Counted from the stretch's first letter, positions 1 to 64,000 are shown. The stretch: 64,000 nt of DNA from Halopiger xanaduensis SH-6 (GCF_000217715.1 NC_015666.1:3484270-3548269), one strand, 5' to 3'. Made by a program: numbers and translations. Notes: a model not told the origin generated them from the letters alone.

Positions 1-945
1 CTCTGCGTTGCCGCCGCCGCGACGAACCGGCCGTCGGCGATCCGTCCCATCGTCGGCCACCCGCTCGAGTTCGTCGGGGACGGCGTCGACGTTCGTTTCA
101 AGGGTGCGCGTCGCGGCGAACGCGGCTCGCTTCTCGGCCGTCCGGTGTTCGATCGCGCGCGGCCCGACGGCGAGTTCGATCTGCGTAATGTCATCCGCGC
201 ACGAGCCGCCGAGAATCGTCACGGGACCGATCTCCCGCGTGTTCCTGACGTGGGTCCCGCCGCAGGCCGAGACGTCCCACGGATCGCCGCCGCCACCGAC
301 CGTAAAGCCGCCGCGCAACCTGCTCGAGCCGTTGGCGTTTCCGTTCTCGTCTTTCCCGCCGATGGTCACGAGTCGGACTCGCCCCTTCTGGACCGCGTCG
401 TCTGCCGTCGTCTCGTCGAACGTGACGTCGTCTCGTTCCCGGGCCTCCGCGACCGGCACGTCGTCCCACGAGACCGACCGCGACTCCCAGACGGTCCGGT
501 TGACCAGCCGGTCCAGTTCGAGCAGCGTTTCGTCGTCGACCGGTGAACTCGTCTCGAGCCCGAGCCGGACCGTCTCCTCGTCCTCGCCGATCTCGAACCC
601 GGCGTACGACACGTCCTCGAGCAGCCGTCGTGCCGCCCCGTAGAGGACGTGGCTGGCCGTGTGGGCGCGCATACAGTACATGCGGAACGACCAGTCGATC
701 GAGCAGAGAACGCTCCGGCCGGTCCGAAGCGAGGGTTCGGCGGCGAGCTCGTGGACCTGCTCGCCGTCGACCAGTCGGACGTCGACGACCTCGACGTCGC
801 CGATCGTCCCGCGGTCGGCCGGCTGGCCGCCGCTCGCCCCGTAGAAGTGGCTGCGCTCGAGCCAGACCCTGCGGCCGTCGATCGCCGTCACTTCGGTCTC
901 GAACCGCGTGGCGTACGGCTCCGCCGCCGCCCGTTGCCCGCTCAT
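1..945 (-). CDS. alaX: AlaX-type alanyl-tRNA editing protein, partial (3' end outside window)
   Basis: The protein resembles the free-standing editing domain of alanyl-tRNA synthetase, which hydrolyses Ser- or Gly-tRNA(Ala). Seen directly: the zinc-site motif HTASH (H95, H99) and the second half CGGTH (about C227 and H231), the two halves expected of an AlaX/ThrRS second additional domain. The N-terminal 'FYGASGGQPADRG' is also typical of the family. The ATG at 945 is the first start after the divergent gap and lies just before the conserved N-terminal strand. About 315 codons are visible and the frame stays open to the left edge, so this is the longer AlaX form. It was identified by motif reading only. 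Confidence 0.85.
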   Translation of the reverse strand, partial: MSGQRAAAEPYATRFETEVTAIDGRRVWLERSHFYGASGGQPADRGTIGDVEVVDVRLVDGEQVHELAAEPSLRTGRSVLCSIDWSFRMYCMRAHTASHVLYGAARRLLEDVSYAGFEIGEDEETVRLGLETSSPVDDETLLELDRLVNRTVWESRSVSWDDVPVAEARERDDVTFDETTADDAVQKGRVRLVTIGGKDENGNANGSSRLRGGFTVGGGGDPWDVSACGGTHVRNTREIGPVTILGGSCADDITQIELAVGPRAIEHRTAEKRAAFAATRTLETNVDAVPDELERVADDGTDRRRPVRRGGGNAE

Positions 946-1067
946 CGGTGGCACTGGGTCGGCCGGTACCAAAAGTCTGCTCGCCGAACGGCCGGTACGC
1001 CTATGTATGCGGCTCGAGCGCCGCGGTTCGGTATCGAATCGAGAATCGAGTCCTCCGTTTCGCGACG

Positions 1068-1613
1068 CTACTCGGACAGCGTCACGTCGAGTCGGTCTTC
1101 CAGCGCCGAGATGAGACCGCCGCCGAGGCCGGCCTGGGTGGCGCGGCCCTGTTCGACGGCCAGCAGGTCCCGCTCCGGCACGCCGAGGTCCTCGGCGAGT
1201 TCCTCGCGCTGGAGGCCGGCCTCCTGGCGCGCCTCGACGACCGTCTTTCCGTAGTCGGAGACGAGGTACGGCAGCGGGTCGTCGTCGTAGTTCGTTCCCT
1301 CCTTCTCCCAGTGCTCGGAGTCGCCGTCCCAGACCGGGTTCGCCTTCGCGACGTTCTGGGCGGCCTTCTGCTTCCGGGAGGGTTCGTCGCTCGTATCGCC
1401 GGAACTCGAGTCCGAGCCCGAACCGGACCCGCCGCGTCCCTGATCGCGCGAGCGAGAATGGGCCTGCGTATCGTCGTGGGGCGCGCAATCGGGGCAGACC
1501 TCGAGTTCGGCGCCGGCGACCGACGCGAGCCGGAGCGAATCGCTTTCGGCACCGCAGAGTTCGCAGTTCGTCCCGCCGCCGCCGGCGGACGAACCGGTCG
1601 AGTACTTGGCCAT
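1068..1613 (-). CDS. Archaeal multiprotein bridging factor MBF1-type HTH protein
   Basis: A 181-residue protein with the archaeal MBF1 layout. An N-terminal zinc ribbon (CELC about residues 17-20, then CPDC about 40-43) is followed by a Ser/Asp/Gly-rich linker and a C-terminal Cro/C1-type helix-turn-helix ('YGKTVVEARQEAGLQREELAEDL' region, about residues 115-175). MBF1 is thought to link transcription factors or the ribosome to general factors; the archaeal role is not settled. I chose ATG 1613 (MAKYST) because it directly precedes the zinc ribbon. An in-frame ATG at 1628 would add five residues. It is transcribed divergently from tRNA-Leu. Confidence 0.88.
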   Translation of the reverse strand: MAKYSTGSSAGGGGTNCELCGAESDSLRLASVAGAELEVCPDCAPHDDTQAHSRSRDQGRGGSGSGSDSSSGDTSDEPSRKQKAAQNVAKANPVWDGDSEHWEKEGTNYDDDPLPYLVSDYGKTVVEARQEAGLQREELAEDLGVPERDLLAVEQGRATQAGLGGGLISALEDRLDVTLSE

Positions 1614-1752
1614 GGTATCCTTTGGCATCTGACGCATTTGAAATCTCCGTTCCGACCGGTGGCGTGTGATATCACCGCAGACGCAGGCACAAAGGAAAGG
1701 GCTTTTATAATCACGCTGGATACGGTTGAGTGCAGTAAGAAAGACACAGCGA

Positions 1753-1837
<85 letters not shown>

Positions 1838-1844
1838 TCGCACG

Positions 1845-1995
1845 GGTGGACGACGTCCACCTAAAAGCGCGGCCATCAGCCGCGAAACGCGAGGCGGTTT
1901 CACCGCCGAGCGACACGATGCAGGTGATTTCCCTTCGCGGACATCACCCACGCATAATTCCTTCCGGAAACTACACCGACCAGCGACGGTGTCGC
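1845..1995 (+). other. Hairpin-rich stretch just after tRNA-Leu; possible structured RNA or terminator
   Basis: Five short inverted repeats follow one another. They are GGTGGAC/GTCCACC (1845-1861, 3-nt loop), CGCGGC/GCCGCG (1868-1884, 5-nt loop), GGCGGT/ACCGCC (1893-1907, 3-nt loop), GGTGAT/ATCACC (1923-1948, 14-nt loop) and GCGAC/GTCGC (1983-1995, 3-nt loop). All stems are perfect. The spacers between the first three are A-rich (TAAAAG, AAACGCGA). No convincing reading frame covers the stretch. It could be a 3' trailer or terminator of the tRNA, a separate structured RNA, or chance pairing in GC-rich DNA. Confidence 0.4.
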
Positions 1996-2077
1996 CCGTT
2001 CGGCTCCGTTCAGTCTCGTTGCTCGAGAGTCGGGACAGTACAGTAACGACTTTCCCCCGCCGCTCGAAGGTCGAAAC

Positions 2078-2641
2078 ATGGCGTACGTCCCTCGAGAACG
2101 CGTTCGAGAGCTCGCCGCAGTCCTGAGTATCGTCTCGCTCGCGGTGGTGTTCGCGGCGGCGGGCGGCCGGATTCCCCAATCGACGGTCCCGACCGCGCCC
2201 GAGTGGGTGCTCGAGCTGATCCCGCACGTCAACGTCGCGATCAGCGCGACCGCCATCGGGACGATCACGGTCGGCTGGCGGGCGATCCGCCGCGGCGACG
2301 TCGATCGCCACCGAGTCGCGATGCTCGCCTCGTTCGTGCTGTTCGTCGCCTTCCTCGCGTTCTACCTCTACCGGCTCGTCGCGACCGGCGGACCGCAACC
2401 GTTCCCCGGCCCCGACGCGGTGTACCAGTTCGTCTACCTGCCGATCCTCGCGATCCACATCCTGCTCGCGATCGTCTGCGTGCCGCTAGTGTACTACGCG
2501 CTGCTGCTCGCCGGCGCGTACTCGATCGACGAGTTGCGCCGCACCAGCCACGCCCGGATCGGCCGGCTCGCCGCGAGCCTGTGGCTCGTCTCCTTCTCGC
2601 TCGGCATCGTCGTCTACGTGCTGTTGCACGTCGTCTACTGA
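2078..2641 (+). CDS. DUF420 family membrane protein
   Basis: A 187-residue integral membrane protein with about five hydrophobic segments. It has the conserved histidines typical of DUF420 (COG2322): H in 'IPHVNVAI', 'DRHRVAML', 'AIHILLAI', 'SHARIGR' and the C-terminal 'LLHVVY'. DUF420 proteins are often linked to haem/copper oxidase assembly, but the function is not established. No oxidase genes lie nearby here. ATG 2078 opens directly onto a charged N-terminus before the first membrane span. No operon partner is evident. Confidence 0.82.
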   Translation: MAYVPRERVRELAAVLSIVSLAVVFAAAGGRIPQSTVPTAPEWVLELIPHVNVAISATAIGTITVGWRAIRRGDVDRHRVAMLASFVLFVAFLAFYLYRLVATGGPQPFPGPDAVYQFVYLPILAIHILLAIVCVPLVYYALLLAGAYSIDELRRTSHARIGRLAASLWLVSFSLGIVVYVLLHVVY

Positions 2642-2778
2642 GGCGCTCGCTCGTAGGCGATTGCGATGCCCATGCCGATGCCAGACTATTCACCCTGATA
2701 GCTGCCGCTCGAGGGAGTCGCGTCGCGCGATGTGAGTGAACCAGATCGGGTGCTGTGAACCTGATAACTGGGATCGGC

Positions 2779-2922
2779 TTACGTAACCAGATTCTGGAAG
2801 AAGTCGCTGAACGCAATCAGGAACAGCGCGGCCACGACGATCAGAATGAGGAACGCAAAGAAGATGATCGCCGCTTGCCGTCCGGTGAGCGATTCCCCTT
2901 CGAGGAACTCGTCCATTGCCAT
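2779..2922 (-). CDS. 47-residue single-span membrane miniprotein
   Basis: A short frame from ATG 2922 to TAA 2779 encodes 47 residues. A 15-residue polar start (MAMDEFLEGESLTGRQ) is followed by one strong membrane span of about 22 residues (from 'AAIIFFAFLILIVVAALF') and the tail 'SDFFQNLVT'. A haloarchaeal TATA element (TTTAAA at about 2945-2954) sits 27 bases before the ATG, which supports a leaderless gene. I do not recognise a family. Composition and promoter argue that it is real. It could be a subunit of a membrane complex or a free-standing small protein. Confidence 0.65.
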   Translation of the reverse strand: MAMDEFLEGESLTGRQAAIIFFAFLILIVVAALFLIAFSDFFQNLVT

Positions 2923-2944
2923 ACCGGCTATTCGGTTGCTCCAC

Positions 2945-2954
2945 TTTTAAATAT
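2945..2954 (-). promoter_or_regulatory. TATA box for the 47-aa miniprotein
   Basis: Read on the minus strand this is ATATTTAAAA, centred about 27 bases before ATG 2922. That is the spacing of leaderless haloarchaeal promoters. Confidence 0.6.
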
Positions 2955-3060
2955 GCGTGTGGTTTTGCCCGGGGATTTCGCGGATCGTGCGTGACATCTC
3001 GATCGGACTCGCGAAGAACTCGAGATCCGACCGGAATCGGTCGAGAAAGATCGGTTCGGC

Positions 3061-4572
3061 TTAGTCGTCGGCGTGGATCGCCTGCTCGCCGACCTCGGGT
3101 CGGCTCACGTCGCGGTCCGTTTCTTCGCCCTCGATGTCGTAGGGGTACTCGCCGGTCACGCAGCCGAGACAGAGGTCGATCCGCTCCTTGCCGAGGACCT
3201 CGGCGACGGCGTCGGTCGAGAGGTAGGCGAGGCTGTCGGCGCTGATCTCGTCGCGGATCTCCGCGGTCGACTTGTCCGACGCGATCAGTTCCTCGCGGGT
3301 GGCCATGTCGATCCCCATGTAGCAGGGGGCGACGATCGCCGGCGCGCCGATCCGGACGTGGACCTCCTCGGCGCCGCAGTCCTTGAGCAGCTGGACCAGC
3401 TGCGTGGAGGTCGTCCCGCGGACGATCGAGTCGTCGATGACGGTGACGGTCTTGCCCTCGATGGTGGACTTGATCGGGTTGAGCTTCAGCCGCACGGCGC
3501 GCTCGCGCTCGTCCTGGGTGGGCATGATGAAGGTGCGGCCGACGTAGCGGTTCTTCATCAGCCCCTCGGCGAACTCGACGCCGTCGTCGTCCGCGTCGCG
3601 GGGCTCGCCGTCGGCGGTCGTCTCGCTGGCGGCGTCCGCGTAGCCGGAGGCGAACGCGCGCCCGGAGTCCGGAACGGGCATCACGACGTCGGTCTCGACG
3701 CCGCTTTCCTCCCAGAGCTTGCGCCCGAGATTCCGCCGGGCCTCGTAGACGAGCGTCTCGTCGATGACGCTGTCCGGCCGCGCGAAGTAGACGTGTTCGA
3801 AGAAGCAGTGGGCCGTGTGCTCCTCCTCGACGAGCTGGTAGGAGTCGAAGCCCGCGCCGTCCTCCTGCAGGACGATCAGTTCGCCCGGCTTCACGTCCCG
3901 GACGAGTTCGCCGTCCAGCGTGTCGATGGCCGCCGATTCGGAGGCCAACATGTAGCCGTCCTCAAGTTTCCCGATGCAGAGCGGACGATTCCCCTGCGGA
4001 TCGCGGACGCCGAGGATGGTGTCGTCGTGGCTGATCGTCAGCGAGTAGGAGCCGTGGATCCGCCCCATCGTGCGCTTGACCGCGCGCACGAGGTCCTCCT
4101 CGAGCAGGTTGCGCGCGAGGTCGTGGGCGATGACCTCGGTGTCGCCGTCGCTGGTGAAGGCGTGGCCCGCGGCGGCGAGTTCCTCGCGGATCTCGTCGGC
4201 GTTGACGAGGTTGCCGTTGTGGGAGAGGCCGAGCGAGCCGCTCTTGAAGGAGACGGAGAAGGGCTGGGCGCAGCAGGAGTCGACGGAGCCGGCGGTCGGG
4301 TACCGGACGTGGCCGACCCCGGCCGCGCCGTTGAGCATGTCGAGGTCGTCCTCCTCGAAGACGTCCCCCACGAGCCCCATCTCGACGTGGCTGTGCTGCT
4401 GGAAGCCGTCGTGGGTGACGATCCCTGCGGATTCCTGGCCGCGGTGCTGGAGTGCGTAGAGCGCGTAGTACAACGGTCGTGCCGCGTCCCGACCGTTCAG
4501 TGAGACGCCGACGACGCCGCACTTCTCGGTCATTCCTGTTCGCCGGGGAGTCTCGCCCCGCCCATCAGTCAT
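3061..4572 (-). CDS. purF: Amidophosphoribosyltransferase PurF
   Basis: Catalyses the first step of purine synthesis, transferring glutamine amide nitrogen to PRPP to give phosphoribosylamine. The N-terminal Ntn glutaminase has the nucleophile Cys in 'EKCGVVGVS' (C18 from this start). The C-terminal PRTase has the PRPP loop 'VIDDSIVRGTTS'. Four Cys match the 4Fe-4S ligands of the Bacillus-type enzyme: in 'HCFFEHVYFARP', 'APCYMGID' and both in 'CLGC'. Start 4572 is chosen because a TATA box lies 28 bases before it, so translation would be leaderless and give a 17-residue propeptide to be cleaved before Cys. ATG 4533 (490 aa) is the alternative. The gene stands alone. Confidence 0.93.
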   Translation of the reverse strand: MTDGRGETPRRTGMTEKCGVVGVSLNGRDAARPLYYALYALQHRGQESAGIVTHDGFQQHSHVEMGLVGDVFEEDDLDMLNGAAGVGHVRYPTAGSVDSCCAQPFSVSFKSGSLGLSHNGNLVNADEIREELAAAGHAFTSDGDTEVIAHDLARNLLEEDLVRAVKRTMGRIHGSYSLTISHDDTILGVRDPQGNRPLCIGKLEDGYMLASESAAIDTLDGELVRDVKPGELIVLQEDGAGFDSYQLVEEEHTAHCFFEHVYFARPDSVIDETLVYEARRNLGRKLWEESGVETDVVMPVPDSGRAFASGYADAASETTADGEPRDADDDGVEFAEGLMKNRYVGRTFIMPTQDERERAVRLKLNPIKSTIEGKTVTVIDDSIVRGTTSTQLVQLLKDCGAEEVHVRIGAPAIVAPCYMGIDMATREELIASDKSTAEIRDEISADSLAYLSTDAVAEVLGKERIDLCLGCVTGEYPYDIEGEETDRDVSRPEVGEQAIHADD

Positions 4573-4595
4573 GGGAGTCAGTAGGGCACTCTGAC

Positions 4596-4605
4596 GATAA
4601 AAATC
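4596..4605 (-). promoter_or_regulatory. TATA box of purF
   Basis: GATTTTTATC on the minus strand, centred about 28 bases before ATG 4572. Its position favours 4572 over the internal ATG 4533 as the translation start. Confidence 0.55.
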
Positions 4606-4801
4606 CCCGTGTTTGTGCTTCTTCGACGGCCACCAGGACAGAATCATATTCACGTACGTGTATAGATGCGCCAACGCCGCGCTGGCGGCGGTTCATCCCG
4701 GCAACGCTGCCGGACGACTACGGAACCGACGCAGTAACCTCGAGTTCGAGCACTGACCGCTCGAGACCGGTAACCAACTCTGAGGTTCCGGAACCGCGAC
4801 A

Positions 4802-4810
4802 CCTTTATCG
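4802..4810 (+). promoter_or_regulatory. TATA box of the DASS transporter gene
   Basis: CCTTTATCG centred about 27 bases before GTG 4833. This supports a leaderless GTG start. Confidence 0.55.
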
Positions 4811-4832
4811 CCGGATTCACGAGTAGACGGCA

Positions 4833-6266
4833 GTGAACCGCAGGAGGGCGCTCGAGACGCTTCGGTCGCCGGTCGTCGCCTTTGGCCTCGCAGCCACCGT
4901 CGCCGCTGCGACGTGGCTGTCGGTGCCGTCGGGGACGGGAACGATGCTCTCGATCACGCTCTTCTGTATCGTTCTCTGGGTACTGACGCCGGTGCCGCCC
5001 TCGTACACCGGGTTGATCGGCCTCGGGCTGATCGCCGTCGCCTTCTCGACGGACCTGGCGCTCGTCGGCTTCCAGAAGCCCGCGACCTGGCTCATCGGAT
5101 TCGGCCTCCTGATGGGCGAGGCAACGCGCCAGAGCGGGCTGGCGAACGCGGTCGGGCGGACGATCGCGACCAGGAGTATCGGCGACCCGGCCGACGCGGA
5201 TACGCGTCGCACGTACCGACGGCTGCTGTTCGCGCTGGCGCTCGGCGGCCACGCGCTGGCCTTCCTCGTGCCGTCGGCGCTCGTTCGCATCCTCGCGCTC
5301 GCGCCGATCCTCCGGGAACTCGGCTCGTGGTTCGACTCGAGAGAGGCGCGCGTCGGACTCTATCTCGGACCGCTGTTCGGGACGTTCTACGGCTCGGCCG
5401 GCATCTTGACCGCGGATCTCCCGAACATCATCATCTCGGGGTTCGCGGAGTCGATCGGCGGCCACACCATCTCGTGGTCCGAGTGGTGGCTCCACATGTA
5501 CCCGGTCATGGGGCTCGTGCGCGTGTTGCTGGTCGTCAGCATCGTCTACCTGCTCTTTCGGCCGCCGGCCGACGCGGGGTTCGACGTCCCCGACGCCGAC
5601 ACGGAGACCGACGACACTGCAGTGACCGACGGTGACGACACCGATACCGGGTTCAGCGCCGCGGAACGGCGGATGCTCGCCTTCCTCCTCGTCGGCGCGG
5701 CGATCTGGGCGACGGACTTCGTCCACGGCTTCCACCCCGTGATCGGTGCGGTGGCCGTCGTCGTCCTCGCGTTCCTCCCCGAGATCGGCGTTGCGGACTT
5801 CGACACCGTCGGCGGCGAGGTCGACTACTCGATCCTCTTTTTCATCGCCGCGGTGTTCGCGATCGGTGACGGCCTGACCGAGACCGGCTTTACCGATACC
5901 GCGGCGACACACCTGCTCGAGCTTATCCCGACGGGCGCGCCGCTCGCAGTGATCCTCGCGTCGGTCTTTTTCATCACCTTTGGCCTCTCGTTCTTAATGG
6001 AAGGCGTCGCCGTCGCGAGCGTGCTGACGCCGGTACTAATCCCGTATATCGAGGGCGCGGGGCTGCCATTTACGCCAGTGTTACTGGCGGAGACGATGGC
6101 GCTGAGTTCGTACTTCTTCCCGTACCAGTCGGCGGTCCTCATCGTCATCCTGAACGAGGGCGATATCAGGACGAGGGAGTTGATCGTCGCGACGGTCGCG
6201 TGTTCGCTCGCGACGATCGTCCTGCTGCTCCCGATCCAGTTCGGGCTGTTCAGCGTCTTCTACTGA
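4833..6266 (+). CDS. DASS/SLC13-family anion (dicarboxylate or sulfate) transporter
   Basis: A 477-residue polytopic membrane protein with around eleven hydrophobic spans, resembling the divalent anion:Na+ symporter family (CitT/SLC13). Family-like features are the N-terminal 'LTPVPPSYTGLIGLGL' loop, 'TADLPNIIISG' in the middle, and the C-terminal re-entrant-like segment 'YFFPYQSAVLIVIL', whose counterpart usually contributes to substrate binding. An acidic loop (about residues 245-275, rich in D/T) is a haloarchaeal expansion. The GTG start is supported by a TATA box at -27. The substrate cannot be assigned from sequence; di/tricarboxylate or sulfate are options. Confidence 0.8.
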   Translation: MNRRRALETLRSPVVAFGLAATVAAATWLSVPSGTGTMLSITLFCIVLWVLTPVPPSYTGLIGLGLIAVAFSTDLALVGFQKPATWLIGFGLLMGEATRQSGLANAVGRTIATRSIGDPADADTRRTYRRLLFALALGGHALAFLVPSALVRILALAPILRELGSWFDSREARVGLYLGPLFGTFYGSAGILTADLPNIIISGFAESIGGHTISWSEWWLHMYPVMGLVRVLLVVSIVYLLFRPPADAGFDVPDADTETDDTAVTDGDDTDTGFSAAERRMLAFLLVGAAIWATDFVHGFHPVIGAVAVVVLAFLPEIGVADFDTVGGEVDYSILFFIAAVFAIGDGLTETGFTDTAATHLLELIPTGAPLAVILASVFFITFGLSFLMEGVAVASVLTPVLIPYIEGAGLPFTPVLLAETMALSSYFFPYQSAVLIVILNEGDIRTRELIVATVACSLATIVLLLPIQFGLFSVFY

Positions 6267-6322
6267 GTCGCCCCGCGAGGCGCAGTGTTGAAGACGCTCG
6301 CCTCGAGTGCAGAACGTAACAC

Positions 6323-8110
6323 ATGCGACTCGAGGAGTACTGGGGTGTCGGCCCGAAGACGCGGGAGACGCTGGTCGAGGAGTTAGGCCGGGAGCGGGCG
6401 ATCCAGGCCATCGAGAACGGAGACGTTCGCGCGCTCGCGGACGCCGGGCTGGCGCGCGGGCGGGCGACCCGCATCCTGCGCCGCGCGACTGGCGGTGACG
6501 GGATCGACGTGCTGGCGACGAGCGACGCTCGATCGGTCTACAAGGACCTGCTCGATCTGGCCTCGGACCACGCCGTCACCCGGCGGGCGGCCGACCGAAT
6601 CCGGGTGCTGACGCCGCTGACGAGCCGCGACGCGATGGAAGACCGACTCGACGACGTCCTCGCGGCGCGGGACGCCTGGGCCGCACTCGAGGGGTCGGAC
6701 CGCGACACCGTCCTCGAGGCGTACGAACGCTACGACGAGCGCGACGGCAGCGAACGGGCGGCCGTCGAAGCCGCGCTCGGGCTGCTGGAGGCGGGGGTCG
6801 ACGCCGGCCCGTTCGGCGCGATCGCCGACCTCGAGCGCGGGACGCTCGAAGAGGCCGCCGACGCGCTCGCGGCGCTGGACGGCGGCCGCGTCGCTGAGGG
6901 TGCGGACGACGAACTCGACCGCTTGCGGGACGCGCTCGGTGCCGTCGAGGACATGGACGCCAACGCCCTGGACCTGATCGAGGACCTGCGCTCGGACGGC
7001 GTCCGCGACGTCGACCAGTTCCGCGAGGCCTTCGAGGACCACCTGCTCTCGGAGACGGACGTGACGATCGATCGGGTTCGGGACGCGATGCCGACCGACG
7101 CGGCGGACGCGACCGATTTCGTCGGGGGGACGCTGCGGACGCTGCGGAGCGACCTCACCGCGGCGATCGACGAGCGCGAAGAGACGGTTGCGAGCGAGTA
7201 CCGAGCGATCCTCGAGGACGCCGACGAAGCCGTCGATCGGGCCGTCGAAGCGGTCGACGATATCGCCCTGCACCTCTCGCTGGCGCGGTTCGCGCTCGAG
7301 TACGACTGTACGCGACCCGAGTTTCGCGAAGGGAGCGAGGGCGCCGTCTCCGTCGTCAACGCGCGCAACCTGACGCTGGCAGCTACTGACGAGGAGTCCG
7401 TCCAGCCCGTGACCTACGCGCTGGGCGAGCACGGACTCGAGAGCGCTGCCGACGAAGCGGGCGTCGGCGACCTTCCCGACGAGGAGCGCGTCGCCGTCCT
7501 CACCGGCGCGAACAGCGGGGGGAAGACGACCCTGCTCGAGACGCTGTGCCACGTCGTCCTGCTGGCGATGATGGGACTGCCGGTTCCGGCCGATCGGGCC
7601 GAGGTGACGCCCGTCGACTCGCTGGTCTTCCACCGCCGCCACGCCAGTTTCAACGCCGGCGTCCTCGAGTCGACCCTCCGATCGATCGTGCCGCCGCTGT
7701 CGTCGGGCGGCCGGACGCTGATGCTGGTCGACGAGTTCGAGGCGATCACCGAACCCGGCAGCGCGGCCGACCTCCTGCACGGGCTGGTGACGCTGACCGT
7801 CGACCGGGACGCGCTGGGCGTGTTCGTCACTCACCTCGCCGACGACTTAGAGCCGCTGCCGCCCGAGGCCCGCGTCGACGGCATCTTCGCGGAGGGGCTG
7901 AACCCGGACCTCGAACTGCTGGTCGACTACCAGCCCCGCTTCGGGACGGTCGGCCGCTCGACGCCGGAGTTCATCGTCTCGCGGCTCGTCGCGAACGCCG
8001 ACGACCGGGGCGAGCGAGCCGGATTCGAGACGCTGGGGGAGGCGGTCGGCAACGACGTCGTCCAGCGGACGCTCGCGGACGCGCGCTGGAACGAGGGGAC
8101 GACCGACTGA
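6323..8110 (+). CDS. MutS-related ATPase with N-terminal helix-hairpin-helix
   Basis: A 595-residue protein. Its first about 60 residues ('YWGVGPKTRETLVEEL' and onward) look like a helix-hairpin-helix DNA-binding unit. A long charged helical middle resembles the MutS lever/clamp region. Domain V follows with Walker A GANSGGKTT (about 395-403), Walker B 'LMLVDEFEAI' (about 470) and a terminal 'FVTHLADDL' that corresponds to the MutS H-loop. The mismatch-binding domain I of classical MutS is absent, so this belongs with the archaeal MutS5/MutS2-like group rather than mismatch repair MutS. The role could be in recombination or branched-DNA processing (family inference). No mutL is present in the window. 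Confidence 0.82.
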   Translation: MRLEEYWGVGPKTRETLVEELGRERAIQAIENGDVRALADAGLARGRATRILRRATGGDGIDVLATSDARSVYKDLLDLASDHAVTRRAADRIRVLTPLTSRDAMEDRLDDVLAARDAWAALEGSDRDTVLEAYERYDERDGSERAAVEAALGLLEAGVDAGPFGAIADLERGTLEEAADALAALDGGRVAEGADDELDRLRDALGAVEDMDANALDLIEDLRSDGVRDVDQFREAFEDHLLSETDVTIDRVRDAMPTDAADATDFVGGTLRTLRSDLTAAIDEREETVASEYRAILEDADEAVDRAVEAVDDIALHLSLARFALEYDCTRPEFREGSEGAVSVVNARNLTLAATDEESVQPVTYALGEHGLESAADEAGVGDLPDEERVAVLTGANSGGKTTLLETLCHVVLLAMMGLPVPADRAEVTPVDSLVFHRRHASFNAGVLESTLRSIVPPLSSGGRTLMLVDEFEAITEPGSAADLLHGLVTLTVDRDALGVFVTHLADDLEPLPPEARVDGIFAEGLNPDLELLVDYQPRFGTVGRSTPEFIVSRLVANADDRGERAGFETLGEAVGNDVVQRTLADARWNEGTTD

Positions 8111-8129
8111 CGGTCCGCGGCGAGTCCGA

Positions 8130-8705
8130 TCAGGGGTGGCCGAATTCGTCGCCGTCTCGGCCTCGATCCTCCTCGAGCCACCGATCTCGGCGCGGTTCGT
8201 ATCCGTCCTCGTCGTCGACCCCTGCACCGTGTGTGTAGACCGTCGCGTCTTCGTCCTCGCAGACTCTCGCCTCGAGGTACGCCTGCGCCGCGCGCCGCGA
8301 GAGCGCGCCCATCTCGACGGCGTCGCCGAGCGCGGTCTTCGTCGCGCGAAACCACGTTCTGACCGCCCGGTCGTCGGCGGGATCGACCGCGACGATCGCG
8401 CCGCGGCCGCCGTCCCGGCCGTCGCCCCACTCGAGCCAGCAAACGCGGTAGGGCTCGACCGCGTAGTCGTCGGCAGGTGCGACGAGGTACAGCGCCTCGT
8501 GGACGCACGGATCGAGGTGGTCGGTCAGGATCCGCTCGAGGGCGACCGAATCGGCGAGCAGCGCGGACTCGATCGCCCCCTCGGCCAGCGGGGTCGCGGC
8601 GGTGATTTCGCGGGCCAGGGAAAGGTCCTCGCCGCCCCAGTGGCTGTATCGCAGGTCGTAGAGCCGGTCGGGTCGCCGGTACGCGACGAGCGCTCTATGG
8701 CCCAT
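8130..8705 (-). CDS. Haloarchaeal protein of unknown function (DUF6735-like)
   Basis: A 191-residue soluble acidic protein starting MGHRALVAYRRPDRLYDL and followed by 'YSHWGGEDLSL'. This N-terminus recalls a haloarchaea-restricted family that I believe is called DUF6735; the name is from memory. Mid-protein segments 'CVHEALYLVAP' and 'VCWLEWGDG' look structured, and the last about 30 residues are charged and low-complexity. It is convergent with the MutS-like gene, with 19 bases between their stops. The start at 8705 is the only Met at the natural N-terminus. The function is unknown. Confidence 0.7.
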   Translation of the reverse strand: MGHRALVAYRRPDRLYDLRYSHWGGEDLSLAREITAATPLAEGAIESALLADSVALERILTDHLDPCVHEALYLVAPADDYAVEPYRVCWLEWGDGRDGGRGAIVAVDPADDRAVRTWFRATKTALGDAVEMGALSRRAAQAYLEARVCEDEDATVYTHGAGVDDEDGYEPRRDRWLEEDRGRDGDEFGHP

Positions 8706-8945
8706 CGTGACCCTCGTCGGTTCGGGCGGAGTGCGGCGACAGCGGGTCGGTACGACGGCGGTGGCGTCTCGAGCGAGCGGGTGGGGTGGTGGAACGCATC
8801 GTCCGCCGGTTCTGGTCGCCCGCCGGTATTTGAAGGCGCGGACGACGGACGTCGGACGCTGCTGCCGCGGGCGGCTGACGGCGTCCGCACCGCGGCCGGG
8901 CACAACGCCAAAATCCCCCCGGCACCTAGCTCACCTCGAAACCGA

Positions 8946-9605
8946 ATGGGAACGAACACGGAGTACGACGCGGTGATATTCGACAACGACGGCGTACTGA
9001 CGACCCCGACCGATTACGACGTGCTGGTCGACGCGACGTACGACGCGTTCGCGTCGGTCGGCGCCGCCGAACCGACCCGCGACCACGTCGAGACGCTGCT
9101 CGGCCCGGACGTCGAGTCGCTCCGGCAGGTCGCCGACGACCACGGCGTCGACCCCGCGGACCTCTGGGCCGCCCGCGAGCGAGCCGCCATCGAGGCCCAA
9201 CTCGAGGAGATCCGCGCCGGCCGCAAGCGCCTCTACGACGACGTCTCGGTCCTCGACCGACTCGAGCAGCCGAGCGCGATCGTCAGCAACAACCAGCACG
9301 AGACGATCGGGAACATCCTCGAGCACCTCGATATCGGCGGTTTCGACGTCTGGTACGGCCGCGAGCCGTCGATCGAGGGGATCGAGCGGAAGAAGCCGAA
9401 CGCCTACTACCTCGAGTCTGCGATCGACGATCTCGCGGTCTCGAATCCGCTGTACGTCGGGGATAGCCGCGTCGACGTGACCGCGGCGGCCGAGGCCGGC
9501 GTCGATTCGGCGTTCGTCCGCCGGGACCACCGCGAGGGGTACGACCTGCCGACCGAGCCGGACTACGAGATCGACTCGCTCGCGGCGCTCGAGGAGATCG
9601 TATAG
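8946..9605 (+). CDS. HAD-superfamily hydrolase (phosphatase-like)
   Basis: A 219-residue HAD-fold protein. Motif I is 'VIFDNDGVLTTP' (nucleophile D13, D15), motif II the Ser/Asn in 'AIVSNNQH', motif III the Lys in 'ERKKPNAYY', and motif IV 'YVGDSRVD'. The helical cap between motifs I and II places it with phosphoglycolate-phosphatase-like subfamily I enzymes. The substrate is unknown. ATG 8946 precedes motif I by seven codons. It is convergent with the SRPBCC gene. Confidence 0.85.
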   Translation: MGTNTEYDAVIFDNDGVLTTPTDYDVLVDATYDAFASVGAAEPTRDHVETLLGPDVESLRQVADDHGVDPADLWAARERAAIEAQLEEIRAGRKRLYDDVSVLDRLEQPSAIVSNNQHETIGNILEHLDIGGFDVWYGREPSIEGIERKKPNAYYLESAIDDLAVSNPLYVGDSRVDVTAAAEAGVDSAFVRRDHREGYDLPTEPDYEIDSLAALEEIV

Positions 9606-9626
9606 GGCGGCGACCGGTCGGCAGTC

Positions 9627-10091
9627 TCAAGCGGCTAGTGCAGTCTCGTTCCCCGATTCGACCCGGCGCTCGGCCCGTTCCTTGACCGCCGCGTTCATCG
9701 CCGCGAAGCCGCGCTCGAGGCGCTCGCGGTCGAACAGCAGCGGGACGAGCGCGCCGCGGAACGTCTCCCGGTGGAGCAAGCGAGTCCGTCGGCCGCCGTC
9801 GACCGGGTCGAGGTGGAACTCGTGGTAGCCGTCGAACGCGAACGGGACGGCCAGCCGACCGACCCAGGCGAGTCGGCGGTGCTCCTCGGCGACGATCACC
9901 TCGGGTTCGAACGTCATCCCGCGCGAATCGGGCGGTTCGATCCGGACCCGCAGGCGCTCCCCCTGGACGGGGAGCCCCTCGATCGACCGGACGAACGGGT
10001 TCCACTCCGGGTAGCTATCGAACTCGAGGAGGACGTCCCAGACGACCGGCGGCGGCGCGTCGATCTCCTCGAAGGTCTCGATTACTTCCAT
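9627..10091 (-). CDS. SRPBCC (START/Bet v1-like) domain protein
   Basis: A 154-residue single-domain protein of the polyketide-cyclase/SRPBCC type. The N-terminus 'EVIETFEEIDAPPPVVWDVL' is the first strand and helix, 'YPEWNPFV' is the usual WNP motif, and the centre has alternating hydrophobic strands. The C-terminal helix begins around 'ERLERGFAAMNAAVKERAE'. Such proteins bind small hydrophobic ligands; the ligand here is unknown. ATG 10091 was chosen over 10118 because the family N-terminus begins at MEVIETF. Confidence 0.85.
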   Translation of the reverse strand: MEVIETFEEIDAPPPVVWDVLLEFDSYPEWNPFVRSIEGLPVQGERLRVRIEPPDSRGMTFEPEVIVAEEHRRLAWVGRLAVPFAFDGYHEFHLDPVDGGRRTRLLHRETFRGALVPLLFDRERLERGFAAMNAAVKERAERRVESGNETALAA

Positions 10092-10228
10092 GCCACCGAT
10101 TAGCACTCGAGACGGCATGCTCCTATCGGTGGCAGGTGCCGGTTCGGGACGCTCGAGACGAGACGGGCTTCCGTCGATCGGCGAGCGCGGTCAGTACAGG
10201 CGACACCTCGCCCGATCCGTTCAGTACG

Positions 10229-10239
10229 CTTATTAAAAC
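10229..10239 (+). promoter_or_regulatory. TATA box for the DUF6498-type gene
   Basis: CTTATTAAAAC centred about 26 bases before ATG 10260 (23 before GTG 10257). This suggests leaderless translation from ATG 10260. Confidence 0.5.
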
Positions 10240-10259
10240 TCCCTGAAAATAACGACGTG

Positions 10260-11714
10260 ATGCGCGCTCCGGCCGGACTCGAGCACGCGTCGGGTCTCCG
10301 GGGATTCGTCCCGGTCGTTCTCGCGAACCTGCTGCCGCTCGTCGGCGTCCTCCGGTTGGGCTGGGATCCGGCGACACTCGTCGTGATCTACACGCTGGAG
10401 TTGCTGTTCTCGTTCGTGTTCGCGGGCGCGAAGGCGCTGTTCGCGCAGCGGCCACCGCGGACCGATCGCGAGGGAGGCGTGTTCAGCGTCTCGAGCGAGT
10501 TGACCGAAAAGCGCGGCGGGTTCGAACTCGTCCCCTGGCTGCCGCCGATCTACCCGCGGAACCTGCCGTTCGCGACGGCGGTCGTCGTCCCCGCCGTGTG
10601 GTTCGTGACCATGGTCGGGGTCGTCTTCTCCAACGCGTTTACCGTCGGCGGACTGCTCGCCGAACCGGACGTGGTGCTGAGCGTCGCGGCGCTGCTCGTC
10701 GGGCAACTGCTCGAGATCCGGCGCGACCACCTCCGGGGCGGCTACGAGTCGGCGTCCCCGTACGCGGTCGTCGAGACGCCGGCCAGGCAGGCGTTTTTCG
10801 TCGCCTTCGTGCTGTTCGTGACGCCCGGAATCGGCGTCGGCGGCGCGGATGGGGTCCTCGCCGTCGTAGTCCTCGTCAAACTGCTCGTCGAGTGGTCGGC
10901 CCACCGCGCGACGGAGGGCGACGGCGGACGACTGACCAACTGGCTCGCCGGACCGGAGTCGGCGGGCGAGCGCCGCGAACCGGTGTGCGTTCCCGACGGC
11001 GAACCGGACGTTCGTCTTCCGACCGACAATCGTGCGGTGCTGTACACCGGCGCGTTCGACGTTCTCGGGAGGCTCGCACCGTTTCTCGCGATGCCGTTCA
11101 TCATCCTCTGGTTTCTCTCGGTGGGAGCGTTCGGCGACGAGGCCCCCGCCGCGACGGTGCTCGGGGTCACGCTCGTCGTGTTCGGCCTGTACGTCGGCTA
11201 CCTCGCGGCGGAGGTACTGACGTTCTACCTCAGATTCGCGCCGCTCGAGTACCAGCGGTACGGGGATCGACTCGTCGCGTACGACACCCTCGTCGACGAA
11301 CCGCAGTGGGCGACGTCCCTCGAGGTGGTGCGCGACGTGCAGGTCGTCCCCGATCGGCTCCCGGACCGCCTGTTCGGGACGCGAACGATCGGCGTCACGA
11401 CGGGCTGGAGCGACGACGAGGCGAGGCGAATCCTCGGGCCCGTCCGCAACGCCGAGACGCTGGTCGAGGCGCTCGAGTTGCCGGTTCGATCGACGGAACT
11501 GGAACCGCTCAACCGACTCCCCGCCGCGGTCGTGGTCGGCTGTCTCGTCGCCGGCGCCGTCGCCCTCGGCGTGCTCGCGGTCGGCCCGTGGATCTCGCCG
11601 TTTCGGTTGCTGTTCACCGGACTCGTATACGGCACGTTCGGGATTCCGTTCGCAGCGCTCGTGCTACGGCTCCTCTGGAATCAGGCGTACCCCGACCGGC
11701 GCGCTCGAGACTGA
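10260..11714 (+). CDS. Polytopic membrane protein, DUF6498-like
   Basis: A 484-residue membrane protein with about nine or ten hydrophobic spans in two groups. The N-terminal half has 'FVPVVLANLLPLVGVL', 'VVIYTLELLFSFVFAGAKALF' and 'FFVAFVLFVTPGIGVGG'. The C-terminal half has three spans, then a soluble stretch ('YDTLVDEPQWATSLEVVRDV') and two final spans. The N-terminal half matches my memory of the haloarchaeal DUF6498 family. GTG 10257 lies one codon upstream of the chosen ATG. It could be a transporter or a membrane-embedded regulator; the function is unknown. Confidence 0.7.
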   Translation: MRAPAGLEHASGLRGFVPVVLANLLPLVGVLRLGWDPATLVVIYTLELLFSFVFAGAKALFAQRPPRTDREGGVFSVSSELTEKRGGFELVPWLPPIYPRNLPFATAVVVPAVWFVTMVGVVFSNAFTVGGLLAEPDVVLSVAALLVGQLLEIRRDHLRGGYESASPYAVVETPARQAFFVAFVLFVTPGIGVGGADGVLAVVVLVKLLVEWSAHRATEGDGGRLTNWLAGPESAGERREPVCVPDGEPDVRLPTDNRAVLYTGAFDVLGRLAPFLAMPFIILWFLSVGAFGDEAPAATVLGVTLVVFGLYVGYLAAEVLTFYLRFAPLEYQRYGDRLVAYDTLVDEPQWATSLEVVRDVQVVPDRLPDRLFGTRTIGVTTGWSDDEARRILGPVRNAETLVEALELPVRSTELEPLNRLPAAVVVGCLVAGAVALGVLAVGPWISPFRLLFTGLVYGTFGIPFAALVLRLLWNQAYPDRRARD

Positions 11715-12253
11715 GGACCCGCACTCAGCCGCTCCGAATCCGCGCTGCTCGCTCGAGGGTCGATCGTCCGGCGACCGTCACGGCCGAACGCGGCGCCGAT
11801 CGCGAGAAACCGTCGTTTCTAACGGCCCGAAGCGTCTAGCGGCGTCCGACTATGCCGACCGTGCTGGTTCGCGGTCTCGCGGATGAGGGACCCGGCGACG
11901 TCGTCGGGGCGTTCGCCGGCGAAGCCGGCGCCGGTCTTCGAGGACTTCTGCGAGTACGCGCGGACCCGCGGACGGATCGTCGACGCGAGTCGAGAGCGGC
12001 GATCGAACTGCGGACGGCAGTCACCGATCGGTTTCGCCTCACGGCCGTCCTCGAAACGGAGCGTTACGACTGCGCTTACGGCTGTATCGTTCACCTGTCG
12101 CGGTCCCGTCGTGGAGTTCGCTCGGACCGTGATCGCCGCCGGAACGTCGACCGACCGCTTCGTCGACCGGGCAGATGCACGCTCGAGACGCAGAAACCAG
12201 TCATTGTAGCGTGAAATAACTTAACCGAACCGTCCGGGACGCACCAGACAGCA
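11715..12253. other. 540-base gap without an intact gene
   Basis: No single frame in this gap gives a believable protein. The central part (about 11852-12214) shows coding-like codon bias that jumps between two plus-strand frames and is listed separately as a possible decayed gene. The last 40 bases hold an 'ACTTAACC' TATA-like element, about 30 bases before the FemAB-type gene at 12254. Confidence 0.6.
11852..12214 (+). pseudogene. Possible decayed gene with shifting reading frame
   Basis: One frame reads well at the start ('MPTVLVRGLADEGPGDVV'). A second frame takes over near 11930 ('PVFEDFCEYARTRGRIVDA'). The first returns near 11995 ('AAIELRTAVTDRFRLTAVLE'), and the second again near 12110 ('VVEFARTVIAAGTSTDRF'). 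Each piece has the GC-rich third positions of local genes, and the pieces join end to end. That pattern fits a gene of about 120 codons broken by three small indels. I cannot name a family, and both plain frames are open, so chance is a real alternative. Confidence 0.3.
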
Positions 12254-13372
12254 ATGGCGCAGGCGACCGCATCGACGCGATCGGACGGCGATCGACGCGA
12301 CGACGAGTCGGCCGCGGGGGAACGAACGGTTATCAGGACGGACGAGGAGTCGGGCCTCGAGGTGACGGCCGTCGACTCGATCCGGGCCGTCGATCGCTCC
12401 CGGTGGAACGACGTGGTTCGGGGCGCGCGCTGCGGCAGCGTCTTCCACCGCTACGAGTGGCTCGAGGCGATCGAGACCGGGCTCGGCCATCCGGCGAAAC
12501 ACCTCCTCGTCGAAAAGGACGGCAATCTCATCGGTCTGCTTCCGAACGTCGTCGTGGACATCGAGAAGACGCCGTTCCAGCGCCTCTCGTCCGCGTATCC
12601 GGGGTTCGGCGGTCCGGTCATCACGACCGACATCGCCGAGTCGCTGTCGCTGCTCGCCGACGCCGTTCCCGACCTCTGTACCGGTCGCACGATCGTCCAC
12701 CAGATCAGGGGCCTCGATACCGACTACCTCCGATACAACAACACCCTCCAGGCGGAGGGGTACCGCCCGTACCGGCGCGAGTGTCGGTTCGAGATCGATC
12801 TGAGCCGGGGCTACGAGGCGGTCAAAGACGGAATGAGCAAGGGCCGGCGCCGGGGCATCCGGAAGGGGAAAGAGACGGATCACGAGATCGTCGAGGCGGA
12901 GCTCACGCGGGCCAACGTCGAGCGATTCTACCGGTCGTACCGGCGCGTCATGGACCGCGTCGGCGGCGATATCTATCCCTTCTCCTTCTTCGAGGCGTTA
13001 CGCGGGATGGAATCGCGGGTCCTGTTGCTGACGCTCCGAATCGAGGGCGAGTACGCCGGCGGCTGTCTACAGCTGCTCGACGAGGAGCAGAACGCGGTCC
13101 ACGGGTTTTTCGCCGCCGTCCCGAGGGAGTACTACGACGACCACGCGTCGGAGTTGCTGTACGACCGCGTGGTCCAGTGGGGGATCGACCGCGGGTACGA
13201 GACCTACGACCTCGGCAGTACGAACGCGAGTTTCGAAGACGGCGTCTACCGGTTCAAGGAGGGGTTCGGCGGCCAGCCGATTCCGATCCTCGTGTGGGAA
13301 CGGGGCTGCAGCCCGCTCTGGCCGCTGGTGCGGGCCGGACGGTCCGTCTACTGGCCGTATCACTTCGACTGA
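12254..13372 (+). CDS. FemAB-like GNAT-fold acyl/aminoacyltransferase
   Basis: A 372-residue soluble protein that looks like the double-GNAT FemAB family: an N-terminal half with 'VFHRYEWLEAIETGLGHPAK' and a second half with 'GYEAVKDGMSKGRRRGIRKG', 'SYRRVMDRVG' and 'GGCLQLLDEEQNAVHGFFAA'. The end has 'YETYDLGSTNASFEDGVYRFKEGFGG' spread over conserved positions. Bacterial relatives transfer amino acids or acyl groups to cell-wall or exopolysaccharide precursors. Archaea have no murein, so the acceptor is unknown; a surface glycan or protein is possible. The first about 40 residues are acidic and disordered. It is a single gene with its own promoter. Confidence 0.78.
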   Translation: MAQATASTRSDGDRRDDESAAGERTVIRTDEESGLEVTAVDSIRAVDRSRWNDVVRGARCGSVFHRYEWLEAIETGLGHPAKHLLVEKDGNLIGLLPNVVVDIEKTPFQRLSSAYPGFGGPVITTDIAESLSLLADAVPDLCTGRTIVHQIRGLDTDYLRYNNTLQAEGYRPYRRECRFEIDLSRGYEAVKDGMSKGRRRGIRKGKETDHEIVEAELTRANVERFYRSYRRVMDRVGGDIYPFSFFEALRGMESRVLLLTLRIEGEYAGGCLQLLDEEQNAVHGFFAAVPREYYDDHASELLYDRVVQWGIDRGYETYDLGSTNASFEDGVYRFKEGFGGQPIPILVWERGCSPLWPLVRAGRSVYWPYHFD

Positions 13373-13455
13373 CTCCATCGACTGACTCGCGCCGCCGCAC
13401 GAGGGGATCGCCGCGGTCCCCAGACCCTTTAGCGTCGCGGCCGATTTTCGACCCG

Positions 13456-14469
13456 ATGCGAGCCGCAGCCTTCACCGAGCTGATCGGTCCCGACGGAGTG
13501 AGCGTGATCGACCGCGACGATCCCGAACCCGGCCCCGGCGAGGCCGTCGTCGACGTCGCGGCCTGCGCGATCAACCGCCACGACCTCTGGATCCTCGAGG
13601 GCGACTCGGCGATGGTCGACGCCGACGACCTGCCCTTCGTCACCGGGCTCGACGTCGCCGGCACCGTCCGCGAAGTCGGCGACGGCGTCTCGAGCGTCGC
13701 GCCCGGCGACGCGGTCGTGCTCTGTCCGAACGAGACCTGCGGCGAGTGCCGATTCTGCCGCGAGGGACCAGAGAACATGTGCGAGAACTTCTCCCTCTAT
13801 CACGGCGGGCTCGCGGAGGCCGCCCGCGTCGAGGCGGACCGCCTGCTCCCGCTGCCCGACGGCGTGGACGCGACGACCGCCGCCGCGATCCCGACGGCGT
13901 ACATGACCGCCTTCCACATGCTCCGGCGGGCCGACGTCGGTCCCGGCGACCTCGTCTTCGTTCCGGGCGCGACCGGCGGCGTCGGCGTCGCGACCGTCCA
14001 ACTCGCGGATATCATCGGCGCGCGAACCGTCGGCACCTCCTCGTCGGAGTCGAAACTCGAGCGCGTTCGGGAACTCGGGCTCGATCATGGGATCCGGTCG
14101 ACCGACACCGACGAGATCCGCGAGCGGGTCGCGGAGATCGGGACGCCGGACGCCGTCATCAACCACCTCGGCGGCGAGTACACCGAACTCGGGCAACACG
14201 TGATGCGCCGCGGGGGAACCATGGTCATCTGCGGCCGGACGGCCGGCGGCACCTCGAGCATCGACGTCGCCGACTTCTTCCTCGGCCACAAGCGCGTCGT
14301 CGGCTCGACGATGGGCACGCAGGACGACCTGCGGCGGCTCGTCGACCTCGTCGCCGAGGGGGAGTTCGAGCCCGAGATCGACGAGACGTTCCCGCTCGAG
14401 GAGACGGCTGACGCGTTCGCCGCGATGCGGGACCGCGAGAGCGTCGGGAAGTTGGTCGTCGAACCGTAG
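13456..14469 (+). CDS. Zinc-containing alcohol dehydrogenase family (MDR) oxidoreductase
   Basis: A 337-residue medium-chain dehydrogenase/reductase. The four-Cys structural zinc loop is visible as 'CPNETCGECRFCREGPENMC' (about 95-114). The Rossmann motif is 'VPGATGGVGVATVQLA' (about 174-189). The catalytic-zinc Cys of classical ADHs is not where expected ('ACAINRHDLWIL'), so the enzyme may act without catalytic zinc, as in quinone-oxidoreductase-like members. ATG 13456 follows a 'CCCTTTAGCG' TATA element at about -27, pointing to a leaderless gene. The substrate is unknown; the SDR downstream could share a pathway. Confidence 0.85.
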   Translation: MRAAAFTELIGPDGVSVIDRDDPEPGPGEAVVDVAACAINRHDLWILEGDSAMVDADDLPFVTGLDVAGTVREVGDGVSSVAPGDAVVLCPNETCGECRFCREGPENMCENFSLYHGGLAEAARVEADRLLPLPDGVDATTAAAIPTAYMTAFHMLRRADVGPGDLVFVPGATGGVGVATVQLADIIGARTVGTSSSESKLERVRELGLDHGIRSTDTDEIRERVAEIGTPDAVINHLGGEYTELGQHVMRRGGTMVICGRTAGGTSSIDVADFFLGHKRVVGSTMGTQDDLRRLVDLVAEGEFEPEIDETFPLEETADAFAAMRDRESVGKLVVEP

Positions 14470-14557
14470 CCGCCTCGTCGATAGCCGCGGTACTCGAGGT
14501 CGACCCGCCGGAACGCGCCGGGCCGACCTATTTCCGCGCGGTCGGTGTCGAGCGCCT

Positions 14558-15364
14558 ATGACGAACATCGCGATCACCGGCGCGTCCGGCACCGTCGGCA
14601 GGGAAGCGATCGCGGCCTTCGACGGCACCGACGCCGAGCTGACGCTCTTTTCGCACAGCGAGACGGAGGACCTCGAGACGACGCCCGTCGATATCGCCGA
14701 CCACGATGCGTTCGTCGACGCGCTCGACGACCAGGACGTGCTGATCCACCTCGCGGCCAACGCCGATCCGCGGGCGGAGTGGGAGGCCGTTCGGGGGCCG
14801 AATATCGACGGCCTCTACAACGCCTACGAGGCCGCGCTCGAGAACGACCTCGAGCGGGTCGTCTTCGCGAGTTCGAACCACGCGGTCAACATGGGCAACG
14901 CCGTCTCGAGCGTCCGCCCGGAGTCGACGATCGGCGAGCCCGAGGTGGTGCGACCCGACGACGCGACGGATCCGGACACCTACTACGGCGTCACGAAGGT
15001 CTTCGGCGAGGCGATGGGATCCTACTACGCGAAACGGCACGGGCTGGACGTGGTCACCCTCCGCATCGGCTGGCTGCTCACACGTGAGGAGCTCCGCCAG
15101 ACGGTCGCGGAGCGGGACGGGCCCGGCGAGCGCTACGCCCGCGCGATGTGGCTTAGCCCCGAGGACTGTCGGCGGGTACTTCGGGCGGCCGCAACCAGTA
15201 CCCTGTCGCGGACGCCGCTGACCGCCCACGGCATCTCGAACAACGGGAAGCGATTTCTCTCGCTGTCGGAGACGATGCTCGCGCTGGATTACCGGCCGCG
15301 GGACGACGCCGAAGCGGTGCTGTCCGACGACGAGTCCGAGCGTGAGGGTCTCGAGACGGGGTGA
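14558..15364 (+). CDS. Extended SDR-family NAD(P)-dependent dehydrogenase/epimerase
   Basis: A 268-residue Rossmann-fold enzyme. The nucleotide motif is 'ITGASGTVGREA' (residues 5-16), the mid-motif 'LIHLAANADP', the catalytic Ser region 'VVFASSNHAVNMG', and the catalytic YxxxK is 'YYGVTKVFGE'. The layout resembles uronate dehydrogenases and the haloarchaeal NAD-dependent glucose-6-phosphate dehydrogenase Azf; I cannot tell these apart by eye. It has its own TATA-like 'GACCTATTTCC' about 27 bases before ATG 14558 and lies 88 bases after the MDR gene on the same strand. Confidence 0.8.
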   Translation: MTNIAITGASGTVGREAIAAFDGTDAELTLFSHSETEDLETTPVDIADHDAFVDALDDQDVLIHLAANADPRAEWEAVRGPNIDGLYNAYEAALENDLERVVFASSNHAVNMGNAVSSVRPESTIGEPEVVRPDDATDPDTYYGVTKVFGEAMGSYYAKRHGLDVVTLRIGWLLTREELRQTVAERDGPGERYARAMWLSPEDCRRVLRAAATSTLSRTPLTAHGISNNGKRFLSLSETMLALDYRPRDDAEAVLSDDESEREGLETG

Positions 15365-15467
15365 TCGCGCGTCCGCCGTCGAAGCGCCGGCGCCCGCGGG
15401 GCGCCTTCGAGCCCCCGGCCCTCGAGGGATCGAAAGACCGAATATCGGGACGTTCGTACCGTCGGGT

Positions 15468-15773
15468 ATGTCAACGAAGGTGGGCGAGTCGACGGGCTAC
15501 GTCCCGAACATCCAGATGTCGGCGTTCGGGTACGTGATGGCGGCGATTCTCGTCGTTATCATGCTGCCGGTGCTCCCGATTATCGTCGTGGCGTGGGTGC
15601 TCTGGCGCGCGTTCGTCGCCGACGAACCGGTCGAATCGCGCTACGAGAGCTGGCGCAACGAGCGCGGCCGGCGACCGCGGGCCGGCGCCGCCGAGGAAGT
15701 CGAAGCAGAACTCGAGGCCGAGGACGACGAGCCGGACGCCGACGCTGCGGCCGAAACCGAAGCCGAAGCGTAA
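15468..15773 (+). CDS. Small one- or two-span membrane protein, haloarchaeal
   Basis: A 101-residue protein. A short polar N-terminus (MSTKVGESTGYVPNIQM) is followed by a single long hydrophobic stretch ('AFGYVMAAILVVIMLPVLPI' continuing to 'VVAWVLWRAF', about residues 19-50) that could cross the membrane once or form a hairpin around 'LPVLP'. The tail is very acidic and Glu/Ala-rich. I do not recognise a characterised family. The start is the only Met placed correctly before the span. Confidence 0.7.
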   Translation: MSTKVGESTGYVPNIQMSAFGYVMAAILVVIMLPVLPIIVVAWVLWRAFVADEPVESRYESWRNERGRRPRAGAAEEVEAELEAEDDEPDADAAAETEAEA

Positions 15774-15910
15774 CGCCTCGGCATCCGTTCCGTTCTCCGC
15801 TCTCGAGTTCGTTTTTCGATCCGACGCCGTTCTCGAGTCGGTTACCGGGACGACGGTTTCGGCTTCTTCCGGTGCGTCCCGTCGGCTCCCCCACTATCGC
15901 CTTCGCCTTC

Positions 15911-16918
15911 TCAGTCGTCCGCCGTCGCCGCCGAGAGAGCGGCCGGCCGATCGCCCGGCAGTTCGTCGCGGTCGTGGGACTTCTCGAAGTCCAGATCGGG
16001 ACCGCGGGCGACGATCCGGTGGGGGTTCACGTCAGGGTGGGTCGTGTAGTAGTGTTCCTTGATGTGGTCCATATTGACCGTCTCTGCGACGCCCGGCGTC
16101 TGGTAGAGGTCTCGCAGGTACGGCCAGAGGTTGTCGTACTCGCGGACGTACTGGACGTTACACATGAAGTGCGTGTGGTAGACGTTATCGAACCGGACGA
16201 GCGTCGTGAACATCGCGATGTCCGCTTCCGTCAGGCGGTCGCCGGCGAGGTAGCGCTGGTCCGCGAGCACGTCGTCCCAGTGGTCCAGTGCCGAAAACAG
16301 GTCGTTGACGGCCTCGTCGTACGGACCCTGATCGGTCGCGAAACCGGCGCGGTAGACGCCGTTGTTGATCGGCTCGTAGATCCCGTCGAGGATGCGGTCG
16401 ACCTCGTCCTGATAGCCCTCGGGGTAGAGGTCGACATCCCGCGCAGCATAGTCGTCGAACTCCGTATCGAGCATCCGCATGATCTCCTTGGACTCGTTGT
16501 TGACGATAGTGTCCTCCTCGGTGTCCCACAGCACCGGCACCGTTACACGGCAGGTGGCGTCCGAATCCGCCGTTACGTACAACTCTCGGAGGTAGTTGGC
16601 GTCGTGGAGGTGATCGCGCGTACAGCCCTCCTTCTCGGGCGTGAACTGCCAGCCGTCCTCGTCGCGGTAGGGGTCGACGACCGAGACGGAGATCGCGTCC
16701 TCGAGGCCCTTCAGCGCCCGCGTGACGAGCGTCCGGTGGGCCCACGGGCAGGCGTAGGAGACGTAGAGGTGGTAGCGGCCCGACTCGGGCTGAAAGCGGG
16801 CGTCGGGATCGTCGCGGATCCGGTCGCGGAAGGTCGTCTCCTGGCGCTGGAACGAGCCGTCGTCGTCGGTCGTCTCGTACGCGTCCGTTCGCCATTCGCC
16901 GTCGACGAGCATGTTCAT
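15911..16918 (-). CDS. Glutathione S-transferase-like (Xi class / glutathionyl-hydroquinone reductase type)
   Basis: A 335-residue protein with an N-terminal thioredoxin-like fold carrying the redox Cys motif 'YACPWAHRT' (about residues 53-61) and a C-terminal all-helical GST domain ('DRLTEADIAMFTTLVRFD'). This pattern marks the Xi class (YqjG/ECM4), which reduces glutathionyl-hydroquinones. Haloarchaea generally use gamma-glutamylcysteine in place of glutathione, so the thiol partner here is probably different (inference). ATG 16918 precedes 'MLVDGEWRTDAY', the usual family N-terminus. Confidence 0.85.
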   Translation of the reverse strand: MNMLVDGEWRTDAYETTDDDGSFQRQETTFRDRIRDDPDARFQPESGRYHLYVSYACPWAHRTLVTRALKGLEDAISVSVVDPYRDEDGWQFTPEKEGCTRDHLHDANYLRELYVTADSDATCRVTVPVLWDTEEDTIVNNESKEIMRMLDTEFDDYAARDVDLYPEGYQDEVDRILDGIYEPINNGVYRAGFATDQGPYDEAVNDLFSALDHWDDVLADQRYLAGDRLTEADIAMFTTLVRFDNVYHTHFMCNVQYVREYDNLWPYLRDLYQTPGVAETVNMDHIKEHYYTTHPDVNPHRIVARGPDLDFEKSHDRDELPGDRPAALSAATADD

Positions 16919-17073
16919 GTCCGCATCTAGCCGCGGCGAGTACAAAGGCGCTCGCTAACCCTCGTGTCACCGGGCCGCGGCGTGTCACAAAACGATAACG
17001 AGCGAACAGATTCGCGGGCGAAAAGTGGCGGAATCCCTGTAGTGTAGACGGTACGCTTCGGGATCGTCGAAAA

Positions 17074-17083
17074 CGTTTATTAA
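17074..17083 (+). promoter_or_regulatory. TATA box for the NhaC/TRAM operon
   Basis: CGTTTATTAA, centred about 38 bases before ATG 17117. A leader of about ten bases would follow. Confidence 0.5.
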
Positions 17084-17116
17084 TCGCTGGTAAGTTTGTT
17101 GAGAGCGGGTTTGACT

Positions 17117-18688
17117 ATGAGTGACACGAACGACGGCCCGCCGAGCGGCGATCCGCCGGAGACGCTCGCGGAGGGCCCGAGCGACGACGAACCGCGGATA
17201 ACGTTCTACGGCGGCCGCGGGATGAGCGCGTTACCGATCGGAATTTTCATCGTGTGGGCGATCACCCAGACCGCCCTCTGGCGAATCTCGGATACGGGCG
17301 GGTTGATCGTCGGCATCCTGGTCGGACTCATCGTCGGGATGTTCTTCGTTCGCGGCGACTGGAAGACCTACGCGAACACCATCTTCGAGGGGATGACCCA
17401 ACCGGTCGCGGTGACGGCCATCGTCGCGTGGATCTGGGCCGGCATGTTCGCGCAGTTGCTCCAGGACGGCGGCTTCGTCGACGGCCTCGTCTGGTTCGCC
17501 GACGTCGCCGGCGTCGGGGCGTCCCTGTTCCCCGCCATCACGTTCGTCCTCGCGGCGCTGTTTACGACCGGAATCGGAACGGGATACGGCGCGACGATCG
17601 CGTTCGTCGGCCTCTTCTTCCCCGCCGGCGTCCTACTCGGCGCGAATCCCGTCTTGCTGTTCGGGGCGATCCTCTCCGGAGCGATCTTCGGCGACAATCT
17701 CGCACCCGTCAGCGACACGACGATCGTCAGCGCGGTCACGCAGGACGCCGACATCGGCGGCGTCGTCGCCTCGCGGTTCAAGTACGTAATCATCGCCGCC
17801 GTCGTCGCGTTCGTCGGGTACATCGTCGCCGGACAGGCGATGGCCGGCCTCGAGCTCGGCGAACAGGCCAGGCAACTGCTGGCCGCCGAGAGCCGCCCGA
17901 TCGGCCTCGTCCACCTCATCTCGATGCTCGTCGTGATCGGCGCGGCGGTCGCCGGCCGCCACATCGTCGAGGCGATCTCATGGGGGATCGTCGTCGCGAT
18001 CGCGTTCAACCTCGTCTTCGGGCTGGCGAGCCTGTCGGACATCCTCCTCTTTCGGGCGCCTCCCGATGCGCCGCTGGCGGAGCCGCTCGCCGGACTGCCG
18101 ATCCTCACGGTCGTCACGGATCCGGACGCGGTCGGCGTCACCGGCAGCCTCATGAGCGGCGTGTCCGGCTTCCTCGAGCTGTCGATCCTCGTCCTCTTTA
18201 TCATCGGCGCGGCCCAGATCATGATCCGCGGCGGCGCGTTTCAGGCGATTCTCGACTGGTCGATCGAGCACCTCGCGACGAACGTCCGCAACGCCGAGTT
18301 GACGATGGTCGGCTCCGCGGCGCTGATCAACGCGATCATCACCATCAACACGGCCGCCGAGGTCGCGATCGGCCCCTACATCTCGAAGATCGGTGAACGG
18401 TTCAACCTGAACGGCTACCGCCGCGCGAACATCCTGGACGGCCAGACCGCCGCGTTGGGCTACATCTTCCCGTGGTCCGGCGGCGTGCTCGCCGGCTACA
18501 CGGAGATGCAGCTACTCCCACAACAGTACGAGTGGTTCGACCAGGGGATGCTCGTCACCCCGATCGACGTGGTGCCGTTCGTCTTCCAGGGGTGGCTGCT
18601 CGTCGCGGTGTTCATCATCGCCGCGATGACCGGCTTCGGCCGCGAGTACGTTATCGACCGCGAGAGCGAGGAGGTGGCTCGCCTATGA
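17117..18688 (+). CDS. NhaC-family Na+/H+ antiporter
   Basis: A 523-residue protein with about twelve membrane spans after an acidic 35-residue N-terminus. NhaC-family hallmarks are 'FTTGIGTGYGATIAFVGLFF', 'GAIFGDNLAPVSDTTIVSA' with the conserved Asp pair and Ser/Thr, and 'GQTAALGYIFPWSGG' near the C-terminus. NhaC proteins exchange Na+ for H+ (or related amine/carboxylate solutes), which fits life in high salt. The stop overlaps the start of the next gene (ATGA), so the two are almost certainly one transcription unit. Confidence 0.85.
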   Translation: MSDTNDGPPSGDPPETLAEGPSDDEPRITFYGGRGMSALPIGIFIVWAITQTALWRISDTGGLIVGILVGLIVGMFFVRGDWKTYANTIFEGMTQPVAVTAIVAWIWAGMFAQLLQDGGFVDGLVWFADVAGVGASLFPAITFVLAALFTTGIGTGYGATIAFVGLFFPAGVLLGANPVLLFGAILSGAIFGDNLAPVSDTTIVSAVTQDADIGGVVASRFKYVIIAAVVAFVGYIVAGQAMAGLELGEQARQLLAAESRPIGLVHLISMLVVIGAAVAGRHIVEAISWGIVVAIAFNLVFGLASLSDILLFRAPPDAPLAEPLAGLPILTVVTDPDAVGVTGSLMSGVSGFLELSILVLFIIGAAQIMIRGGAFQAILDWSIEHLATNVRNAELTMVGSAALINAIITINTAAEVAIGPYISKIGERFNLNGYRRANILDGQTAALGYIFPWSGGVLAGYTEMQLLPQQYEWFDQGMLVTPIDVVPFVFQGWLLVAVFIIAAMTGFGREYVIDRESEEVARL

Positions 18689-18957
18689 GCCTGTTCGGCA
18701 AGTACATGCGCGGCTGGACGTTCCGCAGCTCGAGTCCGTCGCTCACGGAGGGCGACGAGATCGACGTCTTCGTCGCCGAATCGAACAGCGACGAGGGCCA
18801 CGCCTACATCGGCGATACGCATCTGGTCATCGAGGGCACCGGGCCGGAGACCGTCGAGAAGCGCGTCCGCGTTCGCGTGACCGAGTTCGACGACTCGACC
18901 GCACGCGGCCGCGGCGAGTTCCTCGAGGTCGTCGGGGAGAGTTCGTACACGGAGTGA
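18685..18957 (+). CDS. Small TRAM/OB-like beta-barrel protein coupled to NhaC
   Basis: A 90-residue protein whose core 'EGDEIDVFVAESNSDEGHAY', 'HLVIEGTGPETVEKRVRVRV' and 'GRGEFLEVV' matches the strand order of TRAM-type OB folds. There is a GDE-turn, a central glycine, and an R-V-R-V-R-V-T strand. In archaea, TRAM proteins bind RNA and can act as RNA chaperones. ATG 18685 overlaps the TGA of the antiporter gene, which implies translational coupling. The fold assignment is by pattern only; it could instead be a cytosolic antiporter partner. Confidence 0.7.
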   Translation: MSLFGKYMRGWTFRSSSPSLTEGDEIDVFVAESNSDEGHAYIGDTHLVIEGTGPETVEKRVRVRVTEFDDSTARGRGEFLEVVGESSYTE

Positions 18958-19061
18958 GCGACGCGGTTCGCGACTATCTTTTCGGTCGGGTCGCGTGCGA
19001 CGGGTCGCCGTCGCCCTCGAGCGACGTACCTTTATGCGGCCCGCGCGGCCACTCCCAGCGT

Positions 19062-20141
19062 ATGACAGGCGACGGGGACAGCGATGGCGACGGCGGTCGC
19101 CACCGCCAGAGCCGGCTGTTCACGGACGATAACGGCGAGTTCGACGCCGAGCGCGCCCGCGACGAGTCCCTCCCCGTGGAGGACGGCGAACTCGTCGATA
19201 CCGACGAGTTGGCGGACCACCAGCGCTACGTCGAGGGACGGGGCATCTACGACGAGCGCAACCGGGTCAACGATCTCACCGGCAAGGAGTGGAAGTACGC
19301 GACCAAGTCGGTGATCGCCGAGGGCTACCCGCCCGACGTCCAGCACGACCTGCGCAGCGAGCACGGCGGGCAGAAACCCCCGCGACTCTGCGCGGCGTTG
19401 ATCGGTCGGTTCAGCAAGGCCGGCGACACCGTGCTGGACCCCTTCGCGGGCGTCGGCGGCACGCTGCTGGGCGCGAGTTTCTGCGAACACGAGGGAACCG
19501 GGCTCCGGGAGGCGATCGGCTTCGAGCGCACCGAGCGCTGGGTCGAGATCTACGAAGAGGTCCTCGAGCGCGAAAACGAGGAACGGCGCGACCGGGGCGA
19601 GCCGCCCCTCGAGCCCCAGGACATGCGCCGCGGCGACTGCGCCGACCTGATCGAGGACGTGCCCGACGACTCGGTCGATCTCCTGCTGACCGACGTCCCC
19701 TACTGGCACATGGACGAACTCGAGCAGACGCGCAACGAGCGGGCGATCCGCGAGAGCAAGCTGGGGTCGTTCGACGGCGGTGGCGACGGCGATGAAGCCG
19801 CTGGCGACGACGACCCGGATGGCGGTGCGGACGGCGACGCCACGCAGACCAAAGACGAGTGGCTCGCCGACATGGCCGCCAAGTTCGACCGCTTCGCCGA
19901 CGCCGTCGACCCCGAGGGTCACGTCGTCGTCTTCATCGGGGACATGTACCGCGACCAATCCTACGAGTTCCTCTCGGCCGACCTCGCGCGGGCCCTCGAG
20001 TCGTCGGCGCCGCTGACGCTCGCGGCGAACCTGATCTGGTACGATCCGACGAAGGACCTGCACGTCTACGGCTACCCGTTCTCGTTCGTCCCGTCGATGG
20101 TCCACCAGAACGTCCTCGTCTTCCGCGTCGACGACGAGTAG
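19062..20141 (+). CDS. DNA methyltransferase-like protein (N4/N6 amino type)
   Basis: A 359-residue protein with an AdoMet-binding motif 'LDPFAGVGGTLLGA' (about 125-138) followed by the catalytic motif IV variant 'LLTDVPYWHMDE' (about 209-220). The order I then IV fits alpha or gamma amino-methyltransferases. An acidic Gly/Asp-rich loop (about 240-265) lies after motif IV. The C-terminal 'NLIWYDPTKDLHVYGYPFSF' resembles motifs VII-VIII. No restriction endonuclease is adjacent, so it is an orphan; an RNA substrate cannot be excluded. The TATA 'CCTTTATG' sits about 29 bases before ATG 19062. Confidence 0.78.
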   Translation: MTGDGDSDGDGGRHRQSRLFTDDNGEFDAERARDESLPVEDGELVDTDELADHQRYVEGRGIYDERNRVNDLTGKEWKYATKSVIAEGYPPDVQHDLRSEHGGQKPPRLCAALIGRFSKAGDTVLDPFAGVGGTLLGASFCEHEGTGLREAIGFERTERWVEIYEEVLERENEERRDRGEPPLEPQDMRRGDCADLIEDVPDDSVDLLLTDVPYWHMDELEQTRNERAIRESKLGSFDGGGDGDEAAGDDDPDGGADGDATQTKDEWLADMAAKFDRFADAVDPEGHVVVFIGDMYRDQSYEFLSADLARALESSAPLTLAANLIWYDPTKDLHVYGYPFSFVPSMVHQNVLVFRVDDE

Positions 20142-20199
20142 CGCGGCGCTGACGGCGGTTTCGAACCGCTCGTCCGACGTTCGTCACACCGTCTGACTT

Positions 20200-20221
20200 C
20201 CGTCAGTCGGTCGTCTGACGG
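20200..20221 (+). terminator. Hairpin plus T-run after the methyltransferase gene
   Basis: CCGTCAG pairs with CTGACGG (7 bp, 8-nt loop) and is followed at once by ATTTTAT. It lies 60 bases past the stop at 20141. An overlapping smaller hairpin (CTGAC/GTCAG) precedes it. Confidence 0.45.
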
Positions 20222-20429
20222 GATTTTATGCCCGGTGCCGACCACGCTACGCATGGCGCGCGACAGTCGGAGTTCAACTCCACCCCCATCCCTCACTCAC
20301 ACTCACGCACTCACCCACCCCCACACTCCGAGCGCGCCTCGAGACATCCTGCTCCCTTTCCCGTTTTCCCGTTGCTCCTCAGCGATGCGTCGACGGTCGC
20401 CGGTCACCGACGGCGACCGCACCGACAGG

Positions 20430-21089
20430 TCAGGCGCTCGCCGCCAGCGCCGACCGGACCTCCTCGGCGTGATCCGTCTCGACGATCAGCGCCACTTCGT
20501 CGCCCGCCTCGAGTTCGGTCCCCGGCAGCGGAATCGTCAGCGACTCGCGCTCGCGACCGTGGGCGTAGATGCGGGCCGATGCGGGCAGATCGAGTTCGCT
20601 CATCCGCTTGCCGACGGCCGGCGAGTCCGCGCCGATCTCGAGGACGGTCAACTGCAGGTTCGTCGCGAGGTCGGCGACGACGTTGAAGTCACCCCCGAGC
20701 ATGGCAGTTTTGGCGCCCGCCGCGCCCAGCCGTTCCGGGTAGATGATTTCGTCGACGTCCTCAGCGTACTTCTCGTAGATGTCCTCGCGGTAGTCCTCGT
20801 CGATCCGCAGCACCGTCCGACAGCCGTGGTGTTTCCCGACCATGCAGGCCGCGAAGTTGACGTTGAGATCCGGCGTGAACGCGCCGATGGCGTCGGCCTC
20901 GTCGATGCCGGCCTCGAGCAGGGTCTCCTCGTCCGCGCCGTCGCCGAGAACCGTCTCGAACCCGTCCTCGGCGGCGCGGTCGGTTCGATCGACATCGTTG
21001 TCGACGACGACGAGGTCGTGGCCCTCCTCGGCCAGAATGGTCGCCGTTCGAGAGCCGACCCGTCCGTATCCCACGATGACAAACCTCAT
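20430..21089 (-). CDS. trkA: TrkA-type K+ uptake regulator (RCK_N + RCK_C)
   Basis: A 219-residue cytosolic protein. The N-terminal RCK/TrkA-N Rossmann motif 'VIVGYGRVGSRTATILAEEG' (3-22) with 'VVVDND' binds NAD(H) or nucleotide. The C-terminal TrkA-C domain (about 140-215) includes 'LEIGADSPAVGKRMSELDLP' and 'LEAGDEVALIVE'. It should regulate a Trk-type K+ channel subunit, vital for the K+-based osmotic balance of haloarchaea, but no trkH is in the window. ATG 21089 opens directly onto the first beta strand. It is divergent from the purine permease. Confidence 0.88.
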   Translation of the reverse strand: MRFVIVGYGRVGSRTATILAEEGHDLVVVDNDVDRTDRAAEDGFETVLGDGADEETLLEAGIDEADAIGAFTPDLNVNFAACMVGKHHGCRTVLRIDEDYREDIYEKYAEDVDEIIYPERLGAAGAKTAMLGGDFNVVADLATNLQLTVLEIGADSPAVGKRMSELDLPASARIYAHGRERESLTIPLPGTELEAGDEVALIVETDHAEEVRSALAASA

Positions 21090-21234
21090 GGTATCACAGT
21101 ACGCGTTCCGGCGTGAAATACGTTCGTCCGGTCGGCGCGGTCGCCGCTCCGTCGTCATCGCCGGATTCGGACGGGAGACGCCGCCGAGTGACTCCGAGAT
21201 GCGCTCGTTCGGATTCTTGACATTCCTGGCGAGT

Positions 21235-21250
21235 ATGCACGAATTTGCAT
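21235..21250. promoter_or_regulatory. Inverted repeat ATGCA-N6-TGCAT upstream of the purine permease
   Basis: ATGCACGAATTTGCAT has perfect 5-bp arms. It ends about 28 bases before the 'CCTTTAACTA' TATA element (centred near 21282) that should drive the AzgA-type gene. Its place just upstream of the promoter fits a regulator site. The gap is shared with the divergent trkA. Confidence 0.4.
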
Positions 21251-21315
21251 TATTTTGGCGTCGGCGCGGACAAGAACCTTTAACTAAGCCGTCTTTCTAT
21301 GCTCGAGCATCCAAT

Positions 21316-22710
21316 ATGGGGGCTATCGAACGGTACTTCGGCTTCGACGAGCACGATACCGACCTCGAGACCGAACTGATCGCCGGGCTAACGACGTTCC
21401 TGGCGATGTCGTACATCATCGTGGTCAATCCGATCATCCTCGGCGAGGCGATCACGCTCGAGGGGTACGGACCGGGCGAAGTCCGGCAGATGATCACCGT
21501 CGCGACGATCCTCGCGTCGGTGGTCGCCATTTTCGTGATGGCGTTCTACGCGAACAGGCCGTTCGGCCTCGCGCCCGGGATGGGGCTGAACGCCTTCTTC
21601 GCCTACTCGGTCGTCCTCGGACTCGGCGTGCCGTGGCAGGTGGCGCTCGCGGCGGTGTTCGTCGAGGGGATCATCTTCATCCTGCTGACCGCGGTCGGCG
21701 CTCGCCGCTACATCATCGAGCTCTTCCCCGAACCCGTCAAGTTCGCCGTCGGGGCCGGGATCGGCGTCTACCTCCTCTTCCTGGGGCTGCAGGAGATGCA
21801 GATCGTCGTCGCGGACCCCGAGACCCTCGTGACGATGGGGAACGTCGCGACGAGCGCCGTCGCGGCGCTCTCGGTCGCCGGCCTCGCGCTGATGCTCGTC
21901 CTGCACGCTCGCGGCGTTCGCGGCGCGATCGTCATCGGTATCCTGGCCACCGCCGTCGCCGGCTGGGTGTTGACCGCCCTCGGCGTCGTCTCCCCCGGAA
22001 CGCTGACCCCGCAGGGGAGCATCGTCACGAGCGTCCAGTACGACTTCACGCCGCTGGTCGCCGGCTTCGTCGACGGACTCGGCATGATCGCCGAGGATCC
22101 GCTGGTGTTCGTGCTCGTGGTCTTCACGTTCTTCTTCGTCGACTTCTTCGACACCGCGGGGACGCTCATCGGCGTCTCCCAGATCGGCGGCTTCCTCGAC
22201 GAGAACGGCGACCTCCCCGAGATCGAGAAGCCGCTGATGGCCGACGCGGTCGGGACGACCGTCGGCGCGATGATCGGCACCTCGACGGTGACGACCTACA
22301 TCGAATCCTCGACCGGCGTCGAGGAGGGCGGTCGGACCGGCTTCACCGCGCTCGTCGTCGGCATCCTCTTCCTGCTGTCCCTGGTGATCGTTCCGGTTAT
22401 CACCGCCATCCCGCAGTACGCGACCTACATCGCGCTGGTCGTCGTCGGGATCATCATGCTCCAGGGCGTCGCCGACATCGACTGGCAGGATCCGGCCTGG
22501 GCGATCGCCGGCGGGCTGACGATCACCGTCATGCCGCTGACCGCCTCGATCTCGAACGGGCTCGCGGCGGGCATCATGAGCTACCCGGTCGTCAAGGCCG
22601 CCATGGGCGAGGGTGACGACGTCTCGCTGGGCCAGTGGACCCTCGCCGTCGCCTTCGTCCTCTACTTCGCGACGTACTTCGCGGTCCAGGCCGGCATGAT
22701 CTCCTTCTGA
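21316..22710 (+). CDS. NCS2-family (AzgA-like) purine permease
   Basis: A 464-residue protein with about twelve to fourteen membrane spans. AzgA/GhxP signatures are 'TELIAGLTTFLAMSYIIVVNP' at the N-terminus, 'PGMGLNAFFAYSVV' (span 3), 'FFFVDFFDTAGTLIGVSQ' with the conserved Asp/Glu-type residues, and 'GTSTVTTYIESSTGVEEGGRTG'. Family members take up hypoxanthine, guanine or adenine by proton symport. It complements the de novo pathway gene purF at 3-4.5 kb. ATG 21316 follows a TATA box at about -34, giving a very short leader. Confidence 0.88.
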   Translation: MGAIERYFGFDEHDTDLETELIAGLTTFLAMSYIIVVNPIILGEAITLEGYGPGEVRQMITVATILASVVAIFVMAFYANRPFGLAPGMGLNAFFAYSVVLGLGVPWQVALAAVFVEGIIFILLTAVGARRYIIELFPEPVKFAVGAGIGVYLLFLGLQEMQIVVADPETLVTMGNVATSAVAALSVAGLALMLVLHARGVRGAIVIGILATAVAGWVLTALGVVSPGTLTPQGSIVTSVQYDFTPLVAGFVDGLGMIAEDPLVFVLVVFTFFFVDFFDTAGTLIGVSQIGGFLDENGDLPEIEKPLMADAVGTTVGAMIGTSTVTTYIESSTGVEEGGRTGFTALVVGILFLLSLVIVPVITAIPQYATYIALVVVGIIMLQGVADIDWQDPAWAIAGGLTITVMPLTASISNGLAAGIMSYPVVKAAMGEGDDVSLGQWTLAVAFVLYFATYFAVQAGMISF

Positions 22711-22723
22711 GGGCCCGTCCCTC

Positions 22724-22743
22724 GCCGGACCTTCCCGTCCGGC
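22724..22743 (+). terminator. GC hairpin after the purine permease gene
   Basis: GCCGGAC/GTCCGGC with a 6-nt CTTCCC loop, 13 bases past the stop at 22710. No clear T-run follows, so a terminator role is uncertain. Confidence 0.35.
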
Positions 22744-22818
22744 CGTAACCGCAATCGAACACCGGCAACCGCTCGGCCGACCGGTGGGCTGATACGTCTT
22801 CCGTAGCTACACGCGGGT

Positions 22819-23064
22819 ATGGCCGACATCACGCTGTACGAACTCCCCGGCTGTCCCTACTGCGCGAAGGTCCGCTCGAAACTCGACGAACTCGACCTCG
22901 AGTACGACGTGACCGAGGTTCCCCGGTCCCACGAGGACCGAACCGAAGTCGAACGGGTCAGCGGCCAGACCGGCGTGCCCGTCATCACCGACGAGGCCAA
23001 CGGCGTCGAAGGGATGAACGAAAGCGACGACATCGTCGAGTACCTCGAAGAGACGTACGCGTAA
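22819..23064 (+). CDS. Glutaredoxin-like protein
   Basis: An 81-residue thioredoxin-fold protein with the dithiol motif CPYC (C12, C15), the cis-Pro motif 'TGVPVITD' and the terminal helix 'SDDIVEYLEETYA'. It probably reduces disulfides using the haloarchaeal low-molecular-weight thiol or thioredoxin reductase. ATG 22819 immediately precedes the first strand. It is a single gene followed by a terminator-like hairpin. Confidence 0.9.
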   Translation: MADITLYELPGCPYCAKVRSKLDELDLEYDVTEVPRSHEDRTEVERVSGQTGVPVITDEANGVEGMNESDDIVEYLEETYA

Positions 23065-23103
23065 CCGCGAGCGCCCCGAATCGCGGCTCGGCTCTCGTTT
23101 TTC
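23065..23103 (+). terminator. Hairpin and T-run after the glutaredoxin gene
   Basis: CCGCGA (23065-23070) pairs with TCGCGG (23081-23086), and TTTTTCC follows at 23098. It starts directly after the stop codon. Confidence 0.45.
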
Positions 23104-23260
23104 CATCTTCGACCGCTGACCGTCTCGAGTAGCAGTACTGACCGCCGGCGGCGCATCGGCGCTCGAGCGGAGTAGTGTCTTACGTTACCAATGCGGCCGC
23201 TACCCGGCAGCCCGCTACCGGTTTCGGAACCCTTGAGACGAGGTATTAGAAATACTGACC

Positions 23261-24424
23261 GTGACTCGCGCACGGCTCTTCGCATCCCTCTGCGGACTCG
23301 TCTTCTTCATCAACCTCGCCAGGGTGGTCTTCGCGCCGCTTTTGGACGTCTTCATCGGGGAGTTCGCGATCGGCGAGGCGACTGCGGGACTCATCGTGAC
23401 GCTCGCGTGGCTCGGGAGCGCCTCGCTCCGGCTGCCGACGGGCTGGCTGCTGACGCGGCTGCCGCGCCACCAGGTCGTGCTCGGCTCCGGTACGTTTCTC
23501 GCGGTCTCGTCTGGTATCGCCGCCAGCGCAACGACAGTCCCGCACCTGATGGCCGGCGCGTTCCTCATGGGCGTCGCGTCCGGCGTCTACTTCGTCTCGG
23601 CGAACCCGCTGCTGAGCGAACTGTTCCCGTCGCGGGTCGGCCGCGTCGTGGGGATCCACGGCGCGGCCAGCCAGATCGCTGCGGTGATCGCCGCCCCGTT
23701 CGTCGCGCTCACGCTGTTCGTCTCCTGGCGGCTCTCGCTGTGGGCGATCGCCGTCGGCACGGCGCTGATAACGCTCTACACCTGGATCGCCGCGAAAAAC
23801 ACCGACCTCCCGACGGCGGGACAGGCCGATCGGGACTTCGTCGCCGGCGCGCTCTCGGAGTGGCGCCTCATCCTCACGTCGCTCGCGATCGTCGGCGCGC
23901 CCGTCTTCGTCTGGCAGGGCGTGTTCAACTTCTACGAGCTGTACATGCAGTCGAAGGGGCTCTCCGACGGAATGGCGGGGCTCCTGCTGACGGTCGTCTT
24001 CGCCGCCGGCGTACCCGCGTTCTACTTCAGCGGCGATCTGGCCGACCGGTTCCCGCACGTTCCCTACCTGCTCGGCGTCGTCGGCGCCTTCGCCGCGAGC
24101 CTGTTCGCGCTGACCCTGGTCGAGGGACTGCTCGCACTGGTCGTCCTCACCGCCGTCGTCGGCTTCATCATCCACGCCCTGTTTCCAGCGACGGATACGT
24201 TCCTGCTCGAGACGCTCCCGGACTCGACGCGGGGCAGCGCCTACGCGGTGTTCAGTTCCGTCTGGATGCTCTCCCAGTCGCTCGGCTCGTCCGCGCTGGG
24301 CGTCCTGCTGGAGCGCGGCTACGGCTACGACGCGGTGTTCGGCAGCGCCGCGCTCTGTCTCGTGGCGCTGGTCGTCGTCCTCGTCGGCCTCGAGCGAACC
24401 GGGCGGCTTCCGGGGACGGCCTGA
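23261..24424 (+). CDS. Major facilitator superfamily transporter
   Basis: A 387-residue, twelve-span protein. The first half shows the MFS pattern with an early 'NLARVVFAPLLDVF' span. The loop 2-3 motif A is variant ('LRLPTGWLLTRLPRHQVVL'), and span 5 holds 'GAASQIAAVIAAPFV'. The second half repeats the layout ('GDLADRFPHVPYLLGVVGA' is the counterpart of motif A). The substrate cannot be inferred. The start is GTG 23261; no upstream Met exists, and the first membrane span begins about ten residues in. Confidence 0.82.
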   Translation: MTRARLFASLCGLVFFINLARVVFAPLLDVFIGEFAIGEATAGLIVTLAWLGSASLRLPTGWLLTRLPRHQVVLGSGTFLAVSSGIAASATTVPHLMAGAFLMGVASGVYFVSANPLLSELFPSRVGRVVGIHGAASQIAAVIAAPFVALTLFVSWRLSLWAIAVGTALITLYTWIAAKNTDLPTAGQADRDFVAGALSEWRLILTSLAIVGAPVFVWQGVFNFYELYMQSKGLSDGMAGLLLTVVFAAGVPAFYFSGDLADRFPHVPYLLGVVGAFAASLFALTLVEGLLALVVLTAVVGFIIHALFPATDTFLLETLPDSTRGSAYAVFSSVWMLSQSLGSSALGVLLERGYGYDAVFGSAALCLVALVVVLVGLERTGRLPGTA

Positions 24425-24479
24425 CGGCGTACCGACTCGAGGGGCGTCTCAAAATCGAAGCGTTCGGCGCGACGCGGGC

Positions 24480-25451
24480 TTAGGCCGCTTCCTCGTGTTC
24501 CGAGCGCTCGCGGATGACCTTCCGTAGCTCAGCGGCGTTGCGGAGATCGTCGAGTTCCTCGCGCTCGACGAGGGCGGTGCCGTCGACGGACTCCCGTTTC
24601 GCGCGGTCGACGACGTAAACCGACTGCGTGTGGGTGACGTGGCCGATCGAGCTCATGATGCGCGCGCGCTTCTCGGCGGCCTTGGTGAACTCGGAGTGGC
24701 CGGTGAGAACGACGTCCTCGTCGGCGTCGTCCTCGTCGCGGCTGACGGCCTTGAACGGCGAGCGCAGCGTCGGGTGAACCTCGTAGCCGGCCCGCGTGAG
24801 CACCGCGACGACGCGTTCGTCGTCGGGATCCGCCTCGGGGTCGTCCGGTGTCGACTCGGTCTCGTGAACCTCGTCGGCGCCGTCGAGGACGTTGACCGGG
24901 CTGGTCAGCGGCGCGTCGAAGAGGTCCTGGAGTTCCATGGCGACCTCGACGGAGGCGTTCATCCCGTCCTCGTACTTCGAGACGGTGCGCCGGGAGACGC
25001 CGAGTTCGTTCGCCAGCCGGCCGAGGCTCCAGTCGCGGTCCTCGCGTTCGTCGGCTAACAGGTCGCCGTCGATGTTCACGTAGAGGCCGCCGGGTGCGGC
25101 GTAGATCAGCGGCGGCACGTCCTCGATGAACAGGTTGTACGCGGTGTCGGGACTCAGCACGGGCACGCCGTGGCGGAAGTAGACGACGTCCGGTTTGAGA
25201 TCCTCGTCGCGACTGCGCAGGCCGATCACCATCGGCGTCGCCTCGAGGTAGGTGCCGAGGCGGCGCATCTCGTGACCGGTTTCCTCGTTGAACGCGTCGA
25301 TGTTGCCGAGGATCTTCACGAGAATGAGGTCCTCGCCGCGACGCGCAGCGACGTCGAAGCTCTTCGGGCGGATCGCACACCGGTCGCTTACCACGAATCC
25401 CGCGTCCTCTAACATCGCGGTAACGTTGCCGACCAGTGCGGAGCGGGACAT
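24480..25451 (-). CDS. HTH-type transcriptional regulator (UPF0095/COG1395-like)
   Basis: A 323-residue protein. The N-terminal domain (1-125) resembles an endonuclease-like fold found in archaeal COG1395 proteins ('[20 protein letters not shown]'). It is followed by a Cro/C1 helix-turn-helix (about 140-170, '[20 protein letters not shown]') and a C-terminal domain ('[18 protein letters not shown]') that looks like a second copy of the first. Archaeal relatives are annotated as putative regulators; targets are unknown. A TATA box (TTATACAAG, 25471-25480) sits 25 bases before ATG 25451, so the gene is leaderless. Confidence 0.82.
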
Positions 25452-25470
25452 AGGGATATGTAAGCAATTC

Positions 25471-25480
25471 CTTGTATAAG
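25471..25480 (-). promoter_or_regulatory. TATA box of the COG1395-type regulator
   Basis: CTTATACAAG on the minus strand, about 25 bases before ATG 25451. Confidence 0.55.
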
Positions 25481-25533
25481 AGCGTTTCCCCCATGTCCGC
25501 CCGCCGTGTAGCGATTCGAATCTGTACCGGCAG

Positions 25534-25592
25534 TATACTTATATATCGGTTGGGGTCGTCGGGCCGCCCTCGGGCGGGTTTATAGGATCGGC
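25534..25592 (+). promoter_or_regulatory. Two TATA-like boxes separated by a GC hairpin upstream of tiaS
   Basis: TATACTTATATATCG (about 25532-25546) and GTTTATAGG (about 25578-25586) flank a perfect CCGCCC-tc-GGGCGG inverted repeat (25564-25577). Either box could serve a plus-strand transcript leading to tiaS at 25660, with a leader of about 50-85 bases. Confidence 0.35.
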
Positions 25593-25659
25593 CCGACCCG
25601 TTCGCGGCGCCTGAAGCGTCCCGAAAGGGGTTACTCCGCGCCCCCGTTACGGTCGGCCG

Positions 25660-26988
25660 ATGACCATCGTCGGCCTCGACGACACCGATTCCCGCGAGCG
25701 CGGGATGTGTACGACCTACGTCGCCGCGCAGGTCGCCGAGCGACTGCGACGCGACGGCGCCGACGTTACGCGCCTCTTACTCGTGCGGCTCAACCCGGCC
25801 GTCGAGTACAAGACGCGGGGCAACGCCGCGCTGGCGATCCACGCCGACTGCGATCCCGACCGCGCGTTCGAGATCGCGCGAGAGCACCTCGAGGCGCTCG
25901 CGGAGACGGCCGACGAGCGGACGAATCCGGGGCTGGTGGTTGCGGATGTCGATGCCGACGCCGCTGATCCGATCCCCGACGACATCGCTACGTTCGCCCG
26001 CCGCGCGATCCGCGAGGAACTCCCGCTCGAGGCCGCGACGGATCTCCTCGAACACCACGAATACCGCGCGTGGGGCGCCGGCAACGGCCGCGGCCGGATC
26101 GGCGCGCTGGCCGCCGTCGGCGCGTGGCGGGCGCTCGAGGAGTGGACCCACGAGTACATCTCCTACCGCGAACCCGATCGGTGGGGAACCCCGCGCGAGG
26201 TCGACGACGAAAGCGTCTTCGCGGCGGCCGACTGGGGCTATCCCGCGGTCTGGGACACCGTCGACCGGGGCGAAAACGAGACGGTCTGCGTTCCCCACAC
26301 GCCGGGCCCGATCCTCCACGGCATCCGGGGCGACGACCCCGACGCCGTCCGTGCCGTCGCCGAGCGCATCGACAGCGAACCCGTCGACTCGAGTCAGTTG
26401 TTCGTTACGAACCAGGGTACCGACGTCCACCTGCAGGACGGAACGATCGACGCGGTCCGGAACGGCCGCGCCTATCGGCTCGAGGGGCGGGTCGCGACGG
26501 TGCCGGAGACGCGACGCGGCGGCCACGTCTTTTTCGAACTCGCAGCGCCGAGTGAGAGGATTGAGACCGCCGAGGGCGAGGGCGAGGACGACCAACCTGT
26601 CGCCCACCGCCTCGAGTGCGCCGCCTTCGAGCCGACCAAGCGGTTCCGCGATCGGGTCCGCTCGCTCCGCGTCGGCGACCGGCTCACCGTCTGCGGCGAG
26701 GTCTCGCGCGGAACGCTCAAACTCGAGAAGTTCGCGGTTCGAGACCTCGTGACGACCGAGCGAGTGACGCCGACCTGTCCGGACTGTGACCGGCGGATGG
26801 AGAGCGCCGGCCGCAATCAGGGCTATCGCTGCCGCGAGTGCGGGACGAGCGCGCCCGGGAAGGAAGAAGTGCCCCTCGAGCGCGACCTCGAGGAAGGATG
26901 GTACGAGGTGCCGCCGTGTGCGCGGCGCCACATCGCGAAACCGCTGGTTCGCGGGGGGTTCGACGCGCCGACGCATCCGGAGCGGTAG
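25660..26988 (+). CDS. tiaS: tRNA(Ile2) 2-agmatinylcytidine synthetase TiaS
   Basis: TiaS attaches agmatine to C34 of the AUA-reading tRNA-Ile in archaea. The 442-residue protein matches the whole family. The N-terminal kinase-like region starts 'IVGLDDTDSRERGMCTTYVA' with the catalytic/metal Asp residues. The TCKD domain spans about 1-200, an OB-fold lies at about 270-345 ('YRLEGRVATVPETRRGGHVF'), and the C-terminal zinc ribbon has 'CPDC' and 'CREC' (about 368-395). ATG 25660 gives the conserved N-terminus. It is an essential housekeeping gene with no operon partner here. Confidence 0.93.
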   Translation: MTIVGLDDTDSRERGMCTTYVAAQVAERLRRDGADVTRLLLVRLNPAVEYKTRGNAALAIHADCDPDRAFEIAREHLEALAETADERTNPGLVVADVDADAADPIPDDIATFARRAIREELPLEAATDLLEHHEYRAWGAGNGRGRIGALAAVGAWRALEEWTHEYISYREPDRWGTPREVDDESVFAAADWGYPAVWDTVDRGENETVCVPHTPGPILHGIRGDDPDAVRAVAERIDSEPVDSSQLFVTNQGTDVHLQDGTIDAVRNGRAYRLEGRVATVPETRRGGHVFFELAAPSERIETAEGEGEDDQPVAHRLECAAFEPTKRFRDRVRSLRVGDRLTVCGEVSRGTLKLEKFAVRDLVTTERVTPTCPDCDRRMESAGRNQGYRCRECGTSAPGKEEVPLERDLEEGWYEVPPCARRHIAKPLVRGGFDAPTHPER

Positions 26989-27192
26989 CGCTGGGAAACG
27001 CCCTCACGACGGATACCGCCCGCAGCGTATTCCGCGTTGGCGCGCCCCCGCTCTCGAGTGCGCCATCATGATCGAGGCACCGCTGTAGGCTCTATACGCC
27101 CGCAAACGTAGTTTCAGATTAGTCTCGAGTATTTTTCCGCACGATTCGTGTCACACCCGTCCGCGTCCGCGGCGGGTGCGATGGGGCCGCCG

Positions 27193-29184
27193 TTAGACGC
27201 GTCGGCGCGCCGCGAGCAGCGCCACGGCGATGGCGCCGCCGATCAGTCCGGCGGCCGGTCCGAAGCCGGGCATGCCGTCGCCGCCCTCGGCGTCGACGCC
27301 GAGGTAGGTCGTCGCCGCTTCGGTGTCCATCTCGGCGAACTCGCGGTCGCCCTCGCCGGGCTCGTAGACGTCGGTGTCGTCGTCGACGAGTCCTTGCTCG
27401 GCGAGTGCATCCTGATCGAGTTCTTCGCCGTCGGGATCCTCGACGTAGACGTAGGTCGCGCCCTCGTCGCTCCCGCCGGAGATCTGCGTCAGCACGACGT
27501 TCTCGCCGAGGATGCCGTCCTCGAGGAGCGATTCCGTGCCGTTGAACTTCGCGCCCGCCTCGAGTTCGACGGTCTCGTTGTCGAAGTCGAGGTCGACCTT
27601 CGCGATCTCGAGTTCGGACTCCTCGAGCGCGGACGCGAACGCGCCGAACTGGCCGGCGTCTTGCTCCTGGCGGATCGAATCCGCAACCGAGGTGAGCGCG
27701 GTCTCGGCGAGATCCTCCGTCCCGATCTCCACGTTACCGTCGACGCTGATCTGTTCGTCCTCGGTGGCGGCGTTGAACTCGAAGACGACCCGCTCGTCGC
27801 TCATGTCGATCCCGCGGTCGGCGAGTTCGTCCGTGTACGCGTCGTAGTTCTCCGTGTCGCCGGTCGCCGTCGCCTCGAGTTCGACCCGGTTGTCGTCGGT
27901 GTAGGTCGCGCTCGCGTCCCACTCGAACGTCGATCGGAGATCCGCGGCCTGCTGGGCCTCGAGTCGAGTCTCGAAGTCCTCGAGTTGCTCGCCGAACTGG
28001 TCCGCGTCGTCGCCCTCGAGTTCGTCTTCCATCGAGGCCTCGCTGAGTTCGACGGCGGACGTCAGCAGCGGCGCGTACTCGCCGATCTCGACGGTCCATG
28101 TTGCGTCCATCGCCTCGGCGCTCGAGGTGAGGTCGAACTGGACCGTCTCGATCTCGACATTCGTCACCTGCCCGGCGATTTCTTCTGCCTCCTCGCGATC
28201 GAGGTCGGCCGTCGAATCGTCGGCGAGTTCGTCGGCGAGATTGTCCTCGAGGTCGTCGATCCCCTCGTAGGTGATCGTGTAGTCGAGTTCTTTCCAGTAG
28301 GTGTCTGCACTCTGCTCTTCGAAGCTGTGGTGGTCGATCTCGACCGTCACGTCGCCGCCGAGATCGTCCGCGAGGGAGCTGTACTGCTCCTCGAGCGTCG
28401 CTTTCGCGTCGGCTTCAGTTCCCCACTGCTCGGCGGGGTCCGTCAGGAACGCCTGCTCGGTCCCGCGCTCGCTGACCGCGACTTCGTAGCCGTTTTCGGT
28501 TTCGGTTTCGGTCAGGTCGAACGCGAACGTCTCCTCGGGCGAGTCGCCCGTCGCCATCGAACTGGCGCCGAAGTCGACGCTTACGTTGCCGGACGTTCGG
28601 AACGTGTCGGCGGTCGTCTCGATCGATCCGGAAGTCTCTGCGGACTCGAACAGCGAGGCCTGCTGGGTCGACGACAGCTGCTGGATATCGCCCGACTCGC
28701 CGCCCCCGAGCAGCGCGTAGACGTCCGCGTCGAACTCGCTGGTCTCGGCGCTTTGCTCGCCGCTGATCTGGACGTCGAGGTCCTCGACCTCCGGCGGCTG
28801 TTCCATCGTGAGCGCGCCGTTAGCCGAGAACATGTCGTCCTCGAGGACGGCGCTTACGTTCCCTTCGGCGTTCTCCAGTTCGCCGTCTTCGACGTCGTCT
28901 GCGATGAGGACGTGGGCCAGTCCCTCGGTGACGTCGGCGCCGATCTGGTACTCTTTGACGTCGTTGTCATCGTCCGCATAGACGAGGACGCCGCTCCCGT
29001 CGTCGTTCAGGTACAGTTCGTCCGCGCTCTCGAGTGCGTCATCGGTATCCGCACCGGCCTGGGCCTGGGTCGCCCCGGCCAGTCCGCTCGTCGCAAGCAC
29101 CGAAAGCACCACGAGCACCGCGAGGCCGAGCGCTCGCACCGAGCGCCGCCCCGGTAGCAGTCCCGAATTCGTATCCGTAGGCAT
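27193..29184 (-). CDS. Secreted PGF-CTERM surface protein
   Basis: A 663-residue very acidic exported protein. An N-terminal signal (about 1-42, 'ALGLAVLVVLSVLATSGLAG') precedes a long Asp/Glu-rich ectodomain with several N-x-S/T sites. The C-terminus carries the archaeosortase recognition signature 'PGFGPAAG', a hydrophobic stretch and a terminal 'ARRRV', i.e. a PGF-CTERM tail. Archaeosortase A is expected to cleave it and attach a lipid anchor. The ectodomain has no fold I recognise. The promoter TATA (29211-29220) is 30 bases before ATG 29184. Confidence 0.85.
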   Translation of the reverse strand: MPTDTNSGLLPGRRSVRALGLAVLVVLSVLATSGLAGATQAQAGADTDDALESADELYLNDDGSGVLVYADDDNDVKEYQIGADVTEGLAHVLIADDVEDGELENAEGNVSAVLEDDMFSANGALTMEQPPEVEDLDVQISGEQSAETSEFDADVYALLGGGESGDIQQLSSTQQASLFESAETSGSIETTADTFRTSGNVSVDFGASSMATGDSPEETFAFDLTETETENGYEVAVSERGTEQAFLTDPAEQWGTEADAKATLEEQYSSLADDLGGDVTVEIDHHSFEEQSADTYWKELDYTITYEGIDDLEDNLADELADDSTADLDREEAEEIAGQVTNVEIETVQFDLTSSAEAMDATWTVEIGEYAPLLTSAVELSEASMEDELEGDDADQFGEQLEDFETRLEAQQAADLRSTFEWDASATYTDDNRVELEATATGDTENYDAYTDELADRGIDMSDERVVFEFNAATEDEQISVDGNVEIGTEDLAETALTSVADSIRQEQDAGQFGAFASALEESELEIAKVDLDFDNETVELEAGAKFNGTESLLEDGILGENVVLTQISGGSDEGATYVYVEDPDGEELDQDALAEQGLVDDDTDVYEPGEGDREFAEMDTEAATTYLGVDAEGGDGMPGFGPAAGLIGGAIAVALLAARRRV

Positions 29185-29210
29185 GTGCTCTCTCCGTTCT
29201 CAGCCCCTAC

Positions 29211-29220
29211 TTATAAATAT
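29211..29220 (-). promoter_or_regulatory. TATA box of the PGF-CTERM gene
   Basis: ATATTTATAA on the minus strand, about 30 bases before ATG 29184. Confidence 0.6.
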
Positions 29221-29305
29221 TCAAACTCGATTTCCCCGACAGAATATCCTCGTTCGACGGACGCGTCGACCGCGATACCGCCGCGGTGGAGAATTCGTGT
29301 GCGCT

Positions 29306-29341
29306 AGCACTCGAGTGCTGGCACCGCGACTCGAGTGCTGG
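29306..29341. repeat. Palindrome and direct repeat built on CTCGAGTGCTGG
   Basis: AGCACTCGAGTGCT (29306-29319) is a perfect 14-bp palindrome. The unit CTCGAGTGCTGG occurs at 29310-29321 and again at 29330-29341, 20 bases (about two helix turns) apart. It lies about 90 bases upstream of the PGF-CTERM promoter and 60 bases past the end of the next gene. Confidence 0.45.
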
Positions 29342-29401
29342 TGCTACGGCTCAACGGTTGGTGCCGTGGGCGGAAAACGCGGGACGCAGAACGCAGAACC
29401 G

Positions 29402-29611
29402 TTAGGAGACGCTGACGCCCTGCCGCACGAGAAAGTCGCTCGCCGCCTTGATCTCGACGGGACTGCCGATGATCCGACAGTACCCCTCCCCCTCGTCGAA
29501 GATCGTGACCGTGAACTGCTCCTCGAGCTGCGACTCGAGGTCCGCGATCTCGAGGGTCTCCCGTCGAAGAACGATCTGGGTACTATCGCGCAGTCGCGCC
29601 GGATCGGGCAT
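29402..29611 (-). CDS. Small haloarchaeal protein (VNG_1110C-like)
   Basis: A 69-residue soluble protein: an N-terminal 'MPDPARLRDSTQIVLRRE', a helix 'LESQLEEQFTVTIFDEGE', a strand 'YCRIIGSPVEIKAASDFL' and the end 'RQGVSVS'. This pattern matches my memory of the small conserved haloarchaeal VNG_1110C family; the function is unknown. Its fold looks like a single alpha/beta (KH- or ACT-like) unit. The start at 29611 gives the conserved N-terminus. Confidence 0.75.
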   Translation of the reverse strand: MPDPARLRDSTQIVLRRETLEIADLESQLEEQFTVTIFDEGEGYCRIIGSPVEIKAASDFLVRQGVSVS

Positions 29612-29808
29612 CGTACGGATCGACGTTATCCGGCTCGGGGTTTATGTGTGTCGAAGTCAGTTTGTATCGGTAATGAGTCGGATTCGAGGAGTCTCGCGGC
29701 CATCTATCCGGTATTTGCGCACCCTTCGAGTGGCGTTCCGAGAGCGGGCGAGGAGCGGCATTCCGAACCTTCTTGTTGGTGAAACGAATTGTTTCTATTA
29801 GTTCGACT

Positions 29809-30198
29809 ATGCGTCCGCTCCTCCGCTATGTCCTGTCGCTGGTCGTCGGTGTCGGAGTGACCGCGGTCACGGTACAGGTCACCGGAACGACCGATCCGAT
29901 CGTGTGGTCGCTGCTGCCGCTTTACGCCGCGGCGACCGCGCTCGTGGTCGGACACGCGGACGGCTGGGCTCGCCTCCTCCGAGCCGGCCGGAACCGCGGT
30001 GGGGGGCAGAAACTCGGCGCAATCGGGGGCGGAGTCGGCGCGCTCACGTTCTCCCTGCTGTTTTCCGTGTCGATCCCCGCCGGCGTCGCGGGGGTGGGAC
30101 TGTTGCTGTTCGGTCAGGCCCTGACCGTCGCCGATTACGAGGCACAACGCGGCGAGGCCCCTCCTGCCCGTACCCGCGACGGCGGCAGCGCGAACTGA
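29809..30198 (+). CDS. Small membrane protein of unknown function
   Basis: A 129-residue protein with about four hydrophobic spans: 'LLRYVLSLVVGVGVTAVTVQ', 'VWSLLPLYAAATALVVGH', 'LGAIGGGVGALTFSLLFSVS' and 'AGVAGVGLLLFGQALTV'. They are joined by a basic Gly/Arg loop. The C-terminal 20 residues are polar. An in-frame upstream start (29773) would add twelve residues that do not extend the first span. It lies 87 bases before the DRG GTPase on the same strand and may share a transcript. No family is recognised. Confidence 0.65.
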   Translation: MRPLLRYVLSLVVGVGVTAVTVQVTGTTDPIVWSLLPLYAAATALVVGHADGWARLLRAGRNRGGGQKLGAIGGGVGALTFSLLFSVSIPAGVAGVGLLLFGQALTVADYEAQRGEAPPARTRDGGSAN

Positions 30199-30285
30199 TC
30201 GCCCTCGACCTCGAGGGCGTTCCCGAGTCGACCGACCGGGCGGCATGGAAAGTGTTTTTCGGCGCGGGCGGTTGGATACTGACAA

Positions 30286-31398
30286 ATGGGGCTCGAGGAG
30301 GAGATCGAGGAGATCGAGGAAGAAATCGCCAACACGCCCTACAACAAGTCGACGGAGGCCCACATCGGCCGGCTCAAGTCGAAGCTCGCGGAGAAGAAGG
30401 AGAAGCTGGAGAATCAGCAATCCGGTTCGGGCGGCGGTGGCGGCTACTCCGTCGAGAAACACGGCGACGCGACCGTCGCGCTGGTCGGATTCCCGAGCGT
30501 CGGCAAGTCGTCGCTGCTGAACTCGCTGACCAACGCCGAGAGCGAGACCGGCTCCTACGAGTTCACGACGCTGGACGTCAACCCCGGGATGCTCCACCAC
30601 CGCGGCGCGAACATCCAGATGCTGGACGTTCCCGGGCTCATCGAAGGGGCGGCCGCGGGCAAGGGCGACGGCCAGCAGGTGCTCGCGGTCGTCCGCAACG
30701 CCGACCTGATCATCTTCGTCCTCTCCGTGTTCGAGATCGACCAGTACGACCGCCTGCAGGAGGAGTTGTACGACATCAACATCCGCGTCGATCAGGAGCC
30801 GCCGCGAGTGACGGTGCGCCCGAAGATCAAGGACGGCATCAAGATCACCTCGAGCACCGACCAGGACTTAGACGAGGAGACGATCAAGCACGTGCTCCGC
30901 GAGCACGGGTACGTCAACGCCGACGTCAACCTTCAGGAGACCGTCACCATCGACCGGCTGGTCGACGGCCTGATGGAAAATCGCGAGTACATCCCCTCGA
31001 TCACCTGCGTCAACAAGGTCGACCTCATCGAGCCCGATTACAAGGAAACGGTGGACGAGGAACTCCGCGAACGCGGGCTCGACCCCGAGGAAGTGACGTT
31101 CATCAGCGCCGAGAAGGAGAAGGGCCTCGAGGCCCTGAAAGATCGGATCTGGGAGAACCTCGGCCTCATCCGGGTCTACATGGACAAGCCCGGCCGCGGC
31201 GTCGACTGGGAGGAGCCGCTGGTCATCGAGGAGGGGTCGACCGTCGGCGAGGCCATCGAGAAACTCGGCGGCGAGATGGAAGAGCGGTTCCGCTTCGCCC
31301 GCGTCACCGGCCCCAGCGCGACCCACGACGAACAGCAGGTCGGCAAGGATCACGTGCTCGAGGACGAGGACGTGCTGAAGCTGATTCTGCGGCGCTGA
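30286..31398 (+). CDS. DRG-family (Obg/HflX superfamily) GTPase
   Basis: A 370-residue developmentally-regulated-GTP-binding protein, universal in archaea and eukaryotes and linked to translation. An N-terminal helical hairpin ('LEEEIEEIEEEIANTPYNKS') is followed by G1 'GFPSVGKSS' (about 68-76), the G2/DRG loop 'YEFTTLDVNPGML', G3 'DVPGLIEGAAAGKGDG', G4 'NKVD' (about 243-246) and a C-terminal TGS domain ('LIRVYMDKPGRG', 'RFARVTGPSATHD'). All GTP-binding motifs are intact and the length is standard. Confidence 0.95.
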   Translation: MGLEEEIEEIEEEIANTPYNKSTEAHIGRLKSKLAEKKEKLENQQSGSGGGGGYSVEKHGDATVALVGFPSVGKSSLLNSLTNAESETGSYEFTTLDVNPGMLHHRGANIQMLDVPGLIEGAAAGKGDGQQVLAVVRNADLIIFVLSVFEIDQYDRLQEELYDINIRVDQEPPRVTVRPKIKDGIKITSSTDQDLDEETIKHVLREHGYVNADVNLQETVTIDRLVDGLMENREYIPSITCVNKVDLIEPDYKETVDEELRERGLDPEEVTFISAEKEKGLEALKDRIWENLGLIRVYMDKPGRGVDWEEPLVIEEGSTVGEAIEKLGGEMEERFRFARVTGPSATHDEQQVGKDHVLEDEDVLKLILRR

Positions 31399-31517
31399 GG
31401 CGGATCGAATCTCGAATCTCGTTTCTCCCGTTTTGCCAGCTCGTGTGCCTACCGCTGAAAGTCCCGTCACCGGAGGAATGCGCAATATTATCCGCTTGCT
31501 CAGTCGAGTGACGGACG

Positions 31518-33236
31518 ATGTCCGAATTCGGGGTCCTCTCGCTCGTCCCGCCGCTGCTGGCGATCGTCCTCGCGATCGCGACCCGGCGGCCGATGCTGTC
31601 GCTGTTTCTGGGGATCTGGTCGGGGGCGATCATCTACACCGAGAGCCTCGGCATCGCGCAGACGTTCGACTGGATCGTGGGCGCGATCATCGCCGACGAC
31701 GGCTTTCACGTCCAGATCCTGCTGTTTACGCTCCTGCTCGGGTCGGGCGTCGCGCTCATTTGGCGCCTCGGCGGCGCGACCGCCGTCCGCGAGTGGGCCA
31801 CGGCCCGGCTGCAAACCCAGCGGACCGTCGGGCTGACGACCTGGTTCCTCGGGATGGCCATGTTCTTCGACGACTACGCCAACACGGCCATCGTCGGCTC
31901 GACGATGCGCGAGATTTCGGACCAGCTGCGCATCTCCCGCGAGAAGCTCTCCTACATCGTCGACTCGACGGCCGCCCCCGTCGCGACGATCGCCCTCTCG
32001 AGTTGGGTCGCCTTCCAGCTCTCGCTGATCGGCGACGCCTACGAGGGCCTCGGAGCGGAAGGAGCGCCGACCGCCTTCGAAACGTTCGTGCGGTCGATCC
32101 CCTACAACACGTACGCGCTGCTGGCGATCGTGATGGTCGGGCTGATCGTCTACACCGGCCGCGATTACGGCGAGATGCTCGAGGCCGAACACCGCGCGCG
32201 GTCGACCGGGAAGGTGAGCCGCGAGGACGCCCAGCCGCTCCAGGAGGTCGAGAAGGATCTGGGCGCGCCGATCGAAACGCGCCCGATGCTGCGGACGTTC
32301 TTCGCGCCGGTGGTCGTCCTCGTCGCGGTCACGCTGGCCGGGGCGTTCTGGACCGGTTACCAGTCGTGGACGGCGTCCCAGGTCGAGGCCGGCGCGCCGA
32401 CGACCGTGCAGGGTGCGGCGGCCGCGGACGGGTACGTGCAGGTCTTCGTCGATATCGTCGGCGCCGGCGACTTCGCCGGGGCGCTGGTCTGGGGCTCGTT
32501 CGCGATGGTCGCGACCGCGATCGCGATCGGGATCGCCTACGACCTCTTCGACCTCGGCACCGCCGTCGACACCGTGCTCGACGGCTTCCGGCTCATGTTG
32601 ACCGCGGTCACGATCCTCGTCCTCGCGTGGACGATCAGCGCCGTCGCGGAAGCCCTCGAGACGGGGGCCTACGTCACGAATCTCGTCGGCGACGCGATCC
32701 CGACGGCCCTGCTCCCGGTGGTCGTCCTGTTCGTCGCCGCGTTCATCGCGTTCACGATGGGCTCGTCGTGGGCGACGATGGGGATCGTGACGCCGATCGC
32801 GATCGAACTCGCCTACGACCTCACGGGCGGATTCGACGCGATGCCGGTCGTCGTCGGCGCCGTCTTCTCGGGGGCGATCTTCGGCGACCATTCGTCGCCG
32901 ATCTCCGACACGACGGTGCTGTCCGCGACGTTCACCGGCGCGGATCTGATCGACCACGTGCGCACGCAACTCCCCTACGCCGTCACCGTCATGCTCGTCG
33001 TCGTGATCTGTTACCTGCTCGACGGTTACCTCGGCGTCTCGCCGCTCCTGTTTCTCCCGCTCGGCGTCGTCCTGCTGACCGGCCTCGTGTACGGCCTCTC
33101 CGAACTCGACGCGAGTCGGAAGGGACTGCACCCGATCGCCGCGGAGAGGGTGTCGCTCGAGGGCGGTCCCGACCGCGAGCACGGGCCCGAACGCGAACAG
33201 GACCGCGACGGGGAGTCCGAGTTCGGCAGCGACTAA
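31518..33236 (+). CDS. NhaC-family Na+/H+ antiporter-like transporter (second copy)
   Basis: A 572-residue protein with about eleven or twelve spans. NhaC superfamily features are 'LGIWSGAIIYTESLG', the conserved 'MFFDDYANTAIVGSTMREIS' region, 'FTMGSSWATMGIVTPIAIEL' and 'GAIFGDHSSPISDTTVLSA', the counterpart of the motif in the 17.1 kb copy. The C-terminal about 45 residues are a charged Glu/Arg tail. The central Asp pair in 'FFDDY' marks a different branch from the first copy, so the two probably differ in substrate or ion preference. It has its own upstream spacing of about 120 bases from drg. Confidence 0.83.
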   Translation: MSEFGVLSLVPPLLAIVLAIATRRPMLSLFLGIWSGAIIYTESLGIAQTFDWIVGAIIADDGFHVQILLFTLLLGSGVALIWRLGGATAVREWATARLQTQRTVGLTTWFLGMAMFFDDYANTAIVGSTMREISDQLRISREKLSYIVDSTAAPVATIALSSWVAFQLSLIGDAYEGLGAEGAPTAFETFVRSIPYNTYALLAIVMVGLIVYTGRDYGEMLEAEHRARSTGKVSREDAQPLQEVEKDLGAPIETRPMLRTFFAPVVVLVAVTLAGAFWTGYQSWTASQVEAGAPTTVQGAAAADGYVQVFVDIVGAGDFAGALVWGSFAMVATAIAIGIAYDLFDLGTAVDTVLDGFRLMLTAVTILVLAWTISAVAEALETGAYVTNLVGDAIPTALLPVVVLFVAAFIAFTMGSSWATMGIVTPIAIELAYDLTGGFDAMPVVVGAVFSGAIFGDHSSPISDTTVLSATFTGADLIDHVRTQLPYAVTVMLVVVICYLLDGYLGVSPLLFLPLGVVLLTGLVYGLSELDASRKGLHPIAAERVSLEGGPDREHGPEREQDRDGESEFGSD

Positions 33237-33292
33237 TCGGCCGCTTCGCCGGCTCCGCCACGTTTTTGCGGTCCGCAGGCGATGTTTCGCGT

Positions 33293-34087
33293 ATGGACGG
33301 AATCCTCGACCACACGATGATTCGCGTCGCCGATCTGGAGGAGTCGCTCGACTGGTATCGGACCCACCTCGAGTACGAGGAGAAGGACCGCTACGAGGGC
33401 GACGGCTTCACCATCGTCTACCTCGGGCCCGAGGACATGCACGAGGACGGGGCCATGCTCGAGATCACCCACAACGAGGGCGAGGAGCCCGAAGTGGGCG
33501 ACGCCTGGGGCCACATCGCCGTCCGCGTTCCCGAGGGCGAACTCGAGGACTACTACCAGCAGCTGATGGACGAGGGCGTCGACGACTACCGCGACCCCGA
33601 GTCCTGCGGCGGCGACTACGCGTTCGTCACGGACCCCGACGGCCACGAGATCGAGATCGTCCAGCGCGACCCCGACGCGGGCGCGCTCTGGTCGATCGAC
33701 CACACCATGATCCGCGTCGAGGACGCCGACGAGGCGCTGGGCTTCTGGACCCGAAAGTTCGAGTACGACGAGGTCGGCCGCTGGGAGGCCGACACCTTCG
33801 CGAACTACTTCGTCGAGCCCCGCGACGCCCCCGACGAGGCGATGTCCGTCGAACTCACCTACAACTACGACGGCCGCAGCTACGAGCAGGGCGACGCCTG
33901 GGGCCACCTCTGCGTCCGCGTCGACGACCTCGCAGAGGACTGGGACCAGCTCCTCGAGCGCGAGGCCGACGACTACCGCGACCCCGAGAGCAACGACAAC
34001 ATGTACGCGTTCACTACGGACCAGGACGGCCACGAGATCGAACTGATCGAGCGCGACCTCGAGGCCGACTCGCTGTTCCCGTTCTAA
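33293..34087 (+). CDS. Tandem VOC-fold (glyoxalase/dioxygenase-type) protein
   Basis: A 264-residue protein made of two clear VOC domains. Domain 1 spans about 1-125 ('LDHTMIRVADLEESLDWY' to 'DPDGHEIEIVQRD') and domain 2 about 132-264 ('IDHTMIRVEDADEALGFW' to 'DQDGHEIELIERD'). Each half has a His near the start and a Glu in the HEIE motif, the usual metal ligands, so both sites could bind metal. Glyoxalase I, ring-cleaving dioxygenases and resistance proteins share this fold; the reaction is not determined. The first half resembles lactoylglutathione lyase most. Confidence 0.85.
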   Translation: MDGILDHTMIRVADLEESLDWYRTHLEYEEKDRYEGDGFTIVYLGPEDMHEDGAMLEITHNEGEEPEVGDAWGHIAVRVPEGELEDYYQQLMDEGVDDYRDPESCGGDYAFVTDPDGHEIEIVQRDPDAGALWSIDHTMIRVEDADEALGFWTRKFEYDEVGRWEADTFANYFVEPRDAPDEAMSVELTYNYDGRSYEQGDAWGHLCVRVDDLAEDWDQLLEREADDYRDPESNDNMYAFTTDQDGHEIELIERDLEADSLFPF

Positions 34088-34283
34088 CGCCGCACCGGGC
34101 GGCTCCGGGTCCGTCGGCTCGGTAACGGCCGAACGGTACCCGTTTCGTCGTCCCTATTCCGACGGAGATAGCAAGCAGCGGCCGCCCCTCCTTTCACTGC
34201 GAACATCTCCCGAACGATTACTGTGATCGTTTGTTTCCAACGGTAATATTGCGGTCGGCGTCGAACCTGCAGTAGACGCACCG

Positions 34284-35438
34284 ATGACCGCGGACCACTG
34301 GAACCGGACGAGCGTGCCGAGACGAAAATTCTTAGGCGCAACGGGTGCGATCGGATCGGTCGTAATGGCCGGCTGTTCGAATTCCAACACGAGCGACGAG
34401 ACGAACGCCAACGGAAACGGGGACCGCTCCGGCGACACTGACGGCTCGAGTGACCAAGACAACCCGGTCGAGGTCACAGTCTACGAGGACGTCACCTACG
34501 CCGAGCGCGAGGCCGGCGAGATGAAACTCGACCTCTACGTCCCCGCAACCGACGGTCCGACGCCGCTCGTCGTCTACGTCCACGGCGGCGGCTGGGTTTT
34601 CGAGACCCGGAAGAACGCGCCCGACCTCGAGCGGTTCGCCGCCGAGTGGGGCTGCGCGATGGCGAGCGTCAGCTACCGGCTAGCGGAAGTCCCGGCGGAC
34701 GTAGACTTACCGTTCGACGTCGACCCGGAGAACCCGACGCCGCGGGGGGTCTTCCCCGACCCGATCGTCGACGTGAAGGCCGCGATCAGGTGGCTCCGGG
34801 CGAACGCCGACGAGTACGGCTTCGACGGCGAGCGGGTCGCGACGTGGGGCTCCTCCGCGGGCGGTCATCTGGCGGCGCTGGCCGGCGCGGTCGACGACGT
34901 GACCGAAATCGCCGGCAACGTCTACCCGGCCGCGGCCGTCGCGAAGGACGTCGCGCCCGACGAGTCCGGGGCCGTCCAGGCCGTCGTCGACTGGTACGGG
35001 ATCCACGATCTGCTCGAGTTGCCGGGCGGAGAGGCGTCGCTCGAGTCGCTTCTGCTCGGCGGTCCGGTCTCGGAAAATCAAGACGAGGCTCGACGCGCGA
35101 GTCCGGTCACCTACGTAACGGAGGACACGCCGCCGTTTTGCATCATGCACGGCCGTCAGGATCAGGTGGTCTCCGTCGAGCAGAGCCGGCTCCTGTTCGA
35201 CGCGCTGCAGGAGGTCCAGGTCGAGGCGACGTTCTACGAACTCCACGACCTCGGCCACGTCTGGGGCGCCGACTCCGAACGGACGGCGATGAACGTCCTC
35301 GAGACTACCCAGCCTGCACAGAGCGTGACGGCGACGGCCCATCTCGAGGCGGGCGAATCGACGAAGACGGCGCTCGCCGACCACCCGCCGGCAGGTCCGG
35401 ACGCGATCGGCACGTTCCTGGATCGAACGCTGCGGTAA
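34284..35438 (+). CDS. Tat-exported lipoprotein, alpha/beta-hydrolase (HSL-type esterase)
   Basis: A 384-residue protein. The N-terminal Tat signal has twin arginines ('PRRKFLGATGAIG') and ends in a lipobox 'VMAGC' (C29), so it should be exported folded and lipid-anchored outside the cell. A Ser/Asp/Asn-rich linker leads to an esterase domain. It has the oxyanion motif 'YVHGGGW' (about 98-104), nucleophile 'GSSAGG' (about 194-199), an acid in 'HGRQDQVVS' and the catalytic His in 'HDLGHVWG'. The hormone-sensitive-lipase-like HGGG motif suggests short acyl esters. It is a monocistronic gene with a TATA-like TAATATTGC before it. Confidence 0.85.
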   Translation: MTADHWNRTSVPRRKFLGATGAIGSVVMAGCSNSNTSDETNANGNGDRSGDTDGSSDQDNPVEVTVYEDVTYAEREAGEMKLDLYVPATDGPTPLVVYVHGGGWVFETRKNAPDLERFAAEWGCAMASVSYRLAEVPADVDLPFDVDPENPTPRGVFPDPIVDVKAAIRWLRANADEYGFDGERVATWGSSAGGHLAALAGAVDDVTEIAGNVYPAAAVAKDVAPDESGAVQAVVDWYGIHDLLELPGGEASLESLLLGGPVSENQDEARRASPVTYVTEDTPPFCIMHGRQDQVVSVEQSRLLFDALQEVQVEATFYELHDLGHVWGADSERTAMNVLETTQPAQSVTATAHLEAGESTKTALADHPPAGPDAIGTFLDRTLR

Positions 35439-35475
35439 CGGGGAGTGGCGGTTAACGTCCGTCGATCGACTGCGG

Positions 35476-36003
35476 TTACTCCAGATCGACTCGAGGCAAC
35501 GCGCCGGTCTGAACTGTCGCCGTCGCGACGAAGAGGACGAGGAGGACCACCGTCCAGTGAAACCACGCCAGAAGGGAAAACGGCCACGCCCCGATCCACG
35601 CCGCTGTGATCGTAGCGACAGCGACGGTAGAAGCGATAGCGGAGTAGTTGTCCCAAGAACGCCCGTCGCCGTGAACGGCGGACAGGTAGCGTTCCACGTC
35701 CGCCAATCCGTCAGTGGGCGTTATTATACCTCGATCGCTGTCGAAAGCGATGACACCGCAATCGTCCATCGTCGGCAGGTGCCCTTGCTGGAGTGCGGTG
35801 TAAACCCGTTTGCGTTGGTGGTAGCTGACCGCCTCGAGACGAATGTCGTTCTCCGCTGCGGCGACTCGGCGAGCGAGCGTGTCGAGACTCACGGCCCCAC
35901 CCTGCCGCTCGAGAACGCGAACGACGTGTCGTCGGCGGGGGTCCGATAGCACGTCGAAGATATCCGCCTCGGAGAGGGTGGACGAATTACTGGAGGGTGT
36001 CAT
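35476..36003 (-). CDS. HTH regulator with C-terminal membrane spans (DUF7344-like)
   Basis: A 175-residue protein. An N-terminal winged helix (about 10-100) contains 'IFDVLSDPRRRHVVRVLERQ' and 'EAVSYHQRKRVYTALQQGHL', a pattern common in haloarchaeal ArsR-like/DUF7344 regulators. It is followed by two membrane spans ('AIASTVAVATITAAWIGAWP' and 'FHWTVVLLVLFVATATVQTG'). A DNA-binding domain tethered to the membrane suggests sensing of a membrane or surface cue. The AT-rich upstream stretch (36030-36055) holds its promoter. Targets are unknown; the adjacent broken secreted-protein gene is one candidate. Confidence 0.78.
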   Translation of the reverse strand: MTPSSNSSTLSEADIFDVLSDPRRRHVVRVLERQGGAVSLDTLARRVAAAENDIRLEAVSYHQRKRVYTALQQGHLPTMDDCGVIAFDSDRGIITPTDGLADVERYLSAVHGDGRSWDNYSAIASTVAVATITAAWIGAWPFSLLAWFHWTVVLLVLFVATATVQTGALPRVDLE

Positions 36004-36152
36004 TTCTTTCCCGTCGCAAAGCTATTAGAACGTATCAGTATTAATTTATTTAATTCGGATACGTACGGTAGCGTACTACTATAGAAAATGTGTGCGAGCG
36101 ATCGATCGAAATCAGAAACGGTACGCTCGAGGGCTGATCGACGGTCAGTACG

Positions 36153-36464
36153 TCAACGTATCGACGACGCGCCCATCGGCGTCCTCGAGGGTGCCGTCTC
36201 CCCGTCGTTACGCCAGACGTATCCCTGGTAGCCCGGGCTTCCCCAATCCCGATCGTAATCGGCGTCGGGGACGGACGATGTCCGATCCGTATAGATGACC
36301 ACTGTCTCGCCGCTCGTCAGCGTCAACGAGGAGAATTCGTATTCGTCGCCGTGGATATCGGCGAGCGCCCAGCCCTCGAGAGAACCCGACTCCGAGCCGG
36401 TATTCTCGAGGATGACGTACTCCGCTTCCTCGTCGAGTTCGGTTATTTCGACGCCGCTGTCTGC
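36153..36464 (-). pseudogene. Lamin-tail (LTD) domain severed from the upstream gene by an in-frame TAA
   Basis: Directly after the TAA at 36465-36467, the same frame stays open for 103 codons to TGA 36153. It reads as a lamin-tail domain: 'GVEITELDEEAEYVILENTG', 'GSLEGWALADIHGDEYEF', 'LTLTSGETVVIYTD' and a terminal 'GSPGYQGYVWRNDGETA'. It has no start codon near its beginning, so it cannot be translated alone. LTD domains commonly end secreted archaeal and bacterial nuclease-type proteins. The simplest reading is that one nonsense change removed the C-terminal domain of the 844-residue protein. Confidence 0.75.
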
Positions 36465-38999
36465 TTATGAGCTATCGGGCGTAAACGCCGTGAACAACTC
36501 TACAAATGCGTCGTCGAAGTTCGTCGTCGTCGGAATCGACGAATCGCCATCGAGGGAATTGCTCGCATCGGTGACCGCGGTATCGGTGAATCCGACGTCC
36601 GTCTCGAGGTCGTCGAGGAGCGGGTCGAAGTACTCGAGCGCGCCGGTATTAGCGGCCGTCCCGATCAGGAGCACCGCGCCGCCGGCGTCTGCGAAATCGC
36701 TGATCGCCGATCGCTCTGCGGCCGTCAGTTCCGTCGTCGGTCTCGAGAGCACCAGTGCGCGTGCTGCGGGCTCTCCGTTCTCGAGCAGGTCGGGCCCGGG
36801 ATCGCTCGTCACGTCGTTGACGGCCTCGAGACCAATGAACTCCTCGTCGCCGGGGGCCTGCCCCTCGAGGTAGCGCATGTAGTGGGCGACGTCTTCGGCC
36901 GACAGCGCGTAGTCGGCGCCGAACTGGCCGTGACCGCCTTCGACGAGGACTGGACCGGTCGCACTACCGACCGCATCGATTACGTTCGTCAGGAACGGGT
37001 AGACGCCGAACTCGTCGATACCGGGGCCGCCCTCGTCGCTCTCGAAGTTCTCCTCGACGAGCGGTCCACCGACGACGGCGACGTTGGCGTCGGCATCTAG
37101 GGCGACGAGCGGCTCGCCGCTCTCGGAACGCACCGGAACGTCGTTCCCCGTGACTTCGACCGGTTCGGGGAAAAACAGCGCTTCGACCGGCTCGTCGCCG
37201 ATCTCCGGCGTCGCCGCGGGATCGGAAAGTTCCCAGAGCCCCCTGCCGGCCGCGCGAGCGTCGGCCTCGAGGTCCCGGAGTTCGTCGTGCGCCTCGAGTC
37301 CGGAGTCGTACACTCGCGCGTGGCCGTCCTCGAGGACGGCTTCGTTGTATCGGGTGCCGTCCGGAAGATCGAGAACGCCGAGCAGTCGACCGTAGTTCCC
37401 CCGCAGCCCTTCGTTCTCGTCGAACGAGAGCGTCACCGTCTCGCCGTCGAGTAAGTCGACGGCGTAGTCGGTCGCCGCGTCGGCCTTGTCGCGAAGCGCC
37501 TCACCGTCTTCGATGCCTTCCCACTCCGCGAATCGCTCGCTCGTGTTCCCGGTTTCGGGGGTGTCGATTCCGAGGATGCGGACGGTTTCGACCGTGCCGT
37601 CCTCGAACTGCACGTCGGCCGTATCGCCGTCCGCGACTTCGACGACGTCGACCTCGTACTGTTCCGACGGGCTCAGTTTGGACTCGCTGCCGAGTCCCTC
37701 ACGGTTTGGAAACAATTGGGGGTACTCCTCGAGGTTGAAGTTCGACGTGGTCGGCACGAACTCGACGCCATCGTTGTTTTGGTCGTCGTACACCTGATCG
37801 TCGTTGAACCGGAACGACAGCGCGAGTTCGTCGGCGATTTCGTTGAGGTTCGTCGTTTCGTCGAAGTTGTTGTGATCCGACTGGTCGTGCAGGAAGAGCA
37901 CGCCGCCGTCGTCGACGAACGACGAGAGCGCCGCGAGTTCGCCGTCGGTGAACGCGTCCGATGGCGAGGTGATCACAACTGCAGCCGCGTCGTCGAGGTC
38001 CGACTCGAGATCGGTCGTTGCCTCGTAGGTGTAGCCGCCGTCCTCGAGGTAGTCGCCGACGGCCTGGAAGTCGTCGCCGCCGTTCGACGAGCGCGTGTAG
38101 TACTGGCCGTGTCCCTCGTCGTGCAGGACGGTGCCGCTGCCGACCAGCTCGTCGTAGACGTTGTGCAGGAACTCCTCGTTGCCGTACGCGCCGAAGTCGG
38201 TATCGGTGGCCGCGAACGGACCTGTGAGTCCGACGACGGTGCCGTCGAGCGCGACGACCGGAATGTCTGTTCCGCCGGGATAGTCGACGGCGTCTCCGTT
38301 CCCGTCTTCGTCGCCGTTGTACGCCGTCGACTCCGCCCAGATGGCGACGACCGAATCGTCGGTAAGCGGCTCCTCGTTCGCGTCGAGCAGGCTCGAGACG
38401 GAATCGAGCGCGACGGCCGGAATCGGATCCGACACCGGTTCGCCTTCCTCCCCGTCACCGCCCTCGCCGGGTGCGTCGCCGTTCGGATCGTCGGCTGCCG
38501 CCTGAATCGTTACGCCGACGTCGTACGCGTCTGTTTCGAGGCCGGTCGTATCGACGAAGACGCCGACCGGAATCTCCGTCCCGACGTCGACTTCGATCGC
38601 TCGCGCGTCGGACAGCGGCGCCTCCGAATCCTCGTGATAGAGGTAGACGTCGTCGCCGTCGAAGGCGTCGCTCTCGGTACTGGTCCAGACGAACACGGAC
38701 TCGGTCCCCTGATTCCGGATGCGCAGGGTGTCGTCGAACGTGTACGCCGTATCGACCCCGAGGCCGTCGCCCTCGGCGTCGCCGCCGCCGAAATCGATGC
38801 TGACCGCCTCGCCGTCCTCGTTGCTGACGTGCGCGCCGTTCTGCTCGCCCGGTTCGAGGGCGAGGAACGAACTCGCGTCGTCGACGACGCGTACCGTCAT
38901 CTGTCTCTCCGCCGATGCCGTCGAGAAGGCGCCGGTACCGACGATCGCGCCTGCGCCCGCCGCCGTTCCGAAACCGAGTATGAGGGTCCGTCGTTTCAT
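36465..38999 (-). CDS. Secreted multidomain protein: amidotransferase-like / thermonuclease / amidotransferase-like
   Basis: An 844-residue exported protein. A signal sequence (1-30, 'ILGFGTAAGAGAIVGTGAFS') precedes a beta-rich region resembling DUF1102 ('ERQMTVRVVDDASSFLALEP', about 31-175). Next is a class I glutamine-amidotransferase-like/DUF4350 domain ('VLHDEGHGQYYT', 'LSSFVDDGGVLFLHDQSDH', about 195-420). A staphylococcal-nuclease domain follows ('VVEVADGDTADVQFEDG', 'VRILGIDTPETG', 'GNYGRLLGVL', about 450-590); its Arg/Glu/Arg catalytic set appears intact. A second DUF4350-like domain ends the protein ('VLVEGGHGQFG', 'DFADAGGAVLLIGTAA'). Start ATG 38999 fits the signal sequence. A TAA cuts off a lamin-tail domain. 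Confidence 0.8.
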   Translation of the reverse strand: MKRRTLILGFGTAAGAGAIVGTGAFSTASAERQMTVRVVDDASSFLALEPGEQNGAHVSNEDGEAVSIDFGGGDAEGDGLGVDTAYTFDDTLRIRNQGTESVFVWTSTESDAFDGDDVYLYHEDSEAPLSDARAIEVDVGTEIPVGVFVDTTGLETDAYDVGVTIQAAADDPNGDAPGEGGDGEEGEPVSDPIPAVALDSVSSLLDANEEPLTDDSVVAIWAESTAYNGDEDGNGDAVDYPGGTDIPVVALDGTVVGLTGPFAATDTDFGAYGNEEFLHNVYDELVGSGTVLHDEGHGQYYTRSSNGGDDFQAVGDYLEDGGYTYEATTDLESDLDDAAAVVITSPSDAFTDGELAALSSFVDDGGVLFLHDQSDHNNFDETTNLNEIADELALSFRFNDDQVYDDQNNDGVEFVPTTSNFNLEEYPQLFPNREGLGSESKLSPSEQYEVDVVEVADGDTADVQFEDGTVETVRILGIDTPETGNTSERFAEWEGIEDGEALRDKADAATDYAVDLLDGETVTLSFDENEGLRGNYGRLLGVLDLPDGTRYNEAVLEDGHARVYDSGLEAHDELRDLEADARAAGRGLWELSDPAATPEIGDEPVEALFFPEPVEVTGNDVPVRSESGEPLVALDADANVAVVGGPLVEENFESDEGGPGIDEFGVYPFLTNVIDAVGSATGPVLVEGGHGQFGADYALSAEDVAHYMRYLEGQAPGDEEFIGLEAVNDVTSDPGPDLLENGEPAARALVLSRPTTELTAAERSAISDFADAGGAVLLIGTAANTGALEYFDPLLDDLETDVGFTDTAVTDASNSLDGDSSIPTTTNFDDAFVELFTAFTPDSS

Positions 39000-39370
39000 T
39001 GTCGGAAATCGGAGCGCGATTCGTGTGCTTCGGCCGCCAATGTGGAGGTCGCTTACTCTCGAGTTCGATCGTCGCCGATCTCGAGTCCGGGACCGAACCG
39101 CAAGTCCCGAATTGCGCGCCCTCGAACACCGTTTCCGGCGAAACACCCGATCGCGTCCACCTCGCTCGAGGTGGCGGGTATGTATAGTACTAGGAAGCCA
39201 GAGACGCGGCCGGCAAACTCAACGCGACCCTGAAGCGGGCTCCACGACTCGTTGTGTCCCTTTCCACGAGTCGTTTCGTCGGCTTTTCTCCAGGGGATGG
39301 CTGCGGTTGCACCCAGTCCGATTTCCGCGACCAGCAGATTATTGGCCCTCTCGCGGGAATCTAGTGACCG
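39000..39370. other. 370-base gap: promoter and inverted repeat, no gene
   Basis: No believable gene. It holds a TATA-like 'ACTATACATAC' on the minus strand (about 39180-39190) for the secreted thermonuclease gene, and a perfect inverted repeat at 39157-39174. The leader from that promoter to ATG 38999 would be about 160 bases, long for a haloarchaeal mRNA. The rest carries nothing I can identify. Confidence 0.5.
39157..39174. promoter_or_regulatory. Inverted repeat CCACCTCG-ct-CGAGGTGG at a predicted transcription start
   Basis: Perfect 8-bp arms. If the minus-strand TATA at about 39185 is used, transcription would begin within this repeat, a position suited to a repressor operator or to a 5' mRNA hairpin. 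Confidence 0.35.
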
Positions 39371-40216
39371 ATGACAGTCCCAACGAAGACCCTGCCGAGT
39401 GGCGACGAACTGCCGACGATCGGCTTCGGCACGTGGGAACTCGAGGGCGAGACAGTCAAAGCGTCCGTGGAAGCGGCCCTCGAGGCGGGCTACACGCACA
39501 TCGACACCGCCGAGGGCTACATGAACGAAGAAGAGATCGGCGAAGTGCTCGCCGACGCCGACGTCGATCGCGACGACCTCTTTCTCACCTCGAAGGTCCT
39601 CGCGAAGAACCTCCACTACGACGACGTGATCGCGTCGTGCAAGGAGAGCCTCGAGAAGCTGGGGACGGACTACCTCGACCTGTACCTGATCCACTGGCCC
39701 AACCCCGCGATCTCGCTGCGGGAGACGATGCACGCGATGGAGCGGCTCCACGAGGAGGGGCTCGTCCGGAACGTCGGCGTCTCGAACTTCAGCGCCTACC
39801 AGCTGAGCGCGGCCCACCACGTCTCGGACGTCCCGATCGCGGTCAACCAGATCGAGTTCCATCCCTGGCTCCAGCGGCCCGACCTCGTCGACTACTGCCG
39901 GGAGACGGACACCGTGATCGAGGCCGCGGCGCCGCTCGGGCGCACGGACGTCTTCGGCGACGAGGCCGTTCAGGAATTGGCCGAGGAATACGACAAGTTG
40001 CCCGCTCAGATCGTCCTCCGGTGGGCGGTCGACCGCGACGTCGTCGTGCTGCCGCGCTCGACCAGTCCCGCCCACATCGAGGAAAACTTCGACCTGTTCG
40101 ACTGGGAGCTGTCCGACGACGACCGGCAGCGCCTCGACGAGCGCGACCGAAATCGGCCGGTCTACGATACTCCGGCTCGAGACTGGGACGACGAGGTCTG
40201 GGGCATTCCGGAGTAA
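39371..40216 (+). CDS. Aldo/keto reductase
   Basis: A 281-residue TIM-barrel NADPH-dependent reductase. The catalytic tetrad is visible: Asp and Tyr in 'HIDTAEGYMNEEEIG', Lys in 'LTSKVLAKN', and His in 'LIHWPN'. The cofactor-binding segments 'GVSNFS', 'NQIEFHPW' and 'LPRSTSPAHIEEN' (the S/T/R-type NADP loop) are intact. Family AKR5-like bacterial and archaeal enzymes reduce 2,5-diketogluconate, methylglyoxal and similar carbonyls; the natural substrate is unknown. ATG 39371 is the family start. Confidence 0.92.
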   Translation: MTVPTKTLPSGDELPTIGFGTWELEGETVKASVEAALEAGYTHIDTAEGYMNEEEIGEVLADADVDRDDLFLTSKVLAKNLHYDDVIASCKESLEKLGTDYLDLYLIHWPNPAISLRETMHAMERLHEEGLVRNVGVSNFSAYQLSAAHHVSDVPIAVNQIEFHPWLQRPDLVDYCRETDTVIEAAAPLGRTDVFGDEAVQELAEEYDKLPAQIVLRWAVDRDVVVLPRSTSPAHIEENFDLFDWELSDDDRQRLDERDRNRPVYDTPARDWDDEVWGIPE

Positions 40217-40255
40217 ATTGTTCAAATCGAGCCGCGGTCTCGAGGCCCCGACCGC

Positions 40256-40900
40256 TTACGGTACCAGCATCGCTTTCGAATCGCCCGTTTCGCCCCACTG
40301 CTCGAGTCGATCCTCTGTTACGCCGTACTCGATGCTGTAGGCGTCCCGGCTCCGCCAGCCGTTCTCGCGCAGTTGCGCCAGCGCGTCTCGAGCGGCGGCG
40401 CCGTACTGCGCGCCGCTGTGGAAGTACGCGGCGGCGGGATCGAACACGTCCCGGTGGGCGTGGATCGCCGCTCGAGCGTCGTCGACCGCCCAGACGTGGA
40501 CGTGCGCCCACCCGTCGCCCAGTCGCGGCCGGCGGACGGAGAAGTCGGGTGCGACGAGTTCGCCGGCGTTGCGGTCCCACGCAGCGACTTTCGAGTCGGG
40601 GAGCGCGCTCGTCCACCGAAGGGCGGAACCGCCGGTAAACGCGTCGGTGACGGCCGCGAGCGGGTCCACACCCGCATCGTCCGGGACTCGAGCGTGGACG
40701 TTGACCGGCATCGCGACGGTCCACGCGCCGTCTTTCACCATGTAGACGCAGCGCGGATAGTCCGTTTCGCGGTCCGCGTCGGCGACGGCAGCCGCGTCCG
40801 GTTCCGAGTCCGGCAGCGGTTCGCCGTCCGCGACGCCGACGCCGGCCAGCGAACTCCCGGCGCCGACGATCGCTTGCCGTCTCGTCAGCCTCGGAGTCAC
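40256..40900 (-). CDS. Tat-signal-bearing haloarchaeal protein of unknown function
   Basis: A 214-residue protein. The start RLTRRQAIVGAGSSLAGVGV (twin Arg plus hydrophobic stretch) looks like a Tat export signal, followed by an acidic linker. The mature part has 'YPRCVYMVKDGAWTVAMPVN', 'WAHVHVWAVDDARAAIHAHR' and 'GWRSRDAYSIEYGVTED', with several His residues that might form a metal or ligand site. No family is recognised. The start is GTG 40900; no ATG lies near the signal. It is convergent with the aldo/keto reductase (39 bases between stops). Confidence 0.65.
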   Translation of the reverse strand: MTPRLTRRQAIVGAGSSLAGVGVADGEPLPDSEPDAAAVADADRETDYPRCVYMVKDGAWTVAMPVNVHARVPDDAGVDPLAAVTDAFTGGSALRWTSALPDSKVAAWDRNAGELVAPDFSVRRPRLGDGWAHVHVWAVDDARAAIHAHRDVFDPAAAYFHSGAQYGAAARDALAQLRENGWRSRDAYSIEYGVTEDRLEQWGETGDSKAMLVP

Positions 40901-41443
40901 GGCTTCTCGTCCGGACGGCGGTCGTCGCGTCGCGATTCGAGCCGCGCCGGCGGCCGACTCCTCGGCACCGGCGTCGGATGTGCGTGCGGATCCATACGGC
41001 CGACCGCTCCGCGCCGGGCACGGAAAAGGCTCGTTCCAACACGGATTGGCCGACTGCGCTGCGACTCGAGTCTCGACGCTCGAGGTACGAACAACGCGCC
41101 CGTTCAGAGGACGACGCTCGTCGCACCGACGAAAAACCCTACCAGCGGCGCGGTGACGGCGAAATCGACGTCCGCCGAGCCCGCGGTGCGCAGTGAGGGC
41201 GCCGATCGGAACCGCGAGTGTGATCTTCCAGCCGCTGAGACGAACGAATACTATCTTCTGTGAGAATCACTTTTCGTAAGATTATCAACTGATGAACGAA
41301 TCTGAGCCGATACGAACGCGACAGTCAGCTATCAGGTGCTACGATACCGTCGGCTGACTCCGAACGACCGCCCGAAAACCGTCGGCACGGACTCGCTTGT
41401 GGCCCGGAGCCGAGTACAATCGTCCCCCTCCCCTCGACAATCG
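40901..41443. other. 540-base gap with a possible membrane-protein remnant
   Basis: No intact gene. On the minus strand an open stretch (TGA at 41104 up to a TAG at 41251-41253) ends in a convincing hydrophobic tail 'DFAVTAPLVGFFVGATSVVL', and the neighbouring frame carries 'ITLAVPIGALTA' just upstream. Together they look like a short two-span protein broken by a frameshift. Neither frame has a usable start. A plus-strand TATA-like 'GTACAATCG' about 27 bases before 41444 serves the PAP2 gene. Confidence 0.35.
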
Positions 41444-42307
41444 ATGGCACTGTCACTCGTCGTCGCCCTCACGTCGCTCGCCGTCTGTATCGGCCTCGTC
41501 AGCACCTGCGGCCTCTGTCTCGATCGGGCCGACGTTCGCCGAACGCGAGCGCGGCTCGGGCCGCGGCTTCTCGACGTCGCCCCCTATCTGGGCGGTGCGG
41601 CGCTGTTTTTCGTCGCAAAACGAGCGACGCACGGACTCAGTCTCCGGATATCCCACGCGCTCGACTGGGATATCACCGCGGAGATATACGCCGTCGAGGG
41701 GGACCTCGTCGCCGTCCTGCAGGACGTCGTTCCGGAGGCGACGGTGGGCTTTTTCTCGGCCATGTACATGTTCGGCTTCCCGTACCTGCTGGTGACCGCG
41801 CCGATCCTGTACTTCGCGGCGGGATTGCAGCGCCGCCTCAAGGAACTCCTCGTCGCGTACCTGCTCAACTATCTCGTCGGTTCGATCTGCTACACGCTGT
41901 TTATCGCCTACGGGCCGCGCAACCACCTCTCGACGGTCGACGGGTTGATGTATCAGATCTATCCCCAGACCCAGGACCTCACGGCGGCGGTCTCGGCGAA
42001 CACGGACGTCTTCCCCTCGCTACACACGTCGCTCGCGGTCGTCGTGTTGCTGTTCGCGTGGCGATCCCGCGCCGACCAGCGGCTGTGGTTCTCGATCGCG
42101 TCGGTCGTCGCTGCGAGCGTCGTCTTCTCGACGATGTACCTCGGCATCCACTGGGCGATCGACGTCGTCGCCGGCGTCCTGCTCGCCGGCTGGAGCGTCG
42201 CCGCCGCTGAGCGGCTCGTCAATCACGTGGAGGGCGAACGGGTCCCCGCTCCAGCGGGTGACGACGCCGAGGACGGTATCGCGTCGGAGACGGACGTCGG
42301 CGATTGA
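41444..42307 (+). CDS. PAP2-superfamily membrane phosphatase/phosphotransferase
   Basis: A 287-residue protein with about six or seven spans. The second half has the PAP2 motif pair: 'FPSLHTSLAVVVLL' (SxH variant of the SGH motif) and 'MYLGIHWAIDVVAG' (HxxxD). The upstream motif region 'YGPRNHLST' supplies Arg. The SLHT variant is typical of inositol-phosphoceramide-synthase-like and archaeal members, which act on lipid phosphates or transfer phosphoheadgroups. The acidic tail is cytosolic or external. A TATA-like box at -27 supports ATG 41444. It opens the envelope-related cluster. Confidence 0.83.
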   Translation: MALSLVVALTSLAVCIGLVSTCGLCLDRADVRRTRARLGPRLLDVAPYLGGAALFFVAKRATHGLSLRISHALDWDITAEIYAVEGDLVAVLQDVVPEATVGFFSAMYMFGFPYLLVTAPILYFAAGLQRRLKELLVAYLLNYLVGSICYTLFIAYGPRNHLSTVDGLMYQIYPQTQDLTAAVSANTDVFPSLHTSLAVVVLLFAWRSRADQRLWFSIASVVAASVVFSTMYLGIHWAIDVVAGVLLAGWSVAAAERLVNHVEGERVPAPAGDDAEDGIASETDVGD

Positions 42308-42344
42308 CCGGGCAGTTCGCTACTCGAGTAGCGGGTCGATCGCC

Positions 42345-43967
42345 TCACTCGAGGTAGCCGAGTTCGCGCAATCGGTCGCGCGTTTCCTCGTCGGCGTCGG
42401 CCAGGGCGTCCCGGTCGTCGCCGGCCGTCTCGGTCGGATCGTCCCACGCGCCGCCGACAACGCTCTCGAAGCGAGCGAGCGCTGCGTCGGCAGCGGCGAC
42501 GACGTCGTCCTCGGTCGGGTCGACGGGAGACTCCTCGTCCGGGTCTTCGTCGAGCCGGTAGCCCTCGTCGGGGATACGATCCGCGCGGACGTACTTCGCG
42601 TCGGTACTGCGGGCTGCGCGCAGCCGCGAGTACGCGCGGTGGTCGTCGGGGAGGTCGATCCCCGCTTCGCCGGCTTTCTGTTCCAAGTGGTGGAGTTCGA
42701 TGACGGGCTGGGCGTACTCGACGAAGGCGTAGTCGGCTCCGCCGTCCGGTTCCTCGTCGTTCCCGCCGTCCCCGTCGAGAACCGCGCGCTGTCCCGGATC
42801 CGGGTCCGCAGCGTCCTCGAAGGCGCGGTACCCGCTCGAGAGCAGCGAGCGGGTGGGATCGAACGGCGTGACCCCGTCTCCGTCGTCGCCGTCGCTGTCT
42901 CCGTCTCCGGCGTCGAGGGCGGCGTCGGGATCGACGTCCAGCGCGTCGAGCACCGTGTGATAGCAGTCGAGCAACTCGACGAGGTCCTCGCGCCGGTCGG
43001 CCTCGAGTTCGGGGTGTTTGACCAGCAGCGGCACGTTGATTAGTTCGTCGTAGAGGGCGAACTCGTGGCCGTAGAGGTCGTGTTCGCCGTGGAGTTCGCC
43101 GTGGTCGGCACAGACGACGACGGTCGTCTCCTCCCACTGCCCGGTCTCGCGGAGCCAGTCGAACAGGCGGCCGAGTTCGGCGTCCATGTGCGCGATCTCG
43201 GCGTCGTAGAGGCCGCGGATCGCCTCCCACTCGTCGTCGTCGATGTCGCGCGCGCCGGAGTTGTACTCCTTGGAGTTCTGGCAGACGTCGTCGGGGTCGA
43301 CGCCGGAGGCGAACTCCTCGCGGTACTCCTCGGGCGGGTAGTAGGGCAGGTGGGCGTCCATCAGGTTGACGAACGCGAACCAGCCCTCGTCGCCGTCGCT
43401 GCCGTCGATGAACGACCGCGTCCGGTCGATCACCGAGGGCGTCTTCGAGTCGGCGCTCTCGCCGCTGGCGAGTTTCGAGTGGGCCATCGCGCCGATCCTG
43501 ACGAGTTTCGACGCCAGTTCGTGCAGGTACTCGTTGTCGTTGATGGTCTGCCAGACGGTAGCGAGCGGACCCGAAAACGCGTCCCCGGGGAGGACTTCGA
43601 AGAACGAATCCTGCGCGTCGAACCCGTCGGTGAGGCCGGTGTAGGGCGTGATCCAGGCGTTCGAGGAGTAACAGGCCGTATCGTACCCGGCCGCCGAGAG
43701 GATCGACGCGAGCGTCACGTCGTCGTCGAGGTACGGGCTCCCCTGATCGGCGCCGTGCTGGCTCGGATACAGGCCGGTGAACAGGGAGGCGTGGACCGGC
43801 AACGTCCACGGTGCGGGCGCGACCGCCGACTCGAAGACGGTCGCCTCCTCGGCGAACCGCGAGAGGGCGGGCGTCGTCCCCCGGTCGTATCCGTAGGGGC
43901 CGAGACGATCCTTGCGGACCGTGTCCAAAACGACGAAAAGCACGTTCGACTGGCGTGTCCCGTCCAT
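42345..43967 (-). CDS. Alkaline-phosphatase-superfamily 'sulfatase' with Thr nucleophile
   Basis: A 540-residue soluble protein of the sulfatase fold: metal site 'VVLDTVRKDRLGPYG' (about 10-24), nucleophile region 'APWTLPVHASLFTG' (about 50-63), 'MDAHLPYYPP' and 'VVCADHGELHGEHD' (DHG, about 298-311). Where arylsulfatases have Cys/Ser-x-Pro-x-Arg, this protein has Thr-Leu-Pro-Val-His, so formylglycine cannot form. Thr is used by phosphotransferases such as LtaS. A phosphatase or phosphoglycosyl/phosphoglycerol transfer role is therefore as likely as sulfatase. The tail (about 350-540) is highly acidic. The TATA AATAAAAC is 29 bases before ATG 43967. Confidence 0.8.
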   Translation of the reverse strand: MDGTRQSNVLFVVLDTVRKDRLGPYGYDRGTTPALSRFAEEATVFESAVAPAPWTLPVHASLFTGLYPSQHGADQGSPYLDDDVTLASILSAAGYDTACYSSNAWITPYTGLTDGFDAQDSFFEVLPGDAFSGPLATVWQTINDNEYLHELASKLVRIGAMAHSKLASGESADSKTPSVIDRTRSFIDGSDGDEGWFAFVNLMDAHLPYYPPEEYREEFASGVDPDDVCQNSKEYNSGARDIDDDEWEAIRGLYDAEIAHMDAELGRLFDWLRETGQWEETTVVVCADHGELHGEHDLYGHEFALYDELINVPLLVKHPELEADRREDLVELLDCYHTVLDALDVDPDAALDAGDGDSDGDDGDGVTPFDPTRSLLSSGYRAFEDAADPDPGQRAVLDGDGGNDEEPDGGADYAFVEYAQPVIELHHLEQKAGEAGIDLPDDHRAYSRLRAARSTDAKYVRADRIPDEGYRLDEDPDEESPVDPTEDDVVAAADAALARFESVVGGAWDDPTETAGDDRDALADADEETRDRLRELGYLE

Positions 43968-43992
43968 TACCGGATGGCACTGGTGCCACCCC

Positions 43993-44000
43993 AATAAAAC
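43993..44000 (-). promoter_or_regulatory. TATA box of the Thr-type sulfatase gene
   Basis: GTTTTATT on the minus strand, centred 29 bases before ATG 43967. This rules out the much longer frame that continues upstream. Confidence 0.55.
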
Positions 44001-44081
44001 GATTGAAGTGGCGACTCCGATCGTCCGCGTTCGCCCGACGACAATCAGACGTTTCAAGTTCACGAACGAATCATATCCCCT

Positions 44082-45101
44082 ATGGACAGGCGAAACCGGC
44101 GGGTACTGCTCCTCGGAGCGGTCGGGGCGATCGCAGTGTTCGCCGTGCTGTTCTTTCTCGTCGGCGCCGATCGCATCATCGACTCGCTGCTGTCGGCGGA
44201 GCCGACCTTCGTCGCGCTCACGTTCGCACTCGCGCTCTGCTGGCTGCTCTCGTGGAGCCTGATGCTTCGCACCGTCCTCGCCGCGCTCGGCGTCGGCGTG
44301 TCGGTCAGAACGGCGTTTCTCGTTTACGCCGGCGCCGTCTTCGCCAACAACGTCACGCCGTTCGGCCAGGCCGGCGGCGAACCGGTCGCCGCGGGACTCA
44401 TCTCGAAGGTGTCGGACTCCCGCTACGAGACCGGTCTCGTCGGCATCGCGAGCGTCGACGTCCTCAACGTCGTCCCCTCCATCTCGCTCGTGTTCGTCGG
44501 CGTCGGCTACTACGCGACGACCGCCGCCGTCGGGGAGCGCCTCGAGGACGCCGTCGGCACGGCGGTCGTCCTGATCGGCGGTATCGTCCTGGGTATCGCG
44601 CTCGTCTGGCGCTACCGAGAGCAGGTCGTCGATCGACTGCCCGCCGTCATCGCGCCCCGCCTCGGCCTGCTCGGCCTCGAGCGATTCGACCCCGAGCAGC
44701 TCGAGGCGGACCTCACGGAGCGGCTGCAGCGGTTCTTCGAGAACATCGAGCGCGTCGGGACCGACCGGTGGCGCCTCGCGCTCGTCGTCGGGCTGTCGCT
44801 GGCCGGCTGGCTCTTTCAGGTGGCCGCGCTCATGGCGGCGTTCGCCGCGCTCGGTCACTCCGTTCCGGTGTACGTCCTCCTGTTTGCGATCCCGCTTGCG
44901 AACCTCGCCGGTGCGGCTCCCCTCCCCGGCGGCCTCGGCGGGATCGAAGCCGCGTTCGTGTCGCTGCTCGTGCCGACGACCGGCATCGAGGCGTCGGCCA
45001 TCACCGCCGCGGTCCTCATCTTCCGCGGCGCGATTTACTGGATGCCGGTGATCATCGGCGGCGTGTCGGTGTCCGCGTTCGGCGTCCGGGCGTTACGGTG
45101 A
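44082..45101 (+). CDS. UPF0104 / LPG-synthase transmembrane domain protein (flippase-like)
   Basis: A 339-residue protein with about eight spans, resembling the transmembrane half of lysylphosphatidylglycerol synthase (UPF0104). Visible marks are 'LALCWLLSWSLMLRTVLAAL', 'VFANNVTPFGQAGGEPVAAGLI' (conserved N-x-T-P-x-G region), 'IPLANLAGAAPLPGGLGGIE' and a final 'LIFRGAIYWMPVI'. There is no aminoacyl-transferase domain. In haloarchaea such domains occur beside or fused to glycosyltransferases (for example in AglD), where a role in moving lipid-linked sugars has been proposed. It is followed by a DedA gene 100 bases later on the same strand. Confidence 0.85.
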   Translation: MDRRNRRVLLLGAVGAIAVFAVLFFLVGADRIIDSLLSAEPTFVALTFALALCWLLSWSLMLRTVLAALGVGVSVRTAFLVYAGAVFANNVTPFGQAGGEPVAAGLISKVSDSRYETGLVGIASVDVLNVVPSISLVFVGVGYYATTAAVGERLEDAVGTAVVLIGGIVLGIALVWRYREQVVDRLPAVIAPRLGLLGLERFDPEQLEADLTERLQRFFENIERVGTDRWRLALVVGLSLAGWLFQVAALMAAFAALGHSVPVYVLLFAIPLANLAGAAPLPGGLGGIEAAFVSLLVPTTGIEASAITAAVLIFRGAIYWMPVIIGGVSVSAFGVRALR

Positions 45102-45202
45102 TGCTCGCAGCACCTCGAGCGACGAGCGAGGGTCGGGGCGGTCGCCTCGATCTCCCGTCGGAACCGACAAGGCTTACGGACGGGCCGTCGTAGCCGCCAC
45201 CG

Positions 45203-45724
45203 ATGGCGGTGTTACAGCTCGGGAGCGTCCCGCCGTGGCTCGAATCCCTGTTCGCGTCGGAGTTCGGGTACGCGGTGTTGCTCGGCGTCTGCATTCTCGA
45301 GGGCGCAATGTTGCTGCGGTTCATGCCGAGCGAGCTGGTCGTGCCGGCGGCGCTGGCGCTGATCGGGTCGTCGATCCCCGAGTCGGCCGCGATCGTCGCG
45401 GTCGCAGTCGTCGGAACGACGGCCGGCCAGTTCCTGCTGTTTTGCCTCGTTCGGCGCGCCGGCCGGGAGTACGTCCTTCAAAAGCGGTGGGTTCCGGTCA
45501 CGGAATCGCGGCTCGAGCGGTTCGACGGGTGGTTCGACCGCTGGGGCGGCCTCGCCGTCGCGGGGAGCAATACGATGCTGTTCGTCCGCGGGCTGGTCAC
45601 GATCCCGGCGGGACTCTCCGAGATGAACGGCCGTTCGTTCGTCGTCCTCTCGGCGATCGGCTCGCTGTCGTTCCAGTCGATCCTCGCCGCGCTGTACCTG
45701 CTCGGCGGCCACCTGCTGGCGTGA
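45203..45724 (+). CDS. DedA / SNARE-associated (VTT) family membrane protein
   Basis: A 173-residue protein with four or five spans. The VTT-domain pattern is visible: 'SEFGYAVLLGVCILEGAMLL', 'FMPSELVVPAALALIG', 'AVVGTTAGQFLLFCLVRRAG', and the conserved Arg-containing loop 'FVRGLVTIPAGLSEMNGRSF'. Bacterial DedA proteins act as polyprenyl-phosphate or phospholipid flippases (UptA and relatives), so a carrier-lipid recycling role in archaeal glycan synthesis is plausible (inference). A TATA-like GGCTTACGG is about 30 bases before ATG 45203. Confidence 0.83.
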   Translation: MAVLQLGSVPPWLESLFASEFGYAVLLGVCILEGAMLLRFMPSELVVPAALALIGSSIPESAAIVAVAVVGTTAGQFLLFCLVRRAGREYVLQKRWVPVTESRLERFDGWFDRWGGLAVAGSNTMLFVRGLVTIPAGLSEMNGRSFVVLSAIGSLSFQSILAALYLLGGHLLA

Positions 45725-45852
45725 TCGGTCGGGTCTCGAGTGTTTCGGGCGTCTCGAGCATCTCGAGCATCCCGACCATATCGAACGCCTCGAACGAGCA
45801 GTTCATCCCCGTTCGGCCCGGACAGTTCGTATCTACCCCGCGTGCGTTCGGC

Positions 45853-46368
45853 ATGTACAAGGACGGCCACATCGGATTCAACGCGCTGTTGTACGCCCCG
45901 TTCGTCCCGCTGGTGAGCGCCCGCTGGTCGCTCGAGACGGCGGTGCTGGGGACGGTCCTCGTCGTCGGACTGGCGCCCCTTCCGGATATCGACGAGTTGC
46001 TCCCGCGGATACCTCACCGAGGGCCGACGCATACGGTCTGGTTCGCCGTTCTCGTCGGACTGTTCGCCGGCGTCGGAACGACGCTTCTCGTCGACGCGAC
46101 CGCGACTTCGTCCACGTCCGTGTCCGCGTTTCGCTTCGGCTTCGCCGTCGGGACCGGGAGCGTGCTCGCCCATCTGGCCGGCGACGTCGTGACGCCGATG
46201 GGGATCAGCCCGTTCGCCCCGGTGTCGGCGGCCCACGTGACGCTCGACTGGTTCCCGTCCAAGCACGGCCGGATCAACAGGGCGCTGCTGCTCCTCGGTT
46301 CGGGCGCGTTACTCTCCTCGCTGGCCCTGGCGATCGGCTTTTCGTCGGCGAGCGTTCCGCCGATCTGA
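45853..46368 (+). CDS. YdjM-like membrane-bound metal-dependent hydrolase (copy 1)
   Basis: A 171-residue protein with four spans and the YdjM/DUF457 layout: 'MYKDGHIGFNALLYAP' with an early His, 'LAPLPDIDELLPRIPHRGPTHT' spread over the loop with HRGxTH, and 'LAHLAGDVVTPMGISPF' with H-x3-D. The His/Asp set is consistent with a metal site, though catalysis has not been shown for the family. ATG 45853 is at the conserved N-terminus. It is tail-to-tail with a second family member. Confidence 0.82.
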   Translation: MYKDGHIGFNALLYAPFVPLVSARWSLETAVLGTVLVVGLAPLPDIDELLPRIPHRGPTHTVWFAVLVGLFAGVGTTLLVDATATSSTSVSAFRFGFAVGTGSVLAHLAGDVVTPMGISPFAPVSAAHVTLDWFPSKHGRINRALLLLGSGALLSSLALAIGFSSASVPPI

Positions 46369-46436
46369 TCAGCCGTCGGTTCGAGTTCGACGGGCCGTCG
46401 AGGTCGACCGGAAATCGGAACCGAGGCGGAACGCCG

Positions 46437-46889
46437 TCAGCGGATCGACGGCAGGTCGGTCGTCAGCTTCGCGAGGATGCCGATGGCGCCGGCCCAGAGC
46501 AGCGCCGTCGCCGCCGGACCGTGGACGGGAAGACCGAGACTCGGGCTCGCCTCGAGCGGGAACAGCCAGGGGATACCCATCGGCGACAGCGAGTCGACGG
46601 CGACGTGGGAGCCGACCCCCAGCCCGACGGCCAGCGGGAGGTCCCGATCCCGGCGGATCGCGTACGCGCCGGCGACGAGCGCCGCCACGAACAGCGGCGC
46701 GTGCGTGAGCCCGCGGTGGACGAACGGCCACCCCCACGCCGCGGGAAACAGGAAATCGGCGTCGGGAACGAGACCGAGAAGGGCGCCGAACCGCGGATCG
46801 GCGTCGGTGAACCCCCGCACGAGGGCGTACCCGACGAAGGCGTGCGTGGATAGCGCACCGGCCAGAAACAGGATCCGCGCTCCCTCCAT
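46437..46889 (-). CDS. YdjM/DUF457-like membrane protein (copy 2)
   Basis: A 150-residue protein with four spans and the same motif series as its convergent neighbour: 'STHAFVGYALVRGF', 'VPDADFLFPAAWGWPFVHRG' ending in HRGLTH, and 'GSHVAVDSLSPMGIPWLFP' (H-x3-D). The shared 'HRG' and 'SPMGI/TPMGI' blocks suggest an old duplication or paralogous pair. ATG 46889 precedes the first span. It lies 55 bases downstream of the arylsulfotransferase gene on the same strand, so it may be the second gene of a minus-strand operon only if oriented correctly: its start lies after that gene's stop, which is allowed. Confidence 0.78.
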   Translation of the reverse strand: MEGARILFLAGALSTHAFVGYALVRGFTDADPRFGALLGLVPDADFLFPAAWGWPFVHRGLTHAPLFVAALVAGAYAIRRDRDLPLAVGLGVGSHVAVDSLSPMGIPWLFPLEASPSLGLPVHGPAATALLWAGAIGILAKLTTDLPSIR

Positions 46890-46944
46890 CGGACTGTCAT
46901 TCGAACGCTACTGCCACGTATCTTGGGGTCTGTCAACGAGAGGC

Positions 46945-48336
46945 TCAGTCGCCGCCGCGCCGGTGAACCGGGCTACGGAAGCCGATTCCCGCGTCGCGAA
47001 GGCGCCACCTGGTCTCGAGGCCGGCCCAGCTCAGCCCCGTCAGCAGGGCGACGCCGACGACGGCGAACTCGAGCCGGCCCATCCAGACCGGCGCGGCGAA
47101 GAGGATCCCGTTCTGAATCCGATGGGGAACGATCACGTCGACGACGCCGCTGAGCGCCGCGAGGACGCCGAGCCCGTCGTCGTCATCGGCGGCGTCGACC
47201 GTCTGCGACTCGAGCCCCAGCTCCTGCGCGCTCTGGCCGCCCGCGCTCTCGTCGCCGGTCTCGAGCCGTTCGGCCTCGTAGGGCAGCGTCGACTCGACCT
47301 GCCAGACGATCTCGCCGTCCGGTGCGATCTCCGCGACGCGGTTACCGTGCGTGTCGGTGACGAGGGTGTTGCCGTTCGGCAGTCGGTCGGCGTCCCGGGG
47401 CCACTGCATGCGCTCGTCGGCCCACTCCCACGTGCGAGTCCACTCGCCGTCCTCGCGCTGGAACTCCTCGACGCGGCCGTTCTCGGAGTCGGAGACGACG
47501 ATCGCCGGCCCGCCCCGCGATTCGGGAATGTAATCCGGATTGTGTTGCTCGTACATGACGTCGTAGTCGTCCTCGCTGCCGAGCGTCCAGTCCTCGAGCA
47601 GGCCCTCCTCGGGATCGATGAAGACGACCTGATCCTGGTTCCGGAGGCTGACCATCACGTGGCCCTCGTGGACGCCCTCCTCGATGTACTCGACGTCGTT
47701 GATGTGCGCCCAGTCGCCCGGATAGGGGCCGCCGCCCTCGACCGGGAATTCGCTCTGTGCGTCCCAGAGCCAGTCGACGATCTCGGTCTCGGTGTTCACG
47801 ACGAACACCTGATCGGCGACGATGTCGGCGACGAGGACGTGCGTCTCGTTGATCCGGTCGACGTCGTGCCACTCGCCGGCGTGTTCCTTGTAGTCGTAGC
47901 GCTCGTAGAGGACCTCGACCTCGCCGGTCTCCAAGTCGGCGCGCTCGAGGACGTTCAGCGCGCACGGGGGATCTTGACAGTTCGGTCCCGAACTGTGGAT
48001 CGTGTCCGTCGCGGCGTACTCGACGGTCAGCGGATCGCCCTCGACGGGATCGACGTCGAAATACTTGGTTCGCGTGTTGTTGTAGTACAGCACGTCGCCG
48101 TCGGGCGCGTACGCGGTGATCGTCCCGGCGCGTCCGGACTCGGTGACGACCGTGTGGTTGGTCGTCTCGGGCGCGTCCGGAACGTCCGCTTCGGTCGCCG
48201 TCGACAGCGTGTTGGACGCCGACACGGCGAGGACGGCCCCGGAGAGGACCAGTACTGCGACGAAGACGAGTCGAAGCCGATTCCGCGAGAGCGCCGACCG
48301 TACGCGGCGGCGGGCGGGGGTCGAACGGTCAGTCAC
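46945..48336 (-). CDS. Arylsulfotransferase (ASST)-family membrane-anchored protein
   Basis: A 463-residue protein. An N-terminal span (about 20-42, 'LRLVFVAVLVLSGAVLAVSA') precedes an outer beta-propeller-like domain and a C-terminal span ('LEFAVVGVALLTGLSWAGLE'). Repeated blade motifs include 'WHDVDRINETHVLVADIVAD', 'WAHINDVEYIEEGVHEGHVM', 'QHNPDYIPE' and 'WPRDADRLPNGNTLVTDTHG', as in ASST (PF05935-like). ASSTs move sulfate between phenolic or related acceptors without PAPS. Several His are conserved-looking, but the catalytic His cannot be fixed by eye. The start is GTG 48336. Confidence 0.78.
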   Translation of the reverse strand: MTDRSTPARRRVRSALSRNRLRLVFVAVLVLSGAVLAVSASNTLSTATEADVPDAPETTNHTVVTESGRAGTITAYAPDGDVLYYNNTRTKYFDVDPVEGDPLTVEYAATDTIHSSGPNCQDPPCALNVLERADLETGEVEVLYERYDYKEHAGEWHDVDRINETHVLVADIVADQVFVVNTETEIVDWLWDAQSEFPVEGGGPYPGDWAHINDVEYIEEGVHEGHVMVSLRNQDQVVFIDPEEGLLEDWTLGSEDDYDVMYEQHNPDYIPESRGGPAIVVSDSENGRVEEFQREDGEWTRTWEWADERMQWPRDADRLPNGNTLVTDTHGNRVAEIAPDGEIVWQVESTLPYEAERLETGDESAGGQSAQELGLESQTVDAADDDDGLGVLAALSGVVDVIVPHRIQNGILFAAPVWMGRLEFAVVGVALLTGLSWAGLETRWRLRDAGIGFRSPVHRRGGD

Positions 48337-48474
48337 GGCCGGTCACCCTCGCGTCTCGAGGCGGCAACTGTGAGCGCATCGGATTCCGTTTCCTGTGCGA
48401 GATATTAGTGTTTTTTCTACTCTCGGTGCCGCCGCCGGTCGACGGTCCGACGGTCCGGCGGACCGTCCGACTCC

Positions 48475-48510
48475 GGGACCGGGACCAGGACCAGGACCAG
48501 GACCGGGACC
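48475..48510 (+). repeat. Six tandem RGGACC hexamers
   Basis: GGGACC GGGACC AGGACC AGGACC AGGACC GGGACC, six perfect-length units in a row. They lie directly upstream of 'AAAAAGCG', the likely promoter element for the next small gene. A further GGTCCG/CGGACC-rich stretch lies just before. Confidence 0.8.
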
Positions 48511-48549
48511 AAAAAGCGTATGCGACCGGTCCCGAACACCGGGACAACC

Positions 48550-48963
48550 GTGAGTAACGCGAACGAAATCCGCGCTTCCCCCGATCCGGACGCCGAGACG
48601 GAGCGACCGCGGCCCGACGGGCCGGATCGCGACTCCCGTCCGATCGTCGCGTCGCGACGGCGTCGGCTGCTCGCGTACCTGCGCCACAACGGCGAACGGA
48701 TCTGCCGCGACGTGGTCGTTCTGGGCGCGTGGGCGCTGGTCGCGACCGTCTGGATCCACGCGTTCGGCCTCCCGCGGTGGCTCTGTTACGCCGCTACCTT
48801 CGCCGGCGTCGTCGGGTACACCCGGGTAACGTCGCCGTGGTCGCGTCCGTACGTCAGTCCGGACGATCTCGAGGTCGAGGTCGAGGTCGAGGTCGAGGCC
48901 GAGGCCGAAGCCGAGGCGGGTGGATCTCGGCGCTCACAGGAATCGAAGCAGCGGGACGAGTAA
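48550..48963 (+). CDS. Small two-span membrane protein with Glu-Val/Glu-Ala repeat tail
   Basis: A 137-residue protein (from GTG 48550; an in-frame ATG at 48520 would add ten residues). A polar acidic N-terminus and an Arg-rich patch 'ASRRRRLLAYLRHNGE' precede two spans, 'VVVLGAWALVATVWIHAF' and 'RWLCYAATFAGVVGYTRV'. The tail is low-complexity (EVEVEVEVEAEAEAEAEA), encoded by GAGGTC/GAGGCC hexamers at 48871-48915. Its last 30 bases overlap the end of the convergent gene. The family is not firmly recognised; it resembles small haloarchaeal proteins named only by DUF numbers. Confidence 0.6.
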   Translation: MSNANEIRASPDPDAETERPRPDGPDRDSRPIVASRRRRLLAYLRHNGERICRDVVVLGAWALVATVWIHAFGLPRWLCYAATFAGVVGYTRVTSPWSRPYVSPDDLEVEVEVEVEAEAEAEAGGSRRSQESKQRDE

Positions 48964-50061
48964 CGTCACGGTCCAGAGGAGCACGCCGAGCCGGAGGTAA
49001 TCGTGGTCTTCCGGATCGATTCGGACCGTGTGGGACGCACCGACGGCGACGAATCCGAGCGCGATCGCCGTCGAGAACCGATGGACGAAGACGTTGAGCG
49101 GCAGCCGCGTGACCCCGAGGAGCGTGTAATCGAGCAGGATCGCGAGCGCGAACCCGACCGCGGTGGCGGCGAAGGCCGTCGTCCGATCGAGCGACCGGGA
49201 CAGATAGTACGTACAGCAGGGTAATCCGATCGCGAGCACCGGGTAGAACGTACCCGCGATGAGTCGCGGATCGAGACCCGGGACTCGGGTCTCGACGGCG
49301 ATCGCACCGAACCGAACGGAGAGGTAGAGACCGAGCAGCGACCCCGCCAGCGCGGCCCCTCGAGCGGGTCGCGCGCCGATCGCGTCGCGGATCGGTCGCA
49401 GCGCCGACGTTCGGCGCGTGAGGATCGCGCTCGGAACCAGCGCGACGGCCGCGAGACGAACCGGGAAGCCGTCCTCGAAGCCGACGGTCGTCACCCACCC
49501 GTTGGCGTCCGAGCCGCGATCGTTGCCCAGGTGGACGCGCGAGACGGCCGCCGGGTCGCGGTCCATGAACTCGCGTTCGACGTAGCGCTGGGACCGCTCG
49601 ACGCTGTCGACGGTGTGGCTCAGCCGAAACCAGTCCCAGTGTTCGCTGTGGGCCTGAATCGCCGTCCACTCGCCGTCGGTATCGTCCGGCGGCGCGTACG
49701 CTCGAACGTGCTGGCGCGAGCCGAGGTACTCGCCGTCGTGGAGCCGGTAGTGCTCGTCGAGCCACCGTCCGCCGGCCGAGTCGCCCCCGCCGGCGACGTA
49801 GGTGTACCGCGTCGAGCCGTCGGCGCGTCGCCACGCCGTCGTCGTGCTCTCCGGCTCGTCAGGGGCGGCCTCGCTGAGATCTTCCTGTTCGGGAGTCGTT
49901 TCGTTCCACGCTCCCTCTCCTCGATCGAGGAACTGGCGTCGCGTCTCCGCCGGCGACCCCTCGATCACGACGTTGATCGGCAGCGTTCGCTCCTCGAACG
50001 CCGTCGCCTTGCTCGTGTACGGCCACAGCGCGGAACCGTCGTCGGCACCCACCGTCACCAT
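48934..50061 (-). CDS. Membrane protein with large extracytoplasmic domain; true start unclear
   Basis: From ATG 50061: 375 residues. About 170 residues are soluble ('LPINVVIEGSPAETRRQFLD', 'GEWTAIQAHSEHWDWFRLSH', 'VSRVHLGNDRGSDANGW'), then about six spans run to the C-terminus. The soluble part distantly recalls LssY C-terminal-type domains (low certainty). The same frame continues upstream of the ATG for 47 codons and encodes an obvious signal/membrane segment ('GTLIALVAVAAVLGSLGLGL'), but that extension has no ATG/GTG and begins just after TGA 50203-50205. The real start is therefore damaged, non-canonical or misread. Confidence 0.65.
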   Translation of the reverse strand: MVTVGADDGSALWPYTSKATAFEERTLPINVVIEGSPAETRRQFLDRGEGAWNETTPEQEDLSEAAPDEPESTTTAWRRADGSTRYTYVAGGGDSAGGRWLDEHYRLHDGEYLGSRQHVRAYAPPDDTDGEWTAIQAHSEHWDWFRLSHTVDSVERSQRYVEREFMDRDPAAVSRVHLGNDRGSDANGWVTTVGFEDGFPVRLAAVALVPSAILTRRTSALRPIRDAIGARPARGAALAGSLLGLYLSVRFGAIAVETRVPGLDPRLIAGTFYPVLAIGLPCCTYYLSRSLDRTTAFAATAVGFALAILLDYTLLGVTRLPLNVFVHRFSTAIALGFVAVGASHTVRIDPEDHDYLRLGVLLWTVTLLVPLLRFL

Positions 50062-50202
50062 CGGTTCGGGGTCGGCGTCCGCGGCGGCGTCGCCGCCGGA
50101 CGACGCTGCGCCGCTCGAGCCGAATCCAAGTCCGAGACCGAGACTGCCGAGGACGGCGGCGACCGCGACGAGCGCGATCAGCGTCCCGCGGTCGATACTC
50201 GA
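50062..50202 (-). other. In-frame N-terminal extension without a start codon
   Basis: 47 open codons directly upstream of ATG 50061 encode 'SSIDRGTLIALVAVAAVL' and a Gly/Ser/Asp linker, i.e. a plausible membrane anchor. The preceding bases are GAGGTGATCGAGT. Removing one A would give GTG TCG AGT ATC GAC, a normal start reading M-S-S-I-D. A one-base insertion (real or a sequencing error) is the simplest explanation. Confidence 0.55.
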
Positions 50203-50473
50203 TCACCTCGCGCTGTACGATTTCGAACGATCACCGGATCGGAGGACGGTTCGATCACGGCCGGTCGGCTACATTCCGGAACGAACCGCATATAGGTCTT
50301 CTCGTCCCGTTTGATACGCGTTTCAGCCGGTTTCAGGGAACGACAGTCACCCCAGCCGAGAGGTCGGTCCGAGCGCGACGTACGGAAGCGATTCGCGCTC
50401 GTGAATAGGTAACGTCCGAAGATAGTCCAGACCAGTAAAGATATGGGAATCGGATGGAAAGAACGAGTAACCG
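50203..50473. other. Divergent intergenic region
   Basis: No gene seen. It should hold the promoter of the preceding minus-strand gene and, near 50433-50445, the TATA-like 'AGTAAAGATATGG' about 35 bases before the plus-strand gene at 50474. Confidence 0.45.
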
Positions 50474-51325
50474 ATGAAAGACCAGCGGTTTCTCGAGTCC
50501 GAGTGGGACTACTGCCTCGTCCTGGACGCGTGCCGGTACGACGTGTTCAGCGACGTCTACGACGAGTTCCTCGAGGGCTCGCTGGAAAAACGACGGAGTA
50601 AGGGGTCGTCGACGCCGGAGTGGGCGTACCGCACCTTCACGGGGGACCACGACATCGCGTACTTCTCGAGCAACCCGTTCATCAACGATCTCGGGATTCC
50701 GCTGAACGAACTCAAGTGGGGCGCCAGCTGCGACTACGAGTGGACCGCCAACGAGCACATCAGCGAGGTCGTCGACGTCTGGGACCACGGCTGGGACGAC
50801 GATCTCGGAACGGTCCCGCCGGATAGCCTCGCCGAGTCGTTCGAACAGCACCGGGACCTCGTCGAGGAAGCCGATCGCACGGTGATCCACTACATGCAAC
50901 CCCACGCGCCCTACCTCGCGCGCGGCAAGGGCCAGAAGCTCGAGCAGATCCAGAAGGGGATCAAAAAGCAGGGCGAGAGCGAGGACGGGGACGACGGCGT
51001 CCTCTCCTCGCTGGGCGACGCCGTCCGGCCGAAGATCGAGTCCGCCCTGGACGGCAAGGAGATCGCCCAGAAGGCCGGCCTGTGGCTCGAGCTCGACCCC
51101 AAGGACCTCGTCCAGAACGGGACCCGCGGGGCTGCGATGGCGCTCTACGAGGAGAATCTGCGGATCGCCCTCGAGTCGGTCGCCGAACTGGTCGAGCAAC
51201 TCGACGGCGACGTCGTCGTCACGGCCGACCATGGCGAGGCCTTCGGCGAGGAAGGGGTCTGGGAACACCACATCGAGACCTACATCCCGCCGCTCATGGA
51301 AGTCCCGTGGTTGACCGTCGAGTAG
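50474..51325 (+). CDS. Short alkaline-phosphatase-like (sulfatase-fold) protein
   Basis: A 283-residue protein with the metal-site ends of the alkaline phosphatase superfamily: 'WDYCLVLDACRYDVF' (about 11-25), 'VIHYMQPHAPYLARG' (about 137-151) and 'VVVTADHGEAFGEEGVWEHH' (about 250-269). The usual nucleophile loop is replaced by 'KRRSKGSSTPEWAYRTF', where Ser/Thr before PEW could act. It is about half the length of classical sulfatases, and the C-terminal subdomain is missing. The family recurs in haloarchaeal glycosylation clusters (from memory). It leads a plus-strand run with two glycosyltransferases. Confidence 0.78.
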   Translation: MKDQRFLESEWDYCLVLDACRYDVFSDVYDEFLEGSLEKRRSKGSSTPEWAYRTFTGDHDIAYFSSNPFINDLGIPLNELKWGASCDYEWTANEHISEVVDVWDHGWDDDLGTVPPDSLAESFEQHRDLVEEADRTVIHYMQPHAPYLARGKGQKLEQIQKGIKKQGESEDGDDGVLSSLGDAVRPKIESALDGKEIAQKAGLWLELDPKDLVQNGTRGAAMALYEENLRIALESVAELVEQLDGDVVVTADHGEAFGEEGVWEHHIETYIPPLMEVPWLTVE

Positions 51326-51382
51326 CCGTCCGCGCGACCGCGAAACCGCACCGCGAGTACCACGAGCGCCACGAGTGATCCC

Positions 51383-52429
51383 ATGAAAATCAGCCACTAC
51401 TTCGAGTTCGAGGACCACGTCACCGGCGGCATCCGCGAGTCCGTCGCCCACCAGCGCAAGATGCTGGACCGGCTCGACCTCGAGTACACGACCGAGCCGA
51501 CCCTCGAGGCCGACGTCTTCCACTGCAACCTCATGGGGCCCCGATCGGTCTGGTACGCCAGACGGGCCCGGAAGCGCGGGATCCCGGTCGTCGCCCACAC
51601 GCACGTCACCGCCGAGGACTTCGGCGACAGCTTCCGGTTTACGAACGCCCTCGCGAAGCCGCTGCGCCCGTACCTCGAGCGCGCGTACGGACTGGCCGAC
51701 GCGCTCGTCTGTCCCTCCGAGTACAACCGGGGGCTGATCGAGGGGTACGTCGACGGGTCCACGCCGACGCAGGTCATTTCGAACGGCGTCGACCGCGAGA
51801 AACTCGAGGGGTTCGAGTCGCTCCGCGAGGAGTATTTAGAACGGTACGACCTCGAGCCGCCGGTCGTCTTCCTCGTCGGCCACGTGATCAAGCGGAAGGG
51901 CTTAGAGACGTTCGTCGAGACGGCGCGCCAGTTGCCCGACGTCGACTTCGCGTGGTTCGGGCCGATCGACCGCTCGCTGAAGGGGCGGGAGACGAAGCAG
52001 TTGATCGACTCCGCGCCCGAGAACTGCACCTTCACCGGCTTTATCGACGACATCCGCGGTGCATACGCAGCGGGGGATATCTTCTTCTTCCCGACCCACG
52101 AGGAGAACGAGGGGATCGCCCTACTCGAGGCGATGACCGCCGGCAAAGCCGTCGTCGTCCGGGACATCGACACGTTCTCGTGGCTCGAGAACGGCGAGGA
52201 CTGTCTGAAGGTCGCAGCGGGCTCGAGCACTGCGGCGGACGCAAACTCAGACTCGAATGCGGCCGTCGCGACCGACGGCGGCCCCACGTCGTTCGTCGAC
52301 GCCATCGAGTCCCTGCGCGATCCCGACGTTCGGGACCGACTCGGATCGAACGCGCGCGAGCGCAGCGAGGGGTTCTCGCTCGAGACGATCGCACAGGCGT
52401 ACGAGCGGTTGTACGCGGAGGTGGTCTGA
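51383..52429 (+). CDS. GT4-family glycosyltransferase (first of pair)
   Basis: A 348-residue GT-B fold enzyme. N-terminal domain: 'ISHYFEFEDHVTGGIRESVA', 'VVAHTHVTAEDFG' and 'ALVCPSEYNRGLIEGYV'. C-terminal nucleotide-sugar domain: 'VVFLVGHVIKRKGLETFVE' (with the phosphate-binding Arg/Lys) and the EX7E motif 'EENEGIALLEAMTAGKAVV'. A small insertion near residue 280 is Ala/Ser/Asp-rich. Its stop codon (TGA 52427-52429) directly abuts the ATG of the next glycosyltransferase, so the two are co-translated. Sugar and acceptor are unknown. Confidence 0.9.
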   Translation: MKISHYFEFEDHVTGGIRESVAHQRKMLDRLDLEYTTEPTLEADVFHCNLMGPRSVWYARRARKRGIPVVAHTHVTAEDFGDSFRFTNALAKPLRPYLERAYGLADALVCPSEYNRGLIEGYVDGSTPTQVISNGVDREKLEGFESLREEYLERYDLEPPVVFLVGHVIKRKGLETFVETARQLPDVDFAWFGPIDRSLKGRETKQLIDSAPENCTFTGFIDDIRGAYAAGDIFFFPTHEENEGIALLEAMTAGKAVVVRDIDTFSWLENGEDCLKVAAGSSTAADANSDSNAAVATDGGPTSFVDAIESLRDPDVRDRLGSNARERSEGFSLETIAQAYERLYAEVV

Positions 52430-53548
52430 ATGAAGATCGGCTTCTTCACCGACAGTTACTTCCCCGAGATCGACGGCGTAACGTACACGATCGACCTCTG
52501 GCGCGAGGAGCTCGAGCGGCGGGGCCACGAGGTGTACGTGGTCTACCCCGACGGCGACTACGAGCCGGACGAGCGCGAGATTCCCGTCCGGTCGATGCCG
52601 AATCCCTTTTACTCCGGCTACCGGATACCGCTGACGAAGCGAGCGTCGGCGCTGCCCGACCTCGACGTCGTCCACTGTCACGGGCCGGCGCCGGTCGGCC
52701 TGCTCGGGCGCTACTACGCCTGGAAACACGACCTGCCGACGGTCTACACGCACCACACGCCGATCGAGGAGTACTTCCACCAGAGCGTCAAATCGAAGGC
52801 GATCGCGGGGCTGCTCAAGAAATTCTACGTGCCGACGGAGACCGCCTTCCTCCGAAGTTTCGACGTCGTCACCGCCTCGACGAATCGGATCGACCGCAAC
52901 GTCAACCACGTCCAACTCCCGGTCGGGATCGACATGGACTTTTTCCAGTCGACCGCGACCGACTGGTATCCCGACCCCGAGCAGACGGTCGTCGGCTACA
53001 GCGGCCGGCTCAGCATGGAGAAGAACGTCGAGGAGATCCTCCGCGTCGCCGCGGAGCTCCCCGAGTACGAGTTCGTCGTGGTCGGCGAAGGGCCGCGCCG
53101 CGAGCACCTCGAGGCCGAGGCTCCCGACAACGTGACGCTGCGCGATTTCCTCCCCCGGGAGGAACTCCCCGTATTCTACTCCTCGATCGACGCCTTCGTG
53201 ACCGCTTCGCGAGGCGACACGCTAGGACTGTCGACGCTTGAGGCCAACGCCTGCGGGACGCCCGTCGTCGCCGCCGACGTCCCGCCGTTCGACGAGACGA
53301 TCGAACCCGCCAACGGGATGCGATTCGAGTACGGCGACCGCGAGGAAATGGCCGCGACGATCGAGGATTGCCTCGCGGCCGACTGGGAGACCCGGGCCGC
53401 GGTCGAGCAGTACTCCGTCGAGCAGACGCTCGTCCACCTCGAGCAACTGTACGAGAACGCGCCGGGCTCGCAGACGACGACGGCGAGCGACGACGTCCAG
53501 TGGCAGGGGAAGGGGCAGGTCTCCGGCGCCGGCGACGAACAGGATTGA
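52430..53548 (+). CDS. GT4-family glycosyltransferase (second of pair)
   Basis: A 372-residue GT-B fold enzyme. It has 'IGFFTDSYFPEIDGVTYTID' (Gly-rich acceptor loop), 'VVHCHGPAPVGLLGRYYA' and 'PTVYTHHTPIEEYFH'. The donor domain has 'VVGYSGRLSMEKNVEEIL' and 'VTASRGDTLGLSTLEANACG', where the first Glu of EX7E is Asp. It resembles glycolipid glycosyltransferases (diglycosyldiacylglycerol or sulfoquinovosyl type), so an archaeol glycolipid acceptor is conceivable. The C-terminal 25 residues are a polar Gly/Gln tail. It shares an operon with the preceding gene. Confidence 0.9.
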   Translation: MKIGFFTDSYFPEIDGVTYTIDLWREELERRGHEVYVVYPDGDYEPDEREIPVRSMPNPFYSGYRIPLTKRASALPDLDVVHCHGPAPVGLLGRYYAWKHDLPTVYTHHTPIEEYFHQSVKSKAIAGLLKKFYVPTETAFLRSFDVVTASTNRIDRNVNHVQLPVGIDMDFFQSTATDWYPDPEQTVVGYSGRLSMEKNVEEILRVAAELPEYEFVVVGEGPRREHLEAEAPDNVTLRDFLPREELPVFYSSIDAFVTASRGDTLGLSTLEANACGTPVVAADVPPFDETIEPANGMRFEYGDREEMAATIEDCLAADWETRAAVEQYSVEQTLVHLEQLYENAPGSQTTTASDDVQWQGKGQVSGAGDEQD

Positions 53549-53586
53549 CCGATTGACGGCCGCGTCTCGCTGCGCCGCCGCTCGCC

Positions 53587-56500
53587 TCACTCGGCAACCG
53601 TCACCTTGCCGTCGGTCGCGTGCGATTGCAGCGCCGCGATCGCCTCTTGTGTCGCCTCCCGCGTTTCGTAGGCCTGTGCGCTCTCGAGCAGCGTCTCGCC
53701 GTTCTCGTCAACGAGTCGCCACTGCCACGGTTCGTCGCCGTTCGTCCGGTAGCGTTCGAAGGCGGGTCCCTCGAGTTCGAAGACGCTCGCCGACTCGAGG
53801 AGTGACCGAACATCGTCTATCCCGTCGCGAGCGGCCGCTTTCGTCTCCGTCGTCTCGTCGCCGATCGCGACGGGGTGGCCGTCGCCGTCGAGGAGACGCC
53901 AGCGCCAGCCGTCGTCTCGCTCGACGACGTCGAACGACGCCTCGGCGACGTCGATCCGCTCGGCGAGCGGCGCCAGCCGCTGGATATCGTCGACGGCCGC
54001 CGTCGTATCGGATTTATCGGCCGTCTCGACCGCGGTCGCGAGGACCTCCCGGCCGCGATCGATCAGGTCCCAGCGCCAGCCCTCGTCGGTTTGCTCGAGC
54101 CAGACCGCGGCCGCTCCGGCGTCGATCGCGAAGATCGGGACGGCTGACATCGACGCCTTCTCGAGCTCGTCGACGGCGTCCCGGGCCGCCGCTCGGCTGG
54201 AATAGGCCGTCGCCGACTCGAGGATCGGCTCGCGGTCGCGATCGAGGAGCCGCCAGCGCCAGGTCTCGCTGCCGACGAGTTGAACCGTCACCGCGCCGGT
54301 CGTGTACGATCGAGCGGCGGCCGCCGTCTCGCGAACGTCGTCGATTCGGTCCTCGAGTTCGTCTCGGGTTGGGTACTCGCTTCCGGAGACGGCCAGCGTC
54401 TCGCCGGTCGGGTGAACGAGCCGCCAGCGCCACGCACCGTCGGCGACGGCGGGCTGGAACGTCGCACCCTCGACCGCGTGGACGGGGCTGTCTGACTGAC
54501 CGCGGAAGCGGTCTACCGCCGCCCGAGCGGCCGCTCGGCTCGCGTAGGTCGTCGGCGCCGTCGCGACGCGGCGCCCGGCGGCGTCGATCAACCGCCAGGC
54601 CCACACCCCGTCCTCGTCGGTGAACAGTTCGAATTCGGGCGCGTCGATCTCCACGACGTCGGCGTCGGGTGCGCGCTCCTTGAGCGTCAGCATCGCCTCG
54701 ATAGCTTCGTTGCGGGAGTCGTGCTCGCCGTCGCTGTCGCCGAGGACGGCACCGCCCTCGTCGAGCAGCCGCCACCGCCAGTCCCCGTCGTCGTTCTCGT
54801 AAACGCGGAACGCGGCCGTCTTGAACGCGACGACGTCGGCCTCGCGGGCGTCCTCGCGGATGCGCTCGAGCGCTGTCGTCGCGTCCGCTGCGTCGCTGTA
54901 TGACGCCGCGCTCTCGGCGACCACGTCTCGGTCGGCCGTGACGAGCCGCCAGCGCCACCGCGCGCCGGCCGTCTCAGTTCCTGTGCCGTCAGCGACAGCG
55001 GTGGTCCCTTCGGCCGCGTCGCTTTCGTCGTTTCTCGAGTTGCCACCGGAGTCCGCCTCCGTGCGATCTCCAACGCGGTTGTCTTCCGGCGCGGAATCGG
55101 GATCGGAGTACGCCTCGTACGCCGCCTCGTCGATCTCGAGCACGGGCGCGTCGGACACCGCCTCGCGGATCAGTTCGGTGGCTCGTTCTACTTCGTCGAC
55201 CGTCGACGCGGCATCCGGCGCTCGAGCGACGGTTCGGCCGGCGTCGTCGACGAGCCGCCAGCGCCAGGCGTCGCCGTCACTACCTGCGCCATCGTCGTCG
55301 CCGGTCCGGCTGCGGTCGGCGTCACCGGCAGCGTCGGGATACCGTTCGAACGCGGGCTCCCCCGCATCGGTGACGACCGTATCCTCGAGGGCTGCGAGGG
55401 CTGCTGTCGCGGCGTCTTCGGCGGCCGGTCGAGTCTCGAATGCGGAGGGTGCGTCGGCGATGATATCGCTGTCCTCGTCGACGAGACGCCACGCCCACGT
55501 GCCGTTTTCTCCGTTCTCTTCTTCCCCCGGTTCGGTCTCCGATTCCTGATTTGACTTCGATTCCTGATCCAACTCCGATTCTCGGTCCGGCCCCGATTCC
55601 GGCTTCGGCCCCGGCGCAACCGTCCCAGACTCGTAGAGTTCGACGCCGAACGCGTCGACGTCGAGAACGCGTGCGTCCGCGATCCGATCGACGAACGTGT
55701 CGGCGGCTGCCACGGCGTCGGTGCGCCGTTCGTAGCCGTCCGCGCCGGCGGCCAGCGGCGTTCGCTCGTCGTCGACCAGTTGCCACTGCCACCGATCGCG
55801 GCGCTTCGCGATCGTGATCGCCCCCTCCTCGACGTCGACGACGTCGGCTTCGGGGCCGCAATCTTTCACGAGTCTCACCGCGGCTTCAGCAGCCTCGCGG
55901 TCGTCGTAGCCCTCGGCTGCGCTTCCGACGCGGCTGCCGTCCGCGCGACCCAGCGTCCACCGCCAGCTGCCGTCCTCGTCGCGATAGACGCGCACGGCAG
56001 CGTCGGTTACTTCGCGGAGCCCGGCAGCGTCGATCGCGTCTCGAGTCCGTTCGATTCGGTCCGTCGCCGTCGACCGGGTCGAGGCCCGCGCGGGACTCTC
56101 CGCGAGCGCCTCGCGGCGAAGCACCCGCCACCGCCAGTCGCCGTCGTCGCTCCGAAGGGCGACCTGCGCCCCTTCGATCGCGTCGCCGGTGAGCACCGGC
56201 GGCGTCTCGGTTTCAGTTTCGGGCTCGGTTTCGGACTCGAGTCGGTCGCCGTCCGTCCCTTCGAACTGTCTGTTCCGTCTCGTAAGGGAGAGTACGGCCG
56301 CGCCGACGCCGGCGAAAAGCACGATCCCGATCGCGACGGCGGCACCGGGGGATAACTCGAGGCCGCGTTCGCCCCACTGCATCTGTCCGAGCGTCCCGGT
56401 TGCGAGGCCGCCGTACAGGAGACTTGGACCTAACCCGAGGACAGCCCGCGTGCCGCGGTTGAACCGCTGTCCGGCGGGCACGTGTTGCACGGAGGACACA

Positions 56501-56589
56501 CGGGTCGGTTTCGCCGACGCTGCGGTCGTTCCGCCTGCGTCGGACGGCTCCCGTCGGCGGTATCGACGGACGGAGCGCGGGACTGACAT
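53587..56589 (-). CDS. 1000-residue membrane-anchored protein with 13 DUF1508-like repeats
   Basis: Two hydrophobic segments near the N-terminus (about 48-68 and 81-102) are followed by about 900 residues built from 13 copies of a DUF1508/YegP-type unit. Each has a core 'W-R/A/Q-W-x-L-x-D/x' strand (WRWRVLRRE, WRWTLGRAD, WQWQLVDDE, WAWRLVDED, WRWRLVDDA, WRWRLVTAD, WRWRLLDEG, WAWRLIDAA, WRWRLVHPT, WRWRLLDRD, WRWDLIDRG, WRWRLLDGD, WQWRLVDEN). It is followed by a 'Y-x-S/T-R-x-x-A-x-x-A' helix. Acidic linkers interrupt repeats 3-6. Single DUF1508 units form small dimeric folds of unknown role. ATG 56589 has a TATA box (TTATTAT) 30 bases upstream. Confidence 0.8.
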   Translation of the reverse strand: MSVPRSVRRYRRREPSDAGGTTAASAKPTRVSSVQHVPAGQRFNRGTRAVLGLGPSLLYGGLATGTLGQMQWGERGLELSPGAAVAIGIVLFAGVGAAVLSLTRRNRQFEGTDGDRLESETEPETETETPPVLTGDAIEGAQVALRSDDGDWRWRVLRREALAESPARASTRSTATDRIERTRDAIDAAGLREVTDAAVRVYRDEDGSWRWTLGRADGSRVGSAAEGYDDREAAEAAVRLVKDCGPEADVVDVEEGAITIAKRRDRWQWQLVDDERTPLAAGADGYERRTDAVAAADTFVDRIADARVLDVDAFGVELYESGTVAPGPKPESGPDRESELDQESKSNQESETEPGEEENGENGTWAWRLVDEDSDIIADAPSAFETRPAAEDAATAALAALEDTVVTDAGEPAFERYPDAAGDADRSRTGDDDGAGSDGDAWRWRLVDDAGRTVARAPDAASTVDEVERATELIREAVSDAPVLEIDEAAYEAYSDPDSAPEDNRVGDRTEADSGGNSRNDESDAAEGTTAVADGTGTETAGARWRWRLVTADRDVVAESAASYSDAADATTALERIREDAREADVVAFKTAAFRVYENDDGDWRWRLLDEGGAVLGDSDGEHDSRNEAIEAMLTLKERAPDADVVEIDAPEFELFTDEDGVWAWRLIDAAGRRVATAPTTYASRAAARAAVDRFRGQSDSPVHAVEGATFQPAVADGAWRWRLVHPTGETLAVSGSEYPTRDELEDRIDDVRETAAAARSYTTGAVTVQLVGSETWRWRLLDRDREPILESATAYSSRAAARDAVDELEKASMSAVPIFAIDAGAAAVWLEQTDEGWRWDLIDRGREVLATAVETADKSDTTAAVDDIQRLAPLAERIDVAEASFDVVERDDGWRWRLLDGDGHPVAIGDETTETKAAARDGIDDVRSLLESASVFELEGPAFERYRTNGDEPWQWRLVDENGETLLESAQAYETREATQEAIAALQSHATDGKVTVAE

Positions 56590-56615
56590 ATCCGTCTCCG
56601 ACTCCTGGAACGGCC

Positions 56616-56622
56616 ATAATAA
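56616..56622 (-). promoter_or_regulatory. TATA box of the 13-repeat protein gene
   Basis: TTATTAT on the minus strand, about 30 bases before ATG 56589. It favours that start over ATG 56664. Confidence 0.5.
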
Positions 56623-56734
56623 TGGACTGCTTATACGAGCCGTGTCGATCGATCGGCGTCGCACCCCGAACCGCGGCGCGTACCGACGGTTGCGACACGT
56701 GCTGGGTTCCGTAGCTCGGTAATACGGAGAAAGG

Positions 56735-56757
56735 GAGAGTACATTTCGTGTGCTTTC
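56735..56757 (+). repeat. ORB-like repeat 1 (forward)
   Basis: Core ATTTCGTGTGCTTTC preceded by GAGAGTAC. It matches haloarchaeal origin recognition box sequence and lies beyond the 3' end of orc1. Confidence 0.75.
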
Positions 56758-56802
56758 AGTCTCGAGTGCGACTCGGCGCGTCGACGGCGCCGGCGCGGAG
56801 AG

Positions 56803-56826
56803 GGAGTAGATTTCGTGTGCTTTTTG
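56803..56826 (+). repeat. ORB-like repeat 2 (forward)
   Basis: Core GGGAGTAGATTTCGTGTGC followed by TTTTTGA. Same orientation as repeat 1, 67 bases further on. Confidence 0.78.
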
Positions 56827-56866
56827 ATCGACCCGGGTACGGGTAGCCGACCGGAACGCCGGCCGC

Positions 56867-58063
56867 TCAGTCGGCCGCCTGCACGATCTCCTCTCTCGTC
56901 TCGAGGACGATCATTGGATCCAGATCCAGTTCGTACTCGTAGTACTGACCGCCGCTGAGGCCCTTGTTGCGCTCGTGGCGCACGAGGAAGCCGAGCATGT
57001 GGAGATCCGACAGGTGGTCCTGAATGCTCTTCAACGTCGTCAGCGGCGTCGCCCCGTAGGCCTCTGCGACCCGTTCGTACCCCTCCTGGATCTCCTTCGA
57101 TCGAGCCGGGACCTCGTTCCGTTCCTCGAGTTTCGCGATCGTCTCGAGGATGTACTGGGCGTGCTCGGTCTGGTCGCGGATCTTGTTCCGCAGTCGACCG
57201 CGTTGGACGAGGGTGCGCGCGTCCTCGATGTGGTCGTCGGTGACCGTCTCGTCGCCGTCGCGTTCGGCGACCTCGGCGCCGACGCGGAGGAGGTCGATCG
57301 CTTGACGAGCGTTCCCCATGTCCTGGGCCGAGAGCGCCGCCGCCTTCGCGATCGCCGACTCGTCGCAGGCGCCGTCGACGAACGCCCGGTCGGCGCGGTC
57401 GTGGAGGATCGTCCGGAGTTCGCCGGCGTCGTACGGACTGAACGAGATTTCGGTCTCCATGAGCGTGTCCTTGACCTTCGCGGACAGCGACTGGCGGAAC
57501 GTGTAGTTGTTGCTGATGCCGACGATGCCGACCAGCGACTCCGTGATGTGGCCGTTCGATCGCGCCCGCGGCAGCTCGTAGAGCAGCGTGTCCACGTCGT
57601 CGAGGTGGTCGATCTCGTCGAAGACGATCAGGTGCGTGCCGCCGATCCGGTCGAGTTGCGCGTAGAGTTCGTCGAAGGCGTCGCCGGTCCCGAGCCCCCG
57701 CTTCGGAAACGGACTCGCGTCGGCCGGTAAGAGTTCGTTGACGAGCCGTCGAACGACCATGAACAGGGTCTTTCCGTTGCAGTTGATCTCGTGGACGTGG
57801 AGGTCGTCCACTTCCTCCCGCTCGAAGACCTCCGACTGCAGCTCGCTCATCATGTACTTCGTCACGGCCGTCTTTCCGAGACCGGCTTTCCCGTAGAGAA
57901 AGATGTTTTCGGGCTCTCGGCCGAAGAGAACGTCCTGCAGCGCGTGACTGAACGCCTCGATTTCCTCGTCGCGCTCGAGGATCTCCTCGGGCTGGTAGCT
58001 CTCGCTGAGGACCGACTTATCGGCGAAGAGAGTATCCGTAAGATCGCTAAACGGACCAGACAT
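56867..58063 (-). CDS. orc1: Orc1/Cdc6 replication initiator
   Basis: A 398-residue AAA+ initiator that binds origin recognition boxes and loads the MCM helicase. Walker A 'LYGKAGLGKTAVTK' (56-69, GKAGLGKT 58-65), Walker B 'LIVFDEIDHLDD' (about 148-159), sensor 1 'GIVGISNNYTF', and sensor 2 region 'GNARQAIDLLRVG' (about 248). The C-terminal winged helix (about 300-398, 'PLTTLKSIQDHLSDLHMLGF', 'GLSGGQYYEYELD') is complete. A TATA-like element lies about 33 bases before ATG 58063. ORB-like repeats on both sides show that it sits at an origin. Confidence 0.95.
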   Translation of the reverse strand: MSGPFSDLTDTLFADKSVLSESYQPEEILERDEEIEAFSHALQDVLFGREPENIFLYGKAGLGKTAVTKYMMSELQSEVFEREEVDDLHVHEINCNGKTLFMVVRRLVNELLPADASPFPKRGLGTGDAFDELYAQLDRIGGTHLIVFDEIDHLDDVDTLLYELPRARSNGHITESLVGIVGISNNYTFRQSLSAKVKDTLMETEISFSPYDAGELRTILHDRADRAFVDGACDESAIAKAAALSAQDMGNARQAIDLLRVGAEVAERDGDETVTDDHIEDARTLVQRGRLRNKIRDQTEHAQYILETIAKLEERNEVPARSKEIQEGYERVAEAYGATPLTTLKSIQDHLSDLHMLGFLVRHERNKGLSGGQYYEYELDLDPMIVLETREEIVQAAD

Positions 58064-58084
58064 TCGATAGTGACGACTGGTTAC

Positions 58085-58140
58085 TACTAGAACTTAAAAC
58101 CTGCTTTCGTCTGTTTCGTATGCTCCGATTCGTTCTAGTA
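58085..58140. promoter_or_regulatory. Inverted repeat TACTAGAAC-N38-GTTCTAGTA over the orc1 promoter
   Basis: Perfect 9-bp arms. The left arm abuts the TATA-like 'AACTTAAAAC' that precedes orc1. Possible autoregulation site, or part of the AT-rich unwinding element. Confidence 0.4.
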
Positions 58141-58193
58141 ATACATCAGGAAAACCAGCGTTCACAGAGATACTGTGCCTTATCGTGAGAACG

Positions 58194-58215
58194 GAGCACA
58201 CGAAATCTACTCTCC
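58194..58215 (-). repeat. ORB-like repeat 3 (reverse)
   Basis: GAGCACACGAAATCTACTCTCC, the reverse complement of the repeat 2 core. Nearest to orc1 of the upstream group. Confidence 0.78.
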
Positions 58216-58373
58216 GTCTCTCCCCTACACCTGCAAAACTCGAGAGACGTGATAGTGTTTCGTTGGTATAGTTATCCGTTGTCCGTGTGGTGTTCGCTCG
58301 CCGATATGGTGGTATCGATTCTACTGTCCCGGCGGTAGCGGGCCGTCGGTGTCGGCGGGTCTCCGGTGATTCC

Positions 58374-58398
58374 GAAAGCACACGAAATCTACTCTCCC
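58374..58398 (-). repeat. ORB-like repeat 4 (reverse)
   Basis: Core GAAAGCACACGAAATCTACT followed by CTCCC. The core matches repeat 5 exactly; the repeat lies 180 bases from repeat 3. Confidence 0.82.
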
Positions 58399-58516
58399 AC
58401 AGTTCTGATCGAGTTGCTTCGAGCCCCAATCGATTCCCGTCTCTCGCTGCTAACTGTCTCCGATTCGGCGTCCTCTCGCACTCGTAGCCGACCGATCCAT
58501 GGCCGGTCACGCGAGT

Positions 58517-58543
58517 GAAAGCACACGAAATCTACTCCCTCCC
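58517..58543 (-). repeat. ORB-like repeat 5 (reverse)
   Basis: Core GAAAGCACACGAAATCTACT followed by CCCTCCC. The outermost copy, 143 bases beyond repeat 4 and about 95 bases before the end of the MMPL gene. Confidence 0.82.
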
Positions 58544-58638
58544 TGGAAGAATCGAGGGGCAGCCGTTTCACCCTGAAGATCCAGCCGATTTACCGCACGA
58601 TCGTCGACAGTGGACTTCGTCCACCGTAGCTAATCGGC

Positions 58639-61335
58639 CTATTCAGGGACGAGCCGCCCGATCGAGAGCGTCCCGTACTTTGTCTCGAGGCGGTCCCAGA
58701 CGACGATCACCGAGGGAAGCACGACGATCGACGTGAGCCAGGAGTAGAAGACTCCCAGCGCCAGCAGGAGGCCGAACTCCATGATCAGCGGGATCAGTGC
58801 GAAGTACAGCACGCCGAGTCCGCAGACGGTCGTGAGCATGCTCCCAGTGAGGGCGCCGCCAGTACCACGGACCGTCACGAGCAGCGCCTCGTCGACGTCG
58901 CCGCGCTCCTCGTACTCGTCGACGAACCGGTGCATAAGGTGCACCGTGTAGTCGACGCCCAACCCGATCGAGACCGAGAGGATCGGTGCGTTGATCGGAC
59001 TCAACGGCACGTCGAAGTACCGCATCGAACCCGCGAGCATCGCGACGGCCAGCAACACCGGCACGAGGTTGATCACGCCGTAGATCGCCCGTCCCTCGAG
59101 CCACCAGTACGAGAGGACGAGCAGGACGACCGTCAGCAGGAACGCGACGAAGAGGCTCGTGATCGCCGAGTCGCCGATCTTCTCGACGACGCTCTCGAAG
59201 ATGACCAGTTGCCCGGTCGCGGTCGCGTCCATGTTCATTTCGTCGGCGACCTCGCGTGCGGCGGCGACGGCTTCGGCCTGCTCGGCGTCGGCCTCGACCT
59301 GGATGTCGATTCGCGTCGCGCTGCGGTCGGTCGTCAGGCGACCGGCCGCTTCGTCCTCGGCGACGGCGAACAGGTCGTCGTAGACCGCGTCGACGTTCCG
59401 ATCCGGAATTTCGTCGCCGTCGCCGTCGTACCGCTTGACCGTCCTCGAAAACTCGGGATTCGCCGCAGACTGCTCGTCGATCACGTCGAGGATACTGGTC
59501 GCATCGGCCTGCCGGCCGTCCGTCTTGAAGGCGTCCGGGGGGTCCTCGAGCGAATTGTCTATTTCGCGGAGCGCGCCGTCGTCGCGCAACCCCGGATCGT
59601 CGACGTAGACCGTCACCGACCCCTGCATCCCTTGATCGAAGTCCTCCTCCATGATGTCGAGGACGGTGATGAAGGTGTACTCGGACGGGGAAAGCGGTCC
59701 GGGTAGAGACTCGTACTGCTCGAGGCGATTTTCGTCGGGGAAGAACGCCTCCTGGTCGAACTCGGTGCTGACGCCGGTGCCGTACGCGGCGACGCTGGCG
59801 CCGAAGACGAGCATCGCGACGAGGAAAACGACTGGGATGACGCGTGCGACGTGGACGCCGACTGGAAGCACCCGCCCCAGCCGCGACTCTTCGCTTCCTA
59901 GCGGTTCGGTTCCGAACGACGGGAACCGCGTTCCCTCGCGAAGTTGGTCGAGGGCGACCTTCCCCGCGGGGAGGAAGACGCCGAAGATGAGGAACGTGAA
60001 GCTGATGCCGGCCGCGGCGACGATCCCGAAGTCCCGAGTCATGTCGCTGGTCAGGTTCGCCGCGAAGCCGAAGACCGTCGTCAGGGTGACGATCAACAGC
60101 GCGGTCGTGAGCTGGCCGGTCGTGATTCCCATCGCGTCGCCGATCGATGCGCCCGCGGACCGTTCCTCGCGGTAGCGGTTGATGATGTGTATGCCGAAGT
60201 CGATTCCGACCGCCAACAACAGTGGGAAGACGGTCAGCAGGGAGTCGGAGAAGGGGATACCCGCGAACCCCATGAAGCCGAACGTCCAGATCATCGACAT
60301 GAGCAGCGCCGCCAGGCCGAGCGCGAGATCGATCGGGTCCCGGTAAGCGATGATCAGGAACAGCAGGATCAACAGTAGCGCCGCCGGGAAGACGACGATC
60401 GCCGTATCGCCGAGCAACTGCATCGTCTCGTCGTTGACGACGGGTTGCCCGAAGACGACGATATTGTCGTCCGAATCGAAGCCGTCGATCTCGTTCGCGA
60501 CGTCCTCGGTTTCGTAGATGAGGTCCGCGTGGTACGACTCGTCCGCGTTCGACGGCGTATCGTAGGTGATCGCGATCTGTGCGACGTCTGCGGACGCGGA
60601 CTCGCGCGTGAAGTCGGTACTGACCGGCAAGCCCATCGTCTCGTCGGCCGTCGCGATCGCCTTCTCGAGTTGTCGCGGCGAAGCGCGCTCGATGGCGCGA
60701 CGTTGTTCTTCAGCGGTCGTCGCATTGGCATCGAGCTGGGTCGCGACCAGCGAGGCCGGACTCGTCGACGAGGCGACGCGCAGCCCGTCGTCGTTCTCGA
60801 TCCGATCCTGGAACTCGAGCATCCGAACCAGGTTCGGTTTCGAGATCGCGTTGCGGTCGTCCGTGAGGAACAGCTGGGCGGTCGTCCCGCCGGAGTCCCG
60901 ACTCCCACGATTGAAGTCCTCTTGCATACTCTCGTAGGCCTCCTGGGCCTCGGTATCCTCGGTGAACTGGTCGGTACCGGCTTCCTGTCCACCGCCGCCA
61001 GCGACGGCGCCCCCGAGGAAGAGGGCCGTCAACAGGAGGAAGACGATCACGACAGTCCACGGGCGGTTCGTAATTAACGGGTTAACCCGACGTGTGAACG
61101 GGTCATCGCCTAGGAAATCGTCGTCGTCACTACGAGAGCCGGTACTGGAGCCGCTACTCTCGCTCCCGGCGTTGCGCTCCGTCCCGCTTCCGAGGCCGAG
61201 ATCGAAATCAAAGTCGAGACTAAATCCAAAGATGCCACTATCGTCGCTCGAGTCAGGCGAGTCGGACGAACCGTTCGAACGTCCCTCCGAGCGACGGGGC
61301 GAGGACTCGTCGGCGGTGCGGTCGTCATCAGTCAT
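58639..61335 (-). CDS. MMPL/RND-superfamily exporter
   Basis: An 898-residue protein. The first about 90 residues are a disordered Ser/Asp/Gly-rich cytosolic tail. Two repeats follow, each with one span, a large outer domain and five spans: the first outer domain at about 115-310, the second at about 520-715. RND marks are 'FPLLLAVGIDFGIHIINRYREE' (span-4-like Gly-Asp, split here over two spans) and its counterpart 'SVSIGLGVDYTVHLMHRF'. It should move a hydrophobic or lipid-like substrate with proton exchange. Start ATG 61335 lies 9 bases after the COG1361-like gene, forming one operon. Confidence 0.88.
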   Translation of the reverse strand: MTDDDRTADESSPRRSEGRSNGSSDSPDSSDDSGIFGFSLDFDFDLGLGSGTERNAGSESSGSSTGSRSDDDDFLGDDPFTRRVNPLITNRPWTVVIVFLLLTALFLGGAVAGGGGQEAGTDQFTEDTEAQEAYESMQEDFNRGSRDSGGTTAQLFLTDDRNAISKPNLVRMLEFQDRIENDDGLRVASSTSPASLVATQLDANATTAEEQRRAIERASPRQLEKAIATADETMGLPVSTDFTRESASADVAQIAITYDTPSNADESYHADLIYETEDVANEIDGFDSDDNIVVFGQPVVNDETMQLLGDTAIVVFPAALLLILLFLIIAYRDPIDLALGLAALLMSMIWTFGFMGFAGIPFSDSLLTVFPLLLAVGIDFGIHIINRYREERSAGASIGDAMGITTGQLTTALLIVTLTTVFGFAANLTSDMTRDFGIVAAAGISFTFLIFGVFLPAGKVALDQLREGTRFPSFGTEPLGSEESRLGRVLPVGVHVARVIPVVFLVAMLVFGASVAAYGTGVSTEFDQEAFFPDENRLEQYESLPGPLSPSEYTFITVLDIMEEDFDQGMQGSVTVYVDDPGLRDDGALREIDNSLEDPPDAFKTDGRQADATSILDVIDEQSAANPEFSRTVKRYDGDGDEIPDRNVDAVYDDLFAVAEDEAAGRLTTDRSATRIDIQVEADAEQAEAVAAAREVADEMNMDATATGQLVIFESVVEKIGDSAITSLFVAFLLTVVLLVLSYWWLEGRAIYGVINLVPVLLAVAMLAGSMRYFDVPLSPINAPILSVSIGLGVDYTVHLMHRFVDEYEERGDVDEALLVTVRGTGGALTGSMLTTVCGLGVLYFALIPLIMEFGLLLALGVFYSWLTSIVVLPSVIVVWDRLETKYGTLSIGRLVPE

Positions 61336-61344
61336 CGGTCGTGA

Positions 61345-62937
61345 TCACGTCCGGCGCCACCACGCGACGCCGCCGAGGCCGGCGATCGTCAGCCCGATCA
61401 TCACGGTAACGAGCGAGCCCATGAATCCGCCGCCGCCGCCGTCGGACTCGGCCGGAACGACGTCGATCGGGTGCTGGTAGACGTCCGAGAGCTTCGATTC
61501 GCCGCTCTCGGTCTCGTACTCGAAGTCGAGTTCGACCGGGTGCGTCTCAGTTGCGGCCGCGGATTCGGCCGAGACATCGAAGGTGATCTTCGTCGACTCG
61601 CCCGGCTCGAGTTCGGGGACGAACGCCTCGTCGTTGTTCGTCGAGAGCGGACTGTCGGCGTACAGTCGCGCGTCGATGTTCGACAGCGTCTGCTCGCGTT
61701 CGTTGGTGATCGTGAGCGCGAACTCGGACGTCTTCCCCTGCTGGACGGTGACGCCGTCGTCGGTGATCGAGAACTCGTCCTGGCGTTCGTCGACGACGAC
61801 ACGCTCACTCATCGGTCCGTCGGAGAGGGTCGCCTCGCCGCTCGGCCCGGTGTACTCGACGGAGAACCGGAGCTGTCGCGGTCCGGGGTCGGCCTGACCG
61901 CTGACGTCAGTTGGATACCGGAACGTCGCCGTCTCGCCGGCTTCGAGCGCCGGGAGCGCATAGCGGGTGTCTTCGATGTACAGCGATTCGCTCATCGGCT
62001 CGACGATCAGGACGGCGTCGTCGATCGGCCGCGGTCCGTCGTTCGCGATTTCGCCGGTAATCTCTCCCTCGTACCCGACCGAGAGGGTGTCCTCGAGAGT
62101 GTCGATCGAGAAAGTCTGTTCGGGACCCGGGGTGAGGGTCGTGATTTCGGCCGGGGCCTCTCGTTCGATACCCGCGGTATCGCGGTACGTAAAGCCGACT
62201 TCGATCGGTTTCTCGCCGGCGCTTAGCGATTCGGCGAGCGTCACGTCGACGGTCGTCGTCGTCGACTCTCCCGGTTCGAGGTCGCCGATCGCTTCTTCCG
62301 CCGGCGCCTCAGCGGTGGCGCCGTCGACCGTAATGCCGGTGCCACCCGCGATGGTCGCTCGAGTTTCGTTCGCGCGCTCGGTTCCCGTATTGGTAATCTC
62401 GAGCATTGCTTCGCCGCTCGCTCCGGGCTCAACGTCGCTTTTGACGGTATCTACGTCGAACCGCGGTTCATCGGGCACAACGAGTGTGACATCGTATTTT
62501 TTGGTTTCAGTCTTCCGTTCCATGCTGGAAATCCGGTTCCAGTGGGAGTACCGAACTCGGACCGTCACCTCGTACTTTCCGGGTTCGACGTCGTCCGGTA
62601 CTTCGATCCGCTGTGGGACCTCGACCATCTGGCCGTCCTGTATCGGGCCGACTGGTGTCTCGCCCGACTTCACCTCGAACGGACCGGTGTCCTCGAGTTC
62701 GACGGTGACGCCGTTCGCCGTCAACATCTGCGAGTTACTTCCGGCTTTCAGTTCCGCGTCGTTCTTGATCTTGAGATTGATGCTGTTCTCGGTTCCCGGC
62801 TGCACCTCATTATCCGGTGCGTACACCGAGAGGTTCGGCTTGCCAACTTCGGCCGCACTGACCATCGTTGGAAGTCCCATTCCAGCGATTACGAGCGCAA
62901 CTACGACCAAAACGGCCCCCTGTTTTCGATCAGTCAT
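61345..62937 (-). CDS. Secreted COG1361-like Ig/S-layer-type repeat protein
   Basis: A 530-residue exported protein. The signal peptide is at about 1-29 ('GAVLVVVALVIAGMGLPTMV'), followed by four to five Ig/CARDB-like beta-sandwich units. Each has a Gly/Glu-Pro-Gly-x-S/T turn ('VQPGTENSINLKIKND', 'VEPGASGEAMLEITNTG', 'LEAGETATFRYP', 'LEPGESTKITFDVS'). A C-terminal span with 'AWWRRT' anchors it. COG1361 proteins commonly sit beside RND exporters in archaea and could act as the outer accessory subunit (inference). ATG 62937 (MTDRKQGA) is preferred to ATG 62952. It is the first gene of the operon. Confidence 0.82.
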   Translation of the reverse strand: MTDRKQGAVLVVVALVIAGMGLPTMVSAAEVGKPNLSVYAPDNEVQPGTENSINLKIKNDAELKAGSNSQMLTANGVTVELEDTGPFEVKSGETPVGPIQDGQMVEVPQRIEVPDDVEPGKYEVTVRVRYSHWNRISSMERKTETKKYDVTLVVPDEPRFDVDTVKSDVEPGASGEAMLEITNTGTERANETRATIAGGTGITVDGATAEAPAEEAIGDLEPGESTTTTVDVTLAESLSAGEKPIEVGFTYRDTAGIEREAPAEITTLTPGPEQTFSIDTLEDTLSVGYEGEITGEIANDGPRPIDDAVLIVEPMSESLYIEDTRYALPALEAGETATFRYPTDVSGQADPGPRQLRFSVEYTGPSGEATLSDGPMSERVVVDERQDEFSITDDGVTVQQGKTSEFALTITNEREQTLSNIDARLYADSPLSTNNDEAFVPELEPGESTKITFDVSAESAAATETHPVELDFEYETESGESKLSDVYQHPIDVVPAESDGGGGGFMGSLVTVMIGLTIAGLGGVAWWRRT

Positions 62938-63075
62938 CGTTCCTCGGAACACCCTCGTTTGAACGGACGCTCCGCCACGAACCGATCAAGTGATTATTAT
63001 GTAACAAGTTATGTCGATTCATCGTCCCGTAACTACTCATTGCTCGATATCTCGACGCGTCGGATATAATGGTTT

Positions 63076-63093
63076 TGATTGAACGTTCAATCA
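63076..63093. promoter_or_regulatory. Perfect 18-bp palindrome TGATTGAACGTTCAATCA, TetR-type operator
   Basis: Both 9-bp halves match exactly with no spacer. It lies 140 bases upstream of the COG1361-MMPL operon. The TTGAACGTTCAA core has the form bound by many TetR/AcrR repressors that control RND exporters. No TetR gene lies in the window. Confidence 0.6.
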
Positions 63094-63520
63094 CATCGAA
63101 CTGCGATAGTTAGGAGAGGACCCTCTATGAAACCAACATGGCTCTGGAATCCATAATCGGAATCCGCTACTCGGAGAAACACTGCGCTCGAGCTATCTGT
63201 GGCCGTTAATTCGTTCAATGACCCGACGGAATTCGCGAGGAAATTTCTGTGCCACTGCTGGCGCACTCTCAAACACAGCTATGCTGAGTTGACGATCAGC
63301 ACCCTGTTCACTCTGATCAAGCTACGCGCAGGCGAGCCACGACGATAACTACCGCGAAATCTTCACCCGGAGCGGTCGCTTCTTTCAAAATCACATCGCA
63401 GGGTTGATCGACGCTAGGTTCGAGGCCGACAAGTTTCGGAATTTCGACGGTGAAACTGCTGTAAAACGACGATGCGTTCCGGAAGAGCAATTCCAACGAA
63501 ACCGAACTGAAGTGCCTTCC
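63094..63520. other. AT-richer gap between the exporter operon and trxB
   Basis: No intact standard gene. On the minus strand, fragments in different frames look protein-like: 'AVFESAPAVAQKFPREFRRV' (about 63200-63285) and the TTG-start frame listed at 63317. Third-position GC is lower here than in flanking genes, which hints at acquired or decaying DNA. Nothing matches a transposase by eye. Confidence 0.4.
63317..63496 (-). CDS. Possible 59-residue protein with TTG start
   Basis: An open frame downstream of trxB on the same strand. It reads 'SFTVEIPKLVGLEPSVDQPC' followed by a hydrophobic 'EDFAVVIVVARLRVA' end, which looks like a small beta-rich or membrane-associated protein. There is no ATG or GTG; TTG 63496 is the only ordinary start. 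Codon use is less GC-biased than its neighbours. It may equally be a gene fragment. Confidence 0.25.
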   Translation of the reverse strand: MELLFRNASSFYSSFTVEIPKLVGLEPSVDQPCDVILKEATAPGEDFAVVIVVARLRVA

Positions 63521-64000
63521 TTAGTCGTCGGCTGCAGCCGCTTCCGCCTCGCCCGTCGCTTCGGCTCGCTCGAGGTCTTCCAGATACTCGTCGGCGTCCA
63601 GCGCAGCCTTCGAGCCCATACCGGCAGCCGTCACCGCCTGCTGGTAGTGGTAGTCGACGACGTCGCCGGCGCCGAAGATGCCGGGGACGTGGGTCTCGGT
63701 CTGGCCGCCGCCGGTACCCCCCTGCGTTTCGAGGTAGCCGTCGTCGTCGAGTTTGACGCCGGTGTCCTCGAGGTACGACGTGTTCGGCGTGTGGCCGATC
63801 GCGTAGAAGACGGCGCCGACATCGAAGTCGAACTCCTCGGTTTCGGGATCGTCGAGCCGGTCGGTCGGGTGGCCCTTATCGTTCTGGACGAGGGTAACGT
63901 GGTCGACGCCCTCCTCCTGGGAGCCGTGGATCTCCACGAGTTCGGTGTTTTTCATGATCTCGATGTCGCCTTCCTCGACCTTCTCGTGGACGCGGTCGAC
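63521..64000 (-). CDS. trxB: Thioredoxin-disulfide reductase TrxB, partial (5' end outside window)
   Basis: The C-terminal about 159 residues are visible. They include the NADPH-domain end 'FDVGAVFYAIGHTPNTSYLE' and the FAD-binding ending 'VPGIFGAGDVVDYHYQQAVT' followed by 'AAGMGSKAALDADEYLED'. These match thioredoxin reductases, which use NADPH to reduce thioredoxin or thioredoxin-like proteins. The last 15 residues are an acidic Ala/Glu tail. The CxxC redox motif lies outside the window. Confidence 0.92.
   Translation of the reverse strand, partial: VDRVHEKVEEGDIEIMKNTELVEIHGSQEEGVDHVTLVQNDKGHPTDRLDDPETEEFDFDVGAVFYAIGHTPNTSYLEDTGVKLDDDGYLETQGGTGGGQTETHVPGIFGAGDVVDYHYQQAVTAAGMGSKAALDADEYLEDLERAEATGEAEAAAADD

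Follow-up and report, generated by a model that had tools for sequence, protein, structure and literature searches.

At a locus of Halopiger xanaduensis SH-6, a gene encoding a chain of 13 DUF1508 units lies beside a predicted replication origin, and the question is what such an array could serve. DUF1508 is a family of unknown function, as is DUF7139, the second family involved here. The locus was analysed within a stretch of 64,000 nucleotides (the window), to which the coordinates refer unless a contig is named. The gene runs on the minus strand from an ATG at 56589 to a stop codon at 53587-53589 (Table 1). An alternative GTG start is possible at 56664; the relatives, whose proteins begin with MSV, MSS or MSF, start where the ATG sits, in agreement with that choice.

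An earlier note on this DNA had read the protein as 13 DUF1508 units, each with a W-x-W-x-L strand, and this reading is borne out. In the Pfam search, PF07411 (DUF1508) matches the whole protein in 11 stretches with 260.4 bits (E=5.4e-79), above the curated cut-off of 22 bits, and the NCBIfam model of HVO_2922 matches as well (E=1.5e-74). The relation of the units to DUF1508, which the note wanted checked by profile search, was thus found. With an iterated, family-specific unit profile, 13 units of 38-72 bits each are delineated, and the strand is present in 13/13 as W-x-W-x-[LV], far above chance. A search of the window against Rfam found no RNA.

Table 1. Features of the giant gene and of the adjoining predicted origin, in positions of the window.
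Feature	Position	Strand	Details
Giant DUF1508 protein gene	53587..56589	-	1000 aa, ATG; type B paralogue: truncated DUF7139 + 13 DUF1508 units
Weak first TM segment, residues ~48-67	56389..56448	-	Aligned with DUF7139 TM3; under hydropathy threshold
TM helix, residues 84-102	56284..56340	-	Hydropathy 2.47, then RRNR; aligned with DUF7139 TM4
DUF1508 unit 1, residues 141-194	56008..56169	-	Unit profile, AlphaFold2 model
DUF1508 unit 2, residues 197-253	55831..56001	-	Unit profile, AlphaFold2 model
DUF1508 unit 3, residues 256-311	55657..55824	-	Unit profile, AlphaFold2 model
DUF1508 unit 4, strand 1 314-321, disordered loop, core 358-408	55366..55650	-	Unit profile, AlphaFold2 model
Acidic disordered loop in unit 4, residues 322-362	55504..55626	-	AlphaFold2 model, composition
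DUF1508 unit 5, strand 1 413-419, loop, core 436-486	55132..55353	-	Unit profile, AlphaFold2 model
Acidic disordered loop in unit 5, residues 420-440	55270..55332	-	AlphaFold2 model, composition
DUF1508 unit 6, strand 1 489-496, loop, core 536-589	54823..55125	-	Unit profile, AlphaFold2 model
Acidic disordered loop in unit 6, residues 497-543	54961..55101	-	AlphaFold2 model, composition
DUF1508 unit 7, residues 592-648, exact middle	54646..54816	-	Most conserved, most HVO_2922-like
DUF1508 unit 8, residues 651-704	54478..54639	-	Unit profile, AlphaFold2 model
DUF1508 unit 9, residues 709-763	54301..54465	-	Unit profile, AlphaFold2 model
DUF1508 unit 10, residues 765-818	54136..54297	-	Unit profile, AlphaFold2 model
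DUF1508 unit 11, residues 827-881	53947..54111	-	Unit profile, AlphaFold2 model
DUF1508 unit 12, residues 884-939	53773..53940	-	Unit profile, AlphaFold2 model
DUF1508 unit 13, residues 942-998	53596..53766	-	Unit profile, AlphaFold2 model
ORB-like repeat between orc1/cdc6 and giant	56737..56754	-	1 mismatch
ORB-like repeat between orc1/cdc6 and giant	56804..56821	-	Copy of AGCACACGAAATCTACTC
orc1/cdc6 replication initiator gene	56867..58063	-	TIGR02928, E=1.8e-120
ORB-like repeat upstream of orc1/cdc6	58195..58212	+	Copy of AGCACACGAAATCTACTC
ORB-like repeat upstream of orc1/cdc6	58377..58394	+	Copy of AGCACACGAAATCTACTC
ORB-like repeat upstream of orc1/cdc6	58520..58537	+	Copy of AGCACACGAAATCTACTC

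Every one of the 13 units is predicted to fold. In the AlphaFold2 model of the window protein (36 sequences, mean pLDDT 76, pTM 0.61), all show the beta-beta-beta-alpha-beta succession of the DUF1508 fold, with a three-strand sheet, a helix and a fourth strand, at a pLDDT of roughly 70-96; the concern that most units might be unfolded is not supported. A homologue of Haloferax marinum, of the canonical form described below, was modelled with a pLDDT of 84.5 and a pTM of 0.55 and exhibits a short N-terminal helix, four transmembrane (TM) helices and 13 folded units. The global pTM of just 0.55-0.61 leaves the overall shape of the chain unestablished. DUF1508 units are expected to pair, as a homodimer or, in two-unit proteins, as a pseudo-dimer. 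An alternation in helix lengths or gaps, which might betray pairing in the form (1,2)(3,4)(5,6) 7 (8,9)(10,11)(12,13) with unit 7 left over for dimerisation, was not seen.

The low-confidence residues of the window model (324-360, 428-437 and 503-539) belong to three acidic stretches with 26-33% D+E, which in units 4, 5 and 6 separate strand 1 from the WxWxL strand and are predicted to be disordered. They had been described as acidic linkers in units 3-6. The acidity holds for units 4-6, but the stretches are not linkers: they lie within the units, beside strand 1, and are hence beta1-beta2 loops, the true gaps between units being ~2-5 residues in most HMM matches. At the unit 6 position, an insert is found in most family members, and most relatives carry a long insert only there. 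The inserts of units 4 and 5 are confined to the genus of the window gene among the copies sampled, the one in unit 4 being an extra insert common only to the same-genus copy L040.

The gene is not the singular oddity it was taken for. Long homologues (E below 1e-70) occur in ~34/61 genomes searched, and about half of the related genomes are without a giant. With the unit profile, 13 units were counted in 39/39 extracted proteins and in 41/41 loci of named organisms with a complete frame; together, these sets hold 70 distinct 13-unit proteins, some of them ~30% identical, from at least five haloarchaeal families (Natrialbaceae, Halorubellaceae, Natronomonadaceae, Natronoarchaeaceae and Haloferacaceae). 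Only damaged or truncated genes deviate: L117 is cut by the end of its contig, L122 is a broken gene and L085 is frameshifted, yet its two frames jointly retain the array. L085 is the canonical giant of Natrinema thermotolerans, whose reading frame shifts about halfway along the array, either as a pseudogene or through a sequencing error. Three proteins (L088, L091 and L113) gave 14 profile matches in one re-search and 13 in the other count; the extra match is taken as a split match obtained with filters off. A repeat number that varies between strains, which the earlier note had proposed to look for, was thus not encountered, every intact homologue found having 13.

Between species, units of the same index are 45-79% identical and off-index units 18-42%, and the best match shares the unit index in 89% of 12,870 tests. 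Since same-index units match across species, the array was put together before the families diverged, and its number has been kept since. These comparisons argue clearly for an old array, with a count fixed at 13 and positionally orthologous units. An invariant repeat number is unusual among tandem repeat proteins. It implies selection on overall length or geometry.

The canonical form of the protein (type A) consists of DUF7139, with four TM helices and the motif YVGEPDSxxDVYGYW, followed by 13 DUF1508 units. The own genome carries such a copy as its second giant (L039, C3:1812109-1814781; PF23600 for DUF7139, E=8e-40), flanked by genes for pantoate kinase and phosphopantothenate synthetase. 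This gene order, pantoate kinase, giant, phosphopantothenate synthetase, all on one strand, is found in over 60 loci fetched; a same-strand kinase lies upstream in 66 loci and a same-strand synthetase downstream in 63, some genomes being counted twice. The upstream gene matches the pantoate kinase model NF040725 with E=6e-53, under the cut-off of that model, which was made for methanogens. The downstream gene is a phosphopantothenate synthetase (PF02006, E=1e-76; NF041123 over its cut-off). For at least two canonical copies, L114 of Haloferax marinum and L119, the flank fetched contains no CoA gene. Pantoate kinase and phosphopantothenate synthetase are the two archaea-specific enzymes of CoA synthesis. 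In most of the genomes checked that have no giant, their genes stand side by side on one strand, hence the giant either entered or dropped out of a pre-existing pair. The conserved order may simply reflect vertical inheritance after one insertion.

DUF7139 by itself is far commoner, being present in 280/292 genomes. Short DUF7139 proteins of ~300 aa (L150-L156) have a C-terminal CGNCxHFxYV...PYC...MDDMDxCxEW that resembles a metal-binding ribbon, and 7/7 of those viewed finish in a CxxC-type cysteine motif. In other haloarchaeal proteins (L144, L146, L148 and L149), one or two DUF1508 units stand behind another acidic domain of ~90 residues.

The window protein shares with type A the 13 units in register, but its gene is flanked by orc1/cdc6 and a glycosyltransferase gene instead of the kinase and synthetase genes. 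It falls in a clade of seven sampled proteins (type B, SH-aLRT 100), placed by a quick tree among the canonical proteins of Natrialbaceae with a support of 98; all seven retain 13 units. No DUF7139 match was found in the window protein with PF23600, but its residues 45-136 align to residues 99-181 of the own-genome paralogue ORF (E=5e-6), which is the second half of DUF7139. On the strength of alignment, tree and gene order, its derivation from the DUF7139-bearing form of the CoA locus appears firmly established: the window gene is, on this evidence, a paralogue of later origin within Natrialbaceae, no longer at the CoA locus and with half of DUF7139 lost.

In one rival reading, the function is tied to the adjacent origin: the protein would attach the orc1/cdc6-ORB origin to the membrane or regulate it, or its expression would be controlled by Orc bound to two upstream ORBs. 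The orc1/cdc6 gene is flanked by five AGCACACGAAATCTACTC copies, three upstream and two inverted on the giant side, a set unique to this locus; when the whole genome was scanned with 2 mismatches allowed, one further, weaker match came up elsewhere, and none for a control pattern. The two ORBs on the giant side lie 148 and 215 bp upstream of its ATG, and Orc binding there could affect the expression of the giant. The arrangement of orc gene and giant, with the 3+2 ORB layout, is kept in three genomes, that of the window as well as G001 and G020. An RND/MMPL-family transporter gene (58639-61335) adjoins the origin and is likewise kept by orc and giant in G001 and G020.

The earlier note had placed the gene beside the origin and asked whether it is always next to oriC. 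A predicted origin does adjoin it, but not the major one, and the orc link holds in only 3/7 type B members (G000, G001 and G020). OapB marks the major origin of haloarchaea (PMC7921747, PMC10927574), beside which OapA/B/C, also named ArvA/B/C, are encoded as small GTPase, DUF2073 and DUF2072 proteins (PMC10927574). The window giant has different domains, and the OapB gene of its genome is located at C3:728681, beside another orc gene. The major oapABC/oriC1 origin is hence not the one in the window, which is predicted to be secondary. Furthermore, none of the four other type B genes has an orc gene nearby, the canonical copy resides in the CoA locus, and the evolution of the two neighbours is unlike, with a dN/dS of 0.03 for orc and 0.28 for the giant. 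A function bound to the origin is thus considered unlikely.

Could the array instead protrude from the cell, as a membrane-anchored rod or adhesin? It is a long repeat protein with an N-terminal TM segment, and the adjoining glycosyltransferase genes (51383-53548) suggest a cell-surface neighbourhood; these genes are, however, convergent with the giant, on the opposite strand. Of the double membrane anchor described earlier, the helix at 84-102 is supported by hydropathy and by a modelled helix at residues 81-102, while the first segment is weak in the window protein and clearer in some relatives. Given the alignment of residues 45-136 with the second half of DUF7139, the double anchor would be a remnant of TM3-TM4. 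The N-terminus is Arg-rich, and RRNR follows the last TM segment; under the positive-inside rule, these charges at both ends of the predicted hairpin place the array in the cytosol. From these residues we infer a cytosolic array. Of the two filament types suggested at first, the surface one is thereby disfavoured, and the extracellular rod seems quite unlikely. Neither PGF-CTERM nor another sorting signal was noticed in the protein, and the related HVO_2922 and YegP carry, to our knowledge, no export signal.

The suggestion of a multivalent array, with 13 roughly equivalent sites binding many copies of one ligand, draws on the 13 copies of one fold, each with its WxWxL strand. The units are, however, strongly differentiated by position, and the middle one stands apart. 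Unit 7 is the most conserved, with 79% identity between species. Scored with a profile of five haloarchaeal DUF1508 units, taken from proteins with one or two units, it reaches 60 bits, against 19-37 for the other units, and it ranks first in 38/38 canonical proteins and in 6/7 of type B. Unit 7 keeps a DGNVLADSGEEH stretch, the counterpart of NGNIIADSGEGY in DUF1508 proteins that stand alone; the window copy has a partly eroded version of it (GGAVLGDSDGEH vs. DGNVLADSGEEH). Judged by these scores, the resemblance to free-standing proteins of the HVO_2922 type persists in unit 7 only, which, with the differentiation of the units, speaks against 13 binding sites of equal kind. In arrays of equivalent sites, the number usually differs between species, but here the count is fixed. 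The multivalent array is accordingly regarded as quite unlikely.

A duplicate drifting toward loss, its selected function gone, is improbable: the truncated DUF7139, the eroded unit 7, the extra disordered inserts, the sporadic occurrence and an evolution faster than that of the canonical copy (dN/dS 0.28 vs. 0.09) would fit, but a dN/dS well below 1 over 978 codons clearly indicates purifying selection, the 1000-aa frame is intact, 13 units are found in 7/7 members sampled and the fold prediction is confident.

The explanation that we prefer, tentatively and at somewhat less than an even chance, is a membrane-tethered cytosolic scaffold of fixed length. The membrane domain would tether the array as a scaffold arm; most units would be structural, and unit 7 would carry the ancestral DUF1508 activity, that is, the binding of a partner or ligand, or dimerisation. 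The canonical copy would serve the CoA-synthesis enzymes encoded beside it, and the window copy, released from the CoA locus, would then have diverged. Both the scaffold role and the partners are inferred. As about half of the related genomes are without a giant, the protein is not essential to CoA synthesis. The partial erosion of the unit 7 motif in the window copy counts against this explanation. In a narrower version, rather unlikely as a whole, 12 copies would form the cytosolic fixed-length arm and only the central one would retain the ancestral site; the protein would be a membrane-tethered scaffold or sensor of CoA synthesis, and the window paralogue would have been redeployed elsewhere, its expression exposed to Orc binding. 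With the count of 13, the orthology of the units, the conserved central unit and the placement in the CoA locus, a gene that was anonymous now offers a concrete hypothesis that can be tested; a canonical copy is present in H. marinum, and genetics is available in Haloferax.

The domain families and single units are already known; the 13-unit array is not described in the papers found. In an open-access literature search covering DUF7139, DUF1508/UPF0339, YegP, HVO_2922 and pantoate kinase, no function was found, no paper naming DUF7139 and no such array. The PLSDB annotation of the Natrialba magadii member reads only 'DUF1508 domain-containing protein'. Foldseek did not match the overall arrangement of the whole chain among solved structures (best query TM 0.07).

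HVO_2922 of Haloferax volcanii (PDB 6q2z, NF041908) matches the giant's units with a Foldseek probability of 1.00 and a target TM of 0.73, unit 7 being the best sequence match; unlike the giant, it is a single unit of 60 residues, with two identical chains in the PDB entry and no membrane domain. A transcriptome list includes it among the genes induced by perchlorate and places it with repair genes without a test (PMC12175516). YegP of E. coli (2k8e) and SO3888 of Shewanella (2k49), of UPF0339, share the unit fold, also with a probability of 1.00, but have just two units per chain and no TM segment. Their target TM is low (0.42-0.44), hence neighbouring units may be positioned differently with respect to each other in the model. 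All3315 (7b5h_AD) gave one weak sequence match to the array profile at residues 1075-1158 (E=8e-5), together with a local structural match; it is a contractile injection, phage-tail-like baseplate protein without a repeat array. Alg12 also matched the array profile weakly.

A separate haloarchaeal family (L132-L140), mostly with a DUF7139-like N-terminus and a DUF1508 array, differs from the giant in having 3-6 units, several of them with the free-standing NGNxxAD.GEGY motif. The canonical protein itself (L039; L114) is a direct paralogue. It has four TM helices, the YVGEPDSxxDVYGYW motif, its usual place in the CoA locus and one disordered loop, whereas the window copy has the second half of the membrane domain only, lies beside an orc gene and carries three disordered loops.
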